DNA of 32,377 nucleotides from a virus, in IMG/VR virus record IMGVR_UViG_3300042544_001039, positions 1-32,377 of that record. One strand, 5' to 3'. Positions 1-32,377 of this stretch are shown piece after piece (positions within the stretch are counted from its first letter, which is position 1; every line of letters begins with the position of its first letter). Made by a program: the position numbers and the translations under genes. The notes below the pieces were generated by a model. It was not told where the DNA came from. It saw only the letters and a program-made list of their open reading frames with translations, and ran no database searches.

Positions 1-69
1 GCGGAAGGTGAAATAAACAATCCTTATGTTACAAATATAGAATTTTACAATAAAACATTTAAAAAATAG
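1..69 (+). CDS. 3' end of small early gene (second copy of the 32109-32312 gene end)
   Basis: These bases encode the last 22 residues and stop of the 67-residue protein that is complete at 32109-32312. The reading frame matches after joining the window ends. The only coding difference is Gly here against Ala at the other copy, caused by the single mismatch at position 8. It is not a separate gene; it appears because the circular molecule is cut inside the coding region. Confidence 0.9.
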   Translation, partial: AEGEINNPYVTNIEFYNKTFKK

Positions 70-91
70 TATTTTATTAAAAGTAAATTAC

Positions 92-99
92 TATATTTG
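92..99 (+). promoter_or_regulatory. Bacteroidetes-type -7 box upstream of ERF operon
   Basis: TATATTTG matches the Bacteroidetes -7 consensus TAnnTTTG and lies 22 nt before the ERF start codon. No clear TTG sits at the -33 position. The sequence just after it (CAAACGAAAATTAA) resembles the region after the 1568 promoter, which supports a shared promoter-leader architecture. The likely transcript carries ERF, the 607 gene and the SSB-like gene to the terminator at 1481. Confidence 0.6.
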
Positions 100-121
100 C
101 ACAAACGAAAATTAATTAATT

Positions 122-601
122 ATGAAAAATTTGTATTTGAAGCTAGCCGAAGTGAAAAGAGAAGTAGGCAAAGTTTCCAAAAATTCCAAGAATCCACATT
201 TCAAAAACACTTATGCGGATTTAAACGCTTTAATCGATGCAGTTGAACCAATACTACTCGAGAAAGGTTTATTGATGTTACAACCTATCCAAAATGGAAA
301 TGTAACAACTATAATCATTGATTGTGAAAGTTCTGAAAGTATTGAAAGTTCTATTCTTTTACCAGCGTTGCAAGATCCACAAAAATTGGGCAGTGCAATA
401 ACTTATTTTAGACGTTACACATTGCAAAGTTTATTGAGTTTGCAAGCTGAAGACGACGACGCAAACAAAGCAAGCAGAAAAGATACACTTTCAGACGAAA
501 GATTTACCAACGCTTTACAAGCTATTGCAGACGGCAAAGCAACAAAAGAAAGTTTAATTAACAATTTTACATTAACCGCTAATCAATTAGCACAATTATA
601 A
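122..601 (+). CDS. erf: ERF-family single-strand annealing recombinase
   Basis: This is a 159-residue protein of the ERF (essential recombination function) superfamily. The family anneals single-stranded DNA in phage homologous recombination and in genome circularisation or repair. The family signature is visible: an N-terminal segment with NPHFKNTYADLNAL near residues 25-38, then GSAITYFRRYTLQSLLSLQA near 90-109, followed at once by the acidic EDDDAN. The short C-terminal tail is variable. Its start lies 22 nt after a Bacteroidetes -7 box. It is followed by an accessory gene and an SSB-like gene, a typical recombination cassette. The call is secure at family level. Confidence 0.92.
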   Translation: MKNLYLKLAEVKREVGKVSKNSKNPHFKNTYADLNALIDAVEPILLEKGLLMLQPIQNGNVTTIIIDCESSESIESSILLPALQDPQKLGSAITYFRRYTLQSLLSLQAEDDDANKASRKDTLSDERFTNALQAIADGKATKESLINNFTLTANQLAQL

Positions 602-606
602 TAATC

Positions 607-1161
607 ATGAGTAGAAGTAGTAGAGAATATTTTGACCAAATGGAAAATCAAATTGAAAACAATATGCATGACATCGATAGAGATGCAGAAGCACACGGTT
701 GGGCAAACGCTCAACCAAACGCTAACTTTGACCTGGTAGTAGCAAAGGATAGTTTAATACCAACAGTTGAAAGTTCAATTTGGACTTTGATAAATGGAGT
801 TGAAAATGGCGAAGTAACTGGACTAGATGTTTTCGCAACATTTAAGAAGCTAGAGAAAATCTTTGACGAAGCAAAAAAGAAAGTTGAGGAGTATGCAATG
901 CTTGAAGCAAGCCGACAAAGTAAAACTTTTGTAATTGCTGGCGTTGAATTTACTTCCAAACAAGGTTACGCAATTCTTGACTACGAGAAAGACGACCTTT
1001 ATGTAAAGTACAAGCAACAATTAGCAAACCGTAAAACATTACTTGACAATGTTTATAAATCAGGCGATGTGTTATTTGATGCTGACGGTGTAGAAGTGCC
1101 AAACGTGGGCGTTAAAACCTACTCAAAAGATAGTTTAAGTGTAAAATTTAAAAACAAATAA
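607..1161 (+). CDS. Recombination-cassette accessory protein, unknown function
   Basis: This is a 184-residue protein beginning five bases after the ERF stop. The middle (about 55-105) is helical and charged, with a KKLEKIFDEAKKKVEEYAM stretch. It is followed by a short segment around VIAGVEFTSKQGY and a second helical part with LANRKTLLDNV. This layout (helical core, small beta insert, long helix, C-terminal strand) is common in phage proteins encoded beside ERF- or RecT-type recombinases, but I cannot name a biochemical activity. Position between ERF and the SSB-like gene suggests a role in ssDNA handling. That role is inference from context. Confidence 0.8.
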   Translation: MSRSSREYFDQMENQIENNMHDIDRDAEAHGWANAQPNANFDLVVAKDSLIPTVESSIWTLINGVENGEVTGLDVFATFKKLEKIFDEAKKKVEEYAMLEASRQSKTFVIAGVEFTSKQGYAILDYEKDDLYVKYKQQLANRKTLLDNVYKSGDVLFDADGVEVPNVGVKTYSKDSLSVKFKNK

Positions 1162-1163
1162 AT

Positions 1164-1460
1164 ATGAGTGCAATTATTCAAATGTCGATTGACGTAACAA
1201 AGATTGACAAATCAAAACTTAAAGACGGAAAATATTTGAATGTAAGTATTTCTGTAAATGACGAAACAAAGTACGATAACAACGTTTCAATGTGCTACAA
1301 TCAAAGTAAGGAAGAACGCGAATCAGGAGCAAAGAAAACATACTTCGCTAATGGTAGAGTAATTTGGACAGACGGAAGCATTAAAGTGGCTGAAAAAGCT
1401 ATTCAGAATGATATTCCAGCGGGTAACGAAACTTTACCAAATACAGATTTACCTTTCTGA
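1164..1460 (+). CDS. Small SSB-like protein with acidic C-terminal tip
   Basis: This 98-residue protein ends in NTDLPF, closely resembling the acidic hydrophobic tip (DDDIPF or DDLPF) that bacterial and phage single-strand binding proteins use to recruit partner proteins. The preceding part is rich in short beta-type segments (KYLNVSISVND, then KKTYFANGRVIWTDGSIKV), compatible with a small OB-like fold, but it lacks the usual length and aromatic pattern of a classical SSB. It follows the ERF and accessory genes by two bases, where an SSB is expected. I infer an ssDNA-binding role; the fold is unproven. A terminator follows directly. Confidence 0.65.
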   Translation: MSAIIQMSIDVTKIDKSKLKDGKYLNVSISVNDETKYDNNVSMCYNQSKEERESGAKKTYFANGRVIWTDGSIKVAEKAIQNDIPAGNETLPNTDLPF

Positions 1461-1480
1461 TCTAAATTAATTTTATTTTT

Positions 1481-1518
1481 AAGTCCGCTATTCCTAGAGT
1501 TTAGCGGATTTTTTATTT
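1481..1518 (+). terminator. Intrinsic terminator after recombination cassette
   Basis: A hairpin with TCCGCTA (1484-1490) and TAGCGGA (1502-1508), extended by A/U and G/U pairs, has an 11-nt loop and is followed by a T-rich run. It sits 20 nt after the SSB-like gene and just before the next promoter. Confidence 0.85.
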
Positions 1519-1545
1519 TATTTTCAATTATTATTTAAAAAAGTA

Positions 1546-1575
1546 TTGTTTAATTAAAAAGTTTTAGTACATTTG
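1546..1575 (+). promoter_or_regulatory. Full Bacteroidetes promoter (TTG - 19 bp - TACATTTG)
   Basis: A TTG at 1546-1548 and TACATTTG at 1568-1575 are separated by exactly 19 bp, the textbook Bacteroidetes spacing. It lies directly behind the 1481 terminator and 21 nt before the ATG at 1597. The downstream ACGAAAATTA is shared with the ERF promoter region. It should drive the 1597-4246 cluster. Confidence 0.8.
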
Positions 1576-1596
1576 CTGAAACGAAAATTAAAAGTT

Positions 1597-1794
1597 ATGA
1601 GAATTAAAGCAAAAATTCAAGCACCGAGTAAAGCGAATAGACTTCGCAGAGTTACTAAACACGCATTTACTAAAACCAAAACGGCTTATTATTGGAGTGT
1701 GTATTTTGATAGAATGTGTATATGCAACTATTACATGGATTCTAACTACAAAATGCACCACAAAGTTACTTACGATTACATTTTAAACGACTAA
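1597..1794 (+). CDS. Small basic protein, unknown
   Basis: This 65-residue protein is strongly basic at its N-terminus (MRIKAKIQAPSKANRLRRV) and Tyr/Cys-rich in the second half, with WSVYFDRMCICNYYMD. An in-frame TTG at 1573 would extend it, but that codon lies inside the -7 box, so ATG 1597 is the credible start. It is the first gene of the early cluster behind a consensus promoter, which suggests early and strong expression. No family was recognised. Basic charge could mean nucleic-acid binding, which is only a guess. Confidence 0.7.
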   Translation: MRIKAKIQAPSKANRLRRVTKHAFTKTKTAYYWSVYFDRMCICNYYMDSNYKMHHKVTYDYILND

Positions 1795-1796
1795 TT

Positions 1797-1994
1797 ATGG
1801 CATTCAACAATTTTAACTACAATCACGAGGGAATTACTTTCGAAGTATTCTACAAAAAAAACCGTGAAGATGAACCAGTAATTGAGCGAATCATGTTAGG
1901 TAAACACGATGTTACAGACGAGATTCAAGAAACAGATGTGTTTAGCTTTATCGATGATACGTTAACCGAAAAATGGAGAAACGATGATTTATAA
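1797..1994 (+). CDS. Small acidic protein, unknown
   Basis: This 65-residue protein starts two bases after the previous stop. It has a short beta-like N-terminus (ITFEVFYKKN) and an acidic second half (DVTDEIQETDVFSFIDD) ending in EKWRNDDL. There is no membrane segment or cysteine motif. Its size and charge fit the host-takeover type of small phage proteins, but nothing in the sequence identifies a target. Close packing with its neighbours supports it being a real gene. Confidence 0.65.
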   Translation: MAFNNFNYNHEGITFEVFYKKNREDEPVIERIMLGKHDVTDEIQETDVFSFIDDTLTEKWRNDDL

Positions 1995-1999
1995 ACATA

Positions 2000-2022
2000 G
2001 GGCGGTTTAATACTGCCCTTTT
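2000..2022 (+). terminator. Small hairpin with short T-tract
   Basis: GGGCGGT (2000-2006) pairs with ACTGCCC (2012-2018) across a 5-nt loop, with one G-U pair, followed by TTTT. It lies in the 39-nt gap between two genes. The short T-run suggests a partial terminator that lowers expression of the following genes rather than a full stop. Confidence 0.5.
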
Positions 2023-2033
2023 AAAAACAAATA

Positions 2034-2615
2034 ATGGGTTATTCAGGAGTTATATTTGCAATGATGGAAAGCGCAAAAGAAATAGAAAAACAAAGAAAAA
2101 TCGATAAATTAAACACTATGAAAAAAGAAGAAGTTTACGTTGTAATTGACAGCGAAGAAAAGAGATTGAGAGCGATTCAGATTTTGACTGATGCAAAAGA
2201 GAATATTTCAACATTTGATTTATCATTTGAGTTTTCAGAAAAGCATAAGTACTTAAGACTTGATAGTAATAATCAATGGTTTATTTTTAGCTACATGTTT
2301 AGTACAGATACAGAAATTACCCTAGACCAACTAGAGCAACTGTTATCGCCAAAGCAAGAGATAAAAATGGAATTAGACGCATTAAAATTAATAGCTGAAA
2401 GTTGGGGCTTTGAGTTAGTAGAAAAGAAAAGAGAAATTAAAGTAGGGGATTTCGGGAAGTTTTGGAATGATGGAATTTGCATTGTTTATGGTTTTTTAGA
2501 ATCAATAAGTGATGTAGAACCTAAACTTATATACAAAAGAAAAACAGGGGCGTTATACATAAACTTCCGCCACCTAACAGAAGAAGAAAAACAACAAATT
2601 CAAGAAAATTGGTAA
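2034..2615 (+). CDS. Hypothetical protein, two-part
   Basis: This is a 193-residue hypothetical protein. The N-terminal part (to about residue 30) is helical and charged. An alternative ATG at 2118 would give MKKEEVYVVIDSEEK, a plausible compact start, so the true N-terminus is uncertain. The middle resembles a small alpha/beta domain (VYVVIDSEEKRLRAIQIL) and the C-terminal part carries IKVGDFGKFWNDGICIVYGF followed by a helical HLTEEEKQQIQ tail. No enzyme motif is recognised. It opens a run of tightly packed genes, the next starting one base after its stop. Confidence 0.65.
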   Translation: MGYSGVIFAMMESAKEIEKQRKIDKLNTMKKEEVYVVIDSEEKRLRAIQILTDAKENISTFDLSFEFSEKHKYLRLDSNNQWFIFSYMFSTDTEITLDQLEQLLSPKQEIKMELDALKLIAESWGFELVEKKREIKVGDFGKFWNDGICIVYGFLESISDVEPKLIYKRKTGALYINFRHLTEEEKQQIQENW

Positions 2616-2616
2616 G

Positions 2617-2844
2617 ATGAAACTAACAATTGAAATCAATTATACCAATTCTGTTGAGCGTGTAAGACATCGACAAAAAGCGGAAGAACTTATACGGTCA
2701 GGACTTGAAAGTTATTCGTGCAAAGACTTTTCATTCGCGATTAACAAAGAAGTAAAGCAAGAATTTCCCAGTATTAAATTAGTTAGATTCGAGCAAATAA
2801 ACGGGGAAAAATGTATGGTAATCCCTAGTAAAATGAATTTTTAA
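2617..2844 (+). CDS. Hypothetical protein, 75 residues
   Basis: This small protein of mixed charge begins with a beta-type segment (MKLTIEINYTN), followed by an Arg/Glu-rich helix with SVERVRHRQKAEELIRSG, and ends in alternating beta segments. No motif was recognised. It starts one base after the preceding stop, and its own TAA overlaps the ATG of the zinc-ribbon gene by one base, so translation of the two is probably coupled. Confidence 0.65.
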   Translation: MKLTIEINYTNSVERVRHRQKAEELIRSGLESYSCKDFSFAINKEVKQEFPSIKLVRFEQINGEKCMVIPSKMNF

Positions 2845-3065
2845 TGAAGCGTTGTTATAAGTGCGATAAAAGGAAACCTTTATTTTTATTCAAAAAGGAT
2901 TCTAGTAAGTACCAAATTAAATCCAGTCAAGGAAAATGTATTTGTTGCAGAAAATGCAATATTAAACTAGCCTTAAAAGTTGGCGGAGTAATGAAAAGAA
3001 TTAAGGGTAAGTTTACCTTTGTAGAGTTAAGTAAAATACAAATAATTAAATATTTTTTAAAATGA
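2844..3065 (+). CDS. Zinc-ribbon-like small protein
   Basis: This 73-residue basic protein has paired cysteines: CYKC near residues 4-7 and CICCRKC near 32-38. The spacing resembles a four-cysteine zinc knuckle like the N-terminal zinc finger of many HNH-type phage proteins, which begin with a Cys-x-x-Cys-x-x-x-Lys-Pro pattern. No His-Asn-His catalytic motif follows, so it is a free zinc finger rather than a nuclease. The basic C-terminus (KRIKGKF) could bind nucleic acid. It overlaps the genes on both sides by one to four bases, showing an operon. Confidence 0.65.
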   Translation: MKRCYKCDKRKPLFLFKKDSSKYQIKSSQGKCICCRKCNIKLALKVGGVMKRIKGKFTFVELSKIQIIKYFLK

Positions 3066-3247
3066 TAATAGAAGAAGTAAAAGTTGGTCAAAAATGGAGT
3101 AACGTAACAAGACCGCAGATAGTCGAAGTTACTTACATAGTAGGTAGAATGATTTGGTATAACATACTAGAGCAAGAAACAAAAATACACAAAAAGGAAT
3201 ACTCAAAGTCAATTGAACACTTTACCAATAGTTACGTTAAGCTATGA
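3062..3247 (+). CDS. Hypothetical protein, 61 residues
   Basis: This is a 61-residue protein of mixed beta character. It starts with MIIEEVKVGQKWSNVTRP, then has a beta-type YIVGRMIWYNI segment. The V-x-x-G-x-x-W pattern is common among small DUF-type phage proteins that form a beta barrel, but I cannot assign a family with confidence. It overlaps the gene before and the gene after by four bases (ATGA type), indicating translational coupling. Confidence 0.6.
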   Translation: MIIEEVKVGQKWSNVTRPQIVEVTYIVGRMIWYNILEQETKIHKKEYSKSIEHFTNSYVKL

Positions 3248-3585
3248 AAGAGCCACTAGATAAATACATCGAGTATTTTGATCCACGACACCACGAACAA
3301 TATCGTTTCAGTTATTTGGTAACTATGAAGAAACTTGTATTTGTTCACTTGAGAAAACAAGGTTATTCAAAGCGAGATTTATTAAAGGTTTTTAGATGCA
3401 ATATTTCAAGCATTCGACATTTGGAAAACACCGCACACGATTATAAAGATAACAACGATTATTTTAAGGATAATTGGATGTGGATAATTTGCTCAAAAAT
3501 AAAACCCGTTCAAGTGATGAATAATTGGAGTGAGCATGGCAATCAAAAGGTAGGTTTTAAAATGGTTTTAATAAAAGGTTTATGA
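3244..3585 (+). CDS. Putative helix-turn-helix protein
   Basis: This 113-residue basic protein has a plausible helix-turn-helix near residues 40-60 (GYSKRDLLKVFRCNISSIRH). The pattern is like the C-terminal recognition region of DnaA-type or small phage regulators, where a serine pair precedes an Ile-Arg-His helix. The second half has Trp and Lys-rich segments and no recognised fold. As the only likely DNA-binding regulator in this early cluster, just upstream of the candidate origin, it might act there or in early transcription. That is inference from position. Confidence 0.5.
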   Translation: MKEPLDKYIEYFDPRHHEQYRFSYLVTMKKLVFVHLRKQGYSKRDLLKVFRCNISSIRHLENTAHDYKDNNDYFKDNWMWIICSKIKPVQVMNNWSEHGNQKVGFKMVLIKGL

Positions 3586-3869
3586 CAATACAACAAAAAG
3601 ACGATCTAGCGCACATAGTAATGGCAACGATGCAACTGCAAAGCGCAATTCACACCCTCGATAAAGTAACCGGAGAGGGGAATAAGTTTAAGCAGCTTAA
3701 AAAGAAAGAGTGGAACCAGTTTATCCACTTCGTTCAAAAGTTCACGGCAAAGCATGAAATCGAACTTTACGATTTAACCGCCAAGTTGCCTGAGCAAAGT
3801 CAAAACTACATTGACTGCGTTAACGAGTTTGATAAAATTGCGGAAGAAATGCAAATAATTATACCTTAA
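3582..3869 (+). CDS. Hypothetical helical protein, 95 residues
   Basis: This protein is predicted to be mostly helical, from long stretches without proline such as MATMQLQSAIHTLDKV and KKKEWNQFIHFVQKFTAK, with a C-terminal acidic helix (VNEFDKIAEEMQ). The size and helical pattern could fit a small adaptor or DNA-binding bundle, but no signature is visible. It overlaps the HTH gene by four bases (ATGA). Base composition here is slightly richer in G+C than the following gene. Confidence 0.6.
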   Translation: MTIQQKDDLAHIVMATMQLQSAIHTLDKVTGEGNKFKQLKKKEWNQFIHFVQKFTAKHEIELYDLTAKLPEQSQNYIDCVNEFDKIAEEMQIIIP

Positions 3870-3880
3870 AAAATTATAAG

Positions 3881-4246
3881 ATGAAACAAGAATATTTATT
3901 ATCAGTTCCAGAAGTTCAAAAAGAATGGTTTAATAAACAATATGGATTTATTAATGATGATGATTTTGAAACAAGCAATGGATCGTGGAGTATGTTAAAA
4001 AATAATATATTTGGAATAGAAGACCGTTTTTTATCTTATAAAGGAGATAGTGAAGATTTAATAAGTTGTTTTTGGCTTAGTTATTCATTTAGTGAATCAT
4101 CAAAAGAAAATATAGTGTATTTTTTAGATTGTATGCTTATGGTTTTAGATGATTGTTTAGATTCTGAATTTTTTGAAATTTGCCACAACATTAATTTGAT
4201 TCACAAAAAAATAAGTAGTCAAATATTTGCGATGGAAAACAACTAA
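3881..4246 (+). CDS. Acidic hypothetical protein, 121 residues
   Basis: This acidic protein carries a D/E-rich segment (FINDDDFETSNGSW) near residues 24-37 and a cysteine-containing helical C-terminal half (MLMVLDDCLDSEFFEIC). No membrane span or enzyme motif was seen. It is more AT-rich than its neighbours and closes the early cluster 20 nt before a strong terminator. Separate acquisition, such as a host-takeover or anti-defence gene, would fit but is not shown. Confidence 0.6.
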   Translation: MKQEYLLSVPEVQKEWFNKQYGFINDDDFETSNGSWSMLKNNIFGIEDRFLSYKGDSEDLISCFWLSYSFSESSKENIVYFLDCMLMVLDDCLDSEFFEICHNINLIHKKISSQIFAMENN

Positions 4247-4266
4247 TTTTTATTTAAACTTTATGA

Positions 4267-4298
4267 AACGTAGCGCTTTAAGTGTTGCGTTTTTTTGT
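4267..4298 (+). terminator. Strong intrinsic terminator closing the early cluster
   Basis: AACGTAGCGC (4267-4276) pairs with GTGTTGCGTT (4282-4291) through ten pairs, three of them G-U, around a 5-nt loop. A run of T follows. It isolates the repeat region and the replication leader from upstream transcription. Confidence 0.85.
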
Positions 4299-4300
4299 TT

Positions 4301-4500
4301 CTAGGGGTGCAAGTAACTGTAAACAGTTGGCAGTAGTTTACACCTAAAATAAATTTTTAAAAATATTTTTTTTATTTTTTTTCAATTTAGGTGCAAGTAG
4401 TTTACAGTTGAGGTTTAAAAATATAAATATCAATCAGTTAGGGGTGCAAGTAAAGGTGCAAGTAGTTTACACTTTGTTTACACCTAGTTTACACTAAAAA
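4301..4500. other. Candidate replication origin (iterons plus AT-rich tract)
   Basis: This 200-bp non-coding stretch lies between a strong terminator and the promoter of the primase-helicase gene. It holds four direct copies of GGTGCAAGTA, six copies of GTTTACA (one inverted) and a perfect palindrome AACTGT-AA-ACAGTT (4315-4328). Between the first and second repeat groups lies an almost pure A/T tract (4343-4389), a natural unwinding element. Repeats, AT tract and adjacent replication initiator are the classical organisation of iteron origins. Alternatively the repeats may be operators controlling the 4538 promoter; both may hold. Confidence 0.65.
4306..4493 (+). repeat. Iteron-like repeats GGTGCAAGTA and GTTTACA
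   Basis: GGTGCAAGTA occurs at 4306-4315, 4390-4399, 4443-4452 and 4455-4464. GTTTACA occurs at 4336-4342, 4400-4406, 4465-4471, 4476-4482 and 4487-4493, with an inverted copy at 4318-4324. At 4390-4406 and 4455-4471 the two motifs abut to give a 17-bp composite, GGTGCAAGTAGTTTACA. The two motifs also resemble each other as inverted halves (AGGTGCAAGTA against AGGTGTAAACTA), so a dimeric protein could read them. Confidence 0.85.
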
Positions 4501-4537
4501 AAAGATTAAAAAAATGCTTATAATAAATAAAAAAATG

Positions 4538-4545
4538 TATATTTG
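4538..4545 (+). promoter_or_regulatory. -7 box of the replication-module promoter
   Basis: TATATTTG fits TAnnTTTG. No good TTG is present 19 bp upstream, so the promoter may be weak or activator-dependent; the repeats end 44 bp before it. A start about 5-8 nt downstream would place the 5' end of the RNA at the first hairpin of the structured leader. Confidence 0.6.
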
Positions 4546-4549
4546 CATC

Positions 4550-4634
4550 GTTGAGTAGACGCAACATTTAAGGTATTTTATTTAAAAGCCCTGTAATGCG
4601 AGGAACGTCTACCCTCAATTTACGGGGTTTTTTA
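4550..4634 (+). ncRNA. Structured 5' leader with complementary hairpin loops and terminator
   Basis: Hairpin 1 is GUUG (4550-4553) with CAAC (4562-4565), loop AGUAGACG. Hairpin 2 has an outer stem CCCUGUAA (4589-4596) with UUACGGGG (4620-4627), extended by AAAAG/UUUU, and an inner stem GAGG (4600-4603) with CCUC (4613-4616) whose apical loop is AACGUCUAC. Loop 1 GUAGACG (4555-4561) and loop 2 CGUCUAC (4606-4612) are perfectly complementary over 7 nt. Hairpin 2 is followed by six U and so is also an intrinsic terminator, 20 nt before the primase-helicase ATG. I infer an attenuator or loop-loop switch controlling replication-gene expression. Confidence 0.6.
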
Positions 4635-4646
4635 TTTAACAAAAAT

Positions 4647-6899
4647 ATGGACGAACAAAAACTATTAAAATTTCTGGAGTATTTCTCAATCATTACAATT
4701 GGAGAAGACAAAGTTCCAAACTTTCCATGGAAAGAACAACAACAAACAAAGTTATCAGAGGAACAATTTTTAAGGCAATTAAAAACACCCACAACAACGG
4801 GCGTTGGAATTGTTACGGGTTTTGAATTTCTTGAAGTCATCGATATTGATACTAAAGTATTCAGCACACAATATGAAAAAGATGAGTTTTGGAATGAATT
4901 TTATCAAACCTTAAAAGATAATATTGTAGACTTTGAACAAAAGTTTGTTGTTTATCAAACCAAGTCAGGGGGGTATCACATTCTTTACAAATCAAAACGA
5001 GTGCAAGGAAATACCAAAATTTCTAAACTTAAAGGGCATAAAGAGGCGATTATAGAAACTAGGGGAAACGGTGGGTATGTTTTTATCTATCCTGAAAAAA
5101 AGTATGGTAAACTTTCTTATTTTGATATTGACTTTGTAACTGATTTGGATAGAGAAATACTTTGGTCTATTGCTAAGATTTACGATCATGTAGAAGACAA
5201 ACCAATAGAGCCAAAAAAAGAACCTAAAATTTATAATGAAGACGAGGTAACACCGTGGGAAGATTTTAACAATAAAACAGATATTTGGGACGTAATCCAG
5301 AATGAATTTTTTATTCCAAGGAACGGACAAAAATCTAAATACTACCTAGTCAAAAGGCACGGTGCAGAATCAGCACATAGTGGATATGTATTTAAAGATT
5401 CTGGTTGCTTGTATCTATTTACAACGGGAACAATTTACCCAAATGAAAAGTTAATCAGTCCTTTCATTGCATACGCTTATAAGTATCACAACGGGGATTT
5501 TTCAGAAGCTGGAAAAGATTTATACGAACAAGGTTTTGGAAGTAGGTTAAAAAAGAAAATCAAAGAAATTGAGCCAAAAATACCTAAAGAGATTCAAGTT
5601 GAAAACATTTCTTTTCCGATTGATATTTTCCCTAAAGAAATTCAATTTTACCTAACTGAATGCGCTACTAAATTAGATTCAAATATTGACTTTATGGGCG
5701 TGTCAATGCTTTGGTTAATATCGGTATGTATTGGAAATTCATTTGAGATTGAAGTTAAAAAAGGCTGGATTGAAAACGGGGTGCTTTGGGTTGCGGTTGT
5801 TGGTAAAGCTGGTATTGGTAAAACACCAAGCATAAACAACGTTATTTTTCCTTTGATGAAATCTAATTCAAAAGAGATTAAACGCTACATTCAAGAATCA
5901 GAAAAATATAATCACTACCAATCTTTGAGTAAAAAAGAGAAAGAAGACTATCCTGAAGTATTCGAGCCTAAGAAAACGCAATTTATTGCAAATGATATTA
6001 CACTTGAGGCACTTGTAGATTTACACCAAGAAAGCGACAATGCGGTTGGAGTATTTAAAGATGAGTTAGCTGGTTGGCTAAAAGATATGAATAAATATAG
6101 GGCTGGTTCCGATCTAGAATTTTGGTTAAGCTGCTGGAGTGGAAAATCAGTTTCAATGAATAGAAAAACCGCAAAAAGTTCATTTGTTGAAAAGCCATTT
6201 ATACCTGTTTTGGGAGGTATTCAGCCCTCAATATTTACATCATTTTCAACTGAAGAAAATAAGGAAAACGGATTTATGGATAGAATGTTACTTTCATTTC
6301 CAGATGCAAGTGTTGACGTTTATAACGATGACGAACTAGACTACCAAACCATCAAATGGTATTCTGAAAATATTACACAATTTTACCAAGGTATCAAAAG
6401 ATTAGTTACAAGAAATGAAGACGGGGATATTATAGCGACTAGGGTAAAATTTAGCATTGAAGCTAAAAAAGAATGGGTACGAATATTCAACAAAATAACA
6501 CATTCACAAAATAACGAGAATGAAAACGAGTATTTAAAATCAATGTACCCAAAGCAAAAAAGTTACATTCCTAGGTTTGCACTTTTGATAAATTGCTTTG
6601 AAAGTTTTTTTAGTGATAATGTTGGACAAATGGAGATTACAAAAGATTCAATATTGAAAGCTGAAAAATTAAGCGATTATTTCGTGTTAAACGCTCGTAA
6701 AATTAAACTTGAAAGTACAGAAGCCAACGAGATACGAAACGCTATTAAAAAAGCAGAAACACCAATTGATAAGATTAAAGCAATTTATTTGCAAGATGCA
6801 GATTTTAACCGCTCAAAAGTTGCTGAAATGTTAGGCATTTCAAGGCAGTACATTCAACAAATTATTAAAAAAATTGAAGACAATGAAAAAAACGCTTAG
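4647..6899 (+). CDS. PrimPol / DUF3987 primase-helicase (replication initiator)
   Basis: This is a 750-residue protein counted from the ATG at 4647. The N-terminal part resembles a bifunctional primase-polymerase domain: D66-I-D68 followed by SGGYH at 107-111, the metal- and nucleotide-binding motifs of that fold. The C-terminal part is of the DUF3987 helicase-like ATPase family, with Walker A GKAGIGKT at 386-393, the segment VFKDELAGWLKDM and a later VLGGIQPSIF. The extreme C-terminus carries an HTH-like MLGISRQYIQQII. The protein probably primes and unwinds DNA at the adjacent repeat region. An in-frame ATG at 4596 lies inside the terminator hairpin and is disfavoured. Its 3' end overlaps the helicase gene by 17 bases. 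Confidence 0.88.
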   Translation: MDEQKLLKFLEYFSIITIGEDKVPNFPWKEQQQTKLSEEQFLRQLKTPTTTGVGIVTGFEFLEVIDIDTKVFSTQYEKDEFWNEFYQTLKDNIVDFEQKFVVYQTKSGGYHILYKSKRVQGNTKISKLKGHKEAIIETRGNGGYVFIYPEKKYGKLSYFDIDFVTDLDREILWSIAKIYDHVEDKPIEPKKEPKIYNEDEVTPWEDFNNKTDIWDVIQNEFFIPRNGQKSKYYLVKRHGAESAHSGYVFKDSGCLYLFTTGTIYPNEKLISPFIAYAYKYHNGDFSEAGKDLYEQGFGSRLKKKIKEIEPKIPKEIQVENISFPIDIFPKEIQFYLTECATKLDSNIDFMGVSMLWLISVCIGNSFEIEVKKGWIENGVLWVAVVGKAGIGKTPSINNVIFPLMKSNSKEIKRYIQESEKYNHYQSLSKKEKEDYPEVFEPKKTQFIANDITLEALVDLHQESDNAVGVFKDELAGWLKDMNKYRAGSDLEFWLSCWSGKSVSMNRKTAKSSFVEKPFIPVLGGIQPSIFTSFSTEENKENGFMDRMLLSFPDASVDVYNDDELDYQTIKWYSENITQFYQGIKRLVTRNEDGDIIATRVKFSIEAKKEWVRIFNKITHSQNNENENEYLKSMYPKQKSYIPRFALLINCFESFFSDNVGQMEITKDSILKAEKLSDYFVLNARKIKLESTEANEIRNAIKKAETPIDKIKAIYLQDADFNRSKVAEMLGISRQYIQQIIKKIEDNEKNA

Positions 6900-8124
6900 A
6901 GATTATCAGCAACAAAATGCAATAGAGTGCGCACATATTTTGAAATCGAATAAGCTAGTTTATTTGCAACATTCAGTACGCACAGGTAAAACCGCAACAG
7001 CATTACAAACGGTTCGACTAAATGTTTTTAAAAACGTATTATTTTTAACAAAAAAGAAAGCGATTTCAAGTATTGAGCAAGATTATAATGATTTTGAATT
7101 TTATGATTATTTTCACTTGACAGTCATTAATTACGAATCAATACACAAATTAACCTTAAATAATTTTGATTGCATTATACTCGATGAAAACCATGTTAAT
7201 TCAGCATTCCCAAAACCATCGCAAAGAACAAAACAAATAAAGCAACTATTCGGACATTTGCCTATGATCATGTTATCAGGTACTCCAGCGACTGAAAGCA
7301 GTTCACAATGGTATCACTCTTTTTGGATGTCAAATTACAGCCCGTTTAGACAATACGCTAATTTTTATAAATGGTCTAGGGACTTTGTAAATGTTACTGA
7401 AAGGAATTTAGGGTACGGATTAATAAAAGATTATAGTAAAGGTATTGATGAAAAAATTAATAATTCAATCAAACATTTACTGCATAAATTCACTCAAGAA
7501 AATGCGGGTTTTGAATCAAAGGTTACTAAAAATATTCTTTATTGCGAAATGCACCCTCAAACAGATTCAATAATTCACAAGCTAAAAAAAGATAAGGTAC
7601 TTGTAGGCAAAGAATATACAATTTTAGCAGACACAGCCGTCAAACTTCAAAACAAATTACATCAACTTTATTCAGGAACTGTAAAATTTGAGTGTGGTCA
7701 TTCAATGGTAACAGACTATTCAAAAGCGGTTTTTATTAAAGATAAATTTCCAGACTGTAAGATAGCGATTTTCTATTATTTCAAAGAGGAATATAAAATG
7801 CTGAAAACTATTTTTGAAGATAAATTGACGGATTCACTAGACGAATTTAATACAACTGATAAATCAATAGCACTGCAACAATACGCGGGTGCGGAGGGAA
7901 TTTCATTAGCTAAGGCAGACGCTTTGATATTTTTAAACTTTGGATTCAGTGGATCAAAATTTATTCAGTCAATCGATAGACTTACAACGATAAACAGAAA
8001 GCAAAATAATATCTTTTTTGTATTCGGATTAGGTGGTATTGAACAGAAAGTTTATAATTCAGTCAGTCAGAAACAAACGTACACCACAAACCAATTTAAA
8101 AAAGATTATGAGTTTTCAAAGTAA
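6883..8124 (+). CDS. SNF2-like superfamily 2 DNA helicase
   Basis: This is a 413-residue SF2 helicase. Motif I is VRTGKT at 32-37, motif II is the variant DENH at 101-104 instead of DEAH or DEXH, and motif III is SGTPA. Towards the C-terminus come GAEGISL and a motif VI region, QSIDRLTTINR at 362-372. The compact size without insertions matches phage SNF2-like proteins that pair with a VRR-NUC nuclease. Start is ATG 6883; an in-frame TTG at 6874 is less likely. It overlaps the preceding gene by 17 and the nuclease gene by 17 bases. Role is replication, recombination or fork restart; the exact substrate is unknown. Confidence 0.88.
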   Translation: MKKTLRDYQQQNAIECAHILKSNKLVYLQHSVRTGKTATALQTVRLNVFKNVLFLTKKKAISSIEQDYNDFEFYDYFHLTVINYESIHKLTLNNFDCIILDENHVNSAFPKPSQRTKQIKQLFGHLPMIMLSGTPATESSSQWYHSFWMSNYSPFRQYANFYKWSRDFVNVTERNLGYGLIKDYSKGIDEKINNSIKHLLHKFTQENAGFESKVTKNILYCEMHPQTDSIIHKLKKDKVLVGKEYTILADTAVKLQNKLHQLYSGTVKFECGHSMVTDYSKAVFIKDKFPDCKIAIFYYFKEEYKMLKTIFEDKLTDSLDEFNTTDKSIALQQYAGAEGISLAKADALIFLNFGFSGSKFIQSIDRLTTINRKQNNIFFVFGLGGIEQKVYNSVSQKQTYTTNQFKKDYEFSK

Positions 8125-8392
8125 ATTGATAGCTAAGTATAAAAAGCAAGGTTACATAGTTTTAAAATCAATTAGAATGAATGAAAACGGATTTCCAGAT
8201 TTACAACTACTTAAAGATTCAAAGAGTATTTTTATTGAGGTTAAGGAAAACGCAGATACATTAAAAGAGTTGCAAAAGTATCAGATTGATAGATTAATTT
8301 CTAAGGGGTTTACGGCATTTTGTCTTCACGAATCAAAGGGCATTATTTATCCAATCGACAGCGAGATAGAGAAATTTAAAGAATATTTATGA
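8108..8392 (+). CDS. VRR-NUC domain nuclease
   Basis: This 94-residue protein is a minimal VRR-NUC nuclease (PD-(D/E)XK superfamily). The catalytic core is readable: GFPD with D31, then FIEVK with E44 and K46, and the QKYQIDRLISKG helix. Stand-alone VRR-NUC proteins act on branched DNA and often accompany SNF2 helicases in phages, which is exactly the order here. The start is ATG 8108, inside the 3' end of the helicase gene; an upstream in-frame start would only add out-of-frame helicase sequence. It overlaps the next gene by four bases. Confidence 0.88.
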   Translation: MSFQSKLIAKYKKQGYIVLKSIRMNENGFPDLQLLKDSKSIFIEVKENADTLKELQKYQIDRLISKGFTAFCLHESKGIIYPIDSEIEKFKEYL

Positions 8393-9237
8393 AAACAGTT
8401 AATTCAATTAGCGGTGGTAAAACTTCCGCATATTTAGCAAAACATTTTCCATCCGACATAAATATATTTTCACTTGTAAGAATTGAAGACACTGATAACC
8501 TTTGGATGAAAGGTAAAGACGAAAAAACACGACAATTAGTTTCGGATAAAATAGGAAAAGAATTTATTGCAACTGCTGAAATGGATGAAATAATTTATAC
8601 AATTTTAGACCTTGAACAATTTATAGGACAAAAAATAGATTGGATTTCAGGAGATACATTTGAGCAAATTATTAAAAATGCTGGAAACTATTTGCCAAAT
8701 AAAATGAATCGTTTTTGTACTGTAAAAATGAAAATTGAACCTATATTTAACTTTCTTAAAGAACAAAATTCTATTCCATGCGAGATGCGTATAGGATATA
8801 GACCAAACGAAAAGGAACGAGCAGAAAATATGCTTGCAAGGGCAAGTGAAGATGGCTTTGAATATTTTAAAACTATAATAGGAAAAAGAAAAAGTCAAAA
8901 TAAATGGGGTTTAGTTCCTTATCGAAAAGCAAAATTTCCTTTAATAGATGAAAATATTACAAAAGATGTTATTTACAACTATTGGAACGATAAGCCAGTT
9001 CGATTTGCTTATAGAAATAATTGCGTAGGTTGCGTTAATCGTAATCCTTTAATGATTTCGCACATGGTAGGAAAAGATATTGATAAGGTTAAATGGTTTG
9101 AAAAGCAAGAAATAAAAACGGGTAACACTTTTTTATCTGAAGCTAATTTTACAAGTATTTTAAAGTACAATTTACAAGGAAATTTATTTGAAGATGATGA
9201 TTTTTCAAGTTGCGATAGTGGATATTGTGGAATTTAA
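8389..9237 (+). CDS. PAPS-reductase-like / adenine nucleotide alpha-hydrolase family protein
   Basis: This 282-residue protein begins with the PP-loop SGGKTSAYLAKHF (residues 7-19), which binds ATP in the PAPS reductase/ATP sulfurylase fold. It carries cysteines at about 110 (RFCT), 131 (PCEM), 212 and 215 (NNCVGC) and a C-terminal CDSGYC (275 and 280), suggesting metal or Fe-S binding. Metabolic sulfate reduction is improbable in a phage lacking other sulfur genes. Related proteins such as DndC act in DNA phosphorothioation, and stand-alone phage members are unexplained. It ends the replication operon, so a role in DNA modification or in defence evasion is plausible but unproven. Confidence 0.82.
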   Translation: MKTVNSISGGKTSAYLAKHFPSDINIFSLVRIEDTDNLWMKGKDEKTRQLVSDKIGKEFIATAEMDEIIYTILDLEQFIGQKIDWISGDTFEQIIKNAGNYLPNKMNRFCTVKMKIEPIFNFLKEQNSIPCEMRIGYRPNEKERAENMLARASEDGFEYFKTIIGKRKSQNKWGLVPYRKAKFPLIDENITKDVIYNYWNDKPVRFAYRNNCVGCVNRNPLMISHMVGKDIDKVKWFEKQEIKTGNTFLSEANFTSILKYNLQGNLFEDDDFSSCDSGYCGI

Positions 9238-9277
9238 AGAATATTTATAAAATATTAGTTTATTAAAATAATAGTAT

Positions 9278-9285
9278 TATATTTG
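9278..9285 (+). promoter_or_regulatory. -7 box upstream of the 9304 gene cluster
   Basis: TATATTTG matches TAnnTTTG and is followed by CTGAAATATTTAAACGAA, like the other phage promoter regions. The upstream spacer has only TTAG near the -33 position. The box ends 18 nt before the ATG at 9304 in a 66-bp intergenic gap, so it likely starts the next operon. Confidence 0.65.
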
Positions 9286-9303
9286 CTGAAATATTTAAAC
9301 GAA

Positions 9304-9453
9304 ATGAAGAACGACAGAAACGCTGGAAGAAAAAAAGTAAAAGATGCGGTTATGGTGCAAGCCAAAGTGACTGCGAAATACGCTGACGAATATAAAAAGT
9401 TGGCGGAGAATTATCGAGAGTACGAAACTAAAAAATCAAGTGATGCAAAATGA
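9304..9453 (+). CDS. Small basic protein, possible ribbon-helix-helix-like
   Basis: This 49-residue protein starts with MKNDRNAGRKK, a lysine/arginine-rich head seen at the front of many small Bacteroidetes phage proteins of the ribbon-helix-helix type. A short beta/helix segment follows (VKDAVMVQAKVTAKYADEYKKL) and a charged tail. It is first behind a good promoter, as expected for a small regulator. The sequence is too short to prove a fold. Its stop overlaps the start region of the next gene. Confidence 0.6.
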   Translation: MKNDRNAGRKKVKDAVMVQAKVTAKYADEYKKLAENYREYETKKSSDAK

Positions 9454-9652
9454 ATTATTAATCGCAACGGTTGTTGTAATGTTAACGATCTTATTTGGAG
9501 CAATTATCATATCCGAAAACATTAGACCAAAGTACGAAATTAAATATTTGCGTGGTTGGTGGGTAATTAGAGATGTAAAGACTAAAACGCATTTAAGACG
9601 TTTCAGCACTAACGAGCAAGCGATAGAGTGGTATAACGAAAACTGTTTGTAA
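9443..9652 (+). CDS. Small single-span membrane protein
   Basis: This 69-residue protein has a hydrophobic N-terminal helix (LLIATVVVMLTILFGAIII, about residues 5-23), followed by a polar domain rich in Trp and Arg (YLRGWWVIRDVKTKTHLRR). A GTG three bases upstream could also be the start; ATG 9443 is preferred. It probably sits in the inner membrane with the C-terminal part in the cytoplasm. Function is unknown; small phage membrane proteins often affect superinfection or host envelope functions. Confidence 0.7.
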   Translation: MQNELLIATVVVMLTILFGAIIISENIRPKYEIKYLRGWWVIRDVKTKTHLRRFSTNEQAIEWYNENCL

Positions 9653-9653
9653 G

Positions 9654-9866
9654 ATGAAAAAAGGTAGTTACTGGTTTTCTTTCTTGAGCGAGAAAGAACA
9701 AAAGGAATTTAGAGAGAATGTAAAAAATGCGGGAGTTGATTTTTCAGAGTTAATGAATGACGAATACAGGTTGTTTGAATATTTTATTACACTTGCATTT
9801 TGGTACGATGAAACACCGCAAGGTCATGACTATTGGTTTAATATTGCTAAACGTGATGTACAATGA
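9654..9866 (+). CDS. Hypothetical protein, 70 residues
   Basis: This acidic and aromatic-rich small protein has a helical first half (FLSEKEQKEFRENVKN) and a pattern of Phe, Tyr and Trp in the second half (FEYFITLAFWYDETP). No family was recognised. It begins one base after the previous stop and overlaps the next gene by four bases (ATGA), so it is part of the small-gene operon. Confidence 0.6.
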   Translation: MKKGSYWFSFLSEKEQKEFRENVKNAGVDFSELMNDEYRLFEYFITLAFWYDETPQGHDYWFNIAKRDVQ

Positions 9867-10057
9867 TTAGTATAGCACAATTACAGTCTTTGGAGTTTGA
9901 ATATGAAGAAATGTTAGATACATGGTCCTTTAAAGATATTTTAATATATTTTGTTGACGGTGAAAAGGTAGTTGATTTAAACGCTTTCCAATTGTACGGA
10001 ATAAGAGATATTAGGGATTTACGAAAATTAATTGAGTTAGTTTATGGAAAAGAATGA
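9863..10057 (+). CDS. Hypothetical acidic protein, 64 residues
   Basis: This small protein has acidic helical parts (LEFEYEEMLDTWSFKDI) and a C-terminal helix with YGIRDIRDLRKLIELV. It has no cysteine or membrane segment. It overlaps the genes on both sides, by four and 14 bases, supporting translational coupling. No function can be inferred beyond membership of the small-gene cluster. Confidence 0.6.
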   Translation: MISIAQLQSLEFEYEEMLDTWSFKDILIYFVDGEKVVDLNAFQLYGIRDIRDLRKLIELVYGKE

Positions 10058-10343
10058 AATTAAATTAAATAATTTTAAACTTATAAATGAAAAACTTTTT
10101 GTTCAATATGCTTCAATTTTGCACATGTATAAAGTTGATAAATTTCAAGCAAGATTATTAAATACTAAATACGATATTAGTATATATTGGTGTTCATTTA
10201 AAAGAGATGGTGAAGAATTTGATTCATACTTAGCAGATTTAGGGTATGGAGAAAATGAACAAATGATAGGTTCAAAATTATTTCAGGCAATACATAATGT
10301 ATTTAAAGAATTAGATTTAAATTTTGGTGATGAGAAAATTTAA
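10044..10343 (+). CDS. Hypothetical protein, 99 residues
   Basis: This protein starts with MEKNEIKLNNFKLINEKLF, then has a helical/beta mix with YASILHMYKVDKFQARLL and a final helical FQAIHNVFKELDLNF. It is locally very AT-rich. No family was recognised. Its start lies within the last codons of the preceding gene and its end overlaps a tiny membrane-protein gene by 14 bases. Confidence 0.6.
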   Translation: MEKNEIKLNNFKLINEKLFVQYASILHMYKVDKFQARLLNTKYDISIYWCSFKRDGEEFDSYLADLGYGENEQMIGSKLFQAIHNVFKELDLNFGDEKI

Positions 10344-10449
10344 CAGAAACGAACCGCTTGGTAAAAACTTTGAGCGTATTATGTACGGGGTGGCAATAGT
10401 GGTTATTATTGCGATAGTTGCGAAATGTAGTGGCGTAATGCCGAAATAG
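10330..10449 (+). CDS. Tiny single-span membrane protein (39 residues)
   Basis: The ORF encodes 39 residues: a basic N-terminus (MRKFNRNEPLGKNFER), then a clear transmembrane helix (VAIVVIIAIVAKC, about residues 21-33) and a short tail. It overlaps the previous gene by 14 bases in another frame. Its positive-inside pattern suggests an N-in orientation. No family was recognised. It could be a holin-like, antiholin or envelope-stress peptide, but it is far from the probable lysis cassette. Confidence 0.6.
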   Translation: MRKFNRNEPLGKNFERIMYGVAIVVIIAIVAKCSGVMPK

Positions 10450-10473
10450 AAAATAATTTGTAAATTTGAGAAT

Positions 10474-10803
10474 ATGAATATCGATCAAATATTTCAAGAA
10501 GCTAGAGAAAGAATAAATACACATATCGAAATGTTGTATATTCAAGCATTGAGTAAAATTCAATCAAAGGAATCTAGCAAAGAAGTTACTGAAAAAATGA
10601 TTGAGAATTACCTAAAAAAAAGAGGGTATATTCAAAATACACTTTCAGGAGAAAAAGTATTTACAAAGGATTTTGTAGTTGTTAAAATTCTTGATAATGA
10701 AGTTGAACTTTGGCACGATTATCCAGGTTGTGCATCTTTATTTGTGGATAATAGTTTATTAACCGGCTTACCAATTAGCCTTAATTACATGGAAAGAATA
10801 TGA
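10474..10803 (+). CDS. Hypothetical protein, 109 residues
   Basis: The N-terminal half is a charged helix with IFQEARERINTHIEMLYIQAL, then a KMIENYLKKRGYIQNTLSGE segment that could be a small wing or turn. The second half is beta-like and ends in NYMERI. The family is unknown. It is separated from the upstream gene by 24 bases and overlaps the lipoprotein gene by four bases (ATGA), so it is probably co-translated with it. Confidence 0.6.
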   Translation: MNIDQIFQEARERINTHIEMLYIQALSKIQSKESSKEVTEKMIENYLKKRGYIQNTLSGEKVFTKDFVVVKILDNEVELWHDYPGCASLFVDNSLLTGLPISLNYMERI

Positions 10804-11039
10804 AAAGAGTAATTTTATTTGCATCGTTGCTAGTTTTGGCATCTTGCAAGAAAGAAGAAAAAGAAGAAACGCTTTGTAATTGTGGACTTCTTAAAATGAA
10901 AAAGGAAACAGATAGAGTTTTTATTCTGCAAAATGTTTGCTCCGAAAATCTGAAAGTGATTTATAACATTCCCGAAGCGCAGTATAATTCTACGCCACTA
11001 GGGCAAGCGGTTTGCATTGACACATTGACAACATGGTAG
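10800..11039 (+). CDS. Phage-encoded lipoprotein with probable surface-export signal
   Basis: This 79-residue protein has a clear type II signal peptide: basic MKR start, hydrophobic VILFASLLVLAS, and lipobox L-A-S-C with Cys16 as the lipidated residue. After Cys16 comes KKEEKEE. A charged run right behind the lipid cysteine is typical of Bacteroidetes lipoprotein export signals that send lipoproteins to the outside of the outer membrane. The mature part is short with cysteines (CNCG, VC, VC). The best guess is a surface lipoprotein that blocks receptors or superinfection. That role is inference; the lipoprotein signal itself is seen. Confidence 0.85.
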   Translation: MKRVILFASLLVLASCKKEEKEETLCNCGLLKMKKETDRVFILQNVCSENLKVIYNIPEAQYNSTPLGQAVCIDTLTTW

Positions 11040-11269
11040 TAGCTTTAAAAGTATTCTTAATAGCGTGGTTCATTAGGCATTTTGAACCAATCCGTGACAG
11101 ATTGGAACGTTTATACTTAATCAAACGTCTAGAGAAAGTAATCGACATTGTAACATGTTTTAAGTGCTTATCATTTTGGAGTGTTTTAATTGTTACATGG
11201 AATATTTATTATGCTATCTTTGCATCGTTAATAGCTTATTTATATGATTCTATCACAGAACGAGATTGA
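11033..11269 (+). CDS. Membrane protein with CxxC-LSFW motif
   Basis: This 78-residue protein has two hydrophobic stretches, VVALKVFLIAWFI near the N-terminus and WSVLIVTWNIYYAIFASL in the second half. Between them lies a charged loop and the motif CFKCLSFWS. A CxxCxSFW signature is seen in small phage membrane proteins of the DUF1360 type, of unknown function. Its start overlaps the lipoprotein gene by seven bases. The two may form an envelope-directed unit. Location in the inner membrane is likely. Confidence 0.7.
   Translation: MVVALKVFLIAWFIRHFEPIRDRLERLYLIKRLEKVIDIVTCFKCLSFWSVLIVTWNIYYAIFASLIAYLYDSITERD
11215..11222 (+). promoter_or_regulatory. Possible -7 box upstream of the regulator and packaging genes
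   Basis: TATCTTTG matches TAnnTTTG, with TTG at 11190-11192, giving a 22-bp spacer that is longer than optimal. The box is inside the end of a coding gene, so it may be chance in AT-rich DNA. It is of interest because it precedes the sigma-like gene and the late genes, for which no clearer promoter is visible. Confidence 0.25.
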
Positions 11270-11435
11270 TACTTGGCAGACGCACCCAAGTGATTCAAAA
11301 AAGGATATGTTGACTTGTCAGCGTATCTTTTTGGCGTATAATATGGACGCTGAATATTACTGTATGTGTAGTAAGACAAAGCGAAAAATTAAGCGTGTTC
11401 AGTTTAATGAATGGTATGCAAAAAACGCAAATTGA
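11244..11435 (+). CDS. Hypothetical protein, 63 residues
   Basis: This small, mildly basic protein has scattered cysteines (LTCQR, YYCMCSKTK) that could bind a metal but show no standard zinc-finger spacing. It ends with KIKRVQFNEWYAKNAN. It overlaps the membrane protein gene by 26 bases and the sigma-like gene by about 29 bases, in different frames, so this region is unusually compressed. Function is unknown. Confidence 0.6.
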   Translation: MILSQNEIDTWQTHPSDSKKDMLTCQRIFLAYNMDAEYYCMCSKTKRKIKRVQFNEWYAKNAN

Positions 11436-11940
11436 TAACTACGTAAATGAAAATTATCAGTTACTTTTAAAAGTTTCTAGCGACTTTGTGCGACGAAAAA
11501 AAAGAAATTTTGATCCTGAAATAGTAATTAGTGAAGCGTATATTCACGTCTTAAAATGCAAGGATAAAATTGAAACAGTCGGACAACTGCAATCGTATTT
11601 TTTTAGTAAAATAAACCTAGAAATTTGCAAACAAAACAGCGTAACGAATTACCAGTTCAAAGAAAGACATTCGGAGTTGATAGGTATCGAAAGACAAGAA
11701 GAAAATAATATCCTATTAGAGATAGAACACGACATTAAACGCAACAGCCAAAAAGCACAAATCGAAGCGTATAGGCTAAATTTGAAATGTAGTATAAAAA
11801 AGATTATCTTTGAAGCGTATTTTGTAAAGAGATACAGAACAGTAAGGGATTTCGCTAAATACTTCAATCTAAGCAAGCAAACAGCGAATGATTTAATAAA
11901 TGAAATGAAACAAGAAATAAGAAATTATGGCAAAATTTAA
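11407..11940 (+). CDS. Sigma-70-like putative transcription regulator
   Basis: This is a 177-residue protein from ATG 11407 (ATG 11416 also possible). Residues about 15-55 read like a sigma region 2 core: LLLKVSSDFVRRKK, then PEIVISEAYIHVLK, matching the pattern of a small ECF-type sigma-2 domain. The C-terminus has a helix-turn-helix-like DFAKYFNLSKQTANDLINEM, matching region 4. The spacer between them is longer than usual. It lies immediately upstream of the packaging and virion genes, so I infer a phage-encoded late-transcription regulator. An alternative is a terminase-small-subunit-type DNA binder, but a separate TerS candidate follows. Confidence 0.6.
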   Translation: MNGMQKTQIDNYVNENYQLLLKVSSDFVRRKKRNFDPEIVISEAYIHVLKCKDKIETVGQLQSYFFSKINLEICKQNSVTNYQFKERHSELIGIERQEENNILLEIEHDIKRNSQKAQIEAYRLNLKCSIKKIIFEAYFVKRYRTVRDFAKYFNLSKQTANDLINEMKQEIRNYGKI

Positions 11941-12226
11941 AGAAGAATTTGAGAATTGTATAGTTACAGTAAATTCAAAAGCAATTGGAAAAATCCAAAT
12001 TAACACAGCAGAAGTAAATCCTAATCATTGGGCAAACATTAAAGAGTTTGGATTTATGTTTGAGGAAGAAACATCACAGAGTGTCATCAATGATACTCCG
12101 TCAAATGAAAACAACGGTTTAGTGGCTGACAGTTACGCAGATTTCACATTGAACGAATTACGCGAACGTTTCCCGAATATCAAAGCGACAAGTAAGAAAG
12201 CGTTTATCGAACAAATTGAGGAGTAA
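11927..12226 (+). CDS. Small protein with HeH/SAP-like C-terminus
   Basis: This is a 99-residue protein. The N-terminal 50 residues are beta-like (CIVTVNSKAIGKIQINTAEV, then HWANIKEFGFMFEEE), followed by an acidic, Asn-rich linker and a C-terminal helix-extension-helix type segment TLNELRERFPNIKA. HeH/SAP/LEM-type tails of this kind bind DNA or ends of virion proteins and often occur in small proteins beside terminase genes. It overlaps the sigma-like gene by 14 bases and ends on the first base of the TerS start. A packaging or head-tail function is possible. Confidence 0.6.
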   Translation: MAKFKEEFENCIVTVNSKAIGKIQINTAEVNPNHWANIKEFGFMFEEETSQSVINDTPSNENNGLVADSYADFTLNELRERFPNIKATSKKAFIEQIEE

Positions 12227-12609
12227 TGACCGAAGAACAGTTTGAAGCGATATGTAAAGAGATAGAGGGTACTTGGGAAGGTCTCTCTATTATTTGCCCT
12301 AAACATAAAGTTGATAGGGGTTATTTCTTTGAGTATAAAAATAAAACTGTTGAACGTACTGACCGTTACGCGCGCGCACGCGAGAAGCAACTTGATTACC
12401 TTGAAGATTTGCTAGTTCAAATATCAATGAATGACAAGAAAGATATTTTAGTTGACGGCACGGTAAACTTAGGTAGTAACTCAATTGCTCGAGATAGACT
12501 TAAAGCCGACACACTTAAATTCGTTTTGTCTAAACTTCGCGCAAATGTTTGGGGCACTAAAATAGAACACACAATCAAATCAGAACCTAGAGTATTTAAA
12601 ATCGATTAG
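12226..12609 (+). CDS. terS: Terminase small subunit-like protein
   Basis: This is a 127-residue protein. The central segment has DRYARAREKQLDYLEDL and, after a short linker, SIARDRLKADTLKFVLSKL, the two charged helices typical of Sf6-like small terminase subunits of the Bacteroidetes phage type. The small N-terminal part is a putative DNA-binding HTH. The role is recognition of the packaging site and loading of DNA onto the large subunit. It starts on the last base of the preceding gene (TAATG) and is followed by the large subunit gene after one base. Confidence 0.8.
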   Translation: MTEEQFEAICKEIEGTWEGLSIICPKHKVDRGYFFEYKNKTVERTDRYARAREKQLDYLEDLLVQISMNDKKDILVDGTVNLGSNSIARDRLKADTLKFVLSKLRANVWGTKIEHTIKSEPRVFKID

Positions 12610-12610
12610 T

Positions 12611-13801
12611 ATGGCTTTTGAGGTTACCACAGCACTTAGGAAAATGTTAGCCTTAAAACAGCCTATAAAGATTATTCAAGGCTCGACAAGTAGCGGTAAG
12701 ACTTTTGGTATAGTTCCAATACTTTACGACAAAGCGCTAGAAACACCACGTATAAAGATAGCGATAGTTGCCGAAACATTAACCTCTGTTAAAGAGGGCG
12801 CAATGGATATTTTCATTAACTTTCTAATTGATGAGGGGCGTTGGAATGATTCATGTTGGAATGCATCAAACCTAACTTACAAATTACATAACGGATCTAA
12901 AATTCAATTCAAATCATTCGACACATTCGGAAAAGCAAAAGCTGGAGGTAAAAGACACGTATTATTCCTAAATGAAGCAAATCATATCGACTACGAAATA
13001 GCCGATGCGCTTATGATACGAAGCGATGAGATTTGGATGGACTTCAACGCTGATATGGAATTTTGGGCGCACACTGAAATACTACCACAAAAAGAAGTTG
13101 ACTTTCTAAAATTAACCTACCTGGACAACGAGGCGATACCGCAAAGGATATTTAAAGATTTGATGCTGCGTAAAGCCAAAGCGGAGAAAGAAGAAAAAAG
13201 CGGAAACAAGGGATATTGGTGGAACTGGTGGCAAGTTTATGGACTTGGGGAAATCGGACAATTGCAAGAATCAATCTTTGAGGTTTGGGAACAAGTAGAT
13301 AAAAAGCCTGAGCGCTTTCAACAATATTGCTATGGATTGGATTTTGGTTTTGTACACCCTACGGCATTGTGTAAGGTATGGTATTTTGAAGATGAAATTT
13401 TTGTTGAAGAAATAATTTATCGTGAGGGTTTAACAAGTGGGCAACTCGTTAGCTTAATGCAAAGCAAAGGTATTGAGAATAGCATTGAGATAATAGCAGA
13501 TTACGCACGTCCTGAAATGATACAAGATATTAGAAATGCTGGTTACTATGTTTTAAACGCAAACAAGAACGTTAAAAGCGGACTTGATAAACTCAAGCAA
13601 AAGAAAGTTTACGTACATTCAGATAGTTCCAATATCATTCGAGAAAATAAGAAATACAGATACAGAAAGATTAACGGGGTGCAAACGGAAGAACCGCTCA
13701 AACAGTTTGACGATGCGATGGATGCGATTAGATACGCTAATTTGTGGGTAGATAGTTATTCAACAACCGACATTGGCGAATCATTCTCAATGGACATGTA
13801 A
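12611..13801 (+). CDS. terL: Terminase large subunit (PBSX-type)
   Basis: This is a 396-residue packaging motor. ATPase motifs: Walker A GSTSSGKT at 24-31 and a Walker B-like VLFLNEAN at 117-124, where Asn replaces the usual Asp before the catalytic Glu122. RNase-H-like nuclease motifs: YGLDFGFVHPTAL with D244, ADYARPEM with D297, and FDDAMDAIRYA with D367, D368 and D371. The size and motif spacing match compact PBSX-type large terminases. It translocates DNA into the prohead and cleaves concatemers. It directly follows the TerS candidate and leads the structural region. Confidence 0.93.
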   Translation: MAFEVTTALRKMLALKQPIKIIQGSTSSGKTFGIVPILYDKALETPRIKIAIVAETLTSVKEGAMDIFINFLIDEGRWNDSCWNASNLTYKLHNGSKIQFKSFDTFGKAKAGGKRHVLFLNEANHIDYEIADALMIRSDEIWMDFNADMEFWAHTEILPQKEVDFLKLTYLDNEAIPQRIFKDLMLRKAKAEKEEKSGNKGYWWNWWQVYGLGEIGQLQESIFEVWEQVDKKPERFQQYCYGLDFGFVHPTALCKVWYFEDEIFVEEIIYREGLTSGQLVSLMQSKGIENSIEIIADYARPEMIQDIRNAGYYVLNANKNVKSGLDKLKQKKVYVHSDSSNIIRENKKYRYRKINGVQTEEPLKQFDDAMDAIRYANLWVDSYSTTDIGESFSMDM

Positions 13802-13822
13802 GAATAAAATCCTATTTTAAGT

Positions 13823-15262
13823 ATGGCAATAACGATTGAAAGTACAAATCAAAGCACACTAAGCGCGGGGTACAATCCTTTACGTTGGTATTTGAGTAGT
13901 ACAAATGTTAACGAGAAAGCATTTAGATACATAGTCGAAGTGTACAACGCTGGGACAAGTGATAAGTTATTTGAAAAGAAATACGCTCCTAGACCGTCAG
14001 ACGGGTGGGCAGAAATAGATATTTCTAGAGATGTACAAAACTTTTTAAGCGCACATAATCCGTTTCAAAACTCCGATGTTCAAAACGCACCCGAACATTA
14101 TTTGAAGTTCGATATTAAATTCGGAGAGGAGTACATTGTCGCGTGGGATTTTGACGACTATATTTTTGATAGTGGATTGACTGGATTCAATCAAACACCA
14201 AACGTAACGCCACACCCGTTTATCGTTGGTGACCAAGTAAGAGTAGAACTAGATAATATTTACAATGACTTTAGAGATGCTTTGAATGGTTTGTTTACTG
14301 TGACAATAGAACCTGATAATTATACGGTGGTTACTCAATTGCCGTGGATTGGTTCGGGCGGTGCAACTGCAGGAAAAATGTACTACGCTGATAATAGAAA
14401 ATCTCGTTTCTTAAATCTTACAAGCCAAACGAATAAGACAACTGCCAACTTAGCGATTGAGCTGAAACAAATGAATACTTTTACGGGTGCGCAATTTGGT
14501 TTGAGTATTTCCCCAGTTGGAAAGTTTCTTACCGATATGCCACGAATAGTAAAACAGAATCCTAATCAAGATAATTGGTTGGCGTTTTGGAACGCTTATC
14601 AACTAAAGACTTTTAGAGTGACTTTTGAGAATGACTTAGGGGATATTGCATACCGTACAATCAATTGTACAACTGCACAAGGTATCGTACAAATTGCAAG
14701 CGGTTTAGGTAATCAAGGAACTTTGACAGTTGATTCTGGAACTTTACCAATCGTAAAAGATAACGCTAAAATCGTAAACGTTTATTTAACCAATACAGCA
14801 AACACACCAGTAAGCGAAGTTATCACTTACCAAATTGATAGACGTTGCAATATTGAGGACTACGAAATAGTTTTCATGGATAGGTTAGGAACGTTCGCCA
14901 ATTTCGCTATGCAACTGCGTGCGTATGAAAAAGGTCAAGTTAACCGATTGATGTATAACCAACAATTTGGAAACGTTGTCGCTGGACTTGTAACGTTTAA
15001 TACTTGGGAAAGTGGCACGACTACTTACCACGTAGACAACACCAAAGAATTAACCTTGAACACAAATTATTTAACCGATGCTGAAAGCGTTTACTTTGAG
15101 CAATTAATGACAAGTGGGTATGTGTTTTTAAAAGTTGGAAACGATTATTTTGCGTGTCAAGTGACTGAAAGCGGTTACGATGTTGAACGATCTAAAAACG
15201 GGAACTTAATCCGTAAAACTATTAATGTGCGCTACGCTGTACAAAATCCGATTAACGCATGA
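13823..15262 (+). CDS. Probable distal tail protein
   Basis: This is a 479-residue, beta-rich protein with many short hydrophobic strands (FRYIVEVYNAG, HYLKFDIKFGEEY). Later it has YEIVFMDRLGTFANFAM and a C-terminal segment near SGYVFLKVGNDYFACQVTES. Such proteins with the E/D-x-x-F-M-D-R-L-G pattern are repeatedly found in Bacteroidetes phages next to tape measure genes and probably form the tail tip or distal tail ring. There is no enzymatic motif. It starts 21 nt after terL and overlaps the next tail gene by four bases. Confidence 0.65.
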   Translation: MAITIESTNQSTLSAGYNPLRWYLSSTNVNEKAFRYIVEVYNAGTSDKLFEKKYAPRPSDGWAEIDISRDVQNFLSAHNPFQNSDVQNAPEHYLKFDIKFGEEYIVAWDFDDYIFDSGLTGFNQTPNVTPHPFIVGDQVRVELDNIYNDFRDALNGLFTVTIEPDNYTVVTQLPWIGSGGATAGKMYYADNRKSRFLNLTSQTNKTTANLAIELKQMNTFTGAQFGLSISPVGKFLTDMPRIVKQNPNQDNWLAFWNAYQLKTFRVTFENDLGDIAYRTINCTTAQGIVQIASGLGNQGTLTVDSGTLPIVKDNAKIVNVYLTNTANTPVSEVITYQIDRRCNIEDYEIVFMDRLGTFANFAMQLRAYEKGQVNRLMYNQQFGNVVAGLVTFNTWESGTTTYHVDNTKELTLNTNYLTDAESVYFEQLMTSGYVFLKVGNDYFACQVTESGYDVERSKNGNLIRKTINVRYAVQNPINA

Positions 15263-18054
15263 CGGTAACTAGAATTAGATTAATAGGTGATTACTTCAAT
15301 GTAGGTATTAATGATTATTTAGAGGTCGCTGAAAACGTTGTAGTGCCTTTAAATTTTGGAGTATCAGATGTTAGGGATTTGACAAGCAAAACGGGTTCTT
15401 TCAGTAAGTCGATTAAAATCGTAGGAACAAAACATAACAACCTAGTCTTTGATAATATCTTTGATGTAAACGCGGTAACACTTGAATTTAATATCAACAC
15501 TAAACAAGCGTGTTTGATTGAGCAAGACGGTGAGATAGTATTGGACAATGCAATCATTCAGTTAATCGATGTAGAAAAGATTTCGACTGGCATGGGTAAC
15601 GATGAGCAGATAATGTACACTGTTACCGTGAAAGATACCGTTTCAGAGTTGTTTACCGACATAGGTAGTAAGTTGTTGACTGATTTAGATTTTAGTGACT
15701 TAAATCATACATATCAAGCGAGTGATGTTATTGCAAGTTACGACCATGTTAAAGAAGACGGTTACAAATATGTGTTACCTATTACAGACGATGCGCAGTA
15801 CAACCTTACGGAAATGAAGCCCGCTGTTTATGTTTGGCAATATCTTAACCGTATCTTTTCAAATGCTGGATATTCGTATCAGTTAGACGAAATGCAATCA
15901 ATCGGTATTGATAAAATGCTTATTCCTTACAACGGTGGTAAGTCAAAGATTAGCGAAGCTGTACAAGTCGAAGCTGAAGTAATAGCAGAAGAAACGACAA
16001 GTCAAGAATCGAATGGTTTATTTATTCCAATTACTAATACTCAAATATTTGATAAGCTAGATATTACAACAGAAATAGAAGATACTAACGGATATTATAA
16101 TCCTACACTTTCACAATATACAAGTCCATTTGCTGTATTTGCACCTACAGATTTAGAGTATCAAGTTGAAATTGATTACGATTTAATTTTTAGAAACAAT
16201 GAAGCGGGTGACGTTTATTTAAGCGGTGCAATAGAAAGTAAACCTATGATTGCGGTTTTAAATACGTCAGCACAATCAAAAGGTTTTGCTTACTGTTTTG
16301 CTAATTCTGTAAATCCAATTTGCTATATTGACGGGTCAGGAAATACCGTTATAGATTCTACTTTTGCGGGTTACGTAGATTTAGTAAGTGGTGACACAAT
16401 TATTTCAAACGGAGTTAATAATGTAACTGTAAGCTGTACAAATATTGCGATAGGTGAGGTATTAGAAATTGGAGCGTTAACTCAATTAAGCACGCCACCA
16501 CAATTCTTTCGAGTATCTGACAACCAACCCGCGGATGTTGAATATGTGATTCAGGTTAACTCAATTCGTATTCGCATCGTTCCAAGTGGCGAAAGTTTGG
16601 GATTCTCGTTTCCCGTTGTGATGAATGATTTTATACCCGCTAATATTAAACAAAGCGACTTTCTAAAATCTATTTTCACGCTGTTCAATCTTTTTGTTAT
16701 TCCTAATATCGATAACCCGAAAGACATTATCTTAATGACTAGGGATAAGTATTACGATAGTGGAAACGTAAAGGATTTCACAAACAAACTTTGTAAGCAG
16801 TTACCGCATACTTTGACATTCTTACCTGAATTAACTGCAAAGAAATTAACTCTAACCTATGCAACAGACACCGATGCGTTAAACGTTGGTTATCTTAAAA
16901 ACGTTAACGAGGTTTATGGACAAGTTCAATATACATTCGATAACGAGTATATTAAAAACGAGGTAAAGAAAGATGTTATTTTTGGCGCTTCTCCTTTCTT
17001 ATCTACTCCGTTCGGTGCAACTGTATTCGGAGTGAATGGTAGCGAACCTAAAACACTACCTAGAATAGTTTTTGACGGTGGCAAATATCCATGTGGTTAC
17101 TATCAAATCAATGACACACCAACTCAATGGATAAGCGTAAATGAATATCCGTTTGTTGGTCACTTTGATGCGCCAGTAAACGCAAACAAAGATTTAAACT
17201 TTGGGGCGTGTGATTACTACTTTGATAATAACTACGGTACTATTCCTTACAACAATTTAGGCAATACTTATTGGCGACGAACGGTTGCGCAAATCAATAG
17301 CGGTAAACTTTACACCGTTATGTTGAACGTTAATTCATTCGACATAGCAAACCTAAGGTTAAACGATAAAATCTATTTAGATCGTTCTTATTGGGTAATA
17401 AACAAAGTTATTGACTACGATGCTAACAGCAACGCACCGACAAAGTTTGAGTTGCTTTCAGTTGACCAGGAAGTAACATTACCAAAGTTTAGAATACCGA
17501 AACCAACTAAACCTAGCAAAAACGATGCTGGCATTAAAGTGCCAATAAAGGATATTATTAAAAAACGTTACGATTCTTTGACTAGCGATAGTTCAAGCGG
17601 TGGCGTTATTGTATTAGGAAACGGAAACCAAATATTAGGAACGGTTAAAAATGCAATTGTAATCGGAGATAATAAGGTAGTAGAAAAGGACGGTCTTTAT
17701 ACTGATAATCTTTTTGTAGGTAACAAAGAAATACTTTCTCCTAAATTTCTATTTAAAGCGTTGGTTACTCAGGTAGGTACTGCAAATCCTACAATGAATA
17801 TCGCAGTTGACCAATTTGGTTTAACAATTGCAAGAACAGGAATAGGCACGTATCAACTTACTTCGCCAAACGCTGTATTTTTAGGTCAAGTCATTTGCCT
17901 TGCTCAATACTCAAAATTAACATTAGGTTTGATTTCGATAGGTAGAATAGATAACTTTACCGTAGAAATAAAAACAATAAACGCATTAGGAGCGGTAACA
18001 GATGCGCTACTAGATAACACCACTATAATCATTGAATCATGGCAGACAAAGTAA
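15259..18054 (+). CDS. Large tail protein, probable tail tip/hub with C-terminal beta-roll
   Basis: This is a 931-residue structural protein. The N-terminal part (about 1-130, including RDLTSKTGSFSKSIKIVGTK) is typical of a Bacteroidetes phage tail-hub family with Lys/Ser-rich strands. The middle has many beta strands and scattered Asn/Asp. The C-terminal 150 residues begin with GNGNQILGTVKNAIVIGDNK, resembling YadA-head-like or beta-roll repeats used in adhesins. It overlaps the upstream gene by four bases and the tape measure gene by 16. Hub and receptor-contact roles are inferred. Confidence 0.65.
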   Translation: MTVTRIRLIGDYFNVGINDYLEVAENVVVPLNFGVSDVRDLTSKTGSFSKSIKIVGTKHNNLVFDNIFDVNAVTLEFNINTKQACLIEQDGEIVLDNAIIQLIDVEKISTGMGNDEQIMYTVTVKDTVSELFTDIGSKLLTDLDFSDLNHTYQASDVIASYDHVKEDGYKYVLPITDDAQYNLTEMKPAVYVWQYLNRIFSNAGYSYQLDEMQSIGIDKMLIPYNGGKSKISEAVQVEAEVIAEETTSQESNGLFIPITNTQIFDKLDITTEIEDTNGYYNPTLSQYTSPFAVFAPTDLEYQVEIDYDLIFRNNEAGDVYLSGAIESKPMIAVLNTSAQSKGFAYCFANSVNPICYIDGSGNTVIDSTFAGYVDLVSGDTIISNGVNNVTVSCTNIAIGEVLEIGALTQLSTPPQFFRVSDNQPADVEYVIQVNSIRIRIVPSGESLGFSFPVVMNDFIPANIKQSDFLKSIFTLFNLFVIPNIDNPKDIILMTRDKYYDSGNVKDFTNKLCKQLPHTLTFLPELTAKKLTLTYATDTDALNVGYLKNVNEVYGQVQYTFDNEYIKNEVKKDVIFGASPFLSTPFGATVFGVNGSEPKTLPRIVFDGGKYPCGYYQINDTPTQWISVNEYPFVGHFDAPVNANKDLNFGACDYYFDNNYGTIPYNNLGNTYWRRTVAQINSGKLYTVMLNVNSFDIANLRLNDKIYLDRSYWVINKVIDYDANSNAPTKFELLSVDQEVTLPKFRIPKPTKPSKNDAGIKVPIKDIIKKRYDSLTSDSSSGGVIVLGNGNQILGTVKNAIVIGDNKVVEKDGLYTDNLFVGNKEILSPKFLFKALVTQVGTANPTMNIAVDQFGLTIARTGIGTYQLTSPNAVFLGQVICLAQYSKLTLGLISIGRIDNFTVEIKTINALGAVTDALLDNTTIIIESWQTK

Positions 18055-20144
18055 TAGACGTTGAAATAAGAACAAACACCACGGGGATAAAATCGCTTCG
18101 TCAAGAATTACGTGAAACAACTATTGCACTTCAACAAGCAACAGACCCAGCATTAATTGAACGCTTACAGCAAAAGGCGGGTGAGTTAAAAGACACAATG
18201 CAAGACGTTAACGCTACTATTGAAGCGACGGCGGGTTCTGCGACGGAAAACCTAGCCAAAGGATTAGGAAAAGCGACAAGCGTAGGGATAGCGGGTTTTC
18301 AAGGTCTTATTTCTGCTCAAGCTTTATTTGGTGATGAGTCAAAAGCGGTAACAGAAACGTTGGTAAAACTCCAAGCGTTGGCGGGTTTAAGTGATGCGTT
18401 AAATTCTTTGGGTGCTTTAGGTGATACAATGACTGAAATTAAGGCTTCATTTATAGCGGCCGCTTCAAAGTTGGGATTACTCACCACAGCGAAAGAAGTT
18501 GACATCGTAGTAACAGAGGGGCAAATTGTAGCGACAGAGGGTGCAACAGTTGCGACGAATGTATTAGGTAAAACAATGAACGCTTTGCCTATTATCGCCA
18601 TTATTGCGGGACTTACTGCGGTGGTGGGTGCTATTGCTTATTTCGCTAGTCAAACAGAAGAAGCAACGATAACCCAAGAGGATTTAAACGAAACAACCAA
18701 AGCAACTGCAGATGCATTTTCCAAAGCAAAGCAAAACGTTGACGAGGTAGGATTAGCATTTGAAAACGCAAGCAAAGGAGTAGGTAGTAAAAAGAAAGCG
18801 TTAGAATTATACAACCAAAAGTTTGGTGATACATTAGGAATAGCGAAAGACTACAACCAAGCGGAAGCGATATTCACAAAGAACGCTGATACTTACATTA
18901 AGGTTTCAGCATTAAGAGCCAAAGCAGATGCGTTTAGAGCGTTGTCAGCGAAAGCCAGTGCAGATGCTTTTGTCGCAAGTCAGGAAACAGAAATTTCAGC
19001 TTTGCAAATGGCAGAACTTGCAAAGACAATGATACTCAAAGGTGATAAAGCCGCTGCAGCAGAATTACGTCAAAGTATAAAAAACGAGCGTAAGGAAGCG
19101 CAACAAGAAGCTGATAAAAGAATACAAGCGTTAGATGCTGAAGCGAATAAATTTGCAACCCAAGCGACAAAATTAGAGGGGACATTAGTAACTATTAAAC
19201 AAGAATCAGAGGTCAAGAAAAAAGAGATTGATAAGATTTCTGAAAGTGAAAAGAAAAAGAATTTAGAGGACTTTTATAATTCATTGGCTAACGTAAATGC
19301 GAAAGAAGTTAAACTTTATGAATCGAAAATTGCAGAAATAAAAAGAATCGATGCCAATAAATTAGCAAGCGATATTGACGAAGCTGAAAAAGCGTTAATT
19401 AATAGAACGCAAGTTTTAGATCGTATCAGTATTTTGCAAGCTGAATTTGATGCAAACGAAAAAGCAATAGCAGAGGCACGTATTCAACAAATCAAAGATA
19501 ATCTAGCAATTGAATTAGATGCAATAGGCGCAAACGAAAACGCAAAGGTTGAAGCAAAATTAAAAGCTGATATTGAGATAGCCAAAATTCAAGAAGCGGA
19601 AGCGACAAGGGAACGAGAACTACAGAATACTAAGCTACAAATGGCAAGTGATGCGATAGGCGCACTAGCTAGTCTTATTGATGCGACAAGTAAGAAAGAT
19701 GAAAAAAGCCAAAAGAAAGCGTTTCAAATAAATAAAGCCGCTTCAATTGGTCAAGCGTTAATTTCAACTTATTTAGCTGCGAACTCTGCGCTTGCATCAC
19801 CCGCAAATAACTTGTTCCCGGGACAAGCACAAATAGCGGCGGGCGTGGCAATCATTGGTGGTATGGCAAATGTTGCGAAAATTTCACGTACTCAATTTGG
19901 TAGTACGGGTGGTGGCGGTGGTAACGCACCTAGCGCACCCACTCCAAGCTCAAGCCAACAACAACCTAGCGCAACACCATCGTTTAATTTGTATGGTAGC
20001 GGTGGCACGGCAAACAATCAAAATGCAAGCGGGGCAAATGGTGGAAACGGTCAAAACATTACGGTAACAGCAGTTGTAAGTGAAACGGATATGACAAACA
20101 CACAAAACCGTGTTAACGCTATGAAATCAAGCGCATCACTATGA
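18039..20144 (+). CDS. Tail tape measure protein
   Basis: This 701-residue, mostly helical protein begins with a helical region (LRQELRETTIALQQATD), has a hydrophobic hinge (ALPIIAIIAGLTAVVGAIAY, about residues 182-201), long charged coiled segments such as KAELKDTM-type helices, and a Gly/Ser/Gln-rich low-complexity end. These are the hallmarks of a tape measure that fixes tail length; about 0.15 nm per residue would give a tail near 105 nm, an estimate from general knowledge. The gene overlaps the tail-hub gene by 16 bases and the next gene by four, so translation is coupled. Confidence 0.88.
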   Translation: MADKVIDVEIRTNTTGIKSLRQELRETTIALQQATDPALIERLQQKAGELKDTMQDVNATIEATAGSATENLAKGLGKATSVGIAGFQGLISAQALFGDESKAVTETLVKLQALAGLSDALNSLGALGDTMTEIKASFIAAASKLGLLTTAKEVDIVVTEGQIVATEGATVATNVLGKTMNALPIIAIIAGLTAVVGAIAYFASQTEEATITQEDLNETTKATADAFSKAKQNVDEVGLAFENASKGVGSKKKALELYNQKFGDTLGIAKDYNQAEAIFTKNADTYIKVSALRAKADAFRALSAKASADAFVASQETEISALQMAELAKTMILKGDKAAAAELRQSIKNERKEAQQEADKRIQALDAEANKFATQATKLEGTLVTIKQESEVKKKEIDKISESEKKKNLEDFYNSLANVNAKEVKLYESKIAEIKRIDANKLASDIDEAEKALINRTQVLDRISILQAEFDANEKAIAEARIQQIKDNLAIELDAIGANENAKVEAKLKADIEIAKIQEAEATRERELQNTKLQMASDAIGALASLIDATSKKDEKSQKKAFQINKAASIGQALISTYLAANSALASPANNLFPGQAQIAAGVAIIGGMANVAKISRTQFGSTGGGGGNAPSAPTPSSSQQQPSATPSFNLYGSGGTANNQNASGANGGNGQNITVTAVVSETDMTNTQNRVNAMKSSASL

Positions 20145-20500
20145 CAAGCAAAGCAAAGTTTAATAGCCAACTTGGGGCGTGTACACGTACTGTAAATGCT
20201 GAAATCAAAAAGACAATTGTTCAGGTTAAAGCGGTGCGTACGGGTCGAATGAAAAACACCACTAAGGTTAAGATTGACTTTGATTTTAACACGGAAGTTT
20301 TTACAATTAAAGGATTAAAGACAACTTTTTATTTTAAATTTGTAGACTTGGGAACGATTTATATCAAGCCTAGAAACATAACGCAAAAAACATTAGCAAA
20401 AGATAACGTTCAAAAAGCGTTTAATAAACTTTACGATGTGTGGATAGACTACCAAATAGATAGAGAGTTTGAAGTAATAAAACCGAAGTATGGCATTTAG
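20141..20500 (+). CDS. Tail completion/connector-like protein (candidate)
   Basis: This 119-residue basic protein has VRTGRMKNTTKVKIDFDF and a FKFVDLGTIYIKPRNI segment, then a C-terminal helix ending in KALYDVW-like residues. The TGRMKNTT segment followed by a beta-rich core and an aromatic C-terminus resembles HK97 gp10-like tail completion proteins. Similarity is from pattern only. It follows the tape measure by a four-base overlap and overlaps the next gene by 11 bases. Confidence 0.45.
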   Translation: MTSKAKFNSQLGACTRTVNAEIKKTIVQVKAVRTGRMKNTTKVKIDFDFNTEVFTIKGLKTTFYFKFVDLGTIYIKPRNITQKTLAKDNVQKAFNKLYDVWIDYQIDREFEVIKPKYGI

Positions 20501-20903
20501 AACACCCCGAGATATTGACCGTAGATACACCCGTAAATTCAAAGAAATAATCTTAAACGCCCCTTTGATTGATACTCGTGCGCTTTACAAATCCATTGAC
20601 GTGACGGCTGAAATAGATTACAACTTTGGTACGTTTATGTCCAGTGATTACACATTTACTGTAAAAATTTACGCAGAGCCTTATTTATGCTATCACATTA
20701 TCCCTATGCAACTATTGTCATGGTTTAAGAACTCAAGGTCATTTGATAACACAACACAACGTTATAGGCAGTATTTCAGAGCGTATTTACAAAATGAATA
20801 TCCGTTATTAAGATTTGATAATGTTACCCTGGAACTAGCAAATATTATTATCGTTAATCAACCCGAGGGTGGCGGTAACTACAATTTCTTTTTAGAGGGC
20901 TGA
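20490..20903 (+). CDS. Second connector-like structural protein (candidate)
   Basis: This 137-residue protein is beta-rich and aromatic (TFTVKIYAEPYLCYHIIP, MQLLSWFKNSRSF), with an Arg/Tyr-rich helix (TTQRYRQYFRAYLQNEYP) and a small C-terminal loop with EGGGNYNF. The length and order (short N-terminal helix, beta core, helix) fit a small head-tail joining or completion protein. It overlaps the preceding gene by 11 bases and ends convergently inside a minus-strand gene, overlapping it tail to tail by 25 bases. Confidence 0.5.
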   Translation: MAFRTPRDIDRRYTRKFKEIILNAPLIDTRALYKSIDVTAEIDYNFGTFMSSDYTFTVKIYAEPYLCYHIIPMQLLSWFKNSRSFDNTTQRYRQYFRAYLQNEYPLLRFDNVTLELANIIIVNQPEGGGNYNFFLEG

Positions 20904-21523
20904 TTTTTTGTTTCAAGTGAAAGCCAATTGAGTACCATTATATGCGGTAAGTTTGTAACTTCATTTGCCTTAGTGATATCGCCTTTTGATAATTGATAGA
21001 TAATATTTAGCCAATTTTCAGTAGTGCTTTTTTTCTCTTTGACTTCCTTTTCTTCGTCGTCTTCGTCGTCGTCGTTATCCTCAAATAATCCTTTGTATGT
21101 ATCTAAAATTTGTAAACGATATTTGATGTAATTCTCTAGCGTGGCGTAGTGGTGGGTAATCGGTTCACTTAATATTTTGTCGCATTCAAAGGTTAGTATT
21201 TCGTAACCTTTAATAGTTGCACAAATCTTATCAATATTCTCAATCGGTGGTTTTTCAGTACAGTAATTTTCTAGGTCGATGAAATTACCAAAGTTCAAAT
21301 TTTTAAAGTTTGATTTTGTGTTAACGGGTGGTAAGGTATTAATCCAATCGTATTCAGTCAGGATATCGTTCAATTCATCTTCGTACAAATCAAAATAATC
21401 ATTGTCAGTAATAATGGAAATCTTTTCCAAAAACAATTCCAAAGGAGTTAAATCTTGCGAATCTAACTCCTTTATTTCAATGTATTGTGCAACCGTTACG
21501 TTATCCCAATTAGACAAGGTCAA
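20879..21523 (-). CDS. Second gene of inverted pair, tail assembly chaperone-like (possible frameshift extension)
   Basis: This 214-residue protein lies on the minus strand and opens with SNWDNVTVAQYIEIKELD, the pattern seen at the start of Bacteroidetes phage tail chaperone-type proteins, then an acidic helical middle and a highly acidic run (EDNDDDEDDEEKEVKEKK). No ATG lies near the start; the codon is TTG (21523-21521), within the preceding gene's end in the +1 frame. This suggests either TTG initiation or programmed +1 frameshifting, as lambda G/GT-type chaperones use frameshifting to make a long form. The acidic composition fits chaperone binding to tape measure. Confidence 0.7.
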   Translation of the reverse strand: MTLSNWDNVTVAQYIEIKELDSQDLTPLELFLEKISIITDNDYFDLYEDELNDILTEYDWINTLPPVNTKSNFKNLNFGNFIDLENYCTEKPPIENIDKICATIKGYEILTFECDKILSEPITHHYATLENYIKYRLQILDTYKGLFEDNDDDEDDEEKEVKEKKSTTENWLNIIYQLSKGDITKANEVTNLPHIMVLNWLSLETKNQPSKKKL

Positions 21524-22064
21524 AGATGTTTTTTGAAATTAAATTGATGTAAGGAATAGCAAAGTCGGCTTTGACGTGATCCTCAAATAATTTTGCTTTG
21601 AGTTCTAAATGTAAGTTTTCGTAATGCTCGTTATTGGTCAAATCCTCACGTTTGAATATTAACGCTAGAATGTAGCTTACTAAGTTGCCAGTTTCTTTGC
21701 CTTGCGCTATTTTGATTCTATTCTTTTGGATTTCCTTTTCCAAACAAATCAATTCCTTTGCTTTAAACTTAAATTCTTTTCCCTCAAAAGCTACGTATTT
21801 ATATCCTTTCATTTCAATCTCGCTTTGAAGCTGGATATTTTTAGCTTTAAACACATTGAAGTTTTTGATTAAATCGACCATTGCGTTGGCATCCATATCA
21901 TTGTCAGGTAAACCAAGTACTTTAAAAATAGCCTCAAACTTTTCAGTGAGTACCAAGTCAGGAAACGACATGATATTTACAATTTTATTTAATTCGTGCA
22001 AGTCAATTTCATTCGCTTCATTGCGAAGTTCAAACGTTTCATTGTCTAATTTTAGATTAATCAT
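21510..22064 (-). CDS. First gene of inverted pair, tail assembly chaperone-like
   Basis: This 184-residue protein on the minus strand is highly helical and acidic (NEANEIDLHELNKIVNIM, then DNDMDANAMVDLIKNF), followed by a charged helix with ICLEKEIQKNRIKIAQGKE. The last codons overlap the next minus-strand gene by 14 bases. It is the expected size of a G-type chaperone, and its partner is the expected size of a T-type extension. It has a -7 box candidate just upstream. The pair is the only minus-strand coding region of the window. Identity as a chaperone is inferred from pair architecture and context, not from a decisive motif. Confidence 0.7.
   Translation of the reverse strand: MINLKLDNETFELRNEANEIDLHELNKIVNIMSFPDLVLTEKFEAIFKVLGLPDNDMDANAMVDLIKNFNVFKAKNIQLQSEIEMKGYKYVAFEGKEFKFKAKELICLEKEIQKNRIKIAQGKETGNLVSYILALIFKREDLTNNEHYENLHLELKAKLFEDHVKADFAIPYINLISKNIFDLV
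21528..21534 (-). promoter_or_regulatory. A6 slippery tract at the chaperone gene overlap
   Basis: On the minus strand the last codons of the upstream gene are TCA AAA AAC ATC, giving the heptamer A AAA AAC. A -1 slip would reach TGA after two codons (CAT CTT). A +1 slip of the lysine tRNA on AAA would enter the frame of the downstream gene, which is open here after an upstream TAA at 21541-21539. The site sits in the only window where such a shift could work. Confidence 0.45.
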
Positions 22065-22080
22065 AATTTACATTTTAGGA

Positions 22081-22088
22081 CAAAGATA
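22081..22088 (-). promoter_or_regulatory. Minus-strand -7 box for the inverted pair
   Basis: CAAAGATA on the plus strand reads TATCTTTG on the minus strand, matching TAnnTTTG, 16 nt before the minus-strand ATG at 22064. There is no clear TTG 19 bp upstream. It lies in the 44-bp divergent gap with the protease gene. It would give the minus-strand pair its own transcription against the virion operon. Confidence 0.45.
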
Positions 22089-22108
22089 CAATTTTACCTA
22101 TTATCGAC

Positions 22109-23164
22109 ATGTTACCAGTCTATAATCTTTCAATTGATGAATGCGATGCCGAAAACGGTGAGTATTTAGGCGTGCTAGAAATTGCAAACACCGCAAACCC
22201 CGCGATAATGATTAAGGGTATAGCACTTAGTGACATCAAACAAATGATTTTCAAAGACGACTTAAAATATCGTATTGCAAGCCCTGTTTTAATTCCCTCA
22301 AAGATTTACAGACGTGATGAAGCAACGGGAGAAGAATACTATGTTAACGTAACGCCTGAGATAGTTGAAAAAATGTTTGTTAAGTTCCAAAAGGATAGAA
22401 GTGGAAAAGATGTTTTTAACGACGAACACGACGAAGCGAAACGAGTACCTAGCTACATTTTAGAAACATGGTTAGTTGAAACACCAAAAACCGATAAATC
22501 ATTAATCACTTACGGTATTGAATGCCCTGAAAAGACATGGTTTGCAGTTCAACAATTCACAGATAAGCAAGCATACTTTGATTGTGTGGATAGCGGTAAG
22601 ATTGGATTTTCTATTCACGGTGAAAGTGCGTTGAAATTCACAAAACAAGAAATTATTAAACCAATAAATATGAGCAAAAGAAGAAAGTTTGTCGCTCAAT
22701 TCACTGAGGCTATCGGTACAGATACGGGTGAAGTTATTGTAACAGCAGATTCTATTGAAGTAGGTCAAGCGGTTACGGTGCTTGACGAAGATTTACAACC
22801 GATTGAAACCTTTAGCGGAAACGTCACTATTGATGACCAACCAATCACTATAACAGACAATGTTATCCAAGCGGTGGGAACAGAAGTAGAAATGACAGAA
22901 GAAGTTGAAGAAGTCGCAGAAGTTGAAATGACGGAAACAGAAGTTGTCGAAGAGGTTGAAATGGCAGAAGAAACGCCAGCAGTCGAAACGTACACTAAGG
23001 CAGAAGTTGATGCAAAATTTGATGAGATTTATTCAATGATTGCAGAGCTTAAAGTCGCAGATGTGGCAACAGTTGAAGAAGTAGAAATGAAACAAGAGAA
23101 AACGCCAGAACAATTGAGAATGGCAAAAATTGAACAATTATCAAAATTTTTAAACAAAAAATAA
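22109..23164 (+). CDS. XkdF-like prohead protease fused to scaffold
   Basis: This is a 351-residue protein in two parts. The N-terminal part carries NDEHD with H107 and GFSIHGES with S168, the His/Ser pair and glycine context of XkdF-type phage prohead serine proteases. The C-terminal part (about 250-351) is very acidic, built from imperfect E-V-E-M-T/A repeats (about 258-295), then a coiled helix and a basic tail KIEQLSKFLNKK, the composition of a capsid scaffold cleaved during maturation. The capsid gene follows after one base. Protease fused to scaffold is a known arrangement in tailed phages. Confidence 0.85.
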   Translation: MLPVYNLSIDECDAENGEYLGVLEIANTANPAIMIKGIALSDIKQMIFKDDLKYRIASPVLIPSKIYRRDEATGEEYYVNVTPEIVEKMFVKFQKDRSGKDVFNDEHDEAKRVPSYILETWLVETPKTDKSLITYGIECPEKTWFAVQQFTDKQAYFDCVDSGKIGFSIHGESALKFTKQEIIKPINMSKRRKFVAQFTEAIGTDTGEVIVTADSIEVGQAVTVLDEDLQPIETFSGNVTIDDQPITITDNVIQAVGTEVEMTEEVEEVAEVEMTETEVVEEVEMAEETPAVETYTKAEVDAKFDEIYSMIAELKVADVATVEEVEMKQEKTPEQLRMAKIEQLSKFLNKK

Positions 23165-23165
23165 C

Positions 23166-24098
23166 ATGAGCAGAAAAGTACATTTTGCAATGGACGTAAC
23201 AAACAATGCGTTATTGCAAGTTAACCCAAAAGAATTCTACACGAAAGCGTTATTATCTAACCGTTCAAGCGCACAATTTCGTCAATTACTTGGAATCAAA
23301 GAATCAACTAAAATCGCTTCTTTAGATTTCGGTACACTATTAACCGAGGCAGATTGTGATTTCGTTGCGAACGATTCTACATTGTCAGCAAAAACAATGG
23401 ACGTTTGTAAAATCGCTTTGAACACGGAAGTTTGTCAATTTGAGATTGAGCAATCATTCTTAGCTGATTGGATGAATAAAGGTTCAAACGGTGATTTTAT
23501 GCCAGCTGATTTCGCTACGCATTTCTACGATCAATTAGGTAGAACAGTTGCTGACCAATTGGAGTACCTTACATGGCAAGGTGACACAGAGGGAGAAACT
23601 GATACTTACTTAGACCTTTGCGATGGTTTGGAAAAACAATTGTCAGGTGCGGATATTCCAACAGCTCAAAAAATCGCTGGTACAAATATCACATCTACAA
23701 ACGTAATCGCACAAATGACTTTGGTTTACAATCAAATTCCAAAAGCATTGAGAAATCGTAAATCAGAAGTTAAATGGTTCGTCGCTTCAAACGTTGCTGA
23801 TGCTTACAGATTGGCAGTTGCTACACAGTCAGCTGAAGCATACACTACTAAAGATGCTCCATTGACTTTCTTGGGTTACGAGTTGACAATTGGAGAGGGT
23901 ATGACTGATTCAACAATGACTTTGTCGTTGCAGTCTAACTACATTTTCCTTGCGGATTTGGTTTCTGACCCAAGCGACATCACCACAATCAACATGAAAG
24001 AAACAACTGGAGATCGTAAGATTAGAGTTATTTCTGACTTCAAAGTAGGTTTCAACTACTTGAATGATGCTGAATGGGTAACTTACAAAATCGCCTAA
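23166..24098 (+). CDS. Major capsid protein
   Basis: This 310-residue protein follows the protease-scaffold gene by one base, the standard position of the major capsid protein. It has alternating beta segments and helices typical of the HK97 fold, including an N-terminal helical arm (NALLQVNPKEFYTKALL), a central FEIEQSFLADWMNKG and a C-terminal RKIRVISDFKVGFNYLND strand. A strong terminator follows at 24108, fitting a need for abundant transcript up to this gene. Fold is inferred from size and position; no short diagnostic motif exists. Confidence 0.82.
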   Translation: MSRKVHFAMDVTNNALLQVNPKEFYTKALLSNRSSAQFRQLLGIKESTKIASLDFGTLLTEADCDFVANDSTLSAKTMDVCKIALNTEVCQFEIEQSFLADWMNKGSNGDFMPADFATHFYDQLGRTVADQLEYLTWQGDTEGETDTYLDLCDGLEKQLSGADIPTAQKIAGTNITSTNVIAQMTLVYNQIPKALRNRKSEVKWFVASNVADAYRLAVATQSAEAYTTKDAPLTFLGYELTIGEGMTDSTMTLSLQSNYIFLADLVSDPSDITTINMKETTGDRKIRVISDFKVGFNYLNDAEWVTYKIA

Positions 24099-24107
24099 CA
24101 TTAACGA

Positions 24108-24130
24108 GGGGGTTTAATTACCCCCTTTTT
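24108..24130 (+). terminator. Intrinsic terminator after the capsid gene
   Basis: GGGGGT (24108-24113) pairs with ACCCCC (24120-24125) around a 6-nt loop, followed by TTTTT. It lies in the 55-bp gap between capsid and tail-tube genes and should shape their relative expression by partial termination. Confidence 0.82.
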
Positions 24131-24153
24131 ATTCACATTTAAAAATACATACT

Positions 24154-24660
24154 ATGGCTTGCGAAGCATTAGAGGGAATAGAATTAGGTTGTGAAAGAAA
24201 TAGCGGCGGACTTCATCAAATTTTGGTGGGTGACATGGCAGATATTTCAGCACAAACCGTTTCACTTCCTACATGGAAAATCACAGCAATGACAGTAGAC
24301 AACGAGCCTATTGAAATTGCCGTAAAAAGAAAAACATCAAACTATGTAGAGGACGAACAAAACGATTTCGTAAACGGGTCGGTTGTTGTTACCGCTACAA
24401 TCACAGCAATGTTGCACAGACGTGATGCTGATAAATCTCGCAAATTGAATATTTTGGGCGCGGGTCAAAGATACCTTTATGCAATCTGTAAAGATGCGAA
24501 CGGGTTATATTGGTTCTTCCCAAATGTACAACTTCAATCAGTTGGTGAGGGGTCAGGTCAAGAGCGTGCCGACGGTTCAAAATATTCCGTTGTATTGGTT
24601 GGAGAGAATGACCAACTTGCATACGAAATTGAGAGCGCAGTTGTTGCTGGATTATTCTAA
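24154..24660 (+). CDS. Probable major tail (tube) protein
   Basis: This 168-residue protein has a beta-rich core including SVVVTATITAMLHRRD, NGLYWFFPNVQLQSVG and YSVVLVGENDQLAYEI, consistent with the tail-tube fold. It follows the capsid gene with its own upstream terminator and downstream terminator, as expected for a separately regulated, highly expressed tube subunit. The family is not certain; a head decoration protein could look similar. Confidence 0.65.
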   Translation: MACEALEGIELGCERNSGGLHQILVGDMADISAQTVSLPTWKITAMTVDNEPIEIAVKRKTSNYVEDEQNDFVNGSVVVTATITAMLHRRDADKSRKLNILGAGQRYLYAICKDANGLYWFFPNVQLQSVGEGSGQERADGSKYSVVLVGENDQLAYEIESAVVAGLF

Positions 24661-24684
24661 AAATTAATTACTACTGATAAATTA

Positions 24685-24713
24685 AGGTTGTTCAATTTGG
24701 ACAGCCTTTTTTT
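24685..24713 (+). terminator. Intrinsic terminator after the tail-tube gene
   Basis: AGGTTGTTC (24685-24693) pairs with GGACAGCCT (24699-24707) through nine pairs, two of them G-U, with a 5-nt loop and then a run of T. It shows that an apparent upstream extension of the next gene (a TTG at 24688) is not real. Confidence 0.85.
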
Positions 24714-24729
24714 GTGTCCTATTATTTAC

Positions 24730-25062
24730 ATGATTTATTTAGAAAAGAATATTTCCACAAACATAGCATTGACACTTAAAGAGAGTTCTTTGTTATCCGT
24801 GCCTTATTACTTGTTTCATTTTGTTAACGAGATAAACAAAAGCGAAACATTTGTAAGTTTTGAGGACATAAGCGGTTATCCTGAACGATACAATTTATTT
24901 ACAATGCAATTAGACTACGTTAAAGGTCAATATACCTATACTGTTTATGAAAGTATATTACCTGACCCCGAAACGATAGCAGATACAACAGGTCACATTG
25001 TTGAAACGGGTATAATGATTATTCACTCCGATGAGGATGCAAACACAAACATTTATTTATGA
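24730..25062 (+). CDS. Hypothetical virion-module protein, 110 residues
   Basis: This small protein starts at the ATG at 24730. The middle is acidic and aromatic (VSFEDISGYPERYNLF) and continues with a beta-like QLDYVKGQYTYTVYE pattern that recurs in small Bacteroidetes phage virion-module proteins. It ends in an acidic tail and overlaps the portal start by four bases, so it is translationally coupled to portal. A structural or head-tail assembly role is likely, but no partner is identified. Confidence 0.65.
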   Translation: MIYLEKNISTNIALTLKESSLLSVPYYLFHFVNEINKSETFVSFEDISGYPERYNLFTMQLDYVKGQYTYTVYESILPDPETIADTTGHIVETGIMIIHSDEDANTNIYL

Positions 25063-26387
25063 AAATACTAGGTATAAATTTTAGCAGAAATTCAGTCGTA
25101 AGGACAGAGCAACAAGCATACAGTACTCCGTTTGGGCAAATTGGCGATGGTAATTTATCGTTACCTTTTATTCAATCGCAAGTACACAAAGCGGGCGTTA
25201 TTTATTTTGGTCAAGATAACTTATTCCCAAGTGTACTAGATCAAATGTACTACACATCTCCAATTCACGGGGCGGTTATTGACTTTACAGTAATGGCGGT
25301 TATCGGTGGAGGTTTTACAGTTGAGGGATTAAGCGACGGAAAAGACAAGGTGGCGTTTGGCGTATGGTCACGACGAAACAAAGTTGATAGAAATCTAGAA
25401 ACAGTCGCACGAGATTATAAGATGCACGCACGTGTACATTTTCTATTGAAGTATTCAGATAGTGGTAAATTCCTTTGTATGGAAAGATTACAACCCGCTT
25501 CTATTCGTTATCGCTTTGACGGCAACTATGAATTTTCTAGCGATTGGTCAACAGGAAAAGAAAGAAGATTATTAGAAGCATTCCACCCCGCTAAAGTAGG
25601 AAAGTACAAAGAAATGCTTTATACGTTTGGCGAAGTTGGCGCGGGTCAAGATATTTATCCTATTCCTACTTATTCAAGTGCGTTAAATTGGTGCTATTTA
25701 GATGGCGAACAATCATATTTCCACAAATCAAACCTACAAAATTCTATCTTTCCCAGTTTAATTATTAGACGCCCTAAGCGATTCGGTTCTAAAAAAGAGG
25801 TCGAAGATTTCAAAGATGGTTTAATAAATAACAAAGGCGCGAAAAACGCTGGAAAAGTATTCGTTTTAACGGGTGACGGTATGGAAAATACTCCTGAAGT
25901 AGTTACACCAAGCGCACAAAACAATGATAAGTTATTTGAGGGTACAAGTAAAGAGTTGAAAGATAATATTTGCTTTGCGCACAAAATTAACCCGTCCATT
26001 ATGGGCGTAAAGGTTGCGGGTTCTTTGGGCAATGCTCAAGAGCTTGAAATGAGTTACGCTATCTTTGAGAAAAACGTAGTATTTCCGATGCGTAGACAAT
26101 TGGAAAATATGTATAACGAACTTTTACAAATCGCAAACGTCAATGGAACTTTCAATATTAATGGATTCAAAATTATTGGTGAGGAAATTGTTGGGGGTGA
26201 AGAAAGTAAAATCAATAAAACGGGTGAATTACTTAATGCTATGTCGCCATTGCTTGCAAACAAAGTACTTGACAACCTTACAATCAATGAAATTAGACGT
26301 ATTGCTGGACTTGCAGACGTTCCCGACGGTGACAAACTTGCAAACCCAAGCGCACCAAGTAACAATCCCGAAACACCGACAATATGA
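25059..26387 (+). CDS. Portal protein
   Basis: This is a 442-residue protein of the phage portal type. It has a basic N-terminus, the IHGAVIDFTVMAVIGGGFTV core strand, a long middle with GKYKEMLYTF, SSALNWCYLDGEQSYF and LIIRRPKRFG, and a C-terminal helical region near FEKNVVFPMRRQLENMYNEL, where portals have the long wing helices. It forms the dodecameric DNA entry ring at one vertex. It overlaps upstream and downstream genes by four bases each. Placement after capsid and tail-tube genes is non-canonical. Confidence 0.85.
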   Translation: MKILGINFSRNSVVRTEQQAYSTPFGQIGDGNLSLPFIQSQVHKAGVIYFGQDNLFPSVLDQMYYTSPIHGAVIDFTVMAVIGGGFTVEGLSDGKDKVAFGVWSRRNKVDRNLETVARDYKMHARVHFLLKYSDSGKFLCMERLQPASIRYRFDGNYEFSSDWSTGKERRLLEAFHPAKVGKYKEMLYTFGEVGAGQDIYPIPTYSSALNWCYLDGEQSYFHKSNLQNSIFPSLIIRRPKRFGSKKEVEDFKDGLINNKGAKNAGKVFVLTGDGMENTPEVVTPSAQNNDKLFEGTSKELKDNICFAHKINPSIMGVKVAGSLGNAQELEMSYAIFEKNVVFPMRRQLENMYNELLQIANVNGTFNINGFKIIGEEIVGGEESKINKTGELLNAMSPLLANKVLDNLTINEIRRIAGLADVPDGDKLANPSAPSNNPETPTI

Positions 26388-26887
26388 TTTACTTTGTAAC
26401 AGAAAATTACCTAAAGCAAAAGACACCGATAACTCAAAATGTTAGTGCCACCGATGTGATGCCGTTTATCGAGCCGTCTGCAAGCGGTTGGATGCAATCG
26501 ATTCTAGGTACTTACTTTTTTAATCATTTGTTGACGGCTTACAACGCACAAACATTAACAAGTGATGAAGAAATATTAGTTGAAAAGATTAAACCCGCTA
26601 TTGCTTGGCGTGCTACTGTTGACTGCGTTCTAGGTCTTACATATCAACTAAAAAACAAAGGACTTCAAAAGCAAAACGGTGATAACTCCGAAAGTGTAGA
26701 ACAAACAGAAACAACGTTTGTGATGCGACACTACGAGCAGAAAGCTGAATTCTTTGAAATGATAACAAGAAAATATTTGAAGTCAAATAGAGATTTGTTT
26801 CCTGAATTTACAAGCCAACTAAATAGAGATTCAGAATTAGCGCCACAGAACGATGATAATTTTAACACTGATACAATGTTTATATGA
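26384..26887 (+). CDS. Head-tail connector-like protein (DUF6712-type candidate)
   Basis: This 167-residue protein has a helical core (DEEILVEKIKPAIAWRATVD), an acidic linker with Gln-rich parts, and a C-terminal helix with AEFFEMITRKYLKSNRDLF. This arrangement is typical of the head-tail adaptor proteins found after portal in Bacteroidetes phages. It overlaps the portal gene and the following gene by four bases each. It probably forms the ring between portal and tail. Confidence 0.65.
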   Translation: MIYFVTENYLKQKTPITQNVSATDVMPFIEPSASGWMQSILGTYFFNHLLTAYNAQTLTSDEEILVEKIKPAIAWRATVDCVLGLTYQLKNKGLQKQNGDNSESVEQTETTFVMRHYEQKAEFFEMITRKYLKSNRDLFPEFTSQLNRDSELAPQNDDNFNTDTMFI

Positions 26888-29076
26888 TTAGTTATTTACA
26901 AGCAGTCAACGTTATAAAGAGCTTTGCAGACCAAAATTATTTTGTCAATCGTTTCGATTTTGAGTTCAAAGAGCAAATGCAGAATTTAGCTACCTTAAAT
27001 GAAGCGTATCCGTTTTTGTATGTAGTTCCCTTAGCAAGTGATACAATCACAAATGTGAATGAATTTGAGGTTGAAATTTATTGCGTGGATAGATTACAAA
27101 AAGACCGTACAAATGTTAACTATGTAGTGTCAGACACTAACCAAATATTAAACGATTTGGTGTTATGGTTAGAGGAGGGACAAGATGACATTGAGATAGT
27201 AGGAACGGCAACACAAACACCGATAAACAACGATTTGTTAGACTACGTTGGTGGGTGGGTTTTAAGAGTACGTTTGCAAGTTGAAAAAATTGGGCTTTGT
27301 GAAATACCTTTAGGGGGTGAAATGCCACCACCACCAACTTGCGAAAACGCTACTTTCCAAAATTCAGATGAATCATTTGTGACTACAATTGCAAGCGGAG
27401 AAACTTTTACAAGTGAAGATGTAAATATTCGTGTTTTTGACCAAAACGGAAACAATCTATCTGAAGATAAATATCCTAGTAATATTCCAGTAGATATTAC
27501 AGTTGAAGTAACAAACGAAGTATACGCAGAAGCGATAAACTCACTTAATGAAGTTGTAACAACTGCAGTATTAACACCGACAAATAACCAAATCTTAGCA
27601 CCTGACGCACATTTAAGAATTAAAAAGTCAGGCGGTACTGATATTGTAGAAATTGATTTGCCATCGGGAAGTGATGAAGTTCAAATCATTTCAGATAGCG
27701 TAATTACTTTAAAAGATAGTGCAAGCACAACGATAAGCACTACAAACGTACAAGCAACTGAAACCGCAAACATAACCGCTCCAGACGGATTAATTAATAT
27801 AAACGGGTCAAGTGTTGGAAATGTAAAATCAAACGGCATACGAAACCTATTCGTAAAATTGAACGGTACTAATTCGGGAACTTACGATGGAATTGATACG
27901 ATTAACGTAACCGCAACTGATGCGTGGGTACGTCCGACGGGTTGGCTTCCATTAGATACAGTTGGAACTGGAACAAATAATTTCAGCGGTTTGTTCGCAG
28001 TTTATGAAACGCAAAAAAATGTTTGTACTCTTAGAATTGCATTTCCAAGTGGAACACGCATAATAAATTGGGGTGATGGCACAACAACAACGGCAAGTTC
28101 ATCAACAATTTACACAAAAGTTTATGATTACGCCACATTGTCAAGTGTGGTATTGACAGACGAGTTCGGATTTAATTATAAAATGGCGGTTGTAAATGTA
28201 AGTTTAACTGTTGCGACTGCATTATTTATTGATGACAACACAACCGCCACATTAATAAATAATGGTCGTATTTTAGGGTGGTTAGATATTGCTTTAGATT
28301 GCTCAACTTTAAATAACATTTCCGCATCAGCGAACGCAAAAAGTTCGTTACTTCAAAGGTTGTTAGTTTACAATATGTCCGCAACAGTAAGCGGTTGTAA
28401 TTTACAATATTTGCCACATTTGAGAGTGCTTAAATTTCCGTTTGCGAATTCGACAACAAACGGCGTAAACACTTTATTTAATTTTAATTTAGGGCAAGTT
28501 AGGGATGAGTCTAACAATCCAATTGCGTTGAATTTAACGGGCGCAACTGGTAATAATCAATTAGTATTATCAAACGGTTTAATTGATAAATTAGGCAACA
28601 TAAACGCTCCAACAATTACCAACGCTTCACAATTTCTATCAACAAATAAAATGTTGCAAGAAGTTGGAACGCTAAACTTTCCACTAGCAACAAATATGTC
28701 TCAATTTTTGTGGGTTTGTGAAGAATTAGTAAACGTAGGAACGATAACAACGGGTGAATCGCTAACAAATTTAAATTCATTCGCCACCAATGCGAGAAAG
28801 GTCAAATCTTTGGTTTTTACAGAATGTTCAGGAGTTACAGATTTTACAAATGCTTTTGCTGGAATGACATCTTTAGAAACTTTGATTTTGCCAAATGCGA
28901 CTAGAAGCTTTACAATTGATGATTGCAATATGTCAGCAACTGCAATAGATGCTTTATTCACTTCATTGGGAACTGCCGTAGGTTTTCGAACGATAAACGT
29001 AAGAAGAAACCCTGGTTCTGCAACTTGTACAACTTCAATTGCAACATCAAAAGGTTTCACAGTGGTAATCGCTTAA
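26884..29076 (+). CDS. Tail-terminator-like domain fused to a large adhesin (730 residues)
   Basis: Residues about 1-150 look like a tail terminator/neck protein: DFEFKEQMQNLATLNEAYP, then VEIYCVDRLQKDRTNV and a beta-rich end. A proline-rich linker (GGEMPPPPTC, about 144-153) leads to a long beta-rich region of Ig/PKD type with INWGDGTTTT near 394-403. The C-terminal 200 residues contain repeated N-x-x-x-x-x-L-x-x-V-G-T-type segments resembling BspA-like leucine-rich repeats (about 520-730). Such repeats bind surfaces in Bacteroidetes. A joining/terminator protein fused to an adhesin would be unusual. The reading frame is uninterrupted. Confidence 0.7.
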   Translation: MISYLQAVNVIKSFADQNYFVNRFDFEFKEQMQNLATLNEAYPFLYVVPLASDTITNVNEFEVEIYCVDRLQKDRTNVNYVVSDTNQILNDLVLWLEEGQDDIEIVGTATQTPINNDLLDYVGGWVLRVRLQVEKIGLCEIPLGGEMPPPPTCENATFQNSDESFVTTIASGETFTSEDVNIRVFDQNGNNLSEDKYPSNIPVDITVEVTNEVYAEAINSLNEVVTTAVLTPTNNQILAPDAHLRIKKSGGTDIVEIDLPSGSDEVQIISDSVITLKDSASTTISTTNVQATETANITAPDGLININGSSVGNVKSNGIRNLFVKLNGTNSGTYDGIDTINVTATDAWVRPTGWLPLDTVGTGTNNFSGLFAVYETQKNVCTLRIAFPSGTRIINWGDGTTTTASSSTIYTKVYDYATLSSVVLTDEFGFNYKMAVVNVSLTVATALFIDDNTTATLINNGRILGWLDIALDCSTLNNISASANAKSSLLQRLLVYNMSATVSGCNLQYLPHLRVLKFPFANSTTNGVNTLFNFNLGQVRDESNNPIALNLTGATGNNQLVLSNGLIDKLGNINAPTITNASQFLSTNKMLQEVGTLNFPLATNMSQFLWVCEELVNVGTITTGESLTNLNSFATNARKVKSLVFTECSGVTDFTNAFAGMTSLETLILPNATRSFTIDDCNMSATAIDALFTSLGTAVGFRTINVRRNPGSATCTTSIATSKGFTVVIA

Positions 29077-29086
29077 TTTTAGAAAT

Positions 29087-29245
29087 ATGTTTTACAAATT
29101 TGAAAATGGAAAGTGGGAATATGGTTATACAGTTTGCCTACCAAGTGGCGAAATTTTGACCGAAGAAAATAAAGTTAATTCTGACGGTTGGGAGTGGCAC
29201 GATGAACAACCTATTGATTTTAATGTAACTAATGTTACAGAATAA
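29087..29245 (+). CDS. Small protein of the adhesin region, 52 residues
   Basis: An ORF of 52 residues starts 11 bases after the adhesin stop: MFYKFENGKWEYGYTVCLPS, then an acidic, Trp-rich part with SDGWEWHDEQPIDF. The compact aromatic pattern resembles small phage proteins placed at the end of tail fibre genes, which assist fibre assembly or attachment. It precedes the lysis cassette by 24 bases. Confidence 0.6.
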   Translation: MFYKFENGKWEYGYTVCLPSGEILTEENKVNSDGWEWHDEQPIDFNVTNVTE

Positions 29246-29256
29246 AAATAAATAGT

Positions 29257-29264
29257 TACATTTG
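29257..29264 (+). promoter_or_regulatory. Candidate -7 box for the lysis cassette
   Basis: TACATTTG matches TAnnTTTG, nine nucleotides beyond the stop of the preceding gene and five nucleotides before the ATG at 29270 (or eight before 29273). Such a short leader would be nearly leaderless. The -33 position has TTA instead of TTG. A late-timed promoter for lysis is possible, but a chance match in AT-rich DNA is also plausible. Confidence 0.35.
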
Positions 29265-29269
29265 ATGCG

Positions 29270-29518
29270 ATGATGGAAGCGGTTAAAATATTTAAGACTT
29301 ACGGAGGGCTGGGAGTGGTTTCCGTTTGGTTATTCATGACGAATAGTAGAGTAGATAAATTGGAACTAGAATTACAAGCGTGTAACGATAGTAAAATTGA
29401 CATTTACAGAGAACTAACCAAGCCGATAACAAGCAAGCACGACAAAGATAAACCGCTAAAAATCGCAATTTTATCACAAGCAGTAAACTTTAAAAATTCA
29501 GAAGATGAAGAATGTTGA
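29270..29518 (+). CDS. Small single-span membrane protein, possible holin or spanin
   Basis: This 82-residue protein has a hydrophobic helix near the N-terminus (YGGLGVVSVWLFMTN, about 11-25), followed by a charged helical region (VDKLELELQACNDSKIDIYR). One N-terminal span plus a cytoplasmic or periplasmic coil fits an inner-membrane spanin or a class III holin. The double methionine start leaves 29270 or 29273 open. It overlaps the next membrane-protein gene by 14 bases. A lysis role is inferred from position before an endolysin candidate. Confidence 0.55.
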   Translation: MMEAVKIFKTYGGLGVVSVWLFMTNSRVDKLELELQACNDSKIDIYRELTKPITSKHDKDKPLKIAILSQAVNFKNSEDEEC

Positions 29519-29726
29519 AAACATGGATTTGTTGGAACGCCTTGAAGCACCGACACCAAAAAAGAACAAAAGAATAGGTCGTATTTTTACGGCTATTGGG
29601 GTTATTGCTGGAACTATTTTAAGCGCTGGAGTTATAACAGCACCTTTTGGAGTTACAATTTTAACAGTTGTTACAGCCGTGAGCGGTGGTATTGCAGTTT
29701 TCAATGGTCAGAAAGTCGCTGAATAA
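29505..29726 (+). CDS. Small two-span membrane protein, holin candidate
   Basis: This 73-residue protein has a basic N-terminus (PTPKKNKRIGRIF), then two hydrophobic segments: TAIGVIAGTILSAGVITAP and VTILTVVTAVSGGIAVF, separated by a short loop. Two close transmembrane helices with a charged N-terminal tail is the profile of class II holins. It lies between the previous membrane protein and the metallophosphoesterase, and its stop overlaps the next start by one base. It is the best holin candidate in the genome. Confidence 0.6.
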   Translation: MKNVENMDLLERLEAPTPKKNKRIGRIFTAIGVIAGTILSAGVITAPFGVTILTVVTAVSGGIAVFNGQKVAE

Positions 29727-30586
29727 TGGTAGAGAAAATTAGCAAGAATGTTCACAAGATTAGTTTATCGGGTGAATACAACGAGGTTGCTTTACTTTCC
29801 GATTTACATTGGGACAATCCGAAATGCGATAGAGTGCTATTGAAAAAGCATTTGGATTACTGCCTAAAAAATGAGATTCCCGTTGTTATTACTGGGGATC
29901 TTTTTTGTTTGATGCAAGGACGTGGTGATAAACGTTCCAATAAATCTGACATATTACCTGAACACAATAATTTCAAGTATTTAGATTCAATCATTGAAAC
30001 GGCTGTTGAATGGTTTACGCCTTATGTAAGCGTGTTAACTGTTATAAGTTATGGTAATCATGAAACGTCTATAATTAAATGGCAAGAAACGGATATTTTG
30101 CAAAGGTTTGTTGACTTGTTAAACATGACGACGGGCGGTAACGTGCAAGTTGGTGGTTACGGTGGTTGGATAGTTTACGAGGTTAAACAGCGAACAAATG
30201 TAAAAGCAAGTTTTAAACATAAATACTTTCACGGTTCAGGCGGTGGTGGTATAGTTACCAAAGGTGCAATTAACCTAACTAGGGCGTTGGAAACTTACGA
30301 GGGCTTTGATTTGTTTAGTATGGGACATATTCACGAAAACAGTTGCCGTAATGATTCAAGAGAAATACTTTACATGCATGCAGATACTACTGAAATTAGA
30401 TTGAAGCAAATACACCATTGTATCACGGGAACTTACAAAGAAGAATATGGCGATGGTTCTAAAGGGTGGCATATTGAACGTGGTGCACCGCCAAAGCCTT
30501 TAGGTGGTCGCATCTTAATGATTAGCGTAAAGCGTGAAAATGAAAAGTTGATTAAGTGTTTAGATAGTAAAGGATTTCCAATTTAA
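29726..30586 (+). CDS. Calcineurin-like metallophosphoesterase
   Basis: This 286-residue protein has the complete signature of calcineurin-like phosphoesterases: D26-L-H28-W-D30, GDLF with D58, GNHE with N111 and H112, and GHIHE with H201 and H203. These residues bind two metal ions and act on phosphoesters such as nucleotides, cyclic nucleotides or nucleic acids. The position between a holin candidate and an endolysin candidate is unusual for a nucleic-acid enzyme, and a second-messenger or cell-wall related substrate is possible. Regulation is coupled to the upstream gene by a one-base overlap. Confidence 0.88.
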   Translation: MVEKISKNVHKISLSGEYNEVALLSDLHWDNPKCDRVLLKKHLDYCLKNEIPVVITGDLFCLMQGRGDKRSNKSDILPEHNNFKYLDSIIETAVEWFTPYVSVLTVISYGNHETSIIKWQETDILQRFVDLLNMTTGGNVQVGGYGGWIVYEVKQRTNVKASFKHKYFHGSGGGGIVTKGAINLTRALETYEGFDLFSMGHIHENSCRNDSREILYMHADTTEIRLKQIHHCITGTYKEEYGDGSKGWHIERGAPPKPLGGRILMISVKRENEKLIKCLDSKGFPI

Positions 30587-30592
30587 TAATTT

Positions 30593-30832
30593 ATGGGAAA
30601 AGTAATTTTAGAATTTGATAGCGTTGAAGAACAAGACGAAGTAAAAACGGCACTTGACGGCTATAAGTGGAAACTTGCGATTTGGGACTTAGATCAAAAG
30701 TTACGCAGCATAACTAAATACGGAGAAAGTTTAATTCAAGATTCAGCAAGCGATATTGAAATTGATGTTGCAAATGCTATGCGTGATGAATTAAGAAATA
30801 TTTTAAACAGTCACAATTTAAATTTAGATTAA
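30593..30832 (+). CDS. Small conserved phage-type protein, 79 residues
   Basis: This acidic small protein starts MGKVILEFDSVEEQDEVKTA, then WKLAIWDLDQKLRSITKYG and a C-terminal helix with DELRNILNSHNLNLD. Proteins with the same outline (E-F-x-x-x-E-E-Q-x-E near the start and a central W-D-x-x-x-x-L-R) recur in many Bacteroidetes phages and have no known function. It sits between the phosphoesterase and the endolysin candidate, with a single base before the latter. Confidence 0.7.
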   Translation: MGKVILEFDSVEEQDEVKTALDGYKWKLAIWDLDQKLRSITKYGESLIQDSASDIEIDVANAMRDELRNILNSHNLNLD

Positions 30833-31381
30833 ATGACAAACGTAAAAAACTATACAGATATTCAGTTACTCGATAAGGTAAAAACGATTAAAGGTTTCAA
30901 AGGTATTCCGGAAACTTATTGGATTTTAGCGGTCCGGTCCAATGAAGATGAAACGGATAAATTCGATGATAAATGTTATTTGTTTCGTGGATCAAAATTT
31001 GTCCTGGTGACTTCGTGTACAACTAACAAAGGAAACAAAGGTACTGGCGTTGTTTGTGCAAATGTTTGGAACTACGGTGCATGGATTATAGGCAAGCATA
31101 AAGGCAAAGTTAAAGCGGGACTTCAAAGAGTTGGTTTCCCTTATCAAAGAGATTTTACAAACGATGGTAAAACAAATCCAACGACTGAAATTAAAACAGA
31201 TATTAGAGGTTTCAACTTTCATCCAGCGGACCACGACATTAACCGTAAAATTGTAAAGACTAATATAGGCGGTTGGTCAGAGGGTTGCATTGTACTTAAT
31301 GACATACCAACATATTTAAAAGTTATCAATTTGTTAGAACCGCAGAAAATTTGGTCAATGGTTATAGTTGATGAATTTTAA
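30833..31381 (+). CDS. L,D-transpeptidase (YkuD)-like peptidase, endolysin candidate
   Basis: This 182-residue protein contains H130 and H134 (FHPADH) followed 14 residues later by S149-E-G-C152 (GGWSEGCIV). This fits the YkuD catalytic pattern of His, a 14-17 residue gap, then Ser/Thr-x-Gly-Cys, with Cys152 as nucleophile. YkuD enzymes form or cleave peptide bonds in peptidoglycan cross-links. No amidase, lysozyme or other known endolysin gene is seen elsewhere, and the gene follows holin candidates. It is thus the probable lytic enzyme, of an unusual class. No signal peptide is present, so it would need the holin to reach the wall. Confidence 0.75.
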   Translation: MTNVKNYTDIQLLDKVKTIKGFKGIPETYWILAVRSNEDETDKFDDKCYLFRGSKFVLVTSCTTNKGNKGTGVVCANVWNYGAWIIGKHKGKVKAGLQRVGFPYQRDFTNDGKTNPTTEIKTDIRGFNFHPADHDINRKIVKTNIGGWSEGCIVLNDIPTYLKVINLLEPQKIWSMVIVDEF

Positions 31382-31382
31382 G

Positions 31383-31390
31383 TATATTTG
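31383..31390 (+). promoter_or_regulatory. -7 box with a terminator about 40 nt downstream (possible short RNA)
   Basis: TATATTTG begins two bases after the endolysin stop. A transcript from it would end at the terminator at 31432-31458 and so be about 60 nt long with no ORF. No TTG lies 19 bp upstream. It may be a chance match, or the source of a small untranslated RNA. Confidence 0.35.
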
Positions 31391-31431
31391 CTAAGATTTT
31401 TTTCATAAATTAGTTTTCGTTTAGGTAAATT

Positions 31432-31458
31432 AAGGCACTTCGAGAGGGGTGCTTTTTT
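31432..31458 (+). terminator. Intrinsic terminator ending the late/lysis region
   Basis: GCACTTC (31435-31441) pairs with GGGGTGC (31446-31452) around a GAGA loop, with two G-U pairs, and is flanked by AAG and a TTTTTT run. It separates the lysis genes from the early promoter region. Confidence 0.8.
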
Positions 31459-31459
31459 C

Positions 31460-31494
31460 ATTTACCGTTCATCATTGATATTTACCGTTCATCA
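31460..31494 (+). repeat. Two 15-bp direct repeats upstream of the early promoter
   Basis: ATTTACCGTTCATCA occurs at 31460-31474 and 31480-31494, a 20-bp period (about two helical turns), immediately after the terminator and about 30 bp before the -7 box at 31526. Two in-phase repeats on one face of the helix just upstream of a promoter are typical of a regulator-binding operator. I found no further copy nearby. Confidence 0.75.
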
Positions 31495-31525
31495 CAATAG
31501 ATAGTTTTATTCGATTCGTTGTGTT

Positions 31526-31533
31526 TATATTTG
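31526..31533 (+). promoter_or_regulatory. -7 box of the early promoter at 31.5 kb
   Basis: TATATTTG matches TAnnTTTG, followed by CTGAAACTTTAAAAATA, and lies 24 nt before the ATG at 31557. The -33 region has no TTG, so activation through the repeats at 31460-31494 is possible. It probably reads through the window end into the ERF operon once the molecule is circular. Confidence 0.65.
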
Positions 31534-31556
31534 CTGAAACTTTAAAAATATAATTT

Positions 31557-31859
31557 ATGGAATTTAAAGGAACAAAAGGAGAGTGGAAAATATCTACAAG
31601 TAATGAATTTGGTGTTTTAATAAGTACTCATCCAATGAGTAGAGATATTTGCACAATTTGGAAGTATGATAATAATTTTTTAGAAAATCAAGAAGCCAAA
31701 GCCAACGCTCAACTAATCGCAACAGCACATGAACTTTTAGAAGCGTTACAACAAGCTATTAAAATGTGTGATAAAATCCAATTTCCTACGGAACAAGAAC
31801 TGAAAGATTTTGTAAAACTAGGGAAACAAGTAATCAACCAAGCAACTAAAATTAATTAA
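31557..31859 (+). CDS. Conserved early phage protein, 100 residues
   Basis: This protein starts MEFKGTKGEWKIS, has a central beta part, and ends in a long helix with NAQLIATAHELLEALQQAI. The KGTKGEW head with an A-N-A-x-L-I-A-x-A-x-E-L-L-E-A-L helix is a common pattern in small phage proteins of unknown function. It is the first gene after the promoter and direct repeats, so probably among the first expressed. Confidence 0.75.
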   Translation: MEFKGTKGEWKISTSNEFGVLISTHPMSRDICTIWKYDNNFLENQEAKANAQLIATAHELLEALQQAIKMCDKIQFPTEQELKDFVKLGKQVINQATKIN

Positions 31860-31860
31860 G

Positions 31861-31935
31861 ATGAAAGAAAAGAGAATTTATTTAGTAGTGTTTGGATTGC
31901 ATGCTTTAATATTAATCACTTTATGTTTTATTTAG
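31861..31935 (+). CDS. Tiny hydrophobic peptide (24 residues)
   Basis: The ORF MKEKRIYLVVFGLHALILIT plus LCFI is a positively charged head followed by one transmembrane helix. It is packed one base after the previous gene and one base before the next, which supports that it is translated. It may be a membrane-active small protein. Function is unknown. Confidence 0.5.
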   Translation: MKEKRIYLVVFGLHALILITLCFI

Positions 31936-31936
31936 T

Positions 31937-32107
31937 ATGGAAAATTTCCCACTATTCGAGTTGAAAGCAAAACTCAAAGAAATCGAAAAAAGATTATCGG
32001 AGGATGTTATTGTAGATTTACGTTTCCAAAGTGAAATAATCGAGGACAAAGAAAAAGTAAAGCAGTTGAAACGTTCAATCGCTATTTTAGAATCAAATAA
32101 ATATTAA
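31937..32107 (+). CDS. Small coiled-coil-type protein, 56 residues
   Basis: This small charged protein is almost all helix: FELKAKLKEIEKRLSEDV and EIIEDKEKVKQLKRSIAI, with heptad-like spacing of Leu and Ile. It could form a coiled-coil dimer or a small adaptor. It is placed one base after the tiny membrane peptide gene. No family was recognised. Confidence 0.65.
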   Translation: MENFPLFELKAKLKEIEKRLSEDVIVDLRFQSEIIEDKEKVKQLKRSIAILESNKY

Positions 32108-32108
32108 A

Positions 32109-32312
32109 ATGGAACAAACAGCAGTAGAATGGTTAATTGAGCGATTAAATAAACAAGGTTTTGCTCAAGTAGTAACAGATGAAGAAATAGAAGAAGCCTT
32201 AGAAATGGAAAAGCAACAATTATGCTATTTTTATGTTAAGGGCGCGGAAGCTGAAATAAACAATCCTTATGTTACAAATATAGAATTTTACAATAAAACA
32301 TTTAAAAAATAG
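32109..32312 (+). CDS. Conserved small phage protein, 67 residues
   Basis: This protein begins MEQTAVEWLIERLNKQGF and continues with an acidic helix (EEIEEALEMEKQQLCYFY), then ends with a NPYVTNIEFYNKTFKK tail. The TAVEWL-I/V-E start and the M-E-K-Q-Q helix occur in many small Bacteroidetes phage proteins of unknown function. Its 3' end lies in the terminal repeat and recurs at 1-69, so the gene is complete here and truncated at the window start. Confidence 0.8.
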   Translation: MEQTAVEWLIERLNKQGFAQVVTDEEIEEALEMEKQQLCYFYVKGAEAEINNPYVTNIEFYNKTFKK

Positions 32313-32334
32313 TATTTTATTAAAAGTAAATTAC

Positions 32335-32342
32335 TATATTTG
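32335..32342 (+). promoter_or_regulatory. -7 box of ERF operon, right-repeat copy
   Basis: This is the TATATTTG of the terminal repeat, identical to the copy at 92-99. On the circular molecule it is one and the same site. Confidence 0.6.
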
Positions 32343-32364
32343 CACAAACGAAAATTAATTAATT

Positions 32365-32377
32365 ATGAAAAATTTGT
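32365..32377 (+). CDS. 5' end of erf (right-repeat copy)
   Basis: These 13 bases are the first codons (MKNL) of the ERF recombinase gene, which is complete at 122-601. The gene is cut by the window end only because the molecule is linearised in the repeat. Confidence 0.9.

Follow-up and report, generated by a model that had tools for sequence, protein, structure and literature searches.

A kissing-loop leader joined to an intrinsic terminator, a candidate cis-acting attenuator in Bacteroidetes viruses

A two-hairpin leader before the primase-helicase gene

The window, meaning the whole 32.4-kb virus record that was analysed, carries genes for ERF (122-601), a helicase, the large terminase subunit and a portal protein, and a phosphoadenosine phosphosulfate reductase-like gene (phrog_424) lies at 8389-9237. 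The RNA considered here forms the leader of a primase-helicase gene. The features of this region, with the kind of evidence in brackets, are as follows.

4311-4495, plus strand: iteron-like repeats 5' of the promoter, GTGCAAGTAGTTTACAC along with inverted copies (sequence)
4538-4545, plus strand: -7 box of the Bacteroidetes type, TATATTTG (sequence)
4550-4565, plus strand: hairpin 1, stem S1 GUUG 4550-4553 with CAAC 4562-4565 (sequence, permutation test)
4555-4561, plus strand: kissing strand 1, GUAGACG (sequence, partner-swap test, alignment)
4566-4583, plus strand: A/U-rich linker
4584-4633, plus strand: hairpin 2 and U-run, an intrinsic terminator (fold energy, U-run test)
About 4584-4596 with 4620-4632, plus strand: outer stem of hairpin 2
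4600-4603 with 4613-4616, plus strand: inner stem of hairpin 2, GAGG with CCUC
4606-4612, plus strand: kissing strand 2, CGUCUAC, within the apical loop AACGUCUAC of hairpin 2 (sequence, partner-swap test, alignment)
4628-4633, plus strand: U-run of the terminator
4647-6899, plus strand: primase-helicase gene (Prim-Pol and DUF3987; 750 aa), downstream of the leader

A sequence-only reading of this DNA had described a perfect 7-bp complement between the two loops, with hairpin 1 placed right after the -7 box and hairpin 2 serving as a terminator before the primase-helicase ATG, and every coordinate of that description proved correct. The loop of hairpin 1 consists of one unpaired A followed by the 7-nt kissing strand, which abuts the 3' side of the stem. 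Both strands of the window were checked for the GUAGACG/CGUCUAC 7-mer, and the two loops are its sole copies. TATATTTG or a close variant lies directly 5' of nearly all of the elements listed in this work. Transcription should begin a few bases 3' of this box, so that hairpin 1 would form the 5' end of the RNA. Folded by itself, hairpin 1 is weak in the window (-1.0 kcal/mol), in agreement with the earlier guess that it may form only with its partner. The terminator hairpin reaches -20.6 kcal/mol against a family median of -17.5 kcal/mol, and the kissing duplex has a family median of -9.2 kcal/mol. The linker region contains AAGANATTATTT in many relatives, and others have a third small hairpin there.

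The ATG at 4647 lies 19 nt past the GC stem of the terminator. An in-frame ATG at 4596, inside the terminator, was rejected as the true start, as most relatives other than the close relative L002 start past the terminator; among the relatives compared, it recurs in L002 only. The iteron-like repeats adjoin the RNA yet lie outside it, and are probably an origin or operator. TTTACAC-type repeats were seen just 3' of the primase gene in several relatives (L145 near 12388, L148 near 12384), and the two kinds of repeat suggest an origin or operator.

Loop-loop complementarity among related leaders

A single 7-nt match would by itself be weak evidence. Homologous primases were gathered from viral contigs and MAG contigs. 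The test set comprised 28 non-redundant primases preceded at short distance by a -7 box and a terminator, loop complementarity being ignored in the choice. The leader's own loops matched over at least 7 nt in 26 of the 28, whereas controls with swapped partners gave a mean of 2.7 such matches and a maximum of 9 in 10,000 permutations. The two exceptions, L084 and L113, each retain a 6-nt match. Stem S1 behaved in the same manner, with at least 4 bp in 21/28 leaders against a permuted mean of 7.0 and a maximum of 15. As judged from these comparisons, the persistence of the match among relatives is not chance. The pairing persists despite variation, with 26 distinct kissing sequences among the 28 leaders, and in L035 the window's loop pair is swapped, CGUCUAC standing in hairpin 1 and GUAGACG in hairpin 2. 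That the letters vary between phages and yet nearly always match indicates that the contact is real and that it probably helps to set gene output.

Covariation was found in both the loops and the stems. In alignment A4, made up of 13 class-B leaders, 100% of the kissing-helix cells are paired and 5/7 pairs show two-sided changes, and the covariation score of the whole structure was 0.483, compared with 0.189 when shuffled and at most 0.103 when slid. When no terminator was required, 40/43 loci had a T-run no more than 35 nt past loop 2, against a background of 27%.

Distribution and natural variants

A custom scan of the first locus set returned 72 distinct candidates, 66 of them on the gene strand, and a few of the 72 are chance or repeat-driven. 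The whole arrangement was matched 6.35 times per 100 kb in these phages and 0.36 times in shuffled DNA. The family comprises about 60 distinct elements, the window leader being one member. Downstream lie primases, helicases, HNH and GIY-YIG endonucleases, small genes heading operons and genes of unknown function. The ATG follows the terminator at a median of 19 nt, and 54/57 distances lie within 8-33 nt; single values are approximate because the count took the first ATG opening a frame of at least 40 codons. Some phages carry 2-3 elements, each with different loops, so no cross-pairing would be expected among the elements of one genome.

Among cultured phages, the element stands 5' of the primosomal protein gene in Polaribacter phages P12002L and P12002S, before gp030 (itself upstream of the primase/helicase gene) in Cellulophaga phage phi19:1, and 5' of an HNH-like gene in Flavobacterium columnare phage FCV-11; its function is thus directly testable in cultured Polaribacter, Cellulophaga and Flavobacterium phages. 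A further element recognised by eye in L163 (9350-9445; GCTTCGAC/GTCGAAGC) precedes the helicase gene gp034, whose annotated start at 9441 appears to fall inside its hairpin 2 region. A short variant with loops CCGCCAAG/CTTGGCGG occurs at L155 7915, L148 8257 and L138 7086 with differing genes downstream and, unlike other elements, keeps its loop sequence. The scanner found no element in Flavobacterium phage 11b, Bacteroides phage B124-14, Persicivirga phage P12024L, Cellulophaga phage phi18:1, FpV9, Elizabethkingia phage TCUEAP1 or the first 36 kb of phi38:1. In 395 genomes of the class of G001, the class-B covariance model gave one chromosomal match; inspected by eye, this is an ordinary terminator that lacks a kissing partner, and we rejected it. 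This model covers one subclass under strict filters, so the result argues only weakly for absence from chromosomes.

The narrow spacing to the ATG would also suit a role in translation. We think it unlikely, though still worth weighing, that the hairpin pair mainly shields the 5' end or places ribosomes, read-through of the terminator being constitutive or brought about by a phage factor sensing the shape of the kissing complex, an antitermination comparable to put RNA or Rop-bound kissing loops. Recognition of shape would account for a structure that is kept while its sequence varies, and elements with unrelated loops share the linker motif. Translation control, however, would not need the strongly conserved U-run after hairpin 2, and no candidate RNA-binding protein was identified.

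The most informative natural variants come from the Baltic. The mumin-type leader was found in 46 records, all from phages of Flavobacterium sp. LMO6/LMO9. Three alleles are represented, namely GUGGAACG/CGUUCCAC in mumin, mymlan and snusmum, GUGAGACG/CGUCUCAC in hattifnatt, hemulen, stinky, tooticki, filifjonk and lillamy, and GUGAGAAG/CUUCUCAC in morran, and in these LMO phage alleles every loop change is answered in the partner loop. Two compensated pairs differ in leaders that are otherwise near-identical; between mumin and hattifnatt the linker and the 5' arm of the terminator are almost the same. The mumin allele accompanies a helicase/VirE-primase module and the other alleles a TOPRIM-primase module. 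In snusmum9-1 (L167 3000-3200), hattifnatt-like sequence 5' of loop 1 is followed by the mumin loops and module, as if the two had recombined at hairpin 1.

An HNH gene with its own element is missing from filifjonk and lillamy, and since the two are absent together the leader seems to move along with the gene that was inserted. The arrangement resembles an insertion cassette, the HNH gene and its kissing-loop leader being present in mumin (L174 2018-2640) and absent at the matching place in filifjonk (L170 2644-2655). This joint inheritance, like the narrow spacing ahead of start codons in unrelated genes, speaks against an ordinary promoter and terminator that yield a free-standing small RNA, with the gene expressed from elsewhere. 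A promoter and terminator would suffice for an RNA of about 85 nt, but we consider this explanation very improbable.

In element pairs with similar flanks, the loops differ at 19% of positions and the flanks at 14.5%. Pair changes in these comparisons were compensated in 48 cases, accommodated through G-U in 5 and scored as broken in 33; several of the broken pairs seem to result from an alignment displaced by one base (L072, for example) or from setting unrelated elements against each other. That loops change at least as fast as their flanks in close pairs may reflect selection favouring new specificities, of the kind expected when an RNA acts in trans. The terminated leader would then persist as a small RNA, its loops would bind the nascent leader of another genome with the same loops, and the replication of like phages would be limited, by incompatibility or control of superinfection, in the way that P4 CI RNA works in immunity. 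We regard this reading as improbable. A trans-acting RNA would explain loops that are diverse yet strictly self-complementary, and loop alleles that differ from one replication module to another (helicase and VirE primase in mumin, TOPRIM primase in hattifnatt); P4 moreover silences its own replication genes through a leader-derived RNA (PMC4825925). Against it, the Baltic phages that carry the element are described as virulent (PMC7077304), so that lysogenic immunity is not its role there and a P4-like function is weakened, although loop diversity still allows a role in trans. The cis partner, about 45 nt away, should also out-compete an RNA acting in trans, and the element lies mostly 8-33 nt before the start codons of many genes, endonucleases among them. 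Within the same loci, extra copies of the loop 7-mers numbered 47 against 52.3 expected, and this lack of excess targets favours a contact in cis.

Proposed mechanism and comparison with known systems

These data allow us to propose a mechanism, and we lean with some confidence towards a cis-acting attenuator whose terminator device includes the kissing contact. The leader would comprise a promoter, a small hairpin at the 5' end and, about 20 nt ahead of the start codon, an intrinsic terminator whose loop is joined to that of hairpin 1 by a kissing helix of 7-8 bp. The loop proportions would fit an H-type pseudoknot or a kissing complex, with 1-2 unpaired A, then 7 paired bases, and few or no unpaired bases between the kissing strand and the closure of the stem. 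Most transcripts would end at the terminator; the contact could form once loop 2 leaves RNA polymerase and would tune the efficiency of stopping, so that little replication protein or homing endonuclease is made, at a set level. Termination dependent on the kissing contact in cis would be the most economical reading, and the contact may either raise or lower read-through. The paired letters would be free to drift because only complementarity counts in cis.

We count in favour of the cis attenuator the test of own against swapped partners, the fully paired kissing helix of alignment A4 with its two-sided changes, the compensated loop changes in cultured phages, the L035 loop swap, the U-run found without selection and the narrow spacing to varied genes; counted against it is the rate of loop change in close pairs. 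Comparison across relatives shows that the kissing pair is maintained, and with it both stems, the U-run, the position of the promoter and the tight spacing to the gene. A loop-loop attenuator was also what the sequence-only reading had envisaged, and the covarying contact in an attenuator-like leader with a terminator bears this out in part; a conserved antiterminator fold was not seen. In 66 elements the 5' arm of the terminator was paired upstream at 0.304, against 0.266 with shuffled upstream sequence. With no conserved antiterminator partner the leader does not qualify as a classical two-state attenuator and may be a purely static terminator. An antisense RNA across hairpin 2, started from a minus-strand -7 box, had been proposed as well. 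The box TATTTTTG (4647-4640) is present in the window but is not conserved in relatives, a minus-strand box following the terminator in 3/66 elements (4.5%) and in 6.0% of random stretches, and we rejected the antisense RNA.

No Rfam family covers the element at gathering score (weak non-gathering matches only), and no description of such an element was found in the open-access literature; an earlier description elsewhere is possible. It is possible, though less likely than not, that these leaders form a class of phage regulatory RNA so far without a description. In such a class a hairpin at the 5' end would kiss an intrinsic terminator at its apex, and the letters of the loops would act as an address, open to change, by which several elements in one cell, or phages that co-infect it, avoid interfering with each other. 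The element covaries strongly, has no Rfam entry and occurs in many Bacteroidetes virus contigs; it would provide natural orthogonal attenuators for Bacteroidetes, where regulatory parts are few.

The element would link a tertiary contact with an intrinsic terminator, a mode of control for which no example is known to us. The IncB/IncI-alpha RepZ leader also uses long-range loop-loop pairing, forming a pseudoknot that activates translation and that an antisense RNA blocks. The likeness, drawn in the sequence-only reading, holds only for the loop-loop contact in a replication-gene leader; here an intrinsic terminator supplies the partner loop at its apex, an antisense promoter is not conserved, and the element also stands 5' of homing endonucleases and other genes. 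In leaders of the IncI-alpha type, translation of a leader peptide opens the structure; in the present family the in-frame ATG at 4596 is shared by the window and L002 only. DUF805b RNA (Rfam RF02914) is likewise a short RNA right after a TATATTTG box, but it is about 35 nt long and its model does not match the present element at the gathering threshold. L129 carries both, with DUF805b RNA at 447-479 directly after TATATTTG.

In satellite phage P4, complementary segments of an untranslated leader before the replication genes (CI RNA, seqA-seqC) are tied to transcription termination (PMC4825925), and internal complementarity upstream of replication genes is found here too. The P4 RNA, however, is processed and acts in trans in lysogeny, whereas the present element is a short cis kissing pair that uses the terminator loop, occurs in phages described as virulent, where it does not answer to a role in lysogenic immunity, and precedes many kinds of gene. 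The attenuators of the pT181 type tie kissing hairpins to terminator formation in the leader of a replication gene (PMC3753616). They require a separate antisense RNA and switching structures, neither of which was found here, and a mutually exclusive antiterminator was not seen in the 66 elements. The order that defines an intrinsic terminator, a stem and then a U-run, is present in 40/43 loci taken with no selection for it.
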